DNA of 51,131 nucleotides from Propionibacteriaceae bacterium (GTDB lineage: Bacteria > Actinomycetota > Actinomycetes > Propionibacteriales > Propionibacteriaceae): contig JAUNKV010000020.1 in the NCBI GenBank assembly GCA_030532575.1, positions 1 through 51,131 on the forward strand, written 5' to 3'. The position numbers and the translations under genes are program-made. Below the pieces are notes generated by a model. It was not told where the DNA came from and made no database searches. It worked only from the letters and a program-made list of their open reading frames with translations. This document shows positions 1-51,131 of this stretch, one piece after another (positions within the stretch are counted from its first letter, which is position 1; each line of letters begins with the position of its first letter).

Positions 1-573
1 GAGGCGCAGGAGGAGGCCCACCAGGAGTACCTGGAGCAGCAGGCCGCCGAGGCCACGAAGTCCAGCTTCGGGCCGCGCCAGATCATCAGCATCGTCGTCG
101 GCGTGGTCGTCGTCGCTGCCGCCGGGTGGGGACTCTACCAACGATTCATGGTCAACCAGACCCTTCAGGCTGGCAACTGCATGATCGTGGAGGGCAAGGA
201 TGACAATAACCTGACCCCCAAGCAGGTCGAGTGTGGTGAGGGCGACCTTTCCTGGAAGATCATCCAAGTCGTCACGGACAGTAACAGCTGTCCAGCAGAC
301 ACGGAGGGGACCCTCGAACTCACCGAGCGCGGTCGTCGAGGCACCTCCAAGGGCACGAAGGTGGGATGCCTGATCCCGTTGCTCAAAGAGGGCAAGTGCT
401 ACAACGTGAACACCACGAGCCTGAAGGACTACCAACCCACCGAATGCACCAGCGGTTCGATCAAGATCGGGAAGGTGATCGAGGACCCCGCCGCCACATG
501 CGAAGCTCCTGAACAGCTCGCTGCTAACCTGCCGAGCGTCAAGCTCACTTACTGCTTGGAGCCAGTTGCCTGA
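1..573 (+). CDS. Membrane-anchored cysteine-rich protein, LppU/SCO3897-like (5' truncated by window)
   Basis: The reading frame is open from base 1, so the true start lies upstream of the window. The visible part begins with a charged Glu/Gln-rich cytoplasmic stretch. One membrane helix follows (about bases 85-135), then an exported domain of about 140 residues with eight cysteines. The exported part looks like two copies of one module, each with G-x-C near its start, a VEC or TEC motif, then K-I-x-x-V and later cysteines before a C-L. This resembles the cysteine-paired LppU/SCO3897-type extracytoplasmic domains of Actinobacteria; that assignment is from memory of the fold pattern and is tentative. 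No function is inferred. A strong terminator-like hairpin follows directly. Confidence 0.7.
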   Translation, partial: EAQEEAHQEYLEQQAAEATKSSFGPRQIISIVVGVVVVAAAGWGLYQRFMVNQTLQAGNCMIVEGKDDNNLTPKQVECGEGDLSWKIIQVVTDSNSCPADTEGTLELTERGRRGTSKGTKVGCLIPLLKEGKCYNVNTTSLKDYQPTECTSGSIKIGKVIEDPAATCEAPEQLAANLPSVKLTYCLEPVA

Positions 574-584
574 CGACTCCTTCG

Positions 585-613
585 ATGGCCGGGACTGCTG
601 TGGTCCCGGCCAT
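585..613 (+). terminator. Intrinsic terminator-like hairpin after the cysteine-rich protein gene
   Basis: A perfect 11-bp inverted repeat (ATGGCCGGGAC at 585-595, GTCCCGGCCAT at 603-613) encloses a 7-nt loop. Only a weak T-containing tail (TGTCGTT) follows, as is common in high-GC Actinobacteria. It lies 11 nt after the stop codon and separates this gene from uvrB. Confidence 0.75.
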
Positions 614-630
614 TGTCGTTCCCAGCCGAG

Positions 631-636
631 TAGGCT
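631..636 (+). promoter_or_regulatory. -10 element of a probable leaderless uvrB promoter
   Basis: TAGGCT fits the actinobacterial TANNNT -10 consensus and ends 8 nt before the uvrB ATG. No Shine-Dalgarno sequence precedes the ATG. Transcription would begin at or within a base or two of the start codon. No clear -35 hexamer is visible. Confidence 0.5.
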
Positions 637-644
637 GAGCCCCG

Positions 645-2681
<2,037 letters not shown>

Positions 2682-2799
2682 AAGGCGCACCCCGGCCCAG
2701 CGGTCCCGAACCGTCTCAGAGTCTCAGAGGTTGTGAACTTCCCTCCCCGGTCACCGCCCGCTATGCTGTCTCGGCCCTACCGAATCCTGAGAGGACCCG

Positions 2800-3351
2800 A
2801 TGAGCGACACCTCTGCTCCCGAGCTTGCCCCGCGCCAGTTCTCCAGCACCCTGGCCGCCCTGTTGTTCGCCTCCCGCTGGTTGCAGGCCCCGCTCTACGT
2901 GGGTCTCGTCGGAGCTCAGTTGCTCTACGTCTACACCTTCATGAAGGAGCTGTGGCACACCGCTTCCCACGTCAACGAGCTCACCGAGGCCGACATGATG
3001 TTGGCGGTGCTGGGGCTCGTGGACGTGGTGATGGTCGCCAACCTGCTCATCATGGTGATCGTCGGTGGTTACGAGACCTTCGTCTCCCGGGTCAACCTCC
3101 ATGACCATCCGGACCAGCCGGAGTGGTTGAGCCACGTCAACAGCAACGTGTTGAAGGTGAAACTGGCGATGGCCATCATCGGCATCTCCTCGGTCCACCT
3201 GCTCAAGACCTTCGTCGAGGCGAAGACCTACTACGACCAGATGGGTGACCAGGCCACCTGGCTCCTGCTCATGCAGACCCTCATCCACATGGCCTTCATC
3301 CTCTCCGCGATGGGCCTGGCCTGGATCGATCAGAAGTCCCGCACCCACTGA
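2800..3351 (+). CDS. UPF0114 (YqhA-type) membrane protein
   Basis: This 183-residue protein has about four hydrophobic segments (residues ~20-48, ~65-90, ~112-132, ~148-172). It matches the UPF0114/YqhA family, including the segment around VGGYETFVSRV and the later NVLKVKLAMAIIGISS region. The biochemical role of the family is unknown. The ATG at 2800 is preceded by GAGAGGA at a good distance. TATGCT at 2762-2767 could be a -10 element, but no well-spaced -35 was found. The last 56 bp overlap, tail to tail, with coaE on the other strand. Confidence 0.85.
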   Translation: MSDTSAPELAPRQFSSTLAALLFASRWLQAPLYVGLVGAQLLYVYTFMKELWHTASHVNELTEADMMLAVLGLVDVVMVANLLIMVIVGGYETFVSRVNLHDHPDQPEWLSHVNSNVLKVKLAMAIIGISSVHLLKTFVEAKTYYDQMGDQATWLLLMQTLIHMAFILSAMGLAWIDQKSRTH

Positions 3352-3937
3352 GAGGACCAGCGAGCCTCTGCCACAGCGCCCGGACCTGGGCCATCGTCTG
3401 ACCGATCGGGCCTGAACTGTCGATGACATGGGTGGCGGCCTGCAGCCGTTCCGCACGGCTGGCCTGGGCCGCGACCCGCTGTCTCGCCTGCTCGTGGCCG
3501 TGGCCGCCGCGACGCATCAGGCGCCTGATCTGCTCCTGCACCGTGGTGTCCACCACCACGACGGCATCGAAACTCTCGGCCTGGCCGGTCTCCACCAGCA
3601 GCGGGATCACGTGGACGACGATCCGCCCTGGCGGGGCGGTCGCCTCCAGTTCCTTGGCCCGTTGCCGGACCCGGGGATGGATGATCGCGTTCAGGTCGGC
3701 CCGGGCGGCATCGTCGGCGAAGACGATGCTCCCGAGCCGCTCCCGGTCCAGCGTTCCCTCCGGGGTCAGCATCTGTGGCCCGAAGCGCTCGATGACGGCG
3801 GCGAGCCCAGGGGTGCCCGGCTCCACCACCTCCCTGGCCAACACATCGGCGTCGATGATGTACGCGCCCAGCCGCTCCAGCTCCCTGGCCACCGTCGACT
3901 TCCCTGAGGCGATGCCACCTGTCAACCCGATTCGCAC
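3296..3937 (-). CDS. coaE: Dephospho-CoA kinase
   Basis: CoaE phosphorylates the ribose 3'-OH of dephospho-CoA in the last step of coenzyme A synthesis. The N-terminus carries the P-loop GGIASGKST (residues 7-15), followed by the conserved DADVLAREVVEPG substrate region and the P-x-L-x-E motif (VIPLLVETG). The 213-residue product is slightly long for a single-domain CoaE. The extra Arg/Ser/Pro-rich tail arises because the frame finds its stop only inside the 3' end of the convergent UPF0114 gene. GTG at 3937 is the start; GAGAGG abuts it, and a TANNNT box lies 6 nt upstream, so leaderless expression is likely. Confidence 0.95.
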   Translation of the reverse strand: MRIGLTGGIASGKSTVARELERLGAYIIDADVLAREVVEPGTPGLAAVIERFGPQMLTPEGTLDRERLGSIVFADDAARADLNAIIHPRVRQRAKELEATAPPGRIVVHVIPLLVETGQAESFDAVVVVDTTVQEQIRRLMRRGGHGHEQARQRVAAQASRAERLQAATHVIDSSGPIGQTMAQVRALWQRLAGPLSGCGTSDRSRPGPSRRG

Positions 3938-3943
3938 CCTCTC

Positions 3944-3949
3944 AGGGTA
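3944..3949 (-). promoter_or_regulatory. -10 element of a probable leaderless coaE promoter
   Basis: On the minus strand TACCCT (TANNNT) ends 6 nt before the coaE GTG. This is the same arrangement seen at uvrB, the sortase gene, polA and pyk. The -35 region is not recognisable. Confidence 0.4.
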
Positions 3950-3988
3950 ACGCTCTAAGCTGGCCTCACATCGTTCAAGGGGGTTCGC

Positions 3989-5104
3989 ATGTCACCAACT
4001 GCCACCGCACTTCATCCGTTGCACACGGAGCTGGGGGCCCGCCTGGTGGATTTCGCCGGGTGGGAGCTGCCGGTCAGTTACGCCGGAGTCATCGCCGAGC
4101 ACCAACACACCCGGCAGGCCGTTTCCCTGTTCGACGTCAGCCACATGGGCCAGGTGTGGCTCCGCCCCACCTCCGGCACCCTGGCCGACGCCGCTGCCGC
4201 CCTGGAGCGGATCACCCCGGCGAGCGTGCTGGGGCTGAAGACCTGGCGACAACGCTACGGCCTGTTCACCGACGAGCACGGCGGGGTGCTCGACGACTTC
4301 ATGTTCGCCAACCACGACGACCGCCTCCACCTGGTGGTCAACGCCGCCCGCACCGCGCACGATCTCGCCCTGCTGCGTACCCTGCCCGGGGTGGAGGTCG
4401 AACACCTCACCGACCGCTCCCTGCTGGCCCTGCAGGGACCGTGCGCCGAGGAAGCCCTGGCCAGCCTGGTGCCCGAGGTGGGCGAGCTGGTGTTCATGGA
4501 CTCCCGGGTGCTCGACTGGGAGGGCGTGGAACTGTGGATCAGCCGTTCCGGCTACACCGGTGAGGACGGCTTCGAGATTTCCGTACCCAGCGGCCACGCC
4601 ACCGCCCTGGCCCGGGCGCTGCTGGCGATGGACCAGGTGGCCCCCGCCGGGCTGGGGGCCCGCGACTCGCTGCGCATGGAGGCCGGGATGCCACTGTACG
4701 GCCACGACCTCAGTCCGGAGATCACCCCCGCGCAGGCTGGACTCGGCTGGGCCATCCCGAAGGTGAGGCGACGAGGTGGCTCCCGGCAGGGCGGCTTCCC
4801 CGGGGACGAGGTGATCCTCACCGAGCTCGCCGACGGTGCCTCCCGCCAGCGGGTGGGACTGCGTCCCGAGGGCCGGGCCGTGCTGCGCGAGGACACCCCT
4901 CTCTTCCCCGATGCCGAGGCCACCGAGCCCATCGCCCGGGTCACCTCGGGGGGCTTCGGGCCCACCGTGGGCGGCCCCATCGCGATGGCGATGCTGCCCG
5001 CCGGAACCCTCCCGGGGCAGGTGGTCCACGCCGAGGTGCGCGGACGGCGCATTCCCGCCACCGTCACCGAGCTGCCCTTCGTCCCCCATTCCTACAAGCG
5101 CTGA
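3989..5104 (+). CDS. gcvT: Glycine cleavage system T protein (aminomethyltransferase)
   Basis: GcvT transfers the methylene group from the aminomethyl-lipoyl H protein to tetrahydrofolate and releases ammonia. The 371 residues cover the full T-protein fold. The N-terminus has HTELGARLVDFAGWELPV and SLFDVSHMGQ. The catalytic-loop Asp pair is in GGVLDDF (about residues 102-103), and SGYTGEDGFEI marks the folate-binding half. The ATG follows AAGGGGG (3977-3983). A possible -10 (TAAGCT, 3956-3961) gives a short leader. That leader is too short for a glycine riboswitch. gcvH follows after 17 nt. Confidence 0.97.
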   Translation: MSPTATALHPLHTELGARLVDFAGWELPVSYAGVIAEHQHTRQAVSLFDVSHMGQVWLRPTSGTLADAAAALERITPASVLGLKTWRQRYGLFTDEHGGVLDDFMFANHDDRLHLVVNAARTAHDLALLRTLPGVEVEHLTDRSLLALQGPCAEEALASLVPEVGELVFMDSRVLDWEGVELWISRSGYTGEDGFEISVPSGHATALARALLAMDQVAPAGLGARDSLRMEAGMPLYGHDLSPEITPAQAGLGWAIPKVRRRGGSRQGGFPGDEVILTELADGASRQRVGLRPEGRAVLREDTPLFPDAEATEPIARVTSGGFGPTVGGPIAMAMLPAGTLPGQVVHAEVRGRRIPATVTELPFVPHSYKR

Positions 5105-5121
5105 CACCCAAGGAGAGAATC

Positions 5122-5481
5122 ATGCTGAAGTACACCAAGGAACACGAGTGGCTGAAGATCGAGGGCGACCGGGTCACCGTCGGGCTGACCCCGCACGCCA
5201 CCGAGCAGCTGCAGGACATCGTCTACGTCGAGCTTCCCGAGGTGGACACCGAGGTGACCCGGGGTGAGGAGCTGGTGGTGTTGGACTCCACCAAGGCCAC
5301 CTTCGGCATCAACGCCCCCGCCGACGGGGTTGTCACCGCGGTCAACCAGGCGGTGGTCGACGACCCCGAGTCCGTGATCGCGGACCCCGAGAACGTGTGG
5401 TTCTTCACGATGACCGTCACCGATCCCGCCGTGCTGGACGAGTACCTGGACGCTGCGGCCTACGAGGCGCTGATCGGCTGA
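5122..5481 (+). CDS. gcvH: Glycine cleavage system H protein (lipoyl carrier)
   Basis: This 119-residue carrier shuttles the aminomethyl intermediate between P, T and the dihydrolipoyl dehydrogenase. The lipoylated residue is Lys58, in the motif DSTKAT. This differs from the more common ESVKA but keeps the Lys on the hairpin followed by the PADG turn. The N-terminus KYTKEHEWL is typical. AGGAGAG precedes the ATG. The stop codon overlaps the gcvP ATG by one base (TGATG), which suggests translational coupling within gcvTHP. Confidence 0.97.
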
Positions 5482-8309
5482 TGTCGAACTGGAATCCCAC
5501 CGCCTACGACCCGGACGACTTCGCCAACCGCCGCCACATCGGCCCGAGCCCGGCCGAGATGGCGACGATGCTGGAGACGCTGGGGGTCTCCAGCCTGGAC
5601 GAGCTGATCGAACAGTGCGTGCCCGCCGACATCCGCCAGTCGGAGCCCCTGGACTGGGAGCCGCTGACCGAGGGAGCCACCGTCGAAGCCCTGCGCCGGA
5701 TGGCTGGGGCCAACCAGGTCCGCACCTCGCTGATCGGGCAGGGGTACCACGGCACCATCACGCCCCCGGCCATCCAGCGCAACGTCCTGGAGAACCCGGC
5801 CTGGTACACCGCCTACACCCCGTACCAGCCGGAGATCGCCCAGGGCCGATTGGAGGCTCTGCTCAACTTCCAGACGATGGTCAGTGACCTGACGGGGCTG
5901 GAGGTAGCCAACGCATCGCTGCTGGACGAGGCGACCGCGGCCGCCGAGGCCATGAACATGGCCCACGCCGCCGGGAAGCGAAAGCGCAACCGCTTCTTCG
6001 CCGCCGCCGATCTGCACCCGCAGGTGCTCAGCGTGCTGGCCACGCGGGCACGTCCGCTCGGCATCGAGCTCATCGTCGCCGACGTGGCGGAGCTGGACCC
6101 CACCGATCTGTTCGCGGCCCTGCTCCCCCACCCCGGCACCCACGGCCACCTGCGCGACCACACCGAGCGTTGCCGAGCACTGCACGACGCCGGGGCGCTG
6201 GTGATCATCGCCACCGATCTGTTGGCCCTGACCCTGCTCAAGGAGCCGGGGGCGATGGGGGCCGACATCGCCATCGGCTCGGCCCAACGGTTCGGGGTGC
6301 CGATGGGCTTCGGCGGCCCGCACGCCGCCTTCCTGGCCTGCCGGGACGCCCTGAAGCGATCCATGCCGGGCCGGATCGTCGGTGTGTCGAAGGACGCCGC
6401 GGGCAACCGCGCCTACCGGCTGGCCCTGCAGACCCGCGAACAGCACATCCGTCGGGAGAAGGCCACCTCCAACGTCTGCACCGCGCAGGCCCTGCTGGCC
6501 GTGATGGCTTCCTTCTACGCCGTCTTCCACGGCCCGGATGGGTTGAGGGCCATCGGCCAGCGCGTCCACCTCATGGCCGTCACCCTGGCCCGGGCACTCC
6601 GGGCGGGTGGGGCCACGGTGGAGCCGGAGCACTTCTTCGACACCATCACGGTGACGGTGGGGGTGGGCCAGGCCGGAATCCTCGCCGCCGCCGAGCAGCG
6701 TGGCATCAACCTGCGCAAGGTCGGCCACGACCGGGTCGGCATCAGTGTGGACGAGACCACCACCCTGGAGACCCTCTGCCTGGTGCTGGATGCCTTCGGC
6801 ATCGCCCCGGTCACCGAGCTGGCCACCGAACCGGCCATCCCCGATCAGCTGCTGCGCACCTCCGAGTACCTGACCCATCCGGTGTTCCACATGAACCGCG
6901 CCGAGTCGGAGATGATGCGCTACATGCGTCGCCTCTCAGACCGGGACCTGGCCCTGGACCGGGCGATGATCCCGCTGGGCTCATGCACCATGAAGCTCAA
7001 CGCAGCGGTGGAGATGCTGCCGATCACGTGGCCGGAGTTTGCCGGGCTGCACCCGTTCGCCCCAGCCCATCAGGCGCGGGGCTATCAGCAGCTGGTGACG
7101 GACCTGGAGGAGAAGCTCTGCCTCATCACCGGATACGACGCCTTCTCGATGCAGCCCAACAGCGGCGCCCAGGGTGAGTACGCCGGGCTGATGACGATTG
7201 CGGCCTACCACCGCAGCAACGGTCAACAGCGTGACATCTGCCTGATCCCGACCTCCGCCCACGGCACCAACCCGGCCTCGGCCGCGATGGCCGGGATGAC
7301 GGTGGTGCCGGTGGCGGCCAGGGAGAACGGCGACATCGATCTGGCGGACTTCGAGGAGAAGGCAGCCCAGGCCGGGGACCGACTGGCGGCGGTGATGATC
7401 ACCTACCCGTCCACGCACGGGGTCTTCGAGGAGACGGTGACCCGGGTGTGTGAGATCACCCACGCCCACGGCGGGCAGGTCTACATCGACGGCGCGAACA
7501 TGAATGCACTGGTCGGCCTGGCCCGGCCGGGGGATCTGGGAGGCGATGTCAGCCACCTCAACCTGCACAAGACCTTCGCCATCCCCCACGGCGGGGGCGG
7601 ACCCGGGATGGGACCCATCGGGGTCAAGGAGCACCTGCGCCCCCACCTGCCGAGCGACCCCACCACGGGTGAGGCCGGGGCAGTGGCCGCAGCCCCACTG
7701 GGCTCCGCATCGATCCTGCTCATCTCCTGGGCCTACATCCGGCTGATGGGTGGCTCTGGTCTCACCCAGGCCACGAAGGTGGCAATTCTCAGCGCCAACT
7801 ACCTGGCGACCCGGCTGGCCGAAGCCTACCCGATCCTGTTCACCGGGAAGCAGGGGCGCGTGGCCCACGAGTGCATCGTCGATCCCCGGGGCTTCGCCAA
7901 GCACGGGGTCAGCGTGGATGACATCGCCAAAAGGCTCATCGACCACGGTTTCCACGCCCCGACCATGAGCTTCCCCGTCGCGGGAACCCTCATGGTGGAG
8001 CCCACCGAGTCCGAGACCCTGGCCGAGCTGGACCGCTTCGTCGCCGCGATGCTGGACATCGCCCGCGAGGCCGAGGACGTGGTCTCCGGGACCATCAGCG
8101 CCGAGGAGTCGCCGCTTCGCCGTGCCCCGCACACGGTGGAGGACCTCGTGGCCGACTGGGACCGCCCCTACTCCCGTGAGCAGGGCTGTTTCCCGGCAGG
8201 CGCGTTCCGGGTGGACAAGTACTGGCCTCCGGTCGGGCGCGTTGACAACGCCTGGGGGGACCGCAACCTGATGTGTTCCTGCCCGCCCTGGGAGGGCACG
8301 ACGTCCTGA
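5481..8309 (+). CDS. gcvP: Glycine dehydrogenase (decarboxylating), P protein
   Basis: GcvP is the PLP-dependent enzyme that decarboxylates glycine and loads the aminomethyl group onto GcvH. The 942-residue single-chain form carries both the N-terminal and the C-terminal halves of the family. The PLP lysine is Lys697 in the LHKTF motif, followed by the glycine-rich [14 protein letters not shown] loop. The frame is open further upstream, but ATG 5481 overlaps the gcvH stop and gives the standard N-terminus ([10 protein letters not shown]). The operon ends in a strong bidirectional terminator. No gcvL (lpd) or lipoate gene is seen nearby. Confidence 0.97.
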
Positions 8310-8319
8310 CCGGGAAACG

Positions 8320-8352
8320 TTGAGGCCCCACCGGAAAAGGGTGGGGCCTCAA
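8320..8352. terminator. Bidirectional terminator between gcvP and rpsA
   Basis: A 13-bp perfect stem (TTGAGGCCCCACC at 8320-8332, its complement at 8340-8352) has a 7-nt loop. Flanking AAACG/CGTTT extends the stem with one bulged C and provides a T-run on each strand. It sits between the convergent ends of gcvP and rpsA and can serve both. Confidence 0.85.
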
Positions 8353-8365
8353 CCGTTTCAGCGGA

Positions 8366-9814
8366 TCAGTTGTTGCCGCCGGTCAGCTTGTCGCGCAGGG
8401 CCTGCAGCGCCTCGTCGGAGGCCAGCGAACCCTCGTTCGGCTCGGCGGTGGAGGCGTAGCCGGTGCCAGCCTCGGTCGCAGCCTGACGCTCGGCCTCGGC
8501 TGCCTCGGCAACCTGACGCTTGTGGGCCTCCCAGCGGGCCTGGGCCTCGGCGTACTGCTGCTCCCAGGCGGCCTGCTGCTCCTCGTAGCCGGGCTTCCAC
8601 TCGTTGGTCTCCGGATCGAAGCCCTCGGGGTAGATGTAGTTGCCCTGCTCGTCGTAGCTGTCGGCCATGCCGTAGAGCGAGGCGTCGAACTCGTCGGCCG
8701 CCACGTCCAGGCCCTCGTTCGCCTGCTTCAGCGACAGGGAGACCCGACGACGATCCAGGTCGATGTCGATGACCTTGACCATGACGTCATCGCCGACGGT
8801 GACCACCTGCTCGGGGATCTCGACGTGACGCTCGGCCAGCTCGGACACGTGGACCAGGCCCTCGATGCCGTCGCCCACCCGGACGAACGCACCGAACGGC
8901 ACCAGCTTGGTGACCTTGCCGGGCACGATCTGACCGATCTGGTGCAGCCGGGCGAAGGTCTGCCACGGATCCTCCTGCGTGGCCTTCAGCGACAGGGACA
9001 CTCGCTCGCGGTCCATGTCCACCTCGAGCACCTCGACGGTGACCGGGGTGCCGACCTCGACGACCTCGTTCGGGTGGTCGATGTGCTTCCAGGACAGCTC
9101 GGAGACGTGGACCAGACCGTCGACCCCGCCCAGATCCACGAACGCACCGAAGTTGACGATGGAGGACACGACGCCCTTGCGGATCTGGCCCTTCTGCAGC
9201 TGGTTGAGGAAGGTCTGGCGCACCTCGGACTGGGTCTGCTCCAGCCAGGCGCGGCGGGACAGCACCACGTTGTTGCGGTTCTTGTCCAGCTCGATGATCT
9301 TCGCCTCGAGCTCCATGCCGACGTAGGGCTGGAGATCGCGGACGCGGCGCATCTCCACCAGCGAGGCGGGCAGGAAGCCACGCAGGCCGATGTCGACGAT
9401 GAGGCCACCCTTGACGACCTCGATGACGGAGCCGGAGACCACCCCGTCCTCTTCCTTGATCTTCTCGATCGTGCCCCAGGCGCGCTCGTACTGGGCGCGC
9501 TTCTTGGACAGGATCAGGCGACCCTCCTTGTCCTCCTTCTGCTGGACCAGGGCCTCGATCTCATCGCCGACCTGGACCACCTCGAAGGGATCGACGTCGT
9601 GCTTGATGGAGAGTTCCTTGGAGGGGATGACGCCTTCGGTCTTGTAACCGATGTCGAGCAGGACCTCGTCCCGGTCGACCTTGACGACGGTGCCGGAGAC
9701 GATGTCGCCGTCGTTGAAGTACTTGATGGTGGCGTCAACGGCGGCCAGGAAGGCTTCCGGAGTGCCGAAATCGTCGACCACGACGGTCGAAGCCTCAATG
9801 GAGGAGGAGGACAT
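8366..9814 (-). CDS. rpsA: 30S ribosomal protein S1
   Basis: S1 binds mRNA at the small ribosomal subunit. The 482-residue protein has four S1 RNA-binding repeats (roughly residues 33-103, 120-186, 207-275 and 292-361). An acidic, Glu/Gln/Ala-rich low-complexity tail follows, as in actinobacterial S1 (about 480 residues) and unlike the six-repeat E. coli protein. ATG at 9814 (MSSSSIEAS) is chosen over an upstream in-frame start because that extension has no S1 similarity. No Shine-Dalgarno is obvious. The predicted promoter leaves a long structured leader of about 125 nt. Confidence 0.96.
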   Translation of the reverse strand: MSSSSIEASTVVVDDFGTPEAFLAAVDATIKYFNDGDIVSGTVVKVDRDEVLLDIGYKTEGVIPSKELSIKHDVDPFEVVQVGDEIEALVQQKEDKEGRLILSKKRAQYERAWGTIEKIKEEDGVVSGSVIEVVKGGLIVDIGLRGFLPASLVEMRRVRDLQPYVGMELEAKIIELDKNRNNVVLSRRAWLEQTQSEVRQTFLNQLQKGQIRKGVVSSIVNFGAFVDLGGVDGLVHVSELSWKHIDHPNEVVEVGTPVTVEVLEVDMDRERVSLSLKATQEDPWQTFARLHQIGQIVPGKVTKLVPFGAFVRVGDGIEGLVHVSELAERHVEIPEQVVTVGDDVMVKVIDIDLDRRRVSLSLKQANEGLDVAADEFDASLYGMADSYDEQGNYIYPEGFDPETNEWKPGYEEQQAAWEQQYAEAQARWEAHKRQVAEAAEAERQAATEAGTGYASTAEPNEGSLASDEALQALRDKLTGGNN

Positions 9815-9862
9815 GTAGTAGGGCTTTCGCAATGGACGTGTCGCACCTTGGCCCCGTCCAAC

Positions 9863-9918
9863 TCCCCGAGGGGATTGGGCTCGGGGACATTCGGACACGC
9901 CCGCCCCCCTCTGTCCGA
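9863..9918 (-). promoter_or_regulatory. Paired hairpins in the rpsA leader
   Basis: Two inverted repeats lie between the predicted rpsA promoter and its start codon. One is an 8-bp stem (TCCCCGAG 9863-9870 with CTCGGGGA 9880-9887). The other is a 7-bp stem (TCGGACA 9891-9897 with TGTCCGA 9912-9918). Several ribosomal protein operons are autoregulated through leader structure; whether this leader acts that way is inference. Confidence 0.4.
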
Positions 9919-9945
9919 GAGCGAGCAGGCCACAGTGCAGCACCC

Positions 9946-9975
9946 ACCCTAACTGCTGCCTCGACGACGGGTCAA
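9946..9975 (-). promoter_or_regulatory. rpsA promoter (-35 TTGACC, -10 TAGGGT)
   Basis: On the minus strand TTGACC (9970-9975) and TAGGGT (9946-9951) are separated by 18 nt, a good match to a housekeeping sigma promoter. The transcript would start near 9939. Confidence 0.55.
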
Positions 9976-10001
9976 ACGTCCATCGGGGGCTCGCCGTTGG
10001 T

Positions 10002-10029
10002 TTGTCACGACGTCACCAACTACTAACCT
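10002..10029 (+). promoter_or_regulatory. Sortase gene promoter (-35 TTGTCA, -10 TAACCT), probably leaderless
   Basis: TTGTCA (10002-10007) and TAACCT (10024-10029) are spaced by 16 nt. The -10 ends 7 nt before the GTG start, and no ribosome binding site is present, so the mRNA likely begins at the GTG. Confidence 0.55.
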
Positions 10030-10036
10030 TGGTCAG

Positions 10037-10756
10037 GTGAATCTCGCCGAAGCCCTCAAGAACCGAAAGGTCCAGGTCGGACTGGCCGCCGTCTCACTGG
10101 TCGTCGTCATCGCCGTGGCCCTGCTGTTCATCTTCCAGCCCTCCTCGTCGCAGCCCAACGCCAATGCGACCGAGTCCCCCACCGCCACCGCGACCCCCGT
10201 CGCGGAGCGCGCAGCGCCCACTGACGGCACCGACTCGCCCCCACCCGCCGACGGCACCTGCACCGCCCCGAGCGATGTCGGTTTCATCCCCGTGCGCTAC
10301 GCCATCGAGTCCCTCGGTGTCGAGGCCGAGGTGCTCGCCCTCGACACCGACTCGGAGGGCCTGATCGCGGCCCCGCCGAAGGACCAGCCGAAGACCGCCT
10401 CCTGGTGGAAGGGTGGCCCCGCCCCCGCCTCCGAGGCCGGGCAGGTCGTGTTGTCCATCCACACCTACCGCAACGGTGGAGCTGTCGGGAACCAGCTCTA
10501 CGAGGACGGCGCGTCGCAACTCAAGCCCGGTGACCTCATCAAGCTGTGGGACGCCGAGGGCCGCATGGCCTGCTACGAGTACGTGGATGCCGAGAAGATC
10601 ATGGTCTCCGACTACGATCCGGACTCCGACGTGATGGTGCGCATCGACGGCGATCCGGCCCTGGCCATCATCATCTGCTGGGACCACAAGGAAGGCACCG
10701 ACGACTGGGACTCCCGCGTCTTCTTCCGCTTCAAGCCGGTCACCGCGGCCGCCTGA
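10037..10756 (+). CDS. Class E/F-like sortase (cell-wall transpeptidase family)
   Basis: The 239-residue protein has a short cytoplasmic start, one membrane helix (residues ~13-33) and a Ser/Thr/Pro/Ala-rich linker (to ~residue 75). A sortase-type beta-barrel domain follows. The expected catalytic triad is visible: His142 in SIHTYRNGGAVGNQL, Cys214 in AIIICWD and Arg227 in WDSRVFF. The Cys-to-Arg spacing of 13 and the compact C-terminus resemble class F/E actinobacterial sortases. No LPXTG-type substrate gene or pilin lies beside it, so it would act as a stand-alone enzyme. A ~160-bp repeat element starts 27 nt after the stop codon. Confidence 0.8.
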   Translation: MNLAEALKNRKVQVGLAAVSLVVVIAVALLFIFQPSSSQPNANATESPTATATPVAERAAPTDGTDSPPPADGTCTAPSDVGFIPVRYAIESLGVEAEVLALDTDSEGLIAAPPKDQPKTASWWKGGPAPASEAGQVVLSIHTYRNGGAVGNQLYEDGASQLKPGDLIKLWDAEGRMACYEYVDAEKIMVSDYDPDSDVMVRIDGDPALAIIICWDHKEGTDDWDSRVFFRFKPVTAAA

Positions 10757-10783
10757 TCGAGGTCCTGGTTCACAGCCCGCTTA

Positions 10784-10943
10784 GAGAGTCCGCGAATAGG
10801 CGGAATCTACTGCGGTCGCCCTGGTGACCCCCTGGCAGCGTTGAACTCCTCGAACGCACGATCCAGTGCGATCTTCGTCGTCCGCCTTGCCAAGTGGCCA
10901 CCATGACGATCCTCGCGACGATCCCACCTCACCGCGCACCCTC
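10784..10943 (-). mobile_element. MITE-like element, copy A (inserted at the polA stop codon)
   Basis: This 160-bp copy is oriented opposite to copies B and C and differs from copy C at about six positions. Read on the minus strand it begins GAGGGTGCGCGG and ends with an imperfect inverted copy of that end (CGCGGACTCTC). The 3-bp flanks on the plus strand are TTA (10781-10783) and TCA (10944-10946); the latter is the polA stop codon. No transposase is encoded in it. It has no relation to the sortase or polA coding sequences. Confidence 0.75.
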
Positions 10944-13613
10944 TCAGTGGGCGGCCGTGAACCAGGACTCCCCCACCCCAACCGAAACCTCCAGGGGCAC
11001 CGTCAGTTGCATGGCGGTGCCCATTTCTTCTCGCACCAATTCCTCGAGGCGCTGCCGCTCTCCCGGCGCGACCTCCAGCACCAGTTCGTCGTGGACCTGC
11101 AGCAGCATCCGGCTCGCCAGCCCGGCCTCGTCGAGGGCCCGTTCCACCCCCAGCATCGCCAGCTTGATGATGTCGGCAGCCGAACCCTGGATGGGAGAGT
11201 TCAGCGCTGCCCGCTCCGCCATCTCACGACGCTGCCGGTTCGTCGAGGCCAGGTCCGGCAGGTACCGACGGCGCCCCCGCAGGGTCTCGGTGTGCCCGAC
11301 GCGACGCGCCTGCTCCACCACCTCGGCCAGGTAGCGGTGCACTCCCCCGACGCGGGAGAAGTAGTCCTCCATGAGGGTCTTCGCCTCGGCAGTGGAGATG
11401 CCGAGCTGCGCGGACAGCCCGTAGGCGGACAGTCCGTAGGCCAGGCCGTAGTTCATCGCCTTGATCCGGGCACGCATCTCACCGGTGACCGCCTCAGGCT
11501 CGACCCCGAACACGGTGGCGGCCATCTCCGCGTGGAAGTCCCGCCCCGAGGCGAAGGCCGCGATCAACCCTTCGTCGCCACTGCAGTGGGCCATGAGCCT
11601 CATCTCGATCTGCGAGTAGTCCGCGCTCATCAAGGACTCATACCCGGGGCCTGCCACGAAGGCCGAGCGAATCCTGCGCCCCACCTCCGTGCGGATCGGG
11701 ATGTTCTGCAGGTTCGGATCCAGCGAGGACAACCTGCCAGTGGCGGCAATCGTCTGGGCATAGGTGGTGTGGATGCGCCCGTCATCGCGGATCGCGGCCA
11801 AGAGGGTGTCCACCGTCTGCCTCAGCTTGATCCGGTCCCGGTGCGCCAGCAGCGCCGCCAGGAAGGGGTGCTCCGTCTTCGCGTACAGCGACTCCAGCGC
11901 CTCCGCATCCGTGGTCCAGCCCGTCTTGGTGCGCTTCGTGCGCGGCATGTCCAGCTCGTCGAACAGCACGGTCTGCAACTGCTTCGGCGACCCAAGGTTC
12001 ACCTCGTGCCCGATCGCCTCCCACGCGGCCTGCTGGGCGGCCTGGGCGGCAGAGTCGAACTCCTCCCGCAGCTCGTCCAGCACCCCCTGGTCCACGGCGA
12101 TGCCACTGCGCTCGCAGCGGGCGAGGGTCACCTGGAGCGGAAGCTCGATGTCTCGCATCAGCTGGCCCGCGGGCTGGGCCTCCAGCTCCGGGCGCAACAC
12201 CCGGGCCAGCTCGAGGGTGGCACGGGCCCGCAGCATCGCCTCACGGGCGGTCACGGACTCATCGGCGTCGAACAACGACTCCTGGGGCTCACTCGCCCTG
12301 GCCGTCAGTTCCCGCCCAAGGTGGCGCTGGACCAGATCGGCCAACTCCTGGCCTCGGACATCGGGGCGCAGCAGATAGGCCGCGAGCGCCACGTCGAGTT
12401 CCACCCCTGCCAACTCCCAGCCGCGCTCCCAGACCGCCAGCAATGGCCCCTTGCCCGCGTGGACGGTCTTCGGCACCGCAGGGTCGGCCAGCCATGCAGC
12501 CAGCGCTGATTCGTCGCCGGGGGCCAGGCGGGCGCAGTCCACCCAGGCCCCGCCCCCATCCCCTGTGGCAAAGCCGATGCCCTGCAGGTCCCCAGTGCCT
12601 GCCCCCCAGGTGCCGACGAAGGCCAGCGCGGCCCCCTCCCGGGCGTGCTCGTCGAGCCAGGCCCGCACCTGGTCCGGCCCCAACTCCACGCCGTCGATCT
12701 CGAAGGCCTCGGCCGGGGCTTCGTCCTCCGCCGAGCCCTGCGCCCCGTACAGCTGGGCCAGCCGGTCCCGCAGGGTGCGGAACTCCAGGCTGGCGAACAG
12801 CTGGGTGATGGCCTCGCGGTCCCAGTCCCGGCGCTCCAGCTGCTCCACCGACAACGGCAGCGCCAGGTCCCGCACCAGGTGGTTGAGGCGACGGTTGCGG
12901 CGCACGTCGTCGAGGTGCGCACGAAGCGACTCCCCGGCCTTGCCCGGCACCTGCTCCGCCCGGGCCAGGATGTTGTCCAACCCGTCGAAGTTCGCGATCC
13001 ACTTCGCAGCGGTCTTCGGCCCGACTCCGGGCACCCCCGGCAGGTTGTCGCTGGTCTCCCCCACCAGGGCCGCCAGCTCCGGGTAGCGCTGCGGCGGCAC
13101 CCCGTACTTGTCCTCGATCGCCTCCGGGGTCATCCGAACCAGGTCGCTGACCCCCTTGCGCGGGTACAGCACCGTCACAGCGTCGGTGACCAGCTGCAAG
13201 GTGTCCCGGTCCCCTGAGGAGATCAGCACCTCGAAGCCCTTGGCGTCGGCCTCACCCGCCAGGGTCGCGATGATGTCATCCGCCTCGTGACCGGGCGATT
13301 CCAGATGGCTGATCCGCAGGCCGTCGAGCACCTCCTTGATGAGCTCCACCTGGCCTGCGAACTCCACCGGGGAAGCCCCTCGGGTGGCCTTGTACTGCGG
13401 GTAGGACTCGGTGCGGAAGGATTCCCGCCCCACGTCGAAGGCGACGGCGACATGCGTGGGCTGCTCGGTGGTGAGCAGTCCGATGAGCATCGAGACGAAG
13501 CCGTGCACCGCGTTGGTGTGCTGACCCGTCGAGGTCGTGAAGTTCTCGGCAGGCAACGCGAAGAACGCCCGGTAGGCCATGGAATGTCCGTCGATGAGCA
13601 GCAGTCGGTTCAC
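10944..13613 (-). CDS. polA: DNA polymerase I
   Basis: PolA fills gaps in excision repair and removes Okazaki primers. The 889-residue protein starts LLLIDGHSMAYRAFFAL. It has an N-terminal 5'-3' exonuclease (to ~residue 300) with its acidic metal ligands and helix-hairpin-helix. The middle 3'-5' exonuclease-like domain lacks the DxE motif, as in mycobacterial and Taq enzymes, so proofreading is unlikely. The polymerase domain has motif A (DYSQIEMRLMAH), motif B (KAMNYGLAYG) and motif C (VHDELVLE). GTG at 13613 is chosen over a longer frame because it matches the family start and lies 7 nt from a TANNNT box. The stop codon directly borders the repeat element. Confidence 0.96.
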   Translation of the reverse strand: MNRLLLIDGHSMAYRAFFALPAENFTTSTGQHTNAVHGFVSMLIGLLTTEQPTHVAVAFDVGRESFRTESYPQYKATRGASPVEFAGQVELIKEVLDGLRISHLESPGHEADDIIATLAGEADAKGFEVLISSGDRDTLQLVTDAVTVLYPRKGVSDLVRMTPEAIEDKYGVPPQRYPELAALVGETSDNLPGVPGVGPKTAAKWIANFDGLDNILARAEQVPGKAGESLRAHLDDVRRNRRLNHLVRDLALPLSVEQLERRDWDREAITQLFASLEFRTLRDRLAQLYGAQGSAEDEAPAEAFEIDGVELGPDQVRAWLDEHAREGAALAFVGTWGAGTGDLQGIGFATGDGGGAWVDCARLAPGDESALAAWLADPAVPKTVHAGKGPLLAVWERGWELAGVELDVALAAYLLRPDVRGQELADLVQRHLGRELTARASEPQESLFDADESVTAREAMLRARATLELARVLRPELEAQPAGQLMRDIELPLQVTLARCERSGIAVDQGVLDELREEFDSAAQAAQQAAWEAIGHEVNLGSPKQLQTVLFDELDMPRTKRTKTGWTTDAEALESLYAKTEHPFLAALLAHRDRIKLRQTVDTLLAAIRDDGRIHTTYAQTIAATGRLSSLDPNLQNIPIRTEVGRRIRSAFVAGPGYESLMSADYSQIEMRLMAHCSGDEGLIAAFASGRDFHAEMAATVFGVEPEAVTGEMRARIKAMNYGLAYGLSAYGLSAQLGISTAEAKTLMEDYFSRVGGVHRYLAEVVEQARRVGHTETLRGRRRYLPDLASTNRQRREMAERAALNSPIQGSAADIIKLAMLGVERALDEAGLASRMLLQVHDELVLEVAPGERQRLEELVREEMGTAMQLTVPLEVSVGVGESWFTAAH

Positions 13614-13620
13614 GACCTCA

Positions 13621-13626
13621 AATCTA
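13621..13626 (-). promoter_or_regulatory. -10 element of a probable leaderless polA promoter
   Basis: On the minus strand TAGATT ends 7 nt before the polA GTG, and no Shine-Dalgarno is present. It overlaps a plus-strand TANNNT (TACTGT, 13625-13630) that could serve the divergent thioesterase gene. The two promoters may therefore compete. Confidence 0.5.
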
Positions 13627-13645
13627 CTGTGCGAGACTGACGTCC

Positions 13646-14029
13646 ATGACAGACCTGCCACCCGTGGCCGAGTTGCACACCCGGCTGGGCATCGAAATCC
13701 TCGAGGCCACCCCTGAGCGTGTCGTCGGGCGGATGCCGGTGATGGGCAACCGGCAACCCGCTGGGCTGCTCCACGGCGGAGCCACCGCAGCCCTGATGGA
13801 AGGGCTCGGCTCGGTGGCGGCCTGGCTGGCCGGGCAGCCGGACCGTCTTCCCGTGGGCGTCGATCTCAACGTCACCCACCTGCGCCCCGTCCGCGCGGGA
13901 ACGGTGACGGGGGTGGCCACCGCGATCCGCATCGGGACCGGGACCGTGGTCCACACCATCGAGGTCACCGACGAACAGGGCCGCCCCACGGCCGTGGGGC
14001 GGCTGACCTGTCAACTGCTCCCCCGGTGA
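13646..14029 (+). CDS. PaaI-family hotdog-fold thioesterase
   Basis: The 127-residue protein is a single hotdog domain. It has the family motif around N-RQPAGLLHGGATAALMEGLGSVAA (split here as NRQPAGLLHGG plus the ATAALMEG helix) and a conserved V-LNVTHLRPVRAGTVTG strand pair. Such enzymes hydrolyse acyl-CoA thioesters; the substrate cannot be told from sequence. The gene lies between polA and pdtaR, a neighbourhood shared with other Actinobacteria. No clear ribosome binding site precedes the ATG at 13646. Confidence 0.85.
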   Translation: MTDLPPVAELHTRLGIEILEATPERVVGRMPVMGNRQPAGLLHGGATAALMEGLGSVAAWLAGQPDRLPVGVDLNVTHLRPVRAGTVTGVATAIRIGTGTVVHTIEVTDEQGRPTAVGRLTCQLLPR

Positions 14030-14039
14030 GGGGGACGTC

Positions 14040-14627
14040 TCAGTTCTTCTTCTTGTGGGAGATGACCCCTTCGGCCACCTCGCGCATGGACTTGCGCAGG
14101 TCCATCGCGGTCTTCTGGATCCAGCGGAACGCCTCCGGCTCCGAGAGCCCCAGTCCCTCCTGCAACATGCCCTTGGCCTGGTCGATGATCTTGCGCGACT
14201 CGAAGCGGTCCTCCAGGTTCGCCAGCTCCTCCTCGATGGCCTTGATCTCGGCGAAACGGCCCATCGCGATCTCGATGGCCGGCACGACATCGGTGGCGTC
14301 GAAGGGCTTGACCACGTAGGCCATCGCACCGGCGTCGCGGGCGCGCTCCACCAGGTCACGCTGGCTGAAGGCCGTCAGCATGACGATGGGGGCGATCCGC
14401 TCCTCCGCGATGGTCTCCGCCGCGGTGATGCCATCCAGCTTCGGCATCTTGACGTCCATGATGATGAGATCAGGTTCGAGCTCACGGGCCAGCTTCACCG
14501 CCTCTTCACCGTCGGCTGCCTGTCCGATCACTTCGAATCCCTCATCTGTGAGGAGCTCGACCAGATCGAGACGGATCAGCGCCTCATCCTCTGCCACGAG
14601 CACCTTGGTTGGCCGGTTCTGGCCCAT
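14040..14627 (-). CDS. pdtaR: ANTAR-domain response regulator (PdtaR type)
   Basis: The 195-residue protein has an N-terminal receiver domain with the acidic pair Glu13-Asp14, phosphoacceptor Asp58 (IIMDVKMP), Thr85 and Lys107 (VVKPF). The C-terminal three-helix ANTAR RNA-binding domain (about residues 130-190) contains the IDQAKGMLQEGLGLSEPEAF signature. Phosphorylated ANTAR proteins bind paired hairpins in mRNA leaders and prevent termination; in mycobacteria PdtaR works with the sensor kinase PdtaS. ATG at 14627 has GGAG 7 nt upstream and is preferred over the in-frame TTG at 14633. The gene converges with the thioesterase gene, with only 10 nt between them. No cognate kinase gene is in the window. 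Confidence 0.93.
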   Translation of the reverse strand: MGQNRPTKVLVAEDEALIRLDLVELLTDEGFEVIGQAADGEEAVKLARELEPDLIIMDVKMPKLDGITAAETIAEERIAPIVMLTAFSQRDLVERARDAGAMAYVVKPFDATDVVPAIEIAMGRFAEIKAIEEELANLEDRFESRKIIDQAKGMLQEGLGLSEPEAFRWIQKTAMDLRKSMREVAEGVISHKKKN

Positions 14628-14694
14628 GTCCAAGCTCCAATCTCCGTTGAGTGGACCCTCAGGTTCACACTTGATTCAGGAATTCTCGTGGAGC

Positions 14695-14700
14695 ATCTTA
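14695..14700 (-). promoter_or_regulatory. Candidate -10 element for pdtaR
   Basis: TAAGAT on the minus strand is a good -10 match, placing transcription start near 14688 and leaving a ~60-nt leader with a ribosome binding site. The -35 region is weak. Confidence 0.35.
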
Positions 14701-14828
14701 GCGCGCCTGACCACGCCATACACCATCGAAGCACGAAATCATCCACTTTCGGCCAAACGGACAGGTCTTTCTCACGGGGACCGGGGAGCGTGCCGGAAGG
14801 GCCGCCGTGTGGCACAATGGTCAGCGAT

Positions 14829-14911
14829 GCCCGGCTGGCGGAATGGTAGACGCGGTTGACTCAAAATCAACTGACCGCATGGTCGTAGGGGTTCAAGTCC
14901 CCTGCCGGGTA
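14829..14911 (+). tRNA. tRNA-Leu (anticodon CAA)
   Basis: The acceptor stem GCCCGGC/GCCGGGT has one G-U pair. The D-arm follows, then the anticodon stem-loop GTTGA-CTCAAAA-TCAAC with anticodon CAA. A long variable arm (GACCGCATGGTC region) is typical of class II leucine tRNAs. The T-arm is GGGGTTCAAGTCCCC and the discriminator base is A. CCA is not fully encoded. A possible -10 (CACAAT, 14813-14818) lies just upstream. Confidence 0.95.
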
Positions 14912-14965
14912 CCGTGAACGGGTCAGGGCGAGCGGGCACCCCCGCCGAGATGGCACGATGGCCCC

Positions 14966-15817
14966 ATGAAGATTCTCTCCATCCAGTCCTGCGTGAGCCA
15001 CGGCCACGTCGGCAACTCCGCCGCCGTGTTCCCGTTGCAGCGGATCGGCGTCGAGGTGATGCCCGTCCACACGGTGTTGTTCTCCAACCACACCGGCTAC
15101 GGTGCCTGGCGCGGCCCGATGCTGAAGGGGGCCGACATCCGCGAGATCGTCACCGGCATCGAGGAGCGTGGCGCCCTGGCCGGGGTCGATGCCGTGCTCT
15201 CGGGCTACCAGGGTGGCAATGACATCGGGGATGCGATCCTCGAGGCCGTGCAGAAGGTGAAGCAGCACAACCCTGCGGCCATCTACGCCTGCGACCCGGT
15301 GCTGGGCAACGCGAAGTCCGGCTGCCACGTCGCCCCCGAGGTCCAGGAGCTGATCCGGGACCGCGTGGTGCCCCGGGCCGACCTCATCACACCGAACCAG
15401 TTCGAGTTGGGATTCGTCACCGGTACCACCCCGAGCGACCTGGAATCCACCATGTCGGCCGTTGACCGGGCCTTCGGGATCGGCCCGCAGACGGTCCTGG
15501 TGACCTCCGTCGAGCTACCGGACCTCGGCGAGGACAAGCTCTCGATGATCGCGGCGAACCGAGACGAGGCCTGGCTCATCACCACGCCCAGGCTACCGAT
15601 GAAGCGCAACGGCTCCGGCGACGTCACAGCCGCCCTGTTCACCGCCCACTGGCGGCGCACCGGTTCCCTCTCAGAGGCCCTGGAACACACCACCTCCAGC
15701 GTCCACGCGATGCTGCGCCTGACCCTCGAGGCCGACACCCGGGAGCTGCAGCTCGTCGCCTCCCAGGAACACTTCGCCCACCCCGCCCTGGAGTTCAGGG
15801 CCGAGCGGATTCGCTGA
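14966..15817 (+). CDS. pdxY: Pyridoxal kinase
   Basis: PdxY phosphorylates pyridoxal in the vitamin B6 salvage pathway. The 283-residue ribokinase-superfamily protein starts ILSIQSCVSHGHVGNSAAVFPLQR, a hallmark of pyridoxal kinases. It has the YACDPVLGN and TPNQFEL segments, and it carries the catalytic Asp in the anion-hole motif NGSGDVTAALF. Length matches PdxY (about 287). It lies 54 nt after tRNA-Leu and might be co-transcribed with it. No convincing ribosome binding site or separate promoter is visible. Confidence 0.93.
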   Translation: MKILSIQSCVSHGHVGNSAAVFPLQRIGVEVMPVHTVLFSNHTGYGAWRGPMLKGADIREIVTGIEERGALAGVDAVLSGYQGGNDIGDAILEAVQKVKQHNPAAIYACDPVLGNAKSGCHVAPEVQELIRDRVVPRADLITPNQFELGFVTGTTPSDLESTMSAVDRAFGIGPQTVLVTSVELPDLGEDKLSMIAANRDEAWLITTPRLPMKRNGSGDVTAALFTAHWRRTGSLSEALEHTTSSVHAMLRLTLEADTRELQLVASQEHFAHPALEFRAERIR

Positions 15818-15863
15818 GCGACCCCCTGCCCAGCGGTCCCGCCACAGGCTCTCGGACATGACT

Positions 15864-15895
15864 GACGGGGGAGGTCCCGCAGGCCCTCCCCCGTC
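15864..15895. terminator. Bidirectional terminator between pdxY and pyk
   Basis: A perfect 11-bp GC-rich stem (GACGGGGGAGG 15864-15874, complement at 15885-15895) has a 10-nt loop between convergent pdxY and pyk. No T-tract is present on either side. Confidence 0.7.
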
Positions 15896-15908
15896 GTCGT
15901 GGTCGGGA

Positions 15909-17339
15909 TCAGAGATCGATCTCGCCCTTGACCTTGACCTTGTGGACGCGCAGGTTGTTGGTCTTGCCGGGAACCCCCATCGGGGAGCCGGACAGGATCA
16001 CGATGCGCTCCCCCACCTCGATCATCCCGCGATCACGCAGGTAGGAGTCGACGGTCTCCACCATCTGCTCCTGCTCGGTGAAGTTCGGGGTGATGTGGGC
16101 CTCCACGCCCCAGGTGAGGGTCATGTTCTGCTGGGTGGACTTCTCCGGGGAGAACACCAGCAGCGGGATGGAGGGACGCAGCCGGGAGAGCCTGCGGGCC
16201 GTGTCACCGGACTTGGTGAAGGCCACCAGGTAGCGGGCACCCACGCGCTGGGCCACCTCGACGGCGGCCTTCGCCAGGACACCGCCGGTGGTGTGCGGGT
16301 CCCACTCGATGGTGTTGATCTCCGCGTGCCCCTCGCGCTCGGTGTTCTCCACGATCTTGGCCATCGTCTGCACGGTGATGACCGGGTAGTCGCCGACGGA
16401 GGTCTCGCCGGAGAGCATCACGGCATCGGCACCGTCCAGCACGGCGTTGGCCACGTCGGAGGCCTCCGCGCGGGTCGGGCGGGGCGAGGAGATCATCGAC
16501 TCCAGCATCTGCGTGGCCACGATGACCGGCTTGGCCCACTTCCGGGCGGCACGGATGATCTTCTTCTGGACCAGCGGCACCTCCTCCAGCGGGAGCTCCA
16601 CCCCGAGGTCGCCACGGGCCACCATGAAGGCGTCGAAGGCGTCAATGATGTCCTGCAGGTTGGAGATCGCCTGCGGCTTCTCCAGCTTCGCGATGACGGG
16701 CAGCCGCTTGCCGACCTCATCCATGATCTCGTGGACCCGCTTGATGTCGTCGCCGGAACGCACGAAGGACAGCGCGATCAGGTCGATGTCCTTGGTCAGG
16801 GCCCAGCGCAGGTCGCGCTCGTCCTTCTCACTCATGGCGGGAACGGAGACCGCAACCCCGGGCAGGTTGATGCCCTTGTTGTTGGAGACGGTTCCCGCGA
16901 CGGTGACCTCACACACCACGTCGGTGTCGCTGACCTGGACGGCTCGAAGACCCACCTTGCCGTCGTCGATGAGGATGTGATCCCCCGGCTTGACGTCGCC
17001 GGGCAGGCCCTTGAAGGTGGTCGAGCAGCGTTCCTTGTCACCGAGGATGTCCTCGATGGTGATGGTGAACCGGTCGCCACGCTCCAGGAAGTACTTCTGG
17101 TCCCCGGCGAACTTGCCGAGGCGGATCTTCGGGCCCTGCAGATCGGCGAGCACGCCGACGGTGCGGCCGGTGAGCATGGCAGCTTCACGGACGGCATTGA
17201 GGCGGCCCTCGTGCTCGTCGTAGTCGCCGTGGCTCATGTTGAGGCGGGCGACGTTCATTCCCGCGTTGATCAACTCAACGAGGCGGTCCGTCGTGTTCGC
17301 GGACGGCCCCAGGGTACATACGATCTTAGCTTTGCGCAC
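15909..17339 (-). CDS. pyk: Pyruvate kinase
   Basis: Pyk transfers phosphate from phosphoenolpyruvate to ADP. The 476-residue protein starts [12 protein letters not shown] and has the [10 protein letters not shown] motif. The active-site region is [11 protein letters not shown] followed by [17 protein letters not shown], and QMLESMI and [12 protein letters not shown] follow. Length and domain order (A/B/A barrel, then C domain) are normal. The GTG start lies 6 nt from a TANNNT box and has no ribosome binding site. The upstream RluA-family gene ends 22 nt away on the same strand, so readthrough is also possible. Confidence 0.97.
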
Positions 17340-17345
17340 GAGGAC

Positions 17346-17351
17346 AGCCTA
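17346..17351 (-). promoter_or_regulatory. -10 element of a probable leaderless pyk promoter
   Basis: TAGGCT on the minus strand ends 6 nt before the pyk GTG and is identical to the uvrB box. The -35 would fall in the 3' end of the RluA-family gene and is not recognisable. Confidence 0.45.
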
Positions 17352-17361
17352 TCGCGAAAAA

Positions 17362-18282
17362 CTACCCTTCCTGCACGACGCGCAACGCCTCCGCAAGGTC
17401 TTTCGGTGGGGCTGAGGTGAAGCTCACCCACTCCCCAGCGACGGGGTGCTGGAAGGCCAACCCGGTGGCGTGCAGCCACTGCCGCTCCAGGCCCAGGCGT
17501 CGGGCCAGCTCGGGATCAGCGCCGTAGAGCGGGTCACCGCAGCAGGGATGCCCGATGGCCGCCATGTGAACCCGGATCTGGTGGGTTCGTCCCGTCTCCA
17601 GCGCGATCTCCAGCAGCGTCGCGGCCCGGTGCGCCTCGATGGCCTCGTAGTGGGTGACGCTCTCCCGTCCGCCCTGCACGACGGCCATCTTCCACTCGTG
17701 CCCGGGGTGACGCCCGATGGGGGCGTCGATGGTGCCGACGAAGGGGTCCGGATGTCCCTGGACCAGGGCCTGGTAGGTCTTGTCCACCACCTTGTCCCGG
17801 AAGGCCTGCTTCAGCACGGAGTAGGCACGCTCCGAGCGGGCCAGCACCATCAGCCCGGAGGTGCCGACATCCAGCCGGGAGACCACCCCCTGCCGCTCCG
17901 GAGCCCCGGAGGTGGCAATCGAGATTCCGGCGGCCGCCAGGTGTTCCGTCACCGAGGGGCCCTCCCAGCCGAGGCTGGGGTGGGCCGCGACCCCGGCCGG
18001 TTTGTCCACCACCACGATGTCGTTGTCCTGATGGACGATGCCCAAGCCGTCGGCGAGCCTCGGCTGGGCCACCACGTGGTCAGGCCTGGGAGCGGTGACC
18101 AACTCGAGCATCGCCCCGGCCTGGACGCCCTGGGAGGCCTTCGTCACCAGGACACCGTCCAACAGCACTCCCCCATCGGCGATCAGCTCGGCGATCCGGG
18201 AGCGGCTGTGGCCGGTGATCCGAGCGGCGGCCACGTCGATGCGTTCCCCCGCGAGCGGCTCCGGCACCAGGAAGACACTCAC
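17362..18282 (-). CDS. RluA/RluD-family rRNA pseudouridine synthase
   Basis: This enzyme converts uridines to pseudouridine in structured RNA, most likely 23S rRNA. The 306-residue protein has an N-terminal S4-like RNA-binding domain (residues ~12-60) and a catalytic domain with the family motif VSRLDVGTSGLMVLA, whose Asp is the catalytic nucleophile. It also has the YQALVQGHP and GRTHQIRVHMAAIGHP segments. Which uridines are targeted cannot be told. The GTG start overlaps the lspA stop as GTGA, so the two are translationally coupled. Confidence 0.93.
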   Translation of the reverse strand: MSVFLVPEPLAGERIDVAAARITGHSRSRIAELIADGGVLLDGVLVTKASQGVQAGAMLELVTAPRPDHVVAQPRLADGLGIVHQDNDIVVVDKPAGVAAHPSLGWEGPSVTEHLAAAGISIATSGAPERQGVVSRLDVGTSGLMVLARSERAYSVLKQAFRDKVVDKTYQALVQGHPDPFVGTIDAPIGRHPGHEWKMAVVQGGRESVTHYEAIEAHRAATLLEIALETGRTHQIRVHMAAIGHPCCGDPLYGADPELARRLGLERQWLHATGLAFQHPVAGEWVSFTSAPPKDLAEALRVVQEG

Positions 18283-18794
18283 ACCTTCTCCTCCAGCTCC
18301 TGCGGAGTCTCCTTCCCCGCCGCGTCCTCAGGGGAGCGCAGCGAGCCGAGGATGATGAGCCCCGCGGCCACGGTGATGCAGATGTCCGCGACGTTGAAGA
18401 TCGCGAAGTTCGGCAGCTGGATGAAATCGACGACGTGTCCCTGCAGCACGCCGGGGGGCCGCAGCAGCCGGTCGTGGAGGTTCCCTGCGATCCCTGCCAT
18501 GAGCAGCCCCAGCACCACGGCGTGGAAGCCGGTGCGAATCCTGGGCAGCCCGACCACGAGACAGACCAGTAGCGCCACGATCGCGAAGATGCTGAGCGCA
18601 ACCGTGAGCGAGGTCCCGAGCCCGAAGGCCGCACCCGGGTTGAACACCAGGGTGAAACGGAGCAGGGTCCCCACCACCTCATGGGGAACGGCCGGGGTCA
18701 ACGCGGCCAGCACGGCCTCCTTCGTGACCTGATCGATCCCGAGCCCGAGAAGCCCCACCCCCACCGCGAGCAGGACCAGGGCACGGCGGCTCAG
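18279..18794 (-). CDS. lspA: Signal peptidase II (lipoprotein signal peptidase), probable CTG start
   Basis: LspA cleaves the signal peptide of diacylated prolipoproteins in the membrane. The 171-residue protein has four membrane helices, and the catalytic Asp pair lies in GNLHDRLL and FNVADICI. The start is unusual. The best-fitting codon is CTG (18792-18794), which overlaps the stop of the upstream DksA/TraR gene as CTGA and has GAGGA 6 nt upstream. It gives a normal N-terminus (SRRALVLL). No ATG, GTG or TTG gives a better start: a downstream GTG would cut into helix 1, and the only upstream one overlaps the neighbour by about 100 bp. Confidence 0.93.
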   Translation of the reverse strand: MSRRALVLLAVGVGLLGLGIDQVTKEAVLAALTPAVPHEVVGTLLRFTLVFNPGAAFGLGTSLTVALSIFAIVALLVCLVVGLPRIRTGFHAVVLGLLMAGIAGNLHDRLLRPPGVLQGHVVDFIQLPNFAIFNVADICITVAAGLIILGSLRSPEDAAGKETPQELEEKV

Positions 18795-19219
18795 CGTCGT
18801 TCCTCGCGCTGTTTGCAGGCCACGCAGAGGGTGGCCCGGGGGAAGGCCTGGAGCCTCCCCTTGCCGATGGGCTCCCCGCAGACCTCGCACAGCCCGTAGT
18901 TGCCCTCGTCGAACAGGTGCAGCGCCAGCCGCGCCTGATCAGCCATCTCCCTGGCGTTCTGCGCCAACGAGAGCTCCTGGTCGCGCTCGAAGTTGGAGGA
19001 GCCGACATCAGCCGGGTCCCGGCCCGCGCCGTCGTTGCCCTGCAGCAGCAGGTCACTCAGTTCCTGGTCCGAGGCAGCCACCTTCTTCTCGAGACGCTCC
19101 AGCTCCTCGGCCAGGGCCTCCCGCTGCTCCTGGATCTCCTCATCGGTCCAGGGGGCCTCGCCATCCCTGACGGGCAGCGACTTCGGAGCCTGCGGCTCCT
19201 TGGTTGTCGTGGTTGCCAT
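18791..19219 (-). CDS. TraR/DksA-family zinc-finger protein
   Basis: The 142-residue protein has a long coiled-coil-forming acidic middle (about residues 28-105). A C-terminal zinc ribbon follows (CEVCGEPIG, then LCVAC) with four cysteines. DksA/TraR proteins act in the secondary channel of RNA polymerase. The actinobacterial relatives are less well characterised, so the role here is an inference from the family. ATG 19219 has GAGGA 5 nt upstream. The gene begins just after the divIVA terminator and is coupled to lspA. Confidence 0.88.
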   Translation of the reverse strand: MATTTTKEPQAPKSLPVRDGEAPWTDEEIQEQREALAEELERLEKKVAASDQELSDLLLQGNDGAGRDPADVGSSNFERDQELSLAQNAREMADQARLALHLFDEGNYGLCEVCGEPIGKGRLQAFPRATLCVACKQREERR

Positions 19220-19256
19220 GTTCATCCTCGAAGTGCGAATGGAAAGAAAAGGAAAG

Positions 19257-19291
19257 ACTGTCCGGTGGAGACTACACCTCCACCGGACAGT
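19257..19291 (-). terminator. Rho-independent terminator after divIVA
   Basis: A perfect 14-bp stem (19257-19270 with 19278-19291) has a 7-nt loop. On the minus strand it is followed by a pyrimidine tract rich in T (CTTTCCTTTTCTTTCC). It closes the division cluster before the DksA/TraR gene. Confidence 0.9.
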
Positions 19292-19307
19292 GTTCCAGCA
19301 CGTGGGG

Positions 19308-20252
19308 TCAGGCCCGAAGGTCCTGGTTGGCCAGCGCGTCCAGACGCGGGGTCCGGGAACGCTCGGCGAGCTCCGGTACGTCCAGCGGCTCCGGCAGGTC
19401 GCGGTCGAGGCCCTCCAGGTGACGGCCGACATAGGTGCGCAGGTTGTCGCGATAGGTGGCCTCGAAGCCCCGCAGCGCGGCGACCTTCTGGGTGAGGATC
19501 GCCTGCTCGCGCTCCAGGTCGGCGAACAGCTCGGCACGACGGCGGTCCGCCTCGCCGTTGACCCGCTCCGCGCGGTCGCGGGCGTCGCGGGTGAGCTGCT
19601 CCGCGTTGACACGGGCCTCGGACTCCACGCGTTCTGCCTTGGTGCGGGCGTCGATGGTGATCTCGGAGGCCTGACGCTTGGCCTCGTCCAGCTTGCGCTG
19701 CGCCTCGGTGTTGGCCTCCTCGACCAGCTTCTCAGCCTGCTCGGTGGCCAAGGACACCAGCCGGACCACGGCCGGGGTGGCCTCCTCGCGGGTCGCGACG
19801 GTCAGGGTCTCGGCCTTGCCGGAGATCTGGCCGACCTGGGCGGTGCGCGCCTCGTCGAGTTCACGGCGCAGTCGATCATTCTCGGAACGCAGCCGCTGGT
19901 TGTCCTGCGACAGCTGCTGCACCCGGCCGTCGTCGGTCGGGGCGAGCGGGGTCATCACCTGCGTCTGCGTGTGGCTGCTGGCCTCGGCGCGCAGTCGCTC
20001 CACCTCGGCGCGCAGCGACTCGATCTCCTGGTCCTTGACTGCGATCGTGCGGTCGTCGAAGCCGGGGGCGACACTGGCGTTGCGTGCGGCCTCGGCCTCA
20101 CGTCGCAGGACGTCACGCTCGTTCTCGAACTGGGCGAAGGACTCCTCCACCTTGTCGATGAAAGTATCGACATCCCCCACTTCGTAACCGGTGGCCCCAC
20201 GCCGTGCCATCCGGAACCGGACTCGGCGAACCTCTTCCAGGGTCAGGCTCAT
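19308..20252 (-). CDS. divIVA: DivIVA-family polar growth/division protein
   Basis: DivIVA (Wag31) marks the poles and septum and directs wall synthesis in Actinobacteria. The 314-residue protein has the N-terminal membrane-binding DivIVA domain (LTLEEVRRVRF, then GYEVGDVDTFIDKVE). Long Glu/Arg/Ala-rich coiled coils follow (about residues 45-110 and 135-270), with a short C-terminal tail. ATG 20252 is preferred over ATG 20258 because GGGAG is 6 nt upstream of the former and abuts the latter. It has its own promoter and terminator and so can be expressed apart from the rest of the cluster. Confidence 0.95.
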   Translation of the reverse strand: MSLTLEEVRRVRFRMARRGATGYEVGDVDTFIDKVEESFAQFENERDVLRREAEAARNASVAPGFDDRTIAVKDQEIESLRAEVERLRAEASSHTQTQVMTPLAPTDDGRVQQLSQDNQRLRSENDRLRRELDEARTAQVGQISGKAETLTVATREEATPAVVRLVSLATEQAEKLVEEANTEAQRKLDEAKRQASEITIDARTKAERVESEARVNAEQLTRDARDRAERVNGEADRRRAELFADLEREQAILTQKVAALRGFEATYRDNLRTYVGRHLEGLDRDLPEPLDVPELAERSRTPRLDALANQDLRA

Positions 20253-20281
20253 TCTCATCTCCCAGTCGTAGATACCTTCGG

Positions 20282-20303
20282 CCCAATGCTGAGAAACATT
20301 GGG
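20282..20303 (-). promoter_or_regulatory. Inverted repeat in the divIVA leader
   Basis: CCCAATG (20282-20288) and CATTGGG (20297-20303) form a perfect 7-bp repeat with an 8-nt loop. It lies between the predicted divIVA transcription start (about 20307) and the start codon. It may be an operator or an mRNA hairpin. Confidence 0.4.
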
Positions 20304-20313
20304 GTCAACGTTC

Positions 20314-20342
20314 AGGTTACTCTAATGTTCCCGTACGTCCAA
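20314..20342 (-). promoter_or_regulatory. divIVA promoter (-35 TTGGAC, -10 TAACCT)
   Basis: On the minus strand TTGGAC (20337-20342) and TAACCT (20314-20319) are 17 nt apart. The same -10 hexamer serves the sortase promoter. Confidence 0.6.
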
Positions 20343-20405
20343 CGGAACCTCAAGGTCAACTCAAGGGATGGAGTCAGCCGAAGAGTCGCTGCTGAGAATG
20401 TCACC

Positions 20406-20690
20406 TCACACCGGGAGCAGGACCGCAAGCCAGATCAGCACCTGCACGGCCAAGAAGACGAGGATCACCGACAGATCGAGACTGATCTCGCCGATCCGCA
20501 GCGGCTTGACGTGGCGCTGAGCCGCCTTCACCGGCGGGTCGGTGAGGAAGTAGACACCCTCCACCAGCACCAACACCGGCCCCCGAGGGGTCCACTGCGG
20601 GGCCAGCACGGGGACCCAGGACAGCAGCACCCGCGCGAGCAGGATGAGCAGGTAGAGCCTGAGAATCCAGACCAGGATGAACGAGAGCAC
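20406..20690 (-). CDS. YggT-family membrane protein
   Basis: This 94-residue protein has two hydrophobic segments (residues ~3-28 and ~70-92) around a short polar region containing LTDPPVKAAQRHVKPLRIG. That is the classic YggT pattern (L-DP-l-p-lR). In Gram-positives the gene sits between sepF and divIVA, as here, and is thought to assist division or osmotic tolerance. It starts with GTG only 3 nt after the sepF stop. Confidence 0.9.
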   Translation of the reverse strand: MLSFILVWILRLYLLILLARVLLSWVPVLAPQWTPRGPVLVLVEGVYFLTDPPVKAAQRHVKPLRIGEISLDLSVILVFLAVQVLIWLAVLLPV

Positions 20691-20693
20691 CGG

Positions 20694-21206
20694 TCAGCTC
20701 TGATTGAAGAAACCGCCGGTGGCGAGCCGTTCCTTGTCCTCCGGGCCGACCACGAGGTTGTGGGGGCACAGCAGGAAGACCTGGCTGGAGACCCGCTCGA
20801 TGTTGCCACGCAGACCGAAGATCAGACCTGCCGCGAAGTCCACGAGCCGCTTGTCCTCCCCCGGTTCCATGTCGGAGAGGTTCATGATGACCGGGATGCC
20901 GTCACGGAAGTTCTCCCCGATGGCTCGGGCCTCGTTGTAGCTGCGTGGACGGACGCTGACGATACGACTGATGTCTGCCACCTGGGGGGTGCTGGGGGTT
21001 TCAGGGGTCACGGGTGCGGCTGTCTGCTGGGGCGCCTGGGCCTGGGGACGGCGCTGCACGGAGCGTGAAACCGGTTGCGCCTCGGCGGAGAGTTCGTAGT
21101 CCTCGTACTCCTCGGCAACGTACTCCTCGGAGAACTCGTCCTTGACGTCGTTGTAACGACCGTCCTCGACGAGTCCCATCCACTCGGCAAGCTTGCGAAC
21201 GCCCAC
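20694..21206 (-). CDS. sepF: Cell division protein SepF
   Basis: SepF anchors FtsZ to the membrane and substitutes for the FtsA that Actinobacteria lack. The 170-residue protein has an N-terminal amphipathic membrane-binding helix (VRKLAEWMGLV). An acidic, Pro/Gln-rich linker follows (residues ~20-75), then the C-terminal SepF core (IVSVRPRSYNEARAIGENF through FAAGLIFGLRG). GTG start with AAGGGAGGG upstream. TAGTCT upstream on the minus strand could be a -10 element. The gene follows ftsZ directly; the pgeF and yggS genes usually found between them are absent. Confidence 0.95.
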   Translation of the reverse strand: MGVRKLAEWMGLVEDGRYNDVKDEFSEEYVAEEYEDYELSAEAQPVSRSVQRRPQAQAPQQTAAPVTPETPSTPQVADISRIVSVRPRSYNEARAIGENFRDGIPVIMNLSDMEPGEDKRLVDFAAGLIFGLRGNIERVSSQVFLLCPHNLVVGPEDKERLATGGFFNQS

Positions 21207-21286
21207 GTGTCACCCTCCCTTTCGTCTGGGAAGAAGACTACCCGTCCGGCAGTCGGCAGCCCCGCTTTGGGCGAGGCGACACGCCG

Positions 21287-22435
21287 TCACTTCATGAAGT
21301 CGGGAACATCGAGCTCGTCCTCCTCGATCCGAGGAGCAGGACGAGGCTGCGGCTCGACGCGGGCCGAGGGCATGGGCGCGGCCTGCGGCACCCGCGGGGC
21401 GACCGGAGCCGCCGGGGCGGCAGGGGCCGTGGGCGTGCGCTGCTGGCCTCGGGTGTGCTCGACCCGGGGTAGACGGGTGTGTGGCGTGCCACCGTCGAAC
21501 CCAGCTGCGATGACCGTGACCCGGACCTCATCGCCCAGGGCGTCGTCGATGACGGTACCGAAGATGATGTTGGCCTCGTCGTGCGCGGCCTCCTCGATGA
21601 GCTGGGCCGCAGCCGAGACCTCGAACAGCCCGAGGTCGGAGCCACCGGCGATGGACAGCAGCACCCCGTGGGCGCCGTCGATGCTGGCCTCCAGCAGCGG
21701 GGAGCTGATCGCCATCTCCGCGGCCGCCCGGGCCCGGTCCTCACCGCGGGCCGAACCGATGCCCATCAGGGCCGAGCCGGCCTGGCTCATGATCGACTTC
21801 ACGTCGGCGAAGTCAAGGTTGATGAGTCCGGGCGTGGTGATGAGATCGGTGATACCGGAGACACCCTGCATCAGCACCTGGTCAGCCTGCTTGAAGGCGT
21901 CCACGATGGCGATCTGGTGGTCGGTCATCTGGAGCAGCTTGTCGTTGGGGATGACGATGAGGGTGTCGACCTCCTCACGCAGCTGCTCGATGCCCGAGTC
22001 GGCCTGGGTGGCCCGACGGCGCCCCTCGAAGGAGAACGGGCGGGTCACCACACCGATGGTCAGTGCGCCCAACGAGCGAGCGATCTTCGCCACGATGGGC
22101 GCGGCGCCGGTCCCGGTGCCGCCGCCCTCACCAGCGGTGACGAAGATCATGTCGGCCCCCTTGAGGGCATCCTCGATCTCCTCGGCGTGTTCCTCCGCCG
22201 CTTGGCGTCCCTTCGACGGGTCGGCCCCGGCTCCCAGGCCACGGGTCGACTCACGACCGATGTCCAGCTTCACGTCGGCATCCGACATCAGCAGCGCCTG
22301 GGCATCGGTGTTGACCGCGATGAACTCCACGCCACGCAGCCCCGCCTCGATCATGCGGTTGACTGCGTTGACCCCACCGCCGCCGACGCCGACGACCTTG
22401 ATCACTGCCAGGTAGTTCTGAGATGCGCTTACCAT
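21287..22435 (-). CDS. ftsZ: Cell division GTPase FtsZ
   Basis: FtsZ polymerises into the division ring. The 382-residue protein has the tubulin signature GGGTGTG at residues 104-110 and the T7 synergy loop ([11 protein letters not shown]). A variable Ala/Pro-rich linker leads to the conserved C-terminal peptide [10 protein letters not shown], the docking site for SepF. ATG 22435 gives the standard actinobacterial N-terminus ([16 protein letters not shown]) and has GAGGA upstream, whereas an earlier in-frame ATG abuts that motif. A separate promoter lies in the ftsQ-ftsZ gap. Confidence 0.98.
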
Positions 22436-22466
22436 GACCGCCATTCCTCACTTAGTAGTCGAAAGT

Positions 22467-22496
22467 AGGCTAGGGGCCGTTTCCCGGTTGTTCCAA
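22467..22496 (-). promoter_or_regulatory. ftsZ promoter (-35 TTGGAA, -10 TAGCCT)
   Basis: On the minus strand TTGGAA (22491-22496) and TAGCCT (22467-22472) are 18 nt apart. The predicted start near 22460 leaves a ~25-nt leader with a ribosome binding site. A dedicated ftsZ promoter in this gap is common in Actinobacteria. Confidence 0.5.
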
Positions 22497-22524
22497 CAGC
22501 CATGCCGTGTTCCGGCCGAAAACA

Positions 22525-22543
22525 CCTCAACCCAAGGTTGAGG
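22525..22543 (-). terminator. Terminator or attenuator hairpin between ftsQ and ftsZ
   Basis: A perfect 8-bp stem (CCTCAACC/GGTTGAGG) with a 3-nt loop lies just after the ftsQ stop codon. On the minus strand it is followed by TGTTTT. It would reduce readthrough from the mur/fts operon into ftsZ. Confidence 0.5.
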
Positions 22544-22550
22544 GTTTGGC

Positions 22551-23276
22551 TCAGCGCGTGGTGGGAGCCCCCGGGGCCGAAACGTCGTAGACCGTGGCAT
22601 CCATCTGCAGCAACACGCCCAGCACCTGCGCCTTCGTCTCGGACTGATCGGCGCTGCCCCACACCACCGAGTCACCGTCGTCCAGCCGAATCTCGATCTG
22701 GTCCACCGCCTGGGCACTGACCAGGGTGATGCGCTCCCCCAGCACCGGGGAAACCGCCGCAACCACCGTCGCGACATCGCGCAGCAGCCGCTGATCCACC
22801 TCGCCCTCCACCTGGGCGACCACCGTCCCGGCGGGGACCTCCGCCCCCTCGTGATAGGCCACCCCCTCGGCATCCACCCAGCGCAGCACCCCGTCATCGG
22901 TCCACAGGTAGGCCAACTCACGCTCAGTCACCACGAGCTCCACCGTGTGGGGGAACTGTCGCTTCACCTCCACCTCACGGACCGCGGGCAAGGTGGCCAC
23001 CACCCGGTCCCTGATTCCCTGGAGGTCCTGCGTCGCCAAAGGGCGCCCCAACTCCACCCGGGCCGCCTCGACCACCTGCTGCTCGCTCAGCAGCGAGGTC
23101 CCCGAGGCGCTCACCTGGGTGGTGGCGAAGACCGAGGAGAAGCCGAACAGCCAGGTCGCCACCCCGGTCAGGATCAACACCAGCGCGCTGAGGGCGAGCA
23201 CGACCAGCCGGGTCGTCCGTCGTTTCCGCTGCTTGGCCTGCCGGGCCGAGGCGAACCTACCGGGTGTGGTGCTCAA
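22551..23276 (-). CDS. ftsQ: Cell division protein FtsQ (DivIB)
   Basis: FtsQ links early and late divisome proteins. The 241-residue protein has a basic cytoplasmic N-terminus (residues 1-23) and one membrane helix (~24-46). A POTRA domain follows (FATTQVSASGTSLLSEQQVVEAA..., about residues 50-118), then the FtsQ/DivIB beta domain. The TTG start overlaps the murC stop codon (TTGA), so translation is coupled. Confidence 0.93.
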   Translation of the reverse strand: MSTTPGRFASARQAKQRKRRTTRLVVLALSALVLILTGVATWLFGFSSVFATTQVSASGTSLLSEQQVVEAARVELGRPLATQDLQGIRDRVVATLPAVREVEVKRQFPHTVELVVTERELAYLWTDDGVLRWVDAEGVAYHEGAEVPAGTVVAQVEGEVDQRLLRDVATVVAAVSPVLGERITLVSAQAVDQIEIRLDDGDSVVWGSADQSETKAQVLGVLLQMDATVYDVSAPGAPTTR

Positions 23277-24724
23277 CTGCGCTGTGCCTCCGGACGCTCC
23301 GCCAGCAACGGGGCCAGCAGCGGACCGACGATTGTGACATCCCCACAGCCGAGTGTGATGATGAGGTCACCGGGACGGGCGATCTCGTTGAGGGCGGCGG
23401 GCAGGTCGTACTTGTCCACGACGTAGACCACCTCCTTCGCTCCGTGCTTCTTCGCGGTCTCCACCACGAGTTCCCCGGTCACTCCCGGGATCGGATCCTC
23501 CCGGGCCCCGCAGACGTCGTTGATGACGGCGATGTCGGCCAGGGTCATCACCTCACCGAACTCATCGGCGAAGTCCACGGTCCGGGTGTACAGGTGCGGC
23601 TGGAAGCAGGCGATGAGCCTCCCGTCCAGCCCGGTCGCCTCGTTCCCGGCCTCCGTGGCCCGACGCGCCGCGGTCAGGGCGGCCCTGATCTCCGTCGGGT
23701 GGTGGGCGTAGTCGTCGTAGACCCGGATCCCTGCGGTGTCGGTGATGAGCTGGAAGCGTCGCAGGGTGCCCTCGAAGCGTCCGAGGGCCGTGACCGCCGC
23801 GTCGTGGTCGAGGCCGAGGATGCGCCCCACCGCGTAGGCGGCAGAAGCATTGGCCAGGTTGTGGTTGCCGGGGACCCGCAGCGTGATCGGCCCGGCGGCG
23901 TCCCGGGCGGTCAGGGTCGCGGTCACCCCGTTGCCGGAGGGCTTGACATCGGTGATCCGCACATCGGCGTCCTCGGCCTCGCCGTAGCGCACGACCTGCC
24001 GACCCGCCGCGATGAGTTCCTCGGCCAGGGACCGGGAGCCCTCGTCGTCGATGTTGATGACCACCCACTCCACCCCGGGGCGGGTCGCGAAGTCCCGGAA
24101 CCCTGCCGCGTAGGCCTCAGGGGTTCCCCAGTTGACCAGGTGGTCCGCCTCGATGTTGGTGATGACCGCGATCTCGGTCGGGTACTGCATGAAGGAGCCG
24201 TCCGACTCGTCGGCCTCCACCACGAAGGCCTCACCCTGACCGATGGCGGCACTGACCCCGCTGGTGGACAGCGGCCCGCCGATCACGTAACTCGGATCGG
24301 CCCCCGCCTCACTCAGCATCACGGCGGTCATCGCGGTGGTGGTGGTCTTGCCGTGGGTGCCCGCCACCGAGACCCCCCGCTTGCCCATCATGAGGGCGGC
24401 CAGCGCGGCGGATCGGTGCCACACCCGAAGCCCCCGGCGACGCGCCTCGGCCAACTCCACGTTGTCCTCCCGGATGGCCGAGGAGATCACGACGGTTTCC
24501 GCATCGCCGAGCTGGGCGGCGTCATGACCGACGTGGCAGGTGACCCCCATCCGCTGCAGCGTCTGCAGGGTCGAGGAGTCGGAACGATCCGAGCCGCTGG
24601 TCGGGACGCCGAGCTCGGCGTAGAGGTGGGCGATCCCACTCATGCCGGAGCCACCGACCGCGATGAAGTGGACGGGGCCCACCTCAGTGGCGGGAACAAC
24701 CTCGATGGGGTTCAGGAGGGTCAC
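23273..24724 (-). CDS. murC: UDP-N-acetylmuramate--L-alanine ligase
   Basis: MurC adds L-alanine to UDP-MurNAc, the first step of stem-peptide synthesis. The 483-residue protein has all three Mur ligase domains: an N-terminal Rossmann domain (AVGGSGMSGIA), a central ATPase domain with P-loop GTHGKT (residues 122-127), and a C-terminal domain with YDDYAHHPTEI and FQPHLYTRT. It is complete, in contrast to the murD-position gene of the same cluster. The GTG start overlaps the murG stop (GTGA). Confidence 0.97.
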   Translation of the reverse strand: MTLLNPIEVVPATEVGPVHFIAVGGSGMSGIAHLYAELGVPTSGSDRSDSSTLQTLQRMGVTCHVGHDAAQLGDAETVVISSAIREDNVELAEARRRGLRVWHRSAALAALMMGKRGVSVAGTHGKTTTTAMTAVMLSEAGADPSYVIGGPLSTSGVSAAIGQGEAFVVEADESDGSFMQYPTEIAVITNIEADHLVNWGTPEAYAAGFRDFATRPGVEWVVINIDDEGSRSLAEELIAAGRQVVRYGEAEDADVRITDVKPSGNGVTATLTARDAAGPITLRVPGNHNLANASAAYAVGRILGLDHDAAVTALGRFEGTLRRFQLITDTAGIRVYDDYAHHPTEIRAALTAARRATEAGNEATGLDGRLIACFQPHLYTRTVDFADEFGEVMTLADIAVINDVCGAREDPIPGVTGELVVETAKKHGAKEVVYVVDKYDLPAALNEIARPGDLIITLGCGDVTIVGPLLAPLLAERPEAQRS

Positions 24725-25818
24725 TTTTCCTCTTCTCTTGACGCGGCCAGCAAGGCCTGCTTGGCCAGGACATCGGCGGCATCGGCCGGGGAGTGTGGTG
24801 TGGCGAGCGCACCCATCCGGGTGAGCTCCTGGGCATCGGTGATCGTGGGCACGACCACCTCCAGGAGTCTAGCGGCGCTGAGCTCTGCCTCGGGCAGCAT
24901 GATCCCAGCCCCGTCAGCCACCAGCCCAGCTGCGTTCCTGGCCTGCTCCCCATTGCCCCAGGGCAGCGGGATGAACACCACGGGCAACCCCAGCACGGCG
25001 GTTTCCATGACGGTCCCGGCCCCGGCCCGACCAACCATGAGATCGGCGGCCATGTAGGCCTCGATCATCGCGTCAACATAGGCCACCGGCACGTAGCTCG
25101 CCCCCGACGGGTCGGTGATGACCACGTCCTGATCAGTGAAGTTCTTGCCCCCAAGCACGTGAAGAACCTGGATGCCTCGGGCCAGCAGCTCCGGGACCGC
25201 AGCTTGGACCGCCTCGTTGATGGCACGGGCACCCTGGGAGCCGCCACTGACCAGCAACGTCGGCCGCTCGACGTCCAGCCCGAAACGCTGCCTCGCCTGG
25301 TCGCGGGTGATGGTCGGGGCCGTGATGGAACGGTTGATCGGCATCCCGATCCGCACCCCGCCCCGGATGTTCGTCTCCGGGAAGGTGTAGCCGGTGAAGC
25401 GCGCGAACCGGGCCGCCACCTTGTTCGCGACCCCGACCACGCGGTTCGCCTCGTGGACGCACACCGGGATGCGCATCGTCCTGGCCGCCAGGTAGGCGGG
25501 GATCGAGACGTAGCCGCCAAAACCCACCAGCACCTCGGCCCGGCTGCGTCGAAGGATCGCCCGGGCCTGCCTGACCGACTGCGTGAGGTTCCACGGCAGC
25601 TTCACCAGATCCAGGTTGAGGGTGCGCGGCAACGGGACGGGACGGATCAGCTCCAGCTGCAGTCCGGCCTGCGGGATGACCTTGGTCTCCAGCCCCTTCT
25701 CGGTGCCGATGCAGGTGATCTCCACCCCGGGGTCCAACTCCTGCAGCGCCTGCGCCGTCGCGATGAGGGGGGAGGTGTGCCCGGCGGTACCGCCCCCGGC
25801 CAGCACCACCCGGGTCAC
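24721..25818 (-). CDS. murG: Lipid II synthase, UDP-GlcNAc transferase MurG
   Basis: MurG transfers GlcNAc to lipid I at the inner face of the membrane. The 365-residue GT-B protein has the N-terminal glycine-rich loop (LAGGGTAGHTSPL), the second glycine loop (LVSGGSQGARAIN), and the C-terminal nucleotide-sugar site with AGAGTVMETAVLGLPVVFIP. The GTG start overlaps the ftsW stop (GTGA). Confidence 0.97.
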   Translation of the reverse strand: MTRVVLAGGGTAGHTSPLIATAQALQELDPGVEITCIGTEKGLETKVIPQAGLQLELIRPVPLPRTLNLDLVKLPWNLTQSVRQARAILRRSRAEVLVGFGGYVSIPAYLAARTMRIPVCVHEANRVVGVANKVAARFARFTGYTFPETNIRGGVRIGMPINRSITAPTITRDQARQRFGLDVERPTLLVSGGSQGARAINEAVQAAVPELLARGIQVLHVLGGKNFTDQDVVITDPSGASYVPVAYVDAMIEAYMAADLMVGRAGAGTVMETAVLGLPVVFIPLPWGNGEQARNAAGLVADGAGIMLPEAELSAARLLEVVVPTITDAQELTRMGALATPHSPADAADVLAKQALLAASREEEK

Positions 25819-27044
25819 GACTCCGCTCCCGCCGCCAGCACACTGGTCATCCGGGGACCGGCAGCCTTCCTGCGCTGGGCGAGGTGGGCGCGGGCACGAG
25901 GCGTGTCACGGGCACAGGCCAGCAGCACGCCGACCGCCATGAGATTGGCCATGAGGGCAGATCCTCCCGAGGAGATGAAGGGCAGGGGCACGCCGAGGAC
26001 GGGCAGCAGGTTCATGACCACCATGATGTTGACCAGAGCCTGCAGCAGGAACCAGCTGGTGATCCCCGCCGCGACGAGTCGATTGAACATCTTGTCGGAT
26101 TGCAGCGCCACCATGAAACCACTGCGCGCCAGAAGTGCGAAGAGCCCGAGCACCAACAGCACGCCGAACAGGCCGAGCTCCTCCCCCAGCACGGCGAACA
26201 CGAAGTCGGTGTGGGCTCCCTCCTTGAGCCCACCCCACTTCTGCTTGCTGGCGCCGAGCCCCAGCCCCCACCAGCCCCCGGAGGCCAGGGCGTAGAGCGC
26301 CGCCATCGGCTGGGATGCCAGGTCGGTGTTCGACTGGGGGTCGAAGAAGATCATGAACCGGGCCTTGCGGCTGTCGGAGCCCATGATGAGGATCGCCACA
26401 CCGATGGCGACCAGCCCGATGGCCGGGCCGAGGATACGCAGCGGGGTGCCGACGAAGAACAACAGGCAGAAGATGATGGCCCCGAACACCAGCCCCGTGC
26501 CGAGGTCCTTGCCGATGATGATGAGGCCGAGCAGGAGCAGCGAACAGGGGACGAAGGGGATGAACAGCTCCATCGGGCGGTGCAGCTTGTTGCGTTTGAC
26601 GTGGAACACCGAGGCCCCCCAGATCACCAACCCCAGCTTGGCGAACTCCGAGGGCTGGATGGTCAACAGCGTGCCCACGCGAATCCAGTTCCGGTTGCCG
26701 TAGATCTCGAAGCCGAGCGGGGTCTGCACCAGGATCAAGCCGATCAGGGCCAGGGCGAAACCGACCATGCCGAAGCGTCGCAGCAGATCGGGTTTCATCC
26801 GGCTGACCGGTATGAGCACCACCAGGGAGACCGCGAGGAAGAGCATCTGGCGGATGACGAAGTAGTACGGCGACTGCCCTTGGGATTGCGCGATCACCGC
26901 GCTGGAGGACAGCACCATCATGGTGCCGATGGCGGTGAGGATGCCGGTGGCGAAGACGATGAGGTGGTGATCCGCCATCGGCGAGCGGGTGAAGCTGCGC
27001 ACCAGGGAACCGGGCGGTGGTGCCGTCACTGAGGTGCTGGACAT
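25815..27044 (-). CDS. ftsW: Peptidoglycan glycosyltransferase FtsW
   Basis: FtsW is the SEDS-family polymerase that works with FtsI at the septum. The 409-residue protein has about ten membrane helices and the family signatures GNRNWIRVG, QPSEFAKLG and, near the end, LGVPLPFISSGGSALMANL. ATG 27044 has GAGGAG 4 nt upstream and gives a normal cytoplasmic N-terminus. A 133-nt gap separates it from the murD-like gene, the only real gap between rsmH and ftsQ. No other gene is seen in that gap. Confidence 0.96.
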   Translation of the reverse strand: MSSTSVTAPPPGSLVRSFTRSPMADHHLIVFATGILTAIGTMMVLSSSAVIAQSQGQSPYYFVIRQMLFLAVSLVVLIPVSRMKPDLLRRFGMVGFALALIGLILVQTPLGFEIYGNRNWIRVGTLLTIQPSEFAKLGLVIWGASVFHVKRNKLHRPMELFIPFVPCSLLLLGLIIIGKDLGTGLVFGAIIFCLLFFVGTPLRILGPAIGLVAIGVAILIMGSDSRKARFMIFFDPQSNTDLASQPMAALYALASGGWWGLGLGASKQKWGGLKEGAHTDFVFAVLGEELGLFGVLLVLGLFALLARSGFMVALQSDKMFNRLVAAGITSWFLLQALVNIMVVMNLLPVLGVPLPFISSGGSALMANLMAVGVLLACARDTPRARAHLAQRRKAAGPRMTSVLAAGAES

Positions 27045-27177
27045 CTCACTCCTCGAGGCGCTGACGGGGAAGACGGACGAAACGGCGCCCCGCGGCCCGT
27101 CCACCCACCATGTTCGTGGCTGGAGTGGGGAATGGGGTGGAGGTGACCCGCGTGTCGGTCAATCACTGGCCAAGCAG

Positions 27178-28107
27178 TCACTCCAGGCCGTTCAGGGCCC
27201 GCAGCCCAGCAGCCACCGCCTGGGCGGGGACCTTGAGACTCCTGGCCAGGGCCGCCGCGGCCGCGGCCTGGGCGACCCGCCCATCGGCCTGCTCGACCTT
27301 GGCCAGCTCCAGCGCGGAGCTGTGCCGCTGCGCCACGAAGGCACGGTCCACGATGAGGTCGTCGACCACCCCGACCATCGAGATGGCCGGGATCGCCGTG
27401 GTGAATCCGATGGCGCGCGCTCCCTCGGTCACCTCCGCCTCGGCCACCATGTGTTCGGTGGCAGGGTCCTCGACGTTGTACACGCAGGCATGGGTGACGC
27501 GCTCGTAGCAGCGCGCCAGGTCGGCGTCGTCTTCCCCGGAGGCCAACACCACCGCCGAGTGCAGGGCCAGGCTCGCCACGCCCCGCAGCTGGGCGGCGGA
27601 CAGCTCGACGACGATCACGTCGCGTGGGGCGTCGTCGAGAACGGCCTCGACCGCTGGGCGGCCGCACGATCCAGCCTCAGCCACCCGCAATCCTCCAGCC
27701 CTCAGCATCGCCGCCACCAGCCGGGCCACCTCGACCCGGTCACGGGCCCCAGCGATCCCCACCCAGGGCACCGTCGCACCCAGCGAGTGGAGCCGCCATG
27801 CCAGCTCGACCTCACTCCACACCGCCACACCACGCCCGACGGCCTCGACCGCCAGCGGCTCAGCACCGGTCCACCCCGTCGAGAGCACCAGCAGGTCGCA
27901 CTCCTCGGGCAGCCGGGCCGTGGCCCCCGCACCGAGTCGAACCGTCACGTCCAAGGACTCCAGCAGCCCGGCACGATCCGTGAGCCCGGAGTCGTCGTCG
28001 AGGACCGTGACCGTGGCCCCGAGCGCGATCAGGGCGTCGGCTGCGGCCATGCCGGAGCGGCCGAGTCCGGCCACCACGGCACGCCTGCCGTCCAGCCGAG
28101 CGCTCAC
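27178..28107 (-). CDS. Degenerate, C-terminally truncated MurD homologue in the murD position
   Basis: The position (between mraY and ftsW) and the N-terminal Rossmann domain identify a MurD relative: VVAGLGRSG (12-19), VLSTGWTGAEPL (74-85) and WSEVELAWRL (97-106). Normal MurD has about 450-490 residues and ligates D-Glu to UDP-MurNAc-L-Ala. This one has 309. The P-loop, normally GTNGKTT, reads GARDRVE (120-126), so the ATP-binding Lys and Thr are lost. The DHLDxH region is reduced to SGEDDADL. The product ends at ALRALNGLE (301-309), where the C-terminal ligase domain should begin. The following 133 nt cannot encode that domain in any frame. The frame is open and the GTG start overlaps mraY (GTGA), so it is probably translated but unlikely to be an active ligase. 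A scaffold or regulatory role is speculation. Confidence 0.85.
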   Translation of the reverse strand: MSARLDGRRAVVAGLGRSGMAAADALIALGATVTVLDDDSGLTDRAGLLESLDVTVRLGAGATARLPEECDLLVLSTGWTGAEPLAVEAVGRGVAVWSEVELAWRLHSLGATVPWVGIAGARDRVEVARLVAAMLRAGGLRVAEAGSCGRPAVEAVLDDAPRDVIVVELSAAQLRGVASLALHSAVVLASGEDDADLARCYERVTHACVYNVEDPATEHMVAEAEVTEGARAIGFTTAIPAISMVGVVDDLIVDRAFVAQRHSSALELAKVEQADGRVAQAAAAAALARSLKVPAQAVAAGLRALNGLE

Positions 28108-29174
28108 TGGCCCGCCACCCATTCGGTGTAGAACAGCCCGATGGCGGTGGCCACGCAGAGACCGCAGATGATCCAGAACCGGATCACGACCGTCACCTCG
28201 GCCCAGCCGAGCAGCTCGAAGTGGTGGTGGATCGGGGACATCTTGAAGATCCGCTTGCCCTTGGTGAGCTTGAAGTAGCTCACCTGCAGCGCCACGGACC
28301 CGGCCTCCATGACGAACAGGAAGCCCAGCACCACCATCAGCAGCTCGGTGCGGGTGAGGATCGACAACCCGGCCAGGGCCGCGCCGATGGCCATCGAGCC
28401 GGTGTCACCCATGAAGATCTTCGCCGGCTTTGCATTCCACCACAGGAAACCGAAGCAGGAACCAGCCATCGCGAAGGCCACCACCGCCAGGTCATAGGGG
28501 TCGCGCACCTCGTAGCACAACGGCCCGATGCTGGAGCTGCGGCCGCACCACTGGTTGAACTGCCAGATGTTGACCAGGGTCAGTGCCGCAAAGACCAGCG
28601 TGGCACTGCCGGCGAGGAGACCGTCCAGCCCGTCGGTGAGGTTGGTGGCGTTCGGCCAGGCCATGAGCAGGAACACGATCCAGATCACCGCCAGGATGAA
28701 GGGCAGGTGCAGCCAGGGGATGTCGCGCAGGAAGGAGATGAACTGCGAGGCCGGCCTCAGTCCCCGCTCATCGGGGAAGTTGAGGGCCAGCACCGCGAAC
28801 GTGCCACCGATGAGGAACTGGCCGATGAGCTTGCCGCGGGCGGTCAGCCCGAGGGAACGTTCCTTGGAGATCTTGGCCCAGTCATCGAGGAAACCGAGGA
28901 AGCCCATCGCTGCGGTGACCCCGATCAGCAGCAGCCCTGAGACGGTGGGAGGCTGCCAGAGGATCAGGTGGGACAGGGCGTAGGCCAGTACCACGGAACC
29001 GACGATGACCACCCCACCCATCGTGGGGGTGCCGCGTTTGGTCAGGTGCTCCTGCGGCCCATCGTCACGGATGAACTGCCCGTACTGCCGCCTGGTCAGG
29101 AAGGCGATGAAACGTGGGGTGGTGAACAGGGTGATGAGCAGGGCCAGGGCACCTGCCAGCAGGATGGTCTTCAC
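28104..29174 (-). CDS. mraY: Phospho-N-acetylmuramoyl-pentapeptide transferase
   Basis: MraY makes lipid I from UDP-MurNAc-pentapeptide and undecaprenyl phosphate. The 356-residue membrane protein has about ten helices. Family motifs include KRGTPTMGG near the N-terminus, NATNLTDGLDGLLAG with catalytic Asp residues, FMGDTGSMAIG, and the histidine loop SPIHHHFELLGW. The GTG start overlaps the murF stop (GTGA). Confidence 0.97.
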   Translation of the reverse strand: MKTILLAGALALLITLFTTPRFIAFLTRRQYGQFIRDDGPQEHLTKRGTPTMGGVVIVGSVVLAYALSHLILWQPPTVSGLLLIGVTAAMGFLGFLDDWAKISKERSLGLTARGKLIGQFLIGGTFAVLALNFPDERGLRPASQFISFLRDIPWLHLPFILAVIWIVFLLMAWPNATNLTDGLDGLLAGSATLVFAALTLVNIWQFNQWCGRSSSIGPLCYEVRDPYDLAVVAFAMAGSCFGFLWWNAKPAKIFMGDTGSMAIGAALAGLSILTRTELLMVVLGFLFVMEAGSVALQVSYFKLTKGKRIFKMSPIHHHFELLGWAEVTVVIRFWIICGLCVATAIGLFYTEWVAGQ

Positions 29175-30604
29175 GCCTGCACCTCCCCCGTGCTCTCCAC
29201 CACGGCGCTGGCCACCTTCTCGAGACCGATGCCGCGCGACCCCTTGACCAACAGCACGTCCCCCGGCCCCAGGCGCAGCCGGGCAGCCTCGTCGCGGGTG
29301 GCGACCCGGGCACTGGCCCCCGCCTCCACCGCAGCGGCAACGACGATGGGGGCGTGTTGACCGACGGCCAGCAACTCATCCACCTCGAGATCAGCTGCCA
29401 GCTGCCCCGTCGCCGTGTGGTGTGCCGTGGTCATCGGCCCCAGCTCCAGCATGTCCCCCAGCACCGCGATGAGGCGGGCACCGGGGTGACGCTGCCGCTG
29501 CACCTCGGCCAGTTCACTCGCCGTGCGCAGGGCTGCGGCCATCGATTCGGGATTGGCGTTGTAGGCGTCGTTGAGCACGAGCCGGTCCTCACTGAGACGC
29601 AGCAGTTCCATGCGCCAGCTGGAGCGGGGCTGCGCCATGGAGAGCCGCTCGGCCACCGTGGTGATGTCCATGCCGACGGCGAGGGCCGCGGCCGCGGCCG
29701 CGAGTGCATTGCTCACCTGGTGGCGGCCGATCACCTGGAGTTGCACCGTGGCCTGCTCCACCACCTCACCCCGGCGGGCCACCAGGGTGAACCCCGCCTG
29801 GGAGGACTCATTGCACACCACGTCACGGGCGAGGACCTGCATCTGCCCATCCGGCAGCCCACCCTCACCGAACCAGGCCAGCCGGGCCGATGTCAGCGAG
29901 GCCATGTCGCGACAGGCCGGGTTGTCGGCATTGAGCACCGCCCACCCATCGGCGGCCAGGCCCGAGATGATCTCCGCCTTCGCCCTGGCGGTCTGGTCCA
30001 CCCCGCCGAACTCCCCGACGTGGGCGGCACCGACATTGAGCACCACCCCCACGTCAAGACCGACCAAGGAGGTCAACCACTCGATGTGGCCCACGCCCCG
30101 CGCGCCCATCTCGGAGACGAGGAAACGAGTGGCGTCACCAACCCGACAGGCGGTCAGGGGAACCCCGATCTCGTTGTTCTGGCTCCCGACGGGGGCCACC
30201 GTCTCCCCCTCGGCCTCCAGCACCTGGGCCAGCAGGTCCTTGGTGGAGGTCTTGCCGGAGGAGCCGGTGATCCCCAGGCTCAGCATCCCCCGCTCGCGCG
30301 CCTCACGCACGATCCCTCGCGCCAGACCGGACAGCCCGGCCACGCTCTCTTCGACCAGTAGATGGGGCACCTCGGCCCTCGTGAGGTGGGTGCCGAGCAC
30401 GGCGGCGGCTCCGGCTGACACGGCTTCGGGGGCGAAGTCGTGACCATCGACCCGCTCACCCGGGATGGCGACGAACAGGCTCCCGGGGGTGGCGTGACGG
30501 TTGTCGAGCACCACGTCGGGCCCCACCACGGCGTCCTCGCCGTAGAGCTCAACGGGAGTTGGTTGCATGAGCTCGACCAGTTCACTGAGCCGCCTGGCCC
30601 TCAT
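29171..30604 (-). CDS. murF: UDP-MurNAc-tripeptide--D-alanyl-D-alanine ligase
   Basis: MurF adds D-Ala-D-Ala to the UDP-MurNAc tripeptide. The 477-residue protein has the N-terminal domain with LDNRHATPGSLFVAIPG, a central ATPase domain with P-loop GSSGKT (residues 114-119) and QNNEIGVP. The C-terminal domain has NDAYNANPESM and VLGDMLELG. All three domains are intact. The ATG start overlaps the murE stop (ATGA). Confidence 0.97.
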   Translation of the reverse strand: MRARRLSELVELMQPTPVELYGEDAVVGPDVVLDNRHATPGSLFVAIPGERVDGHDFAPEAVSAGAAAVLGTHLTRAEVPHLLVEESVAGLSGLARGIVREARERGMLSLGITGSSGKTSTKDLLAQVLEAEGETVAPVGSQNNEIGVPLTACRVGDATRFLVSEMGARGVGHIEWLTSLVGLDVGVVLNVGAAHVGEFGGVDQTARAKAEIISGLAADGWAVLNADNPACRDMASLTSARLAWFGEGGLPDGQMQVLARDVVCNESSQAGFTLVARRGEVVEQATVQLQVIGRHQVSNALAAAAAALAVGMDITTVAERLSMAQPRSSWRMELLRLSEDRLVLNDAYNANPESMAAALRTASELAEVQRQRHPGARLIAVLGDMLELGPMTTAHHTATGQLAADLEVDELLAVGQHAPIVVAAAVEAGASARVATRDEAARLRLGPGDVLLVKGSRGIGLEKVASAVVESTGEVQA

Positions 30605-32118
30605 CGATCACGTCCTTCCATCTGGTGCCAGGCGTCCTGAGCAACCACCGCATCGTCGAAGGGAAGCACCTGGTCGCCGATCTGCTGGCCACGCTCGTGC
30701 CCCTTACCGAGGATGGCCACCACACTACCGCCACTGGCCGACCTCAGCGCCAACTCGATGGCGTGCCGTCGCCCCGCCTGCTCGATGACGCGGGCGCGGC
30801 CACCCTGTGAACCGCTCAACATCTGTGCTCGGATCGCAGCGGGGTCCTCGGTGCGGGGGTTGTCATCGGTCACGATCAAGAGGTCACTCAGACCAGCGGC
30901 GGCCTGCCCCATGAGGGGGCGCTTGGCCGCATCACGGTCACCGCCACAGCCCAGCACCGTGACCACCTCGTCGAATCCCTGCAGGGCCTCCAGGGTCGCC
31001 GTCACCGCCTGCGGGGTGTGAGCGAAATCCACCACGACGGTGGGGGCTCCAGCGGGCAGGGCGAGCACCTGCATCCGGCCGGGCACCTGAGCGCTGCGCA
31101 GGCCCTGCGTGATGACCTCGACCGGCACCTCCACCGCACGCGCCATCGCGAAGGCCACGGCTGCGTCGATCATGTTGTGCCAGCCGGGCATCGTCAGTTC
31201 CAGCCGCACCTGCCCCTGCGGGGTCTCCAGCAAGGCCCGCCCGCCCAGCGGTCGCACCGGGGCGTACTCCCCCAGCCGGTACCGGGACTGCCCGGTGGTG
31301 CCGACGGTGTGGACCTCCAGCCCCCGGGCCAGGCATCGCCGGGCGATCTCTTGGCCGTGTTCATCGTCGATCCACACCACCGCGTGGTCCAGCCGCTCGG
31401 GCGTGAACAGGGCCGCCTTGGCCTCGAAGTAGTCCTCCAGATCGCGGTGGAAGTCGAGATGGTCCCGCCCCAGGTTGAGGAAGGCCCCCACCGCGAAGCG
31501 CAGGGCATCGACCCTGGCAAGTGCCATCGCGTGGCTGGAGACCTCCAGGGCGACGGCCTGCGCGCCGTCCTCGGCGAAACGCGCCAGCAGACCTTGCAGG
31601 TCCGGGGCCTCCGGGGTGGTGACGGTGCTCCGGTCGGCCTCCAGCATCTGGGAGTCCAGCCGGAAACCGAGCGTGCCGACGGTGCCGACCCGGCGTCCCT
31701 CAGCCTGCAGGATCGCCTCCAGCAGCGCCACCGTGGTGGTCTTGCCGTTGGTTCCGGTGACCCCGAACAGCTGGAGCTGCTCCCCCGGCCGCCCGAAGAC
31801 CCTGGCGCTGAGTTCGGCGGCGTCCTGCCGCAGCCGGTGGCTCACCAGCACCGGCAGCCCGCAGCCTGCAGCCAGCTCCGCACCCTGCGGGTCGGTCAGG
31901 ATGGCCTGCGCCCCGGCCCTGGCCACCTGCTGGGCGAACCGCGCCCCGTGGGTGCGCGCCCCCGGCATGGCGATGTAGATCTCCCCGGGAAGCACCTGCC
32001 GGGAGTCGAGCCGGACCCCGGTCACCGGCGTTTTCGGCAGGTCGCCACCGAGCCCGAGCCCAGCGGCGAGCTGTTCGAGACCAATCCCTGGCACCTGTAC
32101 CGGTCGCACCGCACTCAC
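30601..32118 (-). CDS. murE: UDP-MurNAc-L-Ala-D-Glu--diaminoacid ligase
   Basis: MurE adds the third stem residue. The 505-residue protein has P-loop GTNGKT (residues 122-127), the carbamylated-Lys region (EAKAALF) and the substrate motif DDNPRTEDP. DNPR-type motifs are associated with diaminopimelate rather than lysine. All three domains are present. The GTG at 32118 overlaps the ftsI stop (GTGA). A second in-frame GTG at 32109 has GGGAG 8 nt upstream and is an alternative start. The frame extends further upstream into ftsI, but that part is not MurE-like. Confidence 0.96.
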   Translation of the reverse strand: MSAVRPVQVPGIGLEQLAAGLGLGGDLPKTPVTGVRLDSRQVLPGEIYIAMPGARTHGARFAQQVARAGAQAILTDPQGAELAAGCGLPVLVSHRLRQDAAELSARVFGRPGEQLQLFGVTGTNGKTTTVALLEAILQAEGRRVGTVGTLGFRLDSQMLEADRSTVTTPEAPDLQGLLARFAEDGAQAVALEVSSHAMALARVDALRFAVGAFLNLGRDHLDFHRDLEDYFEAKAALFTPERLDHAVVWIDDEHGQEIARRCLARGLEVHTVGTTGQSRYRLGEYAPVRPLGGRALLETPQGQVRLELTMPGWHNMIDAAVAFAMARAVEVPVEVITQGLRSAQVPGRMQVLALPAGAPTVVVDFAHTPQAVTATLEALQGFDEVVTVLGCGGDRDAAKRPLMGQAAAGLSDLLIVTDDNPRTEDPAAIRAQMLSGSQGGRARVIEQAGRRHAIELALRSASGGSVVAILGKGHERGQQIGDQVLPFDDAVVAQDAWHQMEGRDR

Positions 32119-34097
32119 TCCCAGGTGAGCGGTTCGTTCCGGGCCTTCGTCGCCGAGGGCAGGACGTTGTACCGGGGCAACGCCATCTGCAGGATGCTGT
32201 TGACCACGGGAAGGGCCAGCTGGCTGCCGAGGTTGCCATTGGTCGGGCGGTCGAGCACCACGTAGACCAGCAGCTGCGGATTCTCCGCAGGAGCCACCCC
32301 CACGAAGGAGGCCGTGTAGCCGTTGTAGCACTTGCAGTTCGCGTCGAAACGCTGCGCGGTGCCGGACTTGCCCGCAGTGCGGTAGCCGGGGATGGCACGT
32401 TCGCCGTCTCCGACCCCCGTGATGACCGATTCCATCATCTCCACCACCATCGCGGAGGCCTCCGGCGAGATCACCCGCCGTGAGGCGGGCTCGGCCAGGG
32501 GCACCGAGGTCCCATCGGCCCGGGTTGCGGACCGCAGGATACGAGGCTGGTGGTAGAGCCCACCGTTGACCGCCGCCCCCAGGGCCGCCCCCATCTGCAC
32601 GGCGGAAACCGACAGGCCCTGCCCGAAGGAGATCTGGTCACGGGTGTAGTCGGCCATCTCGGGTCCCGGGAGCTGCCCCGGGGTCTCGGCCGGAAGCCCG
32701 GTCCCCGGTTTGGCCCCCAGGCCGAAATTGGTGAAGTAGGAGTGGATGCTTTCCTTGTCCAGCTGGCGGGCCAGCTGGATGGTGCCGATGTTGGAGGACT
32801 TGGCGACGACCCCACGCGCGGTCAGCTTGATGGTGCCGTGCTCGAAGGAGTCGGAGACGTGCCCGGCCCCCGAGGCGATCCGGCTCGGCACCGTCAGTTC
32901 GGTGTCCGGGGTCACCAGGCCGGAGTCCGCCAGGGCGGCCATCGTGAGCACCTTCTGGGTGGAGCCCGGCTCGTAGGCCGCGCTCACCGATCGGTTGCCG
33001 AGGTCGCTGACATCAGCGGCCCCGGGGTTGGCCGAGTCGAAGGAGGGCGCGTTGGCCAGGGCCAGGATCTCCCCGTTGTTGACGTTCATCACCAGCGCGA
33101 TCCCGGTCTCGGCTCCCGACTGCCTGATGCTCTCAGCCAAGCGCTGCTCGACGAACCACTGCAGATCCGCATCCAGGGTGAGCGCGTAGGAGGTGCCGTT
33201 CACCGGCGGGGTGAGCACATTGGTGCCCAACGGGATGCGCCCGAAGGTGGAGCGGTCGTAAACCTCGGAACCGACGGTGCCCGCCAACTCCTCGTTCAGC
33301 GAACCCTCCAGCCCGGTGACCCCCTTGCCCTCGCCGTTGACGAAACCGATGACATTGCTGGCCAAGGTGTGGCTCGGGTAGGTGCGGATCGGGTCCGGTT
33401 CGGCGTAGAGGCCGTACCAGCGGCGCTTGCCGTCCCCGTCGATGCCCTTCTTCATGTCCGCCTCGATCTGGAGCCAGGTGGCGGCCGGGACCTTGCGGGC
33501 GATCACCTCGTAGCGGGAGTCCTTCTTCAGCAGGGTCTCCAGGTACTTCTCCTCGGAGCCTCCAAGGTGGGTGGCCAGGATCTTCGCCACCGCCTGCGGG
33601 GCCGCGTCGGCCTCCTGCTTCTTCTTCTCGTTCATCGCGCGGCGCTTGTCGGCCCCGTTGGTCTGGACCTGGTCCGGGTCAACCGTGATGAGCATCGCCG
33701 ATTCGGCACCGGCCAGCACCACGCCGTTGCGGTCCACGAGGTGACCGCGCTCCGGCAACAGCTCGCGCGTGTTCTGCATCTTGGCCGCGGCCTCCGCGGC
33801 GAAGGCCTGCGAGTCGAAGGTCTGCAGCTGCACCGCACGGAACACGCAACCGAGCAGCAGCACCGCCAGCGCCAGCATGAAGGCTCGGATGCGGAACCGG
33901 GAACGACCCACGGGCAGGTGTATCCCCTTGCGGTAGCGTCTTCCCTTCGCGGGACGACGGGTCGGGCGACCGGGAGGTCGGCTCGCACCGGAACCCGGGG
34001 CCCGCCTGTCGGCCGGGCGGGGCCTGGCGGCGCTCGACCTCACCCGGCCTGTGGCCGCGCGACGGCGCGGGGCTGAGCGCCCCTGACCGGCGCTCAT
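32115..34097 (-). CDS. ftsI: Septal peptidoglycan transpeptidase FtsI (PBP3)
   Basis: FtsI is the class B penicillin-binding protein of the divisome. The 660-residue protein has a long basic, Arg/Pro-rich cytoplasmic N-terminus (residues 1-70) and one membrane helix (~71-91). A dimerisation domain follows (~105-300), then the transpeptidase domain with active-site Ser379 in STQK (379-382), SSN (434-436) and KSGT (577-580). The ATG overlaps the ftsL stop codon (ATGA). Confidence 0.96.
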   Translation of the reverse strand: MSAGQGRSAPRRRAATGRVRSSAARPRPADRRAPGSGASRPPGRPTRRPAKGRRYRKGIHLPVGRSRFRIRAFMLALAVLLLGCVFRAVQLQTFDSQAFAAEAAAKMQNTRELLPERGHLVDRNGVVLAGAESAMLITVDPDQVQTNGADKRRAMNEKKKQEADAAPQAVAKILATHLGGSEEKYLETLLKKDSRYEVIARKVPAATWLQIEADMKKGIDGDGKRRWYGLYAEPDPIRTYPSHTLASNVIGFVNGEGKGVTGLEGSLNEELAGTVGSEVYDRSTFGRIPLGTNVLTPPVNGTSYALTLDADLQWFVEQRLAESIRQSGAETGIALVMNVNNGEILALANAPSFDSANPGAADVSDLGNRSVSAAYEPGSTQKVLTMAALADSGLVTPDTELTVPSRIASGAGHVSDSFEHGTIKLTARGVVAKSSNIGTIQLARQLDKESIHSYFTNFGLGAKPGTGLPAETPGQLPGPEMADYTRDQISFGQGLSVSAVQMGAALGAAVNGGLYHQPRILRSATRADGTSVPLAEPASRRVISPEASAMVVEMMESVITGVGDGERAIPGYRTAGKSGTAQRFDANCKCYNGYTASFVGVAPAENPQLLVYVVLDRPTNGNLGSQLALPVVNSILQMALPRYNVLPSATKARNEPLTWE

Positions 34098-34570
34098 GCC
34101 TCCCCCGTTCCGGCCTGGGCCTCGGGGCTGGGGGCCGTGGGCAGCGGGTCCTGCCCACGGCCCCGGGTGATGTAGGGGGCCTCGTCCCCCTGCACCACCC
34201 GGGGTTCACCGAGCAGCTGCCCCGTCGACAGATCGACGAAGGCGGGGAACGGGTTGGGCACCATGCCGAGCTCCGCGGCGCGCAGAGCCAGGGAGCCGGG
34301 GCTCGAGACCTCCTGCAGCTCGGAGGTCAGGGCCGCTTCCTGGTAGGACAGCGACGTCGCCTCCTTGCGCAGGGCCGACAGTTCACGCGACTGCGCCCCG
34401 ACCTGGGTGGTGACGATCATGACCGCCGCCATGCCCACCACGACGAGTCCCGCCACGAGGAGCAGGAAACCGAGGGTGGAGACGTTGGTCGGGGCGGCGA
34501 TGCGCAGCCGCCCCCGAGGTGTGGGGGTCGCCTCAGCGACTGCATCCCGGTCCAGGGTGGTGGTGGTCAC
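34094..34570 (-). CDS. ftsL: FtsL-like division protein
   Basis: The 158-residue bitopic protein has a cytoplasmic N-terminus, one membrane helix (residues ~32-54) and a coiled-coil segment (QSRELSALRKEATSLSYQEA, ~60-90). A Pro-rich tail follows. Topology and its place between rsmH and ftsI fit FtsL, which joins FtsQ and FtsB in the divisome. Sequence conservation in this family is low, so the name rests largely on context. The GTG start overlaps the rsmH stop (GTGA). Confidence 0.8.
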   Translation of the reverse strand: MTTTTLDRDAVAEATPTPRGRLRIAAPTNVSTLGFLLLVAGLVVVGMAAVMIVTTQVGAQSRELSALRKEATSLSYQEAALTSELQEVSSPGSLALRAAELGMVPNPFPAFVDLSTGQLLGEPRVVQGDEAPYITRGRGQDPLPTAPSPEAQAGTGEA

Positions 34571-35520
34571 GCTGCCTCCTTGATCCGTAGGGCGGCGCGG
34601 AGCCGGGCTGACGCCGCGCGGGGGTTGGTCTCGATCTCATGCTCATCCGGTTTCTCCGCCCCTCGGGTGAGGAGCTGGAGCTCGGGCCGCAGGTGGCCCG
34701 GCACGACGGGCATGTCGCGGGGGGCTCGGTCGTGGGCCAGGTCCGAGAACGCCTGCTTGACCTGCCGATCCTCCAGGGAGTGGTAGGACAGGACTGCGAT
34801 CCGTCCTCCCACGGCCAACGAACCCAGCGCTGCCGGGAGGAACCGGCTGAGCCCTCGCATCTCGTCGTTGACCTCGATGCGCAGAGCCTGGAAGGTGCGC
34901 TTGGCCGGGTGGCCTCCCCGGTGCCTGGCTGCGGCGGGGATGGCCTCGCAGATGACCTCCACCAGCTGGGCCGAGGTGGTGATCGGGGTTTGTCCCCGGC
35001 GGGCGACGATGGCCCCTGCGATCTGCCGGGCGAAGCGCTCCTCCCCGTAGCGCCGCAGGATCGTGGTGAGTTCAGCTGCGCTGCGGGTGGCCAGCACCTC
35101 GGCCGCGGTCGCCCCGACGGACTGGTCCATCCGCATGTCCAAGGGGGCATCCACCCGGTAGGCGAAGCCGCGCTCCTCGCGGTCGATCTGCAGGGAGCTC
35201 AGTCCAAGGTCGGCGAGGATCGCATCCGCTCTGGTCACCTCGAGATCGGCCAGGACATCGTCGATCTCGTCGTGGACGGCCTGCACCAGGGTGATCCGGT
35301 CGGTGAACCCGTCGAGCCGCTGCCTGGCCACCTCGAGCGCGTCACGGTCCCGGTCGATCCCGATGAGTCGCGCCCCGGGTGCCGCGTGGAGGATTGCCCT
35401 GGCGTGTCCGGCGAGCCCCAGGGTGCAGTCCACGTAGACGGAACCGGGGCGTTGGAGGGAGGGCCCGAGCAGCTCGACGATCCGCGCCAGCATCACTGGA
35501 TCGTGCACGTCGGTGAACAT
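34567..35520 (-). CDS. rsmH: 16S rRNA (cytosine1402-N4)-methyltransferase
   Basis: RsmH (MraW) methylates the ribosomal P-site cytosine with S-adenosylmethionine. The 317-residue protein starts with the typical HDPVMLARIVELL, has the SAM-binding YVDCTLGLAGHA loop and ILADLGLSSLQID, and ends with the conserved SYHSLEDRQVK segment. ATG 35520 has GGGAGGG 7 nt upstream. The open frame continues upstream but is not family-like. A 142-nt gap separates it from mraZ. Confidence 0.96.
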   Translation of the reverse strand: MFTDVHDPVMLARIVELLGPSLQRPGSVYVDCTLGLAGHARAILHAAPGARLIGIDRDRDALEVARQRLDGFTDRITLVQAVHDEIDDVLADLEVTRADAILADLGLSSLQIDREERGFAYRVDAPLDMRMDQSVGATAAEVLATRSAAELTTILRRYGEERFARQIAGAIVARRGQTPITTSAQLVEVICEAIPAAARHRGGHPAKRTFQALRIEVNDEMRGLSRFLPAALGSLAVGGRIAVLSYHSLEDRQVKQAFSDLAHDRAPRDMPVVPGHLRPELQLLTRGAEKPDEHEIETNPRAASARLRAALRIKEAA

Positions 35521-35662
35521 CGTTTGGCCCTCCCTTCCAACTGATTCCCCAAATTCCCCAAGCTGGGTCCCGTGGCGGGGGTTCCTCCACCGGATTCGCA
35601 CCTGGCCTCGGGGAAGAAAGGCCAGGGTCGCCCCCGGTGACGGACCGCCGTCACGGGCATCG

Positions 35663-36097
35663 TCACTGCCCCAGGTGGGACAGCAGTTCTGCGTCGAGTT
35701 CCGCGAAGCCGGCTTCCTGCTCCGCCTGGTACTCGGCCCAGAGGGTGGCGTCCCAGATCTCGGCACGGTTCATCGCGCCGATCACCACGACGTCACGGTC
35801 CAGACCGGCATAGGCGCGCAGGATCGGTGGGATCGTGATGCGCCCCTGCTTGTCCGGGACCTCGAAGCTGGCCCCTGCCGTCAGCATGCGCTGATAGTCA
35901 CGGACCTGCTTCACCGTGGTGGGAGCGGAACTGACCGGGGCCATGAGGGCCTCGAACGTCTCCTTCGGGTAGATGGCCAACGCACGCTCCTGCGTCCGTG
36001 TGACCACGAGCCCCTCCTCGAGGGCCTCGCGGAACTTCGCGGGCAGGATGAGCCGCCCTTTGTCGTCCAGCTTGGGCGTATGCGTCCCAAGGAACAT
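35663..36097 (-). CDS. mraZ: Transcriptional regulator MraZ
   Basis: MraZ is an AbrB-like DNA-binding protein that represses the dcw cluster by binding repeats upstream of its own gene. The 144-residue protein has two SpoVT/AbrB half-domains: residues ~5-50 (LDDKGRLILPAKFREAL) and ~78-122 (PDKQGRITIPPILRAYAGL), with the DxKGR motif in both. ATG 36097 gives the family N-terminus (FLGTHTPKLD). A row of MraZ-box-like repeats lies directly upstream. Confidence 0.96.
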   Translation of the reverse strand: MFLGTHTPKLDDKGRLILPAKFREALEEGLVVTRTQERALAIYPKETFEALMAPVSSAPTTVKQVRDYQRMLTAGASFEVPDKQGRITIPPILRAYAGLDRDVVVIGAMNRAEIWDATLWAEYQAEQEAGFAELDAELLSHLGQ

Positions 36098-36114
36098 CCG
36101 GGGCACCCCCTTCC

Positions 36115-36182
36115 CACCAAATCCCCTCCATTTTGCTCCACTGCCCACCACAATACCCCACTTCGCTCCACTTCTGCTCCAC
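36115..36182 (-). promoter_or_regulatory. MraZ-box array upstream of mraZ (seven TGGNG repeats)
   Basis: On the minus strand seven boxes TGG(A/G/T)G occur with regular spacing: their first bases are at 36181, 36170, 36160, 36150, 36140, 36130 and 36119 (steps of 11, 10, 10, 10, 10 and 11). Five are preceded by G (GTGGNG). MraZ of other bacteria binds short tandem repeats of this type with about one helical turn between them. A candidate -10 (TATTGT, minus strand, 36150-36155) lies inside the array, so bound MraZ would block transcription. Confidence 0.75.
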
Positions 36183-36253
36183 ACGGCTTGTGTTTTGCGG
36201 ATGCCCTAGGCTTCTTGGTCGTCGAAACTGTTTGGGCAAGACCGAGGAGACAC

Positions 36254-37225
36254 ATGAGCCACCCACCAGCTGCGACCATGACGCCCGGCGAGGCTGCGGA
36301 CCTTGCCAGACGCATCCAGAAGGCGATGAAGCAGGTCATCGTCGGCAAGCCCGAACAGATTCGGATGGCTGTCGTCGCACTGTTCGCGAAGGGCCATCTC
36401 CTCATCGAGGACGTCCCGGGTGTCGGCAAAACGGTCCTCGCGAAATCCTTGGGCCGGGCCATCGACGGCCATGTCAGCCGGATCCAGTTCACCCCCGACC
36501 TGTTGCCCAGCGATGTGACGGGCGTGTCGGTGTTCAACCAGGCCACCCGTGAGTTCGAGTTCAAGGCGGGCGGCATCTTCGCCAACGTGGTGCTGGGCGA
36601 CGAGATCAACCGGGCCTCGCCGAAGACCCAGTCCGCCCTGTTGGAGGCGATGGCTGAGGGGCAGGTCTCCGCCGACGGCCGGACCTACCGACTCACCGAG
36701 CCGTTCATGGTGGTCGCCACCCAGAACCCCATCGAGATGGAGGGCACCTATCCCCTCCCCGAGGCGCAGCGCGACCGGTTCATGGCGCGGATCGAGATGG
36801 GCTACCCGCCGCACGACTCCGAGGTCGCGATGCTGCAGGCCGCCGCCACCGGGGACAGCCTCGGTGCGGTGACCCCCGTGGCCACCGTCGCCCAGGTGCG
36901 CGAGGGCATCAAGGCGATGGAGACGGTCTACCTGGCCCCTGTCGTGAGTGACTACATCGTGCGCATCGTCGAGACCACCCGTTCCCACCCCGACCTCAGG
37001 CTTGGCGCGAGCCCCCGCTCCTCGGTCCACCTGATGCGGGCGGCCCGCGTCGAGGCCGCTCTGGCCGGTCGGGACTACGTGGTACCGGAGGACGTGCACT
37101 CACTGGTCGTCCCGGTCCTGTCCCACCGTGTGCTGCTGACCGTCGATGCGCAGGTGGCCCGCCAGGAGCACGAGGCCGTCCTCGCTCAGATCGCCGACTC
37201 CGTTCCCCGCCCCCACCGGAGCTGA
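36254..37225 (+). CDS. MoxR-family AAA+ ATPase
   Basis: The 323-residue protein has Walker A PGVGKT (in EDVPGVGKTVLA), Walker B (VLGDEINRA), sensor 1 (VVATQNP) and a MoxR lid domain. MoxR ATPases act as chaperones and are usually encoded with DUF58 and transglutaminase-like genes, exactly as here. ATG 36254 has GAGGAGA just upstream. The open frame extends far upstream through mraZ but is not family-like there. The DUF58 gene follows after a single base. Confidence 0.93.
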   Translation: MSHPPAATMTPGEAADLARRIQKAMKQVIVGKPEQIRMAVVALFAKGHLLIEDVPGVGKTVLAKSLGRAIDGHVSRIQFTPDLLPSDVTGVSVFNQATREFEFKAGGIFANVVLGDEINRASPKTQSALLEAMAEGQVSADGRTYRLTEPFMVVATQNPIEMEGTYPLPEAQRDRFMARIEMGYPPHDSEVAMLQAAATGDSLGAVTPVATVAQVREGIKAMETVYLAPVVSDYIVRIVETTRSHPDLRLGASPRSSVHLMRAARVEAALAGRDYVVPEDVHSLVVPVLSHRVLLTVDAQVARQEHEAVLAQIADSVPRPHRS

Positions 37226-37226
37226 G

Positions 37227-38474
37227 ATGCGGTTGCGCTTCGGTCTGACGGCCAGAGGCTGGACCCTCCTGATCGCAGGAGCGACGGTTGCCGTCACCGC
37301 CAGTTGGATCGGTGAACCCGATCTGGCCTGGATCGGGCTGTTCCTGGTGGCCATCCCTTGCCTGGGACTGCTGGTCGTGCTGTTCCTCTCGCCCCGGCTC
37401 ACGGTGGAGCGCAGCATCACACCGCCCTCGGTCACCGTCGGTGAGCAGGCCCGGGCCAAGCTGGTGGTCACCAACTCCCGCCGTCTCAACTTCTCCTCAC
37501 TGTCCTTCCAGGACCACACCCCCGAAACGCTCGGCCCCCACGCCTCCTTCGACCTGGCCCGGGGCATCACGGTGTGGCGGCAGGCCGCAGGCTACGAGGT
37601 CCCCACCTCGATGCGGGGGCACTTCCCGCTGGGACCGCTCAGCGTCAAGAACTTCGACCCCTTCGCCACCGCCTGGAAGCGCTGGCGGGTCCCGGGAGAA
37701 CCCGCTTGGCTGCGGGTGACCCCGGAGATCTGGGAGCTGCCCCTGCCGCGTTCCGGCAAGTCCGTGGGATCAACCGGCGAGGCCACCCCCCAACGCGTCG
37801 GCCAGGCCGGGACCGATGACATCCTGGTGCGCGAGTACCGCCACGGCGACGGACTGCGTCGGGTCCACTGGAAGATGACCGCCAAACGCGGGGAGCTGAT
37901 GGTGAGGCTGGAGGAACAGCCCTGGGACCCGGCGATGACGGTCCTGGTGGACACCCGCTCCCCAGCGCACCTGGGGACGGGGCGCAACTCCACCCTGGAG
38001 TGGGGCATCTCGTTCGGCACCTCCCTGGGAGGCGCACTGCTTGGGGAGCGACTGCGCATCGCGGTGGTCGGCGCGGACGGGATGATCTTCCAACCGCTCC
38101 GCGGGGAAGGCTCCTCCTCCTCGGAACGCCTCATCGCCGCCATGACCGAGGTCCAGGCCTCGGGGCGTGACTCCCTGGAGGACTGCCTCGCGGACCCTGA
38201 CGCGCTGAGCGCAGCCAAGTCCGTCGTCGCCTGTCTGGGGGTGCTGACCGCCCTCGACGCAGCAGCCCTGGTCGCGGCGACCACCGGGATGGCCCAGGCC
38301 GATGCCCTCGTCCCCGACCCCCAGGCCTTCGGGCTGCCACCGGAGCGGGCCCGGGCCCACGAGGAGGCCTGCCGCCTGTTGTCGAGCACCGGCTGGAACC
38401 TGGCCCACTACGGCCCGGGCACCTCGGTCCCGCAGGGCTGGCAGCTCCTCATGACCCGACGGGAGGCCCTGTGA
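37227..38474 (+). CDS. DUF58 domain protein
   Basis: The 415-residue protein has two N-terminal membrane helices (residues ~10-28 and ~32-52), a beta-rich extracytoplasmic-type region, and the DUF58 signature VREYRHGDGLRRVHWKMTAK, followed by a von Willebrand A-like fold. The family works with MoxR ATPases in an unknown maturation process. ATG 37227 follows the moxR stop by one base, and the stop overlaps the next start, so the three genes form an operon. Confidence 0.88.
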   Translation: MRLRFGLTARGWTLLIAGATVAVTASWIGEPDLAWIGLFLVAIPCLGLLVVLFLSPRLTVERSITPPSVTVGEQARAKLVVTNSRRLNFSSLSFQDHTPETLGPHASFDLARGITVWRQAAGYEVPTSMRGHFPLGPLSVKNFDPFATAWKRWRVPGEPAWLRVTPEIWELPLPRSGKSVGSTGEATPQRVGQAGTDDILVREYRHGDGLRRVHWKMTAKRGELMVRLEEQPWDPAMTVLVDTRSPAHLGTGRNSTLEWGISFGTSLGGALLGERLRIAVVGADGMIFQPLRGEGSSSSERLIAAMTEVQASGRDSLEDCLADPDALSAAKSVVACLGVLTALDAAALVAATTGMAQADALVPDPQAFGLPPERARAHEEACRLLSSTGWNLAHYGPGTSVPQGWQLLMTRREAL

Positions 38475-40621
38475 TGACACGACGTTCCTTCCTGCTGCCA
38501 CTGACGATCTCGGCAGCGGTGCTGCTCGGTCTGCTGCCGCTCGACCCGATGATCGAGGGGCCGCTGCTCAACTGGGAGCTGCTGCTCATCGTGCTGGCCC
38601 CCGGGGTGCTCGGCGCCGCGCTCGCCGGCGTCGGGGTGAGCCGTCTCCTCACGATGCTGTTGACCGGTGGGCTGTGCTTCGCCCTCCTCGGCTGGCGCGG
38701 TCTGGCCCTGTCCCCCACCGCCGACTGGATCAAGGGCTGGGGTGTGCTGACCGCAGCCGGGGTCCGCTCACTGTCGGACTCGGCGCTTCCGGTCTCCCCC
38801 TCCCCCGAGGTGATCTGGCTGTTGCTCCTGCTCGCCGCAGTCATCTGGAGCCTCACCGCGATGTTCGCCGAAGCCCTCGAACAGCCCGCCTGGGTGATCG
38901 TCACCCTGGCCCTGCCGTTCGGGATCGCCGCGCTGGCCCAACCGAGTGAACTCCCCTTCGACCTGTTCCTGCCGGTCGCCCTGGGGTACGCCGCGGTGAT
39001 GCTGGCGGCACCACGGCCCGGAACCTCACGCTTCGAGGGCGCCCGTTGGCTGCTCGGTGGCGTGGCCGCCGCGCTCGCCGTCGCCCTCACCCTGGCGGCC
39101 TCGGCCCTGCTCCCGCTGGGGAACAAGCAGCCGTGGAACTCGAACAAGGACGAGAGTCCCATTCAGCTCAGTGATCCGACGGTGGACCTGGCGGAGAACC
39201 TGCACCGCCCGGACCCCGTCACCGTGTTGACCTACTCATCCAGCGACAGGGCGCCGCACTACCTGCGCACCACCGCCATGTCGAAGCTCACCTCGCAGGG
39301 GGCGCAGCTCGACTCGATGAAGCTGCGCACCGGTGACCTCTCCGGGGCCTACGACTTCCCCGGAACCCGGGTGGAGTTGAACGTCGCGATGCGTTTCCCC
39401 TCGGAGTACCTGCCGATCCCGTTCTCCCCCGAGCGTTTCGACGCCGACGGGAACTGGGCCTGGGACCCGGAGACCCTCAGCGTGGTGGCCACCGGGGACG
39501 AAGGTGAGAGGCAGAGTTCCAAGCTGGAATACAGCACCGTCTCCGTGGTACCGGAGACCAATCCCGCCACCATCGCCCAGGCGCGGGCCGGGCAGAGCCC
39601 CGACGGCGAGCGCAGCCTGGAGGTACCCGCCGACGTCCCGGCCGGGGTGGCGGACCTGCTGGCCGAGGTCACGGCCGGGGCCGAGACAGATGGGGCGAAG
39701 GCGCTGGCCCTGGTGTCCTTCTTCCAGTCGGACCAGTTCACCTACTCCCTCAAGGCCCCCAGCTCGTCGGACACCAACGCGCTGGCCAGCTTCCTGCTGC
39801 AGGATCGCTCAGGCTACTGCATCCACTTCTCCATCAGCATGGCCCTGCTCGCCAGGATGTTGAAGATCCCCGCCCGGGTCGCAGTCGGTTTCACCGGCGG
39901 CACTCCTGAGGGCGAGGGCTTCGTGGTGACCACCGACAACATGCACGCCTGGCCCGAGCTGTACTTCGAGGGCCTGGGCTGGGTGCCCTTCGAACCCACC
40001 AAGTCCTACGGTTCATCGGGCTCGAGCCAGCAGGAGAACCCAGCACCACCGTCGGCCACGCCCAGCACCGAGACCGAGGCCCCACCCCCCTCCCCGACCC
40101 TGGAGCCCTCCCAGTCGGAGAGCGCCGAGCCCACGCAGTCGCCGAGCGGTCAGCCCGTCACGCCCCGGGGTGGCTCCCCGGACGGCGAGGGGGGCTCCCT
40201 GTGGGGGCTGATCCTCCTGGTCCTCCTCGGGCTGCTGGTGGTGCTGGCGATCCCCGCCCTGGTACGCGCGCTGCGCACCTGGTCCCGGCTGCGCACGACA
40301 CAGGAAGCTCCGGTGCTGGCCGCCTCGGCCTGGCGGGAGGTCCGCGACACCTTCACCGACCTGGGCCTTGACTGGCACTCCGGGTCTCCGGTTGCCTCGG
40401 CCCTGACAATGGCAGACGGACTGCCGTCCAGGGCCTCGGAGCGGCTGGGCGCGGTCGCCGAGATCGTGGAGCGCAGTCTCTACGCCCGCGACGCACCGGA
40501 CCTGACACAACTGCCCTCCCTCACCCGGCAGGTCCGGCGGCTGCTGCTGAGCGAGACCCCGGTCCCAAGGCGACTCGCCGCCGTAGTGGTGCCGCGCTCG
40601 CTGTTTCGACGGCGAGGCTGA
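38474..40621 (+). CDS. Transglutaminase-like membrane protein (TgpA type)
   Basis: The 715-residue protein has about six N-terminal membrane helices (to ~residue 215), then an extracytoplasmic region with a transglutaminase core. The catalytic Cys is in RSGYCIHFS, His in MHAWPEL, and Asp follows in the usual spacing (or FEP-type equivalent). A Pro/Ser/Thr/Glu-rich linker (~residues 515-565), one further helix (~575-600) and a DUF4129-like cytoplasmic tail close the protein. ATG 38474 has GGGAGG 7 nt upstream; GTG 38471 is an alternative. It is the third gene of the MoxR-DUF58-TgpA operon. Confidence 0.88.
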   Translation: MTRRSFLLPLTISAAVLLGLLPLDPMIEGPLLNWELLLIVLAPGVLGAALAGVGVSRLLTMLLTGGLCFALLGWRGLALSPTADWIKGWGVLTAAGVRSLSDSALPVSPSPEVIWLLLLLAAVIWSLTAMFAEALEQPAWVIVTLALPFGIAALAQPSELPFDLFLPVALGYAAVMLAAPRPGTSRFEGARWLLGGVAAALAVALTLAASALLPLGNKQPWNSNKDESPIQLSDPTVDLAENLHRPDPVTVLTYSSSDRAPHYLRTTAMSKLTSQGAQLDSMKLRTGDLSGAYDFPGTRVELNVAMRFPSEYLPIPFSPERFDADGNWAWDPETLSVVATGDEGERQSSKLEYSTVSVVPETNPATIAQARAGQSPDGERSLEVPADVPAGVADLLAEVTAGAETDGAKALALVSFFQSDQFTYSLKAPSSSDTNALASFLLQDRSGYCIHFSISMALLARMLKIPARVAVGFTGGTPEGEGFVVTTDNMHAWPELYFEGLGWVPFEPTKSYGSSGSSQQENPAPPSATPSTETEAPPPSPTLEPSQSESAEPTQSPSGQPVTPRGGSPDGEGGSLWGLILLVLLGLLVVLAIPALVRALRTWSRLRTTQEAPVLAASAWREVRDTFTDLGLDWHSGSPVASALTMADGLPSRASERLGAVAEIVERSLYARDAPDLTQLPSLTRQVRRLLLSETPVPRRLAAVVVPRSLFRRRG

Positions 40622-40664
40622 CGATCAGGATGCAAGGTGGGGTTCCCTGATTGCCGAGGGCACC

Positions 40665-40670
40665 TACAAT
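40665..40670 (+). promoter_or_regulatory. Candidate -10 element for the DUF3040 gene
   Basis: TACAAT is a near-perfect -10 hexamer 43 nt before the DUF3040 ATG. No convincing -35 is present. Confidence 0.4.
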
Positions 40671-40713
40671 GGGAGCCCCAGGTAGATCTGGTCATGCAAG
40701 AAGGAGGCTGGGG

Positions 40714-41103
40714 ATGGCTCTGTCCGAGCAGGAACAGCGACGACTGGAGCAGCTTGAGGCTTCCCTCATGGCTGATGATCCGGGACTCGCCGACACCTTG
40801 CGGGGGGTGCCGCAGTTCCGGGTCCAGAAGCGCCGCGCCACACTCGCGGCCCTCGGCATCCTCGCCGGGCTGACGGCCCTGGTGGTCGGCATCCAGATCC
40901 ACCCTGCCATCTCGGTGGCTGGATTCGTGCTGATGCTGGTCTCGGCCATCATGGGGATGAGTGCCTGGACCCGGATCGTTGAGGACGGTGTTCCGGCTGG
41001 CGAACCTCGTCCCCCACGCCCGACCCGGCAGCCCTCCCACAGCGACTTCATGGAAAAGCTCGAGGAGCGGTGGCGTCGCCGTCAGCAGGGTGAGGACCTC
41101 TGA
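40714..41103 (+). CDS. DUF3040 small membrane protein
   Basis: The 129-residue protein starts ALSEQEQRRLEQLEASL, typical of the actinobacterial DUF3040 family. It has two adjacent membrane helices (residues ~44-62 and ~66-86) and a basic C-terminal tail. The function is unknown; in many Actinobacteria the gene is near mraZ. AAGGAGG precedes the ATG. Confidence 0.88.
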   Translation: MALSEQEQRRLEQLEASLMADDPGLADTLRGVPQFRVQKRRATLAALGILAGLTALVVGIQIHPAISVAGFVLMLVSAIMGMSAWTRIVEDGVPAGEPRPPRPTRQPSHSDFMEKLEERWRRRQQGEDL

Positions 41104-41120
41104 AGGGGTCCAGCCATCCG

Positions 41121-42365
41121 ATGAGCCGCCACGTGATCGAACGGCACCGTCTGGGCTGTGGTCTGGAGTTGGCCGTGCTACCCGACCCCAGCTCCCCCGC
41201 CGTCGCGGTCAACCTGACCTTCCACGTCGGCTCGGTGGATGAGGACCCCCGGGCCACGGGATTCGCCCACCTCTTCGAGCACCTCATGTTCCAGGGCTCG
41301 GCCGAGGTCGCCCCCGGGGAGCACATGGCCACCATCGAGGCCCTCGGTGGCACCGTCAATGCCTACACCTCCTCCGACCGGACCGTCTACCACGAGACCG
41401 TGCCCCCGGGTGCCCTGGAACTGGTGCTGTGGCTCGAGGCCGACCGGATGAGAAGCCTCGACATCTCGCAGACCAATCTGGACGCCCAACGTGAGGTGGT
41501 GGCCCAGGAGAAGGCCCAGCGCTACGACAACCGCCCCTACGGCGACCTGTTGGACGCCCTGGTCACCCAGCACTTCCCGGCCGATCACCCCTATGGTCAT
41601 CTGCCGATCGGTTCGATGGCCCACCTCGAGGAGGCGACACTCACGGATGTCACCGCCTTCCACCGACGCTGGTACCGCCCCTCGAACGCCCGGCTGGTGC
41701 TGGCCGGGGCGGTGGACCCGGCCCTGGCCATCGACCTGGTGGAGCGTCACTTCGGGAACATCGACGACGCCCCGATCCCCGCGCGCCCCAGCCTCGCCGA
41801 CCCCTGGCAGCCGCCCGAGCCCCGGGTGCTCCGGGGTCGGGTGCCGCACCCGCTGGTCCACACCTCGTGGCTGGCTCCGCCCGCCGGTCGCCGCGACTTC
41901 TTGGCACTGGAACTGGGGCTCGCGGTGCTGACCGAGGGGCACGCCTCCCGGCTGCACCGGCGCCTGGTCAAGGAGACCGGGCTGGCCCAGGAGGTCCACG
42001 GGTTCCTCATCGGGCACCTGCGCAGCGCCTCGCTCGCGGTCATCCAGGCTCGCCCGAGCGAGGGCATTCCCGCTGACGAGCTGGAGCAGGCCCTGGCGGC
42101 CGAGCTGGCGGCCTTCACCGGCCCCGAGCCGAAGGAGCTCGCCCGCGCCCGGGCCAAGGCGGAGCGCGACTGGCTGGAGGAACTGGCCGGCGTCGAGGGC
42201 AGGGCAGCGGCTGCGGCCGACGCCTGGCTCGTCCACGGTGACCCCGAGCACATGAACACCCACCTGGCCGAGCTGTCCACCATCAGCGGCGAGGACATCG
42301 CCCACGTCCTCACGCTGGGTGATCGTCCCGCCGCACTGCACTACCTGCCTGAGGAGCTGCCGTGA
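41121..42365 (+). CDS. M16-family zinc peptidase (catalytic subunit)
   Basis: The 414-residue protein has the inverted zinc motif HLFEH (His50, Glu53, His54) and the downstream Glu130 ligand in REVVAQEK, so it should be an active pitrilysin/processing-peptidase-like enzyme. M16 enzymes of this size are two-domain and often work as heterodimers. The next gene, overlapping by 4 bp (GTGA), encodes a likely non-catalytic partner. The natural substrate is unknown. Confidence 0.93.
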   Translation: MSRHVIERHRLGCGLELAVLPDPSSPAVAVNLTFHVGSVDEDPRATGFAHLFEHLMFQGSAEVAPGEHMATIEALGGTVNAYTSSDRTVYHETVPPGALELVLWLEADRMRSLDISQTNLDAQREVVAQEKAQRYDNRPYGDLLDALVTQHFPADHPYGHLPIGSMAHLEEATLTDVTAFHRRWYRPSNARLVLAGAVDPALAIDLVERHFGNIDDAPIPARPSLADPWQPPEPRVLRGRVPHPLVHTSWLAPPAGRRDFLALELGLAVLTEGHASRLHRRLVKETGLAQEVHGFLIGHLRSASLAVIQARPSEGIPADELEQALAAELAAFTGPEPKELARARAKAERDWLEELAGVEGRAAAAADAWLVHGDPEHMNTHLAELSTISGEDIAHVLTLGDRPAALHYLPEELP

Positions 42366-43672
42366 GCCGTCCCGTCGTGCGAGACCCCGCGCCCTGGCAG
42401 TTTCCGCTTCCTGCAGAACGCATCCTCGACAACGGGCTTCGGCTGTGGCGCACCCACCTGCCGGGGCAGCGGTTGATCGCGGCAGAGCTGGTGCTGCCCG
42501 CCTCGGTGCACCACGAGGACCCGCGACTGGAGGGGTTGGCCACCGTCGCCCTGCACGCCGCCGACGAGGCCACCTGTTCCCACCCGGAGGTCGTCGAGGA
42601 GTTGGAGCTTCAGGGGGCGGCCCTGGGCGGCTCCGTCGCCTGGCACCACAGCAGCCTCTCGATCAGCGTCCCGGCGTGGCGGCTGGGCGAGGCATGGCCG
42701 CTGTTCGCCAGCGTGGTCCAGGAACCCGCCTACGAGGCTGACAGCGTCACCCACCACGTGGAAGCCCTGGATGCAGCCTGGCGGCGGCGGCAGGCCACCC
42801 CGGAGGGCCGGGGCTGGCAGCAGCTGCGGGCCACACTGTTCGGCACCGATGCCCGGGAGGGCCGGGACCTCACCGGAACCCCCGGGACGTTGGCCGCCAT
42901 CACCCCCCTCGAGGTGCGGGAGTGGCACTCCCGGTTCTGGACCCCCACCGGTGCGACGCTGGTGGTGGTCGGCGACCTGGAGGGCATCCCGGATGAGGCC
43001 CTGGCCGCCCGGTTCGCGGGTTGGAAAGCTGCTCCCGCACCCGAGGCCCTCCCCTCCGCCGCCCCTGATCCCGGGCGGTGCGTGGTGGTGGACCACCCGG
43101 ATGCCGCGCAGAGCGTGATCCGCTGCGCGGTGCTCACCCCGGGGCGCCGTGACCCGGACTGGGCCGCGCTGAAGCTCGGCGGTCACGCGATGGCCGGGGC
43201 CTTCTCATCGCGGCTGAACCTGGAGCTCAGGGAACGACGCGGCTTCACCTACGGGGTCTCCGGCGGGGTCACGGCCCGGCAGCAGGGCGGCTGGTTCACC
43301 GTCGGCACCTCGGTGGCCCCCGAGGCCACCGCCGAGTCAGTGGCCCTGATCCACGAGCACCTGGCCCTGGCCGAGGAGTTCACCACCCAGGAGGTCGCCG
43401 ACTGCGCCCGGTTCCTGGTGCAGATCGCCCCACTGAGCAACGAGACCTCCGCAGACATCGCCCACCAGAGCGCGCTGCTGGCCGCGGCTGGGGAACACCC
43501 ACGCTTCGTCAACGAGATCAGCGCCCTGCTGTCCGCCACCAGCGCCGAGGAGGTCTCCAGGGTGTGGCGAGAGCGGATCAGGGCAGCCGAACTCACCACC
43601 GTGGTCGTCGGACCGGCCGAGCAGGTCAGCGCGGAGCTGACCCGCCGCGGCATCATCCACGAGGTGCGCTGA
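42362..43672 (+). CDS. M16-family non-catalytic partner subunit
   Basis: The 436-residue protein has the same two-domain M16 fold as its neighbour, but where HxxEH is expected it reads VALHAADEAT, so the zinc site is lost. It keeps the C-terminal-domain motif LRERRGFTYGVSGG, whose Arg and Tyr contribute to substrate binding in heterodimeric M16 peptidases. It most likely completes the active site of the upstream subunit. GTG start, coupled to the previous stop. A repeat element begins 13 nt after its stop codon. Confidence 0.9.
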   Translation: MSRPVVRDPAPWQFPLPAERILDNGLRLWRTHLPGQRLIAAELVLPASVHHEDPRLEGLATVALHAADEATCSHPEVVEELELQGAALGGSVAWHHSSLSISVPAWRLGEAWPLFASVVQEPAYEADSVTHHVEALDAAWRRRQATPEGRGWQQLRATLFGTDAREGRDLTGTPGTLAAITPLEVREWHSRFWTPTGATLVVVGDLEGIPDEALAARFAGWKAAPAPEALPSAAPDPGRCVVVDHPDAAQSVIRCAVLTPGRRDPDWAALKLGGHAMAGAFSSRLNLELRERRGFTYGVSGGVTARQQGGWFTVGTSVAPEATAESVALIHEHLALAEEFTTQEVADCARFLVQIAPLSNETSADIAHQSALLAAAGEHPRFVNEISALLSATSAEEVSRVWRERIRAAELTTVVVGPAEQVSAELTRRGIIHEVR

Positions 43673-43685
43673 GCGCACTCTCTTG

Positions 43686-43844
43686 GAGGGTGCGCGGTGA
43701 GGTGGGATCGTCGCGAGGATCGTCATGGTGGCCACCTGGCAAGGCGAACGACGACGATCGCACTGGAGCGTGCGTTCGAGGAGGTCCGCAGCCAGGGGGT
43801 CACCAGGGCGACCGCAGTAGATTCCGCCCTCACCGCGGACCCTC
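43686..43844 (+). mobile_element. MITE-like element, copy B (inserted at the UPF0182 stop codon)
   Basis: This 159-bp copy has the best-preserved ends: GAGGGTGCGCGGTGAGG at the left and the inverse of GAGGGTCCGCGGTGAGG at the right (16 of 17 matching). The flanks are TTG (43683-43685) and TTA (43845-43847); the right one is the stop codon of the UPF0182 gene on the minus strand. It fills the gap between the M16 pair and that gene. Internally it diverges from copies A and C near 43790-43800 and 43828-43832. Confidence 0.8.
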
Positions 43845-46712
43845 TTAGGCCTGCTCGAGCAGGGCCAGCGCCTCCTCCATCTTCTGGCCGGCCTCGGTGT
43901 TCAAGCGCTGGTACCCGGCCAGGTCACCGGCGCGCAGCGCCTCGTCCGCCTCGGCACGCTTGGTCACCGACTCCTTGACCAGTTCCTTCGCCTGCTCCAA
44001 CGGGGCCTTGTCCTGCTGCGGGGGCTGGGCAGGGGTCTGCTCCTGCCCCGTCGGCTCCTCCCCCGTCAATGCCCCGGCATCGCCCTGGAACACCTGATCC
44101 AGGGCCGCCTGCAGGGTGTCACCGATGCCGACGTGCTCACCGAAACGCACCACGACGAACCGGAGCGCCGGGTAGCCGCCACTGGTCTGGCTGGTCTGGG
44201 TGTAGATCGGCTGCACGTACATCAGCCCACCACCCACGGGCAGGGTCAACAGGTTGCCGTAGATGGCCCGCGCGTTGCCCTGCCGGTTGAACGGTAGCAG
44301 GCGGTCGGCCACGGTCTCGTTGGTCGAGATCGCGTTGTAGGTCTGCCCGGGACCCGGGATCTGCTTGGCGTCCGAGAGTTTCAGCGCCCGGAGCTTGCCG
44401 TAGTTCGGGCTGGTGGCATCCGCGTTGACCGCCAGGTAGACCGAGAGGTTCTCGCGTCCCCTGGGCACGAACACCGTGGTGTTCGAGTAGTGCGCCTGCT
44501 CATCTCCCGGCCACTTGATGGTCAGGAAGTAGGGCGGCTCCTTGGTGCCCTGTTCACCGCCGTTGACGGGGTCGGAGGGAACCTCCCAGATGTCCGACTG
44601 CTGGAAGAAGGTGTACGGGCTGGTGGTGTGGTAGAGCCCCATCATCTGTCGCTGCACCTTGAACAGGTCCTGCGGGTAGCGCAGGTGGGCCATCAGCTCG
44701 GGTGAGATCTCCGACCTCGGGGTGATGAGTCCCGGGTAGACCTTCGACCAGGTGGCAAGGATCGGGTCGGCCTCGTCCCAGCCGTAGAGCGTGACGGTGC
44801 CGTCGTAGGCGTCCACCGTCGCCTTGACGGAGTTGCGCACGTAGTTGACCTGCGTGCCGCGCAGCATCTGGTCGGCCGAGGTGCGGGTGTCCTGGATGCC
44901 ATTGGTCCAGTCCACCCGGGTGGAGTTCGGGAAGTTCGCCGTCGTGGTGTAGGCGTCGATGATCCACACGATCCGGCCGTTCACCACGCTCGGGTAGGGA
45001 TCGGAGTCGACGGTGAGGAAGGGGGCGATCTGCTTGACCCGCTCCACCGGAACCCGGTCATGGATCAACCGGGACTCAGGATTGACCCGCTCCGACAGCA
45101 GCAGGTTGATGTCCCCGAACCGGATGGCGAAGGCCGCCTTGTTGACGAAGTTGCCGATCGGCACTCCCCCGGCCCCGTCGTAGGTGAACTTGGTCTCGGT
45201 GTGGCCCTCACCACCGCCGGGCGTGTCCAGCTCCACCGGTTCCGCCCCTTCCGGGGCACCGGCGACCACCCAGTGGGTGGACTGCTCACCGAAGTAGATG
45301 CGCGGCTGTGTGATGTCGAGCAGACCCTCGGTGGGGATGCCCCCCGAGAAATAGGTGGGTTCACCGTTGGATTCCCGCCGGTTGCCGTAGGCCGCGACCA
45401 TGCCGTAGCCGTGGGTGTAGACGGTGTGCATGTTGTTCCAGGTGTTCCCGGCCTCCACCGTCGCCAACTCCAGCTCCCGGGCCGCGACCACCGCGTCGGT
45501 CTCCCGGCCGTCGATGACGTAGCGGTCCACGTCCAGGGTGTCAGGGAAGCGGTAGTAGCCCCGGACCTGCTGCAGCTGCTCGAAGGTCGGGGCGATGACC
45601 GCCGGGTCCATGAGCCGGATGGCGGGCAGCGACTCCGCGTCGGCCCGGAGCTGACCGGCACTCACCGTCGTCACTGCCTCATAGTCGGTGATCTCCACGT
45701 CATCGATACCGAAGGCCGCGCGGGTCGCCTCGATGTTGTGGGCGATCCAAGGCCGCTCCAGGTCCGGCTCGTTGGGGCGCACCACGAAGCTGCGGATCAC
45801 CCACGGGTAGACCGAGGACACGATGAGGGAGGAGACCACCAGCAGCCCCACCGCAACCGCCGGGATGCTCCAGCGCACCTTGAAGGCGTTGTAGAAACAC
45901 AGCAGGGCGCAGATCAGCGCGATGCAGGCGACGATGAGAGCTGCCGGGATGCGCGCGGTGGCATCGGTGTAGTTGACCCCGGTGAACAGGTTGTTCTGGG
46001 TGGTGAGGAAACCATAGCGGTCCAGGAAGGCCGAGATGCTGTAGAACAGCAGGGCCAGTCCCAGCAGGATCGAGAGCTGACGTTGCGCAGGTTTCCCTGC
46101 CCGAACGTTGCCGGAGCCACGGAAGGCCGCCGCGTTGATCGCCCCGGTGAGGAAATGGATCACGATGGCGCTGAGCAGGCTCACGATGACGGTCAGGCTC
46201 AGGAAGAACAGCACGAAGCGCCACCACGGCAGATGGAAGACGTAGAAGGAGGCGTCCAGGCCGAAGACGGCGTCCTGGGTGCCGAAATCCGTGGCACGGA
46301 TCCAGGCCAGGAAGACCTGATCCTGCCCGGCGGCGTAGGCCCCGCCGAGGACCACGGCCAGCAGGGAGGGCACGAGCAGCATCGCCCGGGATCGCTGGTC
46401 CAGGGTGTCCCTCAGGTGGAGCAGCAGCTCGGAGTCGAGATTGCTGCGCCGAATCGGGGGCCGCAGCCGGTAGGCCATCGTTGAGCAGGTGTACAGGGCA
46501 CCGCCGAGCAGGAGCCCGAAGACCAGGAACAGGCCGACGCGGGCGGTGAGCTGGGTGACGAACACCGTCGTGGCGGACACGCTCTTGAACCACAGGAAAT
46601 CGGTCCAGAATCGAGCGAGCATGGTCGCGACCGTCGCCATGGCGAACAGGATGACGCCGGTGATGAGCAGTGGGCTCCTCCGGGGCGCTTCAAGGGTTTC
46701 CGCGGCCATCAT
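43845..46712 (-). CDS. UPF0182 family large membrane protein
   Basis: The 955-residue protein has about seven N-terminal membrane helices (to ~residue 320). A large domain follows, with the UPF0182 signatures NVRNSVKATVDAYDG-type (here YVRNSVKATVDAYDGTV) and YFGEQST. A Glu/Ala/Gln-rich coiled tail ends the protein. The function is unknown; it is widespread in Actinobacteria next to the YlbL gene. The ATG overlaps the stop of the upstream gene (ATGA) and has AAGGAGG nearby. Its TAA stop codon is the exact border of repeat copy B. Confidence 0.92.
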   Translation of the reverse strand: MMAAETLEAPRRSPLLITGVILFAMATVATMLARFWTDFLWFKSVSATTVFVTQLTARVGLFLVFGLLLGGALYTCSTMAYRLRPPIRRSNLDSELLLHLRDTLDQRSRAMLLVPSLLAVVLGGAYAAGQDQVFLAWIRATDFGTQDAVFGLDASFYVFHLPWWRFVLFFLSLTVIVSLLSAIVIHFLTGAINAAAFRGSGNVRAGKPAQRQLSILLGLALLFYSISAFLDRYGFLTTQNNLFTGVNYTDATARIPAALIVACIALICALLCFYNAFKVRWSIPAVAVGLLVVSSLIVSSVYPWVIRSFVVRPNEPDLERPWIAHNIEATRAAFGIDDVEITDYEAVTTVSAGQLRADAESLPAIRLMDPAVIAPTFEQLQQVRGYYRFPDTLDVDRYVIDGRETDAVVAARELELATVEAGNTWNNMHTVYTHGYGMVAAYGNRRESNGEPTYFSGGIPTEGLLDITQPRIYFGEQSTHWVVAGAPEGAEPVELDTPGGGEGHTETKFTYDGAGGVPIGNFVNKAAFAIRFGDINLLLSERVNPESRLIHDRVPVERVKQIAPFLTVDSDPYPSVVNGRIVWIIDAYTTTANFPNSTRVDWTNGIQDTRTSADQMLRGTQVNYVRNSVKATVDAYDGTVTLYGWDEADPILATWSKVYPGLITPRSEISPELMAHLRYPQDLFKVQRQMMGLYHTTSPYTFFQQSDIWEVPSDPVNGGEQGTKEPPYFLTIKWPGDEQAHYSNTTVFVPRGRENLSVYLAVNADATSPNYGKLRALKLSDAKQIPGPGQTYNAISTNETVADRLLPFNRQGNARAIYGNLLTLPVGGGLMYVQPIYTQTSQTSGGYPALRFVVVRFGEHVGIGDTLQAALDQVFQGDAGALTGEEPTGQEQTPAQPPQQDKAPLEQAKELVKESVTKRAEADEALRAGDLAGYQRLNTEAGQKMEEALALLEQA

Positions 46713-47230
46713 GCCTCCTTGGACAAAGTGGCGAGGAGCACGTCGGCGAGGCCGGGAACCAGGTCCTCGGCACCGAGCAGATCCTCGGGGTTGGACACGA
46801 CCCGGGCCAGGCCGTGGCGGGTGCCATCACGCAGCACCCCCACCACGAAGCGCACATCGGTGCGTGCCGGGTGCGCGTTGACGAAGGCGACGGCCTCGTC
46901 CGGGTCATCAGGAATCCGGTCCTCGTGCTCCGGCGGCAGCAGGGCACGCTCCATCGCCAGCGCGCAGCCCGTCACCGTGTCCGGCCAGCCGATGCGCTGC
47001 AGCCGCTCGAACAGGTCGTCGCCGACGACGAACTCATCCTGCTCGATGGCGGTCAGGGAGTCGTCCCCGGTCTCGGTGACCCGATCGCGCAGCTGTGGTT
47101 CGAGGTTGAGGAGGTCACGGGTCGGCACGAGCGCGAACAACCGGGCGGGCTGGTCCCAGCCGAGCTGGGAGACATGGCGCTCGATGTCGGCCAGGGCGGC
47201 GATCAGGCGGCTGTTGTCTGGCTCACCCAC
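46709..47230 (-). CDS. PPA1309-like conserved protein
   Basis: The 173-residue soluble protein matches my recollection of the actinobacterial PPA1309 family, including LFALVPTRDLLNLEP and the DVRFVVGVLRDG strand. It has no signal peptide and no membrane helix. The function is unknown. The GTG start has GGAGGTG 7 nt upstream and overlaps the YlbL gene by 8 nt. It is coupled to the UPF0182 gene. Confidence 0.8.
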   Translation of the reverse strand: MGEPDNSRLIAALADIERHVSQLGWDQPARLFALVPTRDLLNLEPQLRDRVTETGDDSLTAIEQDEFVVGDDLFERLQRIGWPDTVTGCALAMERALLPPEHEDRIPDDPDEAVAFVNAHPARTDVRFVVGVLRDGTRHGLARVVSNPEDLLGAEDLVPGLADVLLATLSKEA

Positions 47231-48263
47231 AGGTGGGCACCTCCTCGTTGGTTTTTCCTTCCTCCAGCAGCTGGAGGGCTGCGATCGCTTCCTTCAGTGT
47301 GGTCACCGGGATGAGCCTCATGGTCGTGTTCAGCCCTCCCAGGTCCTGGCAGTTGGCGCGTGGCAGCAGGAACACCTTCGCACCCGCCTTCTCGGCTCCC
47401 TTGATCTTCTCCCGGATTCCTCCGATGGCCGAGACCTTGCCTGAGGCGTCGATGGCCCCGGTGCCCGCCACCGCGGAGTCCTGGTTCAGCACGCCTTCAG
47501 TGATGCGGTCGTAGACGGCCAGGGCGAAGACCAGACCTGCGGAGGGGCCCACGATGGCCGGGTCGATCCGGTAGGTGACCGTGGGCGCGTAGCGGTACCC
47601 CGTGGTCACCCGGATGCCGACGCTCGGTTGGCCCTCCGCCCCCTGCGCCGTGGTGACCGTCAGCGACAGGATGTCCTGCCCCCTGACGACCCGGAAGACG
47701 ATGGGGTCCCCGACTCCTCGTTTGCCGATGGCTTCGCGGATCGCCTCATTGCTGTTGATCGGAACGTCGTCGATGGCCTCGATCAGATCGCCGGGCTGCA
47801 GCACCCCGTTCGCGGGCCCGGAGAGCACCACGGCGGCGATCATGGGCATCGCCGTCACGGTCTGCCCGGCCGCCTGGAGGGCAGCGACGGTGGCATTGCC
47901 ACGCGAGTTGTCCATCATCGCGACGGCCTCATTCTCGACCTCCTCGTTCGACTTCCCCGCCGGGAAGGCGATTTCCCTGGGGAGGGTGTCGGAGTCCTCC
48001 GCGATGTGCGCGATCAGCGCTTCGGGAAGGCTGACGCTGGAGGTGACCCGGGTTGTTGCCACGGTGGTCATCAGCAGTTTGCCGCCGCTGGAGCTGACCG
48101 GAAGGCCGGAGATCTCGATGCGTGGGCCGTCCTCGGTCTCGCTCAGGACATCGACGGTCTGGCCGGGGCGCCAGGTCACGAAGGGCACGGGCAGCAGCAC
48201 GATGGCGATTGCGAGCACGACGAACAGCACTGATGACACCACTGCCACCAGGTTGCGCGACAT
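47223..48263 (-). CDS. YlbL-type PDZ-Lon membrane protease
   Basis: The 346-residue protein has one N-terminal membrane helix (residues ~6-28) and a PDZ domain (~140-205, with GVLQPGDLIEAIDDVPI). The C-terminal Lon-type protease domain contains the Ser-Lys dyad Ser241 (GPSAGL) and Lys286 (GGIREK). It should be a membrane-tethered serine protease facing outward. ATG 48263 is chosen because it has GAAGGGGG upstream; an upstream GTG at 48281 lacks one. TAGGCT at 48300-48305 (minus) may be its -10. Confidence 0.92.
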   Translation of the reverse strand: MSRNLVAVVSSVLFVVLAIAIVLLPVPFVTWRPGQTVDVLSETEDGPRIEISGLPVSSSGGKLLMTTVATTRVTSSVSLPEALIAHIAEDSDTLPREIAFPAGKSNEEVENEAVAMMDNSRGNATVAALQAAGQTVTAMPMIAAVVLSGPANGVLQPGDLIEAIDDVPINSNEAIREAIGKRGVGDPIVFRVVRGQDILSLTVTTAQGAEGQPSVGIRVTTGYRYAPTVTYRIDPAIVGPSAGLVFALAVYDRITEGVLNQDSAVAGTGAIDASGKVSAIGGIREKIKGAEKAGAKVFLLPRANCQDLGGLNTTMRLIPVTTLKEAIAALQLLEEGKTNEEVPTCG

Positions 48264-48299
48264 CCGGCCCCCTTCATCCACTCGTTTCGGTTGCGGGCA

Positions 48300-48305
48300 A
48301 GCCTA
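48300..48305 (-). promoter_or_regulatory. Candidate -10 element for the YlbL-PPA1309-UPF0182 operon
   Basis: TAGGCT on the minus strand lies 36 nt before the YlbL ATG. It is the same hexamer used at uvrB and pyk, but here a leader with a ribosome binding site follows. The -35 is weak. Confidence 0.35.
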
Positions 48306-48365
48306 GCAAGCCCTGCTTGACGTGATGAGGTTCAATGGAGTGCAGCACATCGCGAAAGGGGCGCC

Positions 48366-49670
48366 ATGACCACACCCGGAGGTTTCGACTTCGAGCAGCT
48401 GCGTCGGCTGTTGGAGCAGTTCGGCCTGTCGCCCGAGGACATCGACCTGGCCGGTTTGATGCGCTCGGTGCAGCACCTCCAGGCCTCCGGCGGCCTGGGG
48501 TTCACCCCTGCAGATCAAGACCCCGATGCGGCGTGGCGCACCACCATCAACCGGGCGGCGAACGCAGCCAGGGATCAGGGTCCGGATCCGGAGTTGACTG
48601 CCCCGGAGCGGCTGGCCATCGCGGATGCTGAGCGCCTGGCCCAGGCCTGGCTGGACCCGGTGATCTCCTTCCGGGGCTCGGGACTGCCGCCGCTGGCACA
48701 GCGTCGAGGCGACTGGCTGCTGGCCACCTCGAACGGCTGGCGCAAGCTGGTGGAGCCGATCATCGACGGTCTGGCGGAGGCCCTGCAGCGCGGGGCCGGT
48801 GATGTCGGCCCCGAGGATGAGCAGCTGCAGGGGCTGTCCCAGATGTTTGCCCCGATGATGCGCACGGCCGCGTCGTTGATGTACCGGGAGCGACTGGCGA
48901 AGGTGTTGGCCGCCGTGGCGGGGAGCACCCTGACCGGCTCCGAGATCGGCATCCGGTTGGCAGCGGGTTCCCAGGCGACGGTGCTGCCCGCCAATGTGGC
49001 CGAGTTCACCCGGGACCTCGACCTCCCTGAGCGTGACGTGATGATCCACCTGCTGATCCGCGAGTCCGCCCGGCAGCGGTTGTTCGACTCGGTGGGTTGG
49101 CTCTCCCCGCAGCTGGAGGCCCTGCTGGCCCATTTCGCCAGGGAGATCCACATTGACTTCGAGGCCCTGGGTGAGCAGATCCAGCCGAGCATGGAGGGAA
49201 TGAACCTGGAGGAGATCGTGGCCGTCAGCGAGCAGGTGCAGCGCTCCTTCTTCAAACCGGCCTCAACCCCCCTCCAGCTGGAGATTCTGGGCCGCCTGGA
49301 GGTGCTGCTGGCCCTGATCGAGGGCTGGGTCGATCACGTGACCACAGCCGCCGCCCAACAGATGCCCACGGCCCCGCAGCTGACTGAGGTGGTGCGTCGC
49401 CGTCGGGCCTCGGGTGGCCCCACCAGGGACGTGTTCCTCGACCTGCTCGGGCTGGAGTTGCGCCCCCGTCTGGTGCGCGACGCCGAGAACCTGTGGGCCG
49501 CGCAGGAGCACGCCCATGGGGCCGAGGCCAGGGACGCCATCTGGCGTCACCCGGACCTGCTGCCGACCGCGCAGCACCTGGCCGATCCCCTGTCCTACGT
49601 CCACCCGGACCACCGCACGGGCGACGAGGGAGACCTGGACGCCGAGCTGCGCAAGCTGCTGGGCGACTGA
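48366..49670 (+). CDS. Zincin_2-type (DUF2342) protein lacking the HExxH histidines
   Basis: The 434-residue protein resembles the actinobacterial zinc-dependent metalloprotease family encoded beside ylbL (as Rv3195 is beside Rv3194c). Where a HExxH motif followed by RLF is expected, it reads RESARQRLF (Arg232, Glu233, Arg236). Both zinc-ligand histidines are therefore Arg, and only the Glu is kept. The surrounding helices and the FFKPASTPLQLEILGRLE region look intact. It may be a structural or regulatory homologue rather than a protease, unless this subfamily generally lacks the histidines. AAAGGGG precedes the ATG at 48366. Confidence 0.8.
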   Translation: MTTPGGFDFEQLRRLLEQFGLSPEDIDLAGLMRSVQHLQASGGLGFTPADQDPDAAWRTTINRAANAARDQGPDPELTAPERLAIADAERLAQAWLDPVISFRGSGLPPLAQRRGDWLLATSNGWRKLVEPIIDGLAEALQRGAGDVGPEDEQLQGLSQMFAPMMRTAASLMYRERLAKVLAAVAGSTLTGSEIGIRLAAGSQATVLPANVAEFTRDLDLPERDVMIHLLIRESARQRLFDSVGWLSPQLEALLAHFAREIHIDFEALGEQIQPSMEGMNLEEIVAVSEQVQRSFFKPASTPLQLEILGRLEVLLALIEGWVDHVTTAAAQQMPTAPQLTEVVRRRRASGGPTRDVFLDLLGLELRPRLVRDAENLWAAQEHAHGAEARDAIWRHPDLLPTAQHLADPLSYVHPDHRTGDEGDLDAELRKLLGD

Positions 49671-49696
49671 ACGGTCGCGCCCACAGCAGTCCTCAG

Positions 49697-51113
49697 GTGA
49701 GAGTTGACGCTGCTGCATCACGGGTGTGGAAGGACCGCTCCCTCCTGCCCATCGCCATTGCGACCATCGCTGCGGGGCTTTCCTTAGAGGGTGCGCGGTG
49801 AGGTGGGATCGTCGCGAGGATCGTCATGGTGGGTTCCTGGCAAGGCGGACGACGAAGATCGCACTGGAGCGTGCGTTCGAGGAGTTCAACGCTGCCAGGG
49901 GGTCACCAGGGCGACCGCAGTAGATTCCGCCTATTCGCGGACCCTCTTACATGTCCCGGTCAGTGCTCTCTTCCTGACCTCGCGTGGGTTGTCACTGGGG
50001 GACATCTTCCTCCTGGAGAGCATCCTGCTGGCCAGCATCCTCGTCTCGGAGGTACCCGCTGGTCTTCTTGCTGACAGGGTGGATCGACGGTGGGTGATCC
50101 TCGGCGGCTTCACCCTCAACGCCATCGCCGAGGTGCTGTTCGCACTGGGCGCCTCCTTCGGCATGTTCGCCGCATCCTTCTGCATCAGTGGGCTCGGCAT
50201 CGCCATGCTGACCGGAGTACAGGATGCCTACGTCTACGACTCCCTGGCCGAGGACGCCGACAAGGTGTCGGTCGGCGTGTGGGGTCATCTGAGTGCCCTG
50301 GAGCTGGGGGCGGGGGTGCTCGGCTCCATCACCGGTGGTGTGATGGCGGCCTGGGACATCTCGCTGCCGGCCATCACGGCCGCCTGCGTCGCACTGCTGG
50401 CCGCGGTCGCCATCATGTTCCTGCCGAGCCAACAACCCACAAGCGACGAGGACGCGGAGTCCGAGACCTCCTGGTCCGCTCTGAAACAAGGGACCAGGCT
50501 GCTCCTCACCAACCCCGTCCTGCTCTACACAGCAGTCGCCTCAAGTGCCGCGTTCGTCATCTTCAACGCCGTCTTCACCCTCAACCAGCCGCTGTTCCAG
50601 AACACCGAGGTACCGGTTGTGCTGTGGGGAATCATCGGAGGTGGCGCACAGCTGATCGCCGCCCTCCACAACCACGTCGCCGGATCGGTGGTCAACCGCC
50701 TCGGCCGAAGGAACGGCCTGCTCCTGGCAATGGGATACGGGGTCGCCGGGTTCGCCCTGATGGTGATCCCGCACCCCGCGGCAGTCGTCCCAGGGTTCAT
50801 CCTCGTGGTCCTCGGGATGCACGCCCGCGGACCCATCACACGGGCTGTCGCCAACAAGGTCATCCCGTCACATCGCCGCGCGACGGTCCTGAACGTTGCA
50901 AGCACCCTCGGCAGCATGGCGGGCATCGCAGTGAACCCCCTCATCGGATGGGGAGCCGAGCACAGCCCAGAGGCCACCGTCGGTGTGATCGCAATCGCCT
51001 TGGCCCTGATGGCGGTCTCCTGGATCCCCATCGCTGATCGACACCTGGACGAGGAGCAGGCCGAGGATGCGAAAGTCGTCTTGCCTCATGTCAATAGGTC
51101 CGGGAAGGTTTGA
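49697..51113 (+). pseudogene. MFS transporter gene interrupted by the MITE-like element
   Basis: The 5' fragment (49697 or 49724 to 49786) encodes VWKDRSLLPIAIATIAAGLSL and then enters the repeat and stops within 15 nt. The 3' fragment (49950 to 51113) resumes with HVPVSALFLTSRGLSLGD and continues with the family motif EVPAGLLADRVDRR and about ten more membrane helices. Removing the 160-bp repeat and one of two flanking TTA triplets joins them in frame into a normal ~408-417-residue major facilitator. The repeat's own frame from GTG 49791 runs into the 3' part, so a transporter with a foreign N-terminus and no first half of helix 1 could be made. The substrate is unknown. Confidence 0.88.
49787..49946 (+). 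mobile_element. MITE-like element, copy C (inside the MFS transporter gene)
   Basis: This 160-bp copy begins GAGGGTGCGCGG and ends CGCGGACCCTC and is flanked by a perfect TTA duplication (49784-49786 and 49947-49949). It is about 96% identical to copy A in the opposite orientation. The split host gene shows that it is an insertion, and the reconstructed frame fixes its ends to the base. Confidence 0.88.
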
Positions 51114-51131
51114 CGTTTGCCTCATGTAAAA

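Follow-up and report, generated by a model that had tools for sequence, protein, structure and literature searches.

A truncated, probably non-catalytic MurD retained under purifying selection in Propionibacteriales genomes with a MurD2/MurL pair

The window (the whole stretch of 51,131 nucleotides that was analysed, from a Propionibacteriaceae bacterium) contains a division and cell wall gene cluster in which the frames for MurC, MurG, FtsW, MraY, MurF and MurE are complete-looking and recognisable by sequence. At the place of murD, between mraY and ftsW, lies a gene for a shortened protein, referred to here as pseudo-MurD (Table 1). Its open frame has 309 codons, and its GTG start lies within the TGA stop of mraY, which gives a GTGA overlap. 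The murD profile TIGR01087 matched the protein with 99.5-100.8 bits, under the cut-off of 211.95, and the match stops at profile position 304-305 of 441, so that the C-terminal glutamate-binding domain is missing. In the alignment GARDRV stands in register and free of gaps at the columns of the GTNGKT P-loop, and in the central segment the positions of the active-site His and of the carbamate Lys are eroded. An earlier sequence-only reading of the same DNA had described the intact frame, the overlap, the complete neighbouring mur genes, the gap-free P-loop replacement, the eroded central segment and the loss of the ligase domain, and all of these were borne out.

Table 1 Features of the pseudo-murD locus in the window
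Feature	Position	Strand	Basis
Pseudo-MurD (N-terminal and central domains, 309 aa, GTG start, without C-terminal domain)	27178..28107	minus	ORF list, TIGR01087, fold model
GARDRV replacing the GTNGKT P-loop	27733..27750	minus	alignment
mraY, overlapping the pseudo-murD start as GTGA	28104..29174	minus	ORF list
ftsW, next gene downstream of pseudo-murD	25815..27104	minus	ORF list
47-residue block VAEAEVTEGARAIGFTTAIPAISMVGVVDDLIVDRAFVAQRHSSALE, near-invariant in 20 truncated MurDs	27307..27447	minus	column conservation, codon bias
CGACACGC with WhiA-type GACAC, 45 bases before the ftsW GTG; probable relic of murD C-domain DNA	27150..27157	minus	conservation

The protein resembles MurD in its gene position, in its N-terminal and central domains and in an identity of 54-62% to the intact MurD of the genus, whereas it lacks the P-loop, the carbamate Lys and the C-terminal domain and scores far under the profile cut-off. 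PF21799 matched it with 28.2 bits (cut-off 27), which places it in the MurD fold. An AlphaFold model, based on an alignment of 8 sequences only, had a mean pLDDT of 76, and the top 26 Foldseek matches to this model were all MurD structures (TMq 0.67-0.73). A sequencing or assembly error was rejected as the cause of the truncation, because the same kind of gene occurs in 20 genomes: besides the window's own, two sister species (92% and 73% identity to the window's gene), one of them Arachnia propionica OH887_COT-365, and 17 further genomes of the order carry it. In the closest sister (L046) an extra stretch brings the gap from the stop of pseudo-murD to ftsW to about 345 bases, compared with 74 in the window. 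An antisense gene was also rejected; a stop-free antisense frame was present in 14 of the 20 truncated genes (truncated genes only were counted), which was taken as usual at high GC.

It had been argued from the sequence that a second route, for example of the MurD2/MurL type, would have to add the glutamate, and the genome search found both genes. Contig C55 of the same genome encodes a 453-aa protein that matched the MurL model with 350.7 bits (E 9e-105), which falls short of the model's cut-off of 700, the model being named for Xanthomonadales. Adjoining it is a full-length MurD homologue with 264.7 bits to TIGR01087, over the cut-off. In the alignment Asp, Lys, Ala and Leu of the MurD of the genus are exchanged in this homologue for Glu, Arg, Pro and Phe, at positions which, by the motifs of E. 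coli MurD, we take to be the corresponding ones of that enzyme. The same four exchanges have been reported for X. oryzae MurD2 relative to E. coli MurD (PMC8788868). Glutamate racemase (MurI) gave no TIGR00067 match in this genome. Since MurI was not found, and MurL lies together with a MurD2 of the L-Glu type on another contig, D-Glu probably enters by MurD2/MurL, and this pathway very probably works in the genome, as judged from gene content and residues. Contamination as the source of the pair was rejected, because both sister species carry it.

The distribution of these genes was followed in two surveys, one of 60 genomes including the window's own and one of 391 genomes of the order Propionibacteriales. 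MurL was found in 5 of the 60 genomes, none of which had MurI over the cut-off. In the order, 26 of the 391 genomes gave MurL matches, and 24 of these were strong after two genomes (G598 and G640) had been set aside, which have a distant MurL-like protein (E ~1e-30) and keep both MurI over the cut-off and a full MurD. No MurI over the cut-off was detected in any of the 24 strong-MurL genomes, with sub-threshold matches in 5 (E 2e-6 to 7e-5). At the murD place, 20 of them have a truncated gene, 3 a full-length MurD and one (G006) a contig break. The 20 truncated frames, which were chosen as open frames from the match onward, have 308-365 codons and come from the window's genus, from two more genera of the same family and from two of a different family. 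Truncation was thus seen in 20 of 23 assessable strong-MurL genomes vs 0 of 42 other genomes in the tree described below (38 without a MurL match, 2 with a weak MurL and 2 Aeromicrobium outside the MurL search). The three genomes with a full-length MurD (G632, G650 and G652; loci L091, L094 and L095) form one clade, have MurL without MurI over the cut-off, and retain the P-loop. Their MurD has N307, invariant in 43/43 comparison MurDs, changed to D, with omega at 0.096-0.103, and it possibly represents an early stage of the same process.

Some loci departed from these patterns. In G025 (locus L018) neither MurI nor MurL was matched, yet a full-length MurD is present. Broken MurD matches were seen in two MurL-negative genomes among the 60 relatives, both outside the tree: the MurI-positive G036 has its match in two adjoining pieces (contig C1, 7386827-7388204), a frameshift or sequencing error, and G008, which is 60% complete, has it in several pieces. 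A second mraY over the family cut-off was found in five MurL genomes (L100-L104: G588, G590, G621, G632 and G679), and the stretches around it gave no match to murD, ftsW or murG. Outside the order, the interval from mraY to ftsW was inspected in 19 MurL carriers: 10 have no murD there, 2 have only a C-terminal scrap, 4 have a full gene and 3 were not assessable. The two scraps lie behind mraY at L066 (G249) and L067 (G375), the latter on a contig that ends soon after. Any role of pseudo-MurD is therefore not universal among MurL genomes, since 12 of these 19 have no murD or only a scrap at this place.

A tree of MraY and FtsW was used to count the truncations in 65 genomes (20 truncated, 3 full with MurL and 42 others). 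Truncated loci are scattered among intact ones, and the fewest changes that explain the pattern are 9, or 12 in a Dollo count, made by eye, in which a lost domain cannot return; the truncations thus fall into about 9-12 lineages. A single origin was rejected, with p-AU 0.0076 for one clade overall and 8e-5 within one genus, the tested group having been named after the first tree had been seen. There were 7 supported independent pairs with a difference in MurL; in 6 or 7 of them truncation ran in the same direction, and in none in the opposite one (sign test, median p 0.016, with two Aeromicrobium rows coded MurL-negative without a search). The ends of the truncated proteins are also alike, as 19 of 20 lie 5-17 residues past one shared glycine, close to where the central domain ends, and the other lies 37 residues past it.

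The sequence-only reading regarded the protein as catalytically dead, and the wider alignment supports this. In the P-loop columns of the truncated MurDs, Asn131 is kept in 0/20 and Lys133 in 2/20. In the central domain K220 is kept in 0/20 and H203 in 2/20, residues which we take, from E. coli MurD, to be the carbamylated Lys and the catalytic His. Early stages are seen in G679, G635 and G509, which keep GTKGKT, GTHGKT or GTHGRT without the carbamate Lys and the C-terminal domain. Pseudo-MurD would be inactive as a ligase, a view supported by the missing P-loop, carbamate Lys and C-terminal domain and by the loss of other near-invariant residues.

The same reading had taken the open frame as a sign that the protein is kept for another role. 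The absence of stops proved to be weak evidence, because the gene has 73% GC and the simulated probability of no stop is 0.086 at one neutral change per codon; the retention itself stood, on strong evidence from substitution rates. The alignment with the murD-position genes of relatives that it had proposed was made for the 20 truncated genes, and the dN/dS estimates were made for pairs. Pairwise codon likelihood put omega at 0.057-0.092 for six pairs of truncated genes (with some genomes used in two of the pairs, and part of each value possibly predating truncation in clades of unsure timing), and neutrality (omega 1) was rejected in all six, with a 2 lnL difference of 89-207. Five intact pairs of other genomes gave 0.022-0.067; a sixth, G005/G017, was left out because its t of 54.6 lay at the branch-length upper bound (omega 0.004). 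Together with the near-invariant block described below and the many separate truncations that keep it, these values indicate that pseudo-MurD is under purifying selection after what appears to be the loss of catalysis.

The conservation is concentrated in a block of 47 residues, VAEAEVTEGARAIGFTTAIPAISMVGVVDDLIVDRAFVAQRHSSALE, in the central domain (columns 244-290). In this block 20 of 22 near-invariant columns are kept in >=19/20 truncated proteins, compared with 29 of 85 elsewhere (Fisher p 1.4e-6). Mean pairwise identity in the block is 0.73 among 12 truncated lineage representatives vs 0.68 among 12 intact MurDs, and in the ATP part it is 0.43 vs 0.65, the two sets being unmatched in divergence. 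Selection seems to act on the protein, because synonymous change in the block is normal and codon bias is not raised but lies below that of the rest of the gene (mean KL 0.069 vs 0.115 in intact and 0.093 vs 0.141 in truncated genes); a DNA-level cause of the conservation was thus not supported. Most of the block has pLDDT <50 in the AlphaFold model from 8 sequences, which does not resolve it. A hand-made 103-residue query of the block and its tail matched 355/394 genomes of the class at E 0.001; the matches were strong in many families and weak in f7, f17 and f21. The block was absent from the five MurD2s examined and was poorly kept in the MurD of four MurL-owning genomes from two other families. 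Family f31 is an exception, as its relatives match the block well, yet its MurL carriers have no murD at this place.

Beyond the sequence-only reading, a retained DNA element was recognised before ftsW. The octamer CGACACGC lies inside the C-domain coding region of murD in intact relatives, where the Arg codon of the motif is CGA in 43/43 genes with the motif found (46 examined), although CGA accounts for 102 of 1383 Arg codons, motif codons included. This codon, number 415 of intact MurD, was CGA in 44/45 in a second count and showed the strongest bias among 200 conserved columns. In the truncated loci CGACACGC stands before ftsW in 17/20 vs 0.21 expected from mononucleotide shuffling, the counted stretches taking in the final 60 bases of each frame (in G207 and G684 the octamer runs into the last codons); it was missing in G431, G537 and G688. 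Behind the stop, pieces of the former C domain with RHAPDVP or a similar reading, either in frame or in a different frame, were detected in 5/20 loci at E 0.01 and 6/20 at E 0.1. Where loci of other orders have lost murD or keep a scrap of it, 8/9 gaps contain GACAC or its complement, about 4.4 being expected as the sum of the computed values, and CGACACGC was seen in 7/9; the gap of L066, which has the C-terminal scrap, holds one. It has been reported that GACAC is the motif of WhiA and that ftsW is directly activated by WhiA in Streptomyces venezuelae, at a distance of 269 bp (PMC3781837). The octamer is probably a WhiA-type operator of ftsW which formerly lay inside murD, with binding by WhiA suggested by the motif and its conservation.

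Three explanations other than docking were weighed for the retained protein. It is unlikely, to our judgement, that the pseudoenzyme still binds UDP-MurNAc-L-Ala by its N-terminal domain and acts on MurC, MurD2 or MurL by regulating or feeding them. The Rossmann-type glycines of this domain are mostly kept (20, 16 and 19 of 20), and its identity is 0.54 among truncated representatives and 0.61 among intact ones. Against this, the columns of the SPG loop are kept in only 13, 10 and 11 of 20, N156 in 4/20 and H203 in 2/20, all of which touch the substrate in E. coli MurD, and the best kept part, the block, lies elsewhere in the sequence. That the frame is kept only for translation or transcription through to ftsW (polarity) or for DNA signals, with an idle protein, seems very improbable: the biased codon 415 and the persistence of the signal after truncation speak for it, but any open frame would do for this purpose, neither low omega nor a near-invariant protein block would be required, the block shows less codon bias than the rest and normal synonymous change, and in one sister the stop lies about 290-345 bases ahead of ftsW. 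A slowly decaying pseudogene, open by chance in a GC-rich genome, would accord with the rarity of stops in random sequence of this composition and with the lost catalytic residues, but is hardly credible given the low omega in all six pairs, the 20/20 open frames (a set picked for being open from the match onward), the near-invariant block and the decayed C-domain piece still recognisable behind the stop in six loci, which serves as an internal control.

A docking or assembly role is most likely, because conservation of the protein is highest in a single near-invariant stretch of its central domain. We therefore consider it fairly probable that MurD2/MurL took over the ligase task, that the old murD was kept as a docking pseudoenzyme, and that the operator DNA of ftsW was kept separately. 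MurD2 would add L-Glu and MurL would epimerise it to D-Glu, both encoded together elsewhere in the genome; the murD of the division and cell wall cluster then lost its ATP-binding motif and glutamate domain, and the remaining two-domain protein is under purifying selection. Through the block it may dock to or assemble with cell wall or division proteins; FtsW, FtsZ, SepF, Wag31 or a Ser/Thr kinase could be such a partner, at a guess based on M. tuberculosis data. Separately, a short piece of the former C-domain coding DNA is kept as a probable WhiA-type operator of ftsW.

MurD is a textbook essential enzyme and drug target and has been treated mainly as an enzyme. The strong selection on a seemingly dead MurD suggests that it has a second, non-enzymatic job. 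More broadly, there may be an even chance that the MurD of many actinobacteria has two functions, D-Glu ligation and recruitment or regulation of the division or lipid II machinery by the block, and that takeover by MurD2/MurL led to repeated removal of catalysis and the C-terminal domain while the block and the ftsW operator were kept. Around 12 apparently separate natural truncations part the chemistry of MurD from something the cell still seems to need, and they single out one 47-residue block. The same truncations tell what becomes of murD where MurD2/MurL is present, add Propionibacteriales to the range of this pair and reveal a probable WhiA operator of ftsW within the coding sequence of murD.

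A Mur ligase homologue kept after its ligase task was lost is known from plants, namely the MurE-like protein of plastids, which is eukaryotic and part of a transcription complex. No report of a truncated or inactive MurD, or of MurL in Nocardioides, was found in the literature searched, mostly outside subscription papers, nor, in the sources as far as accessible, of a truncated MurD retained beside MurD2. In the MurD2/MurL pathway of Xanthomonas and Micromonospora (PMC8788868), MurL and MurD2 likewise stand side by side, as they do here where MurI was not matched; the accessible part of that study does not give the fate of the original murD, and Propionibacteriales are outside its list of carriers. 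The site before ftsW resembles the WhiA operator of S. venezuelae in having GACAC upstream of ftsW and differs in belonging to another order and in being recognised by its conservation in and downstream of murD (PMC3781837). In M. tuberculosis, Mur ligases bind FtsZ, FtsW, FtsQ, Wag31, SepF and PknA/B in a fragment-complementation assay and showed no binding to one another (PMC3605390), while scaffold complexes of Mur ligases with MurG are described for other systems (PMC3605390, PMC6420597). The scaffold for MraY/FtsW proposed in the sequence-only reading agrees with the M. tuberculosis interaction data (PMC3605390). In those complexes the ligases are active enzymes, whereas here only a non-catalytic part is left (PMC3605390, PMC6420597).
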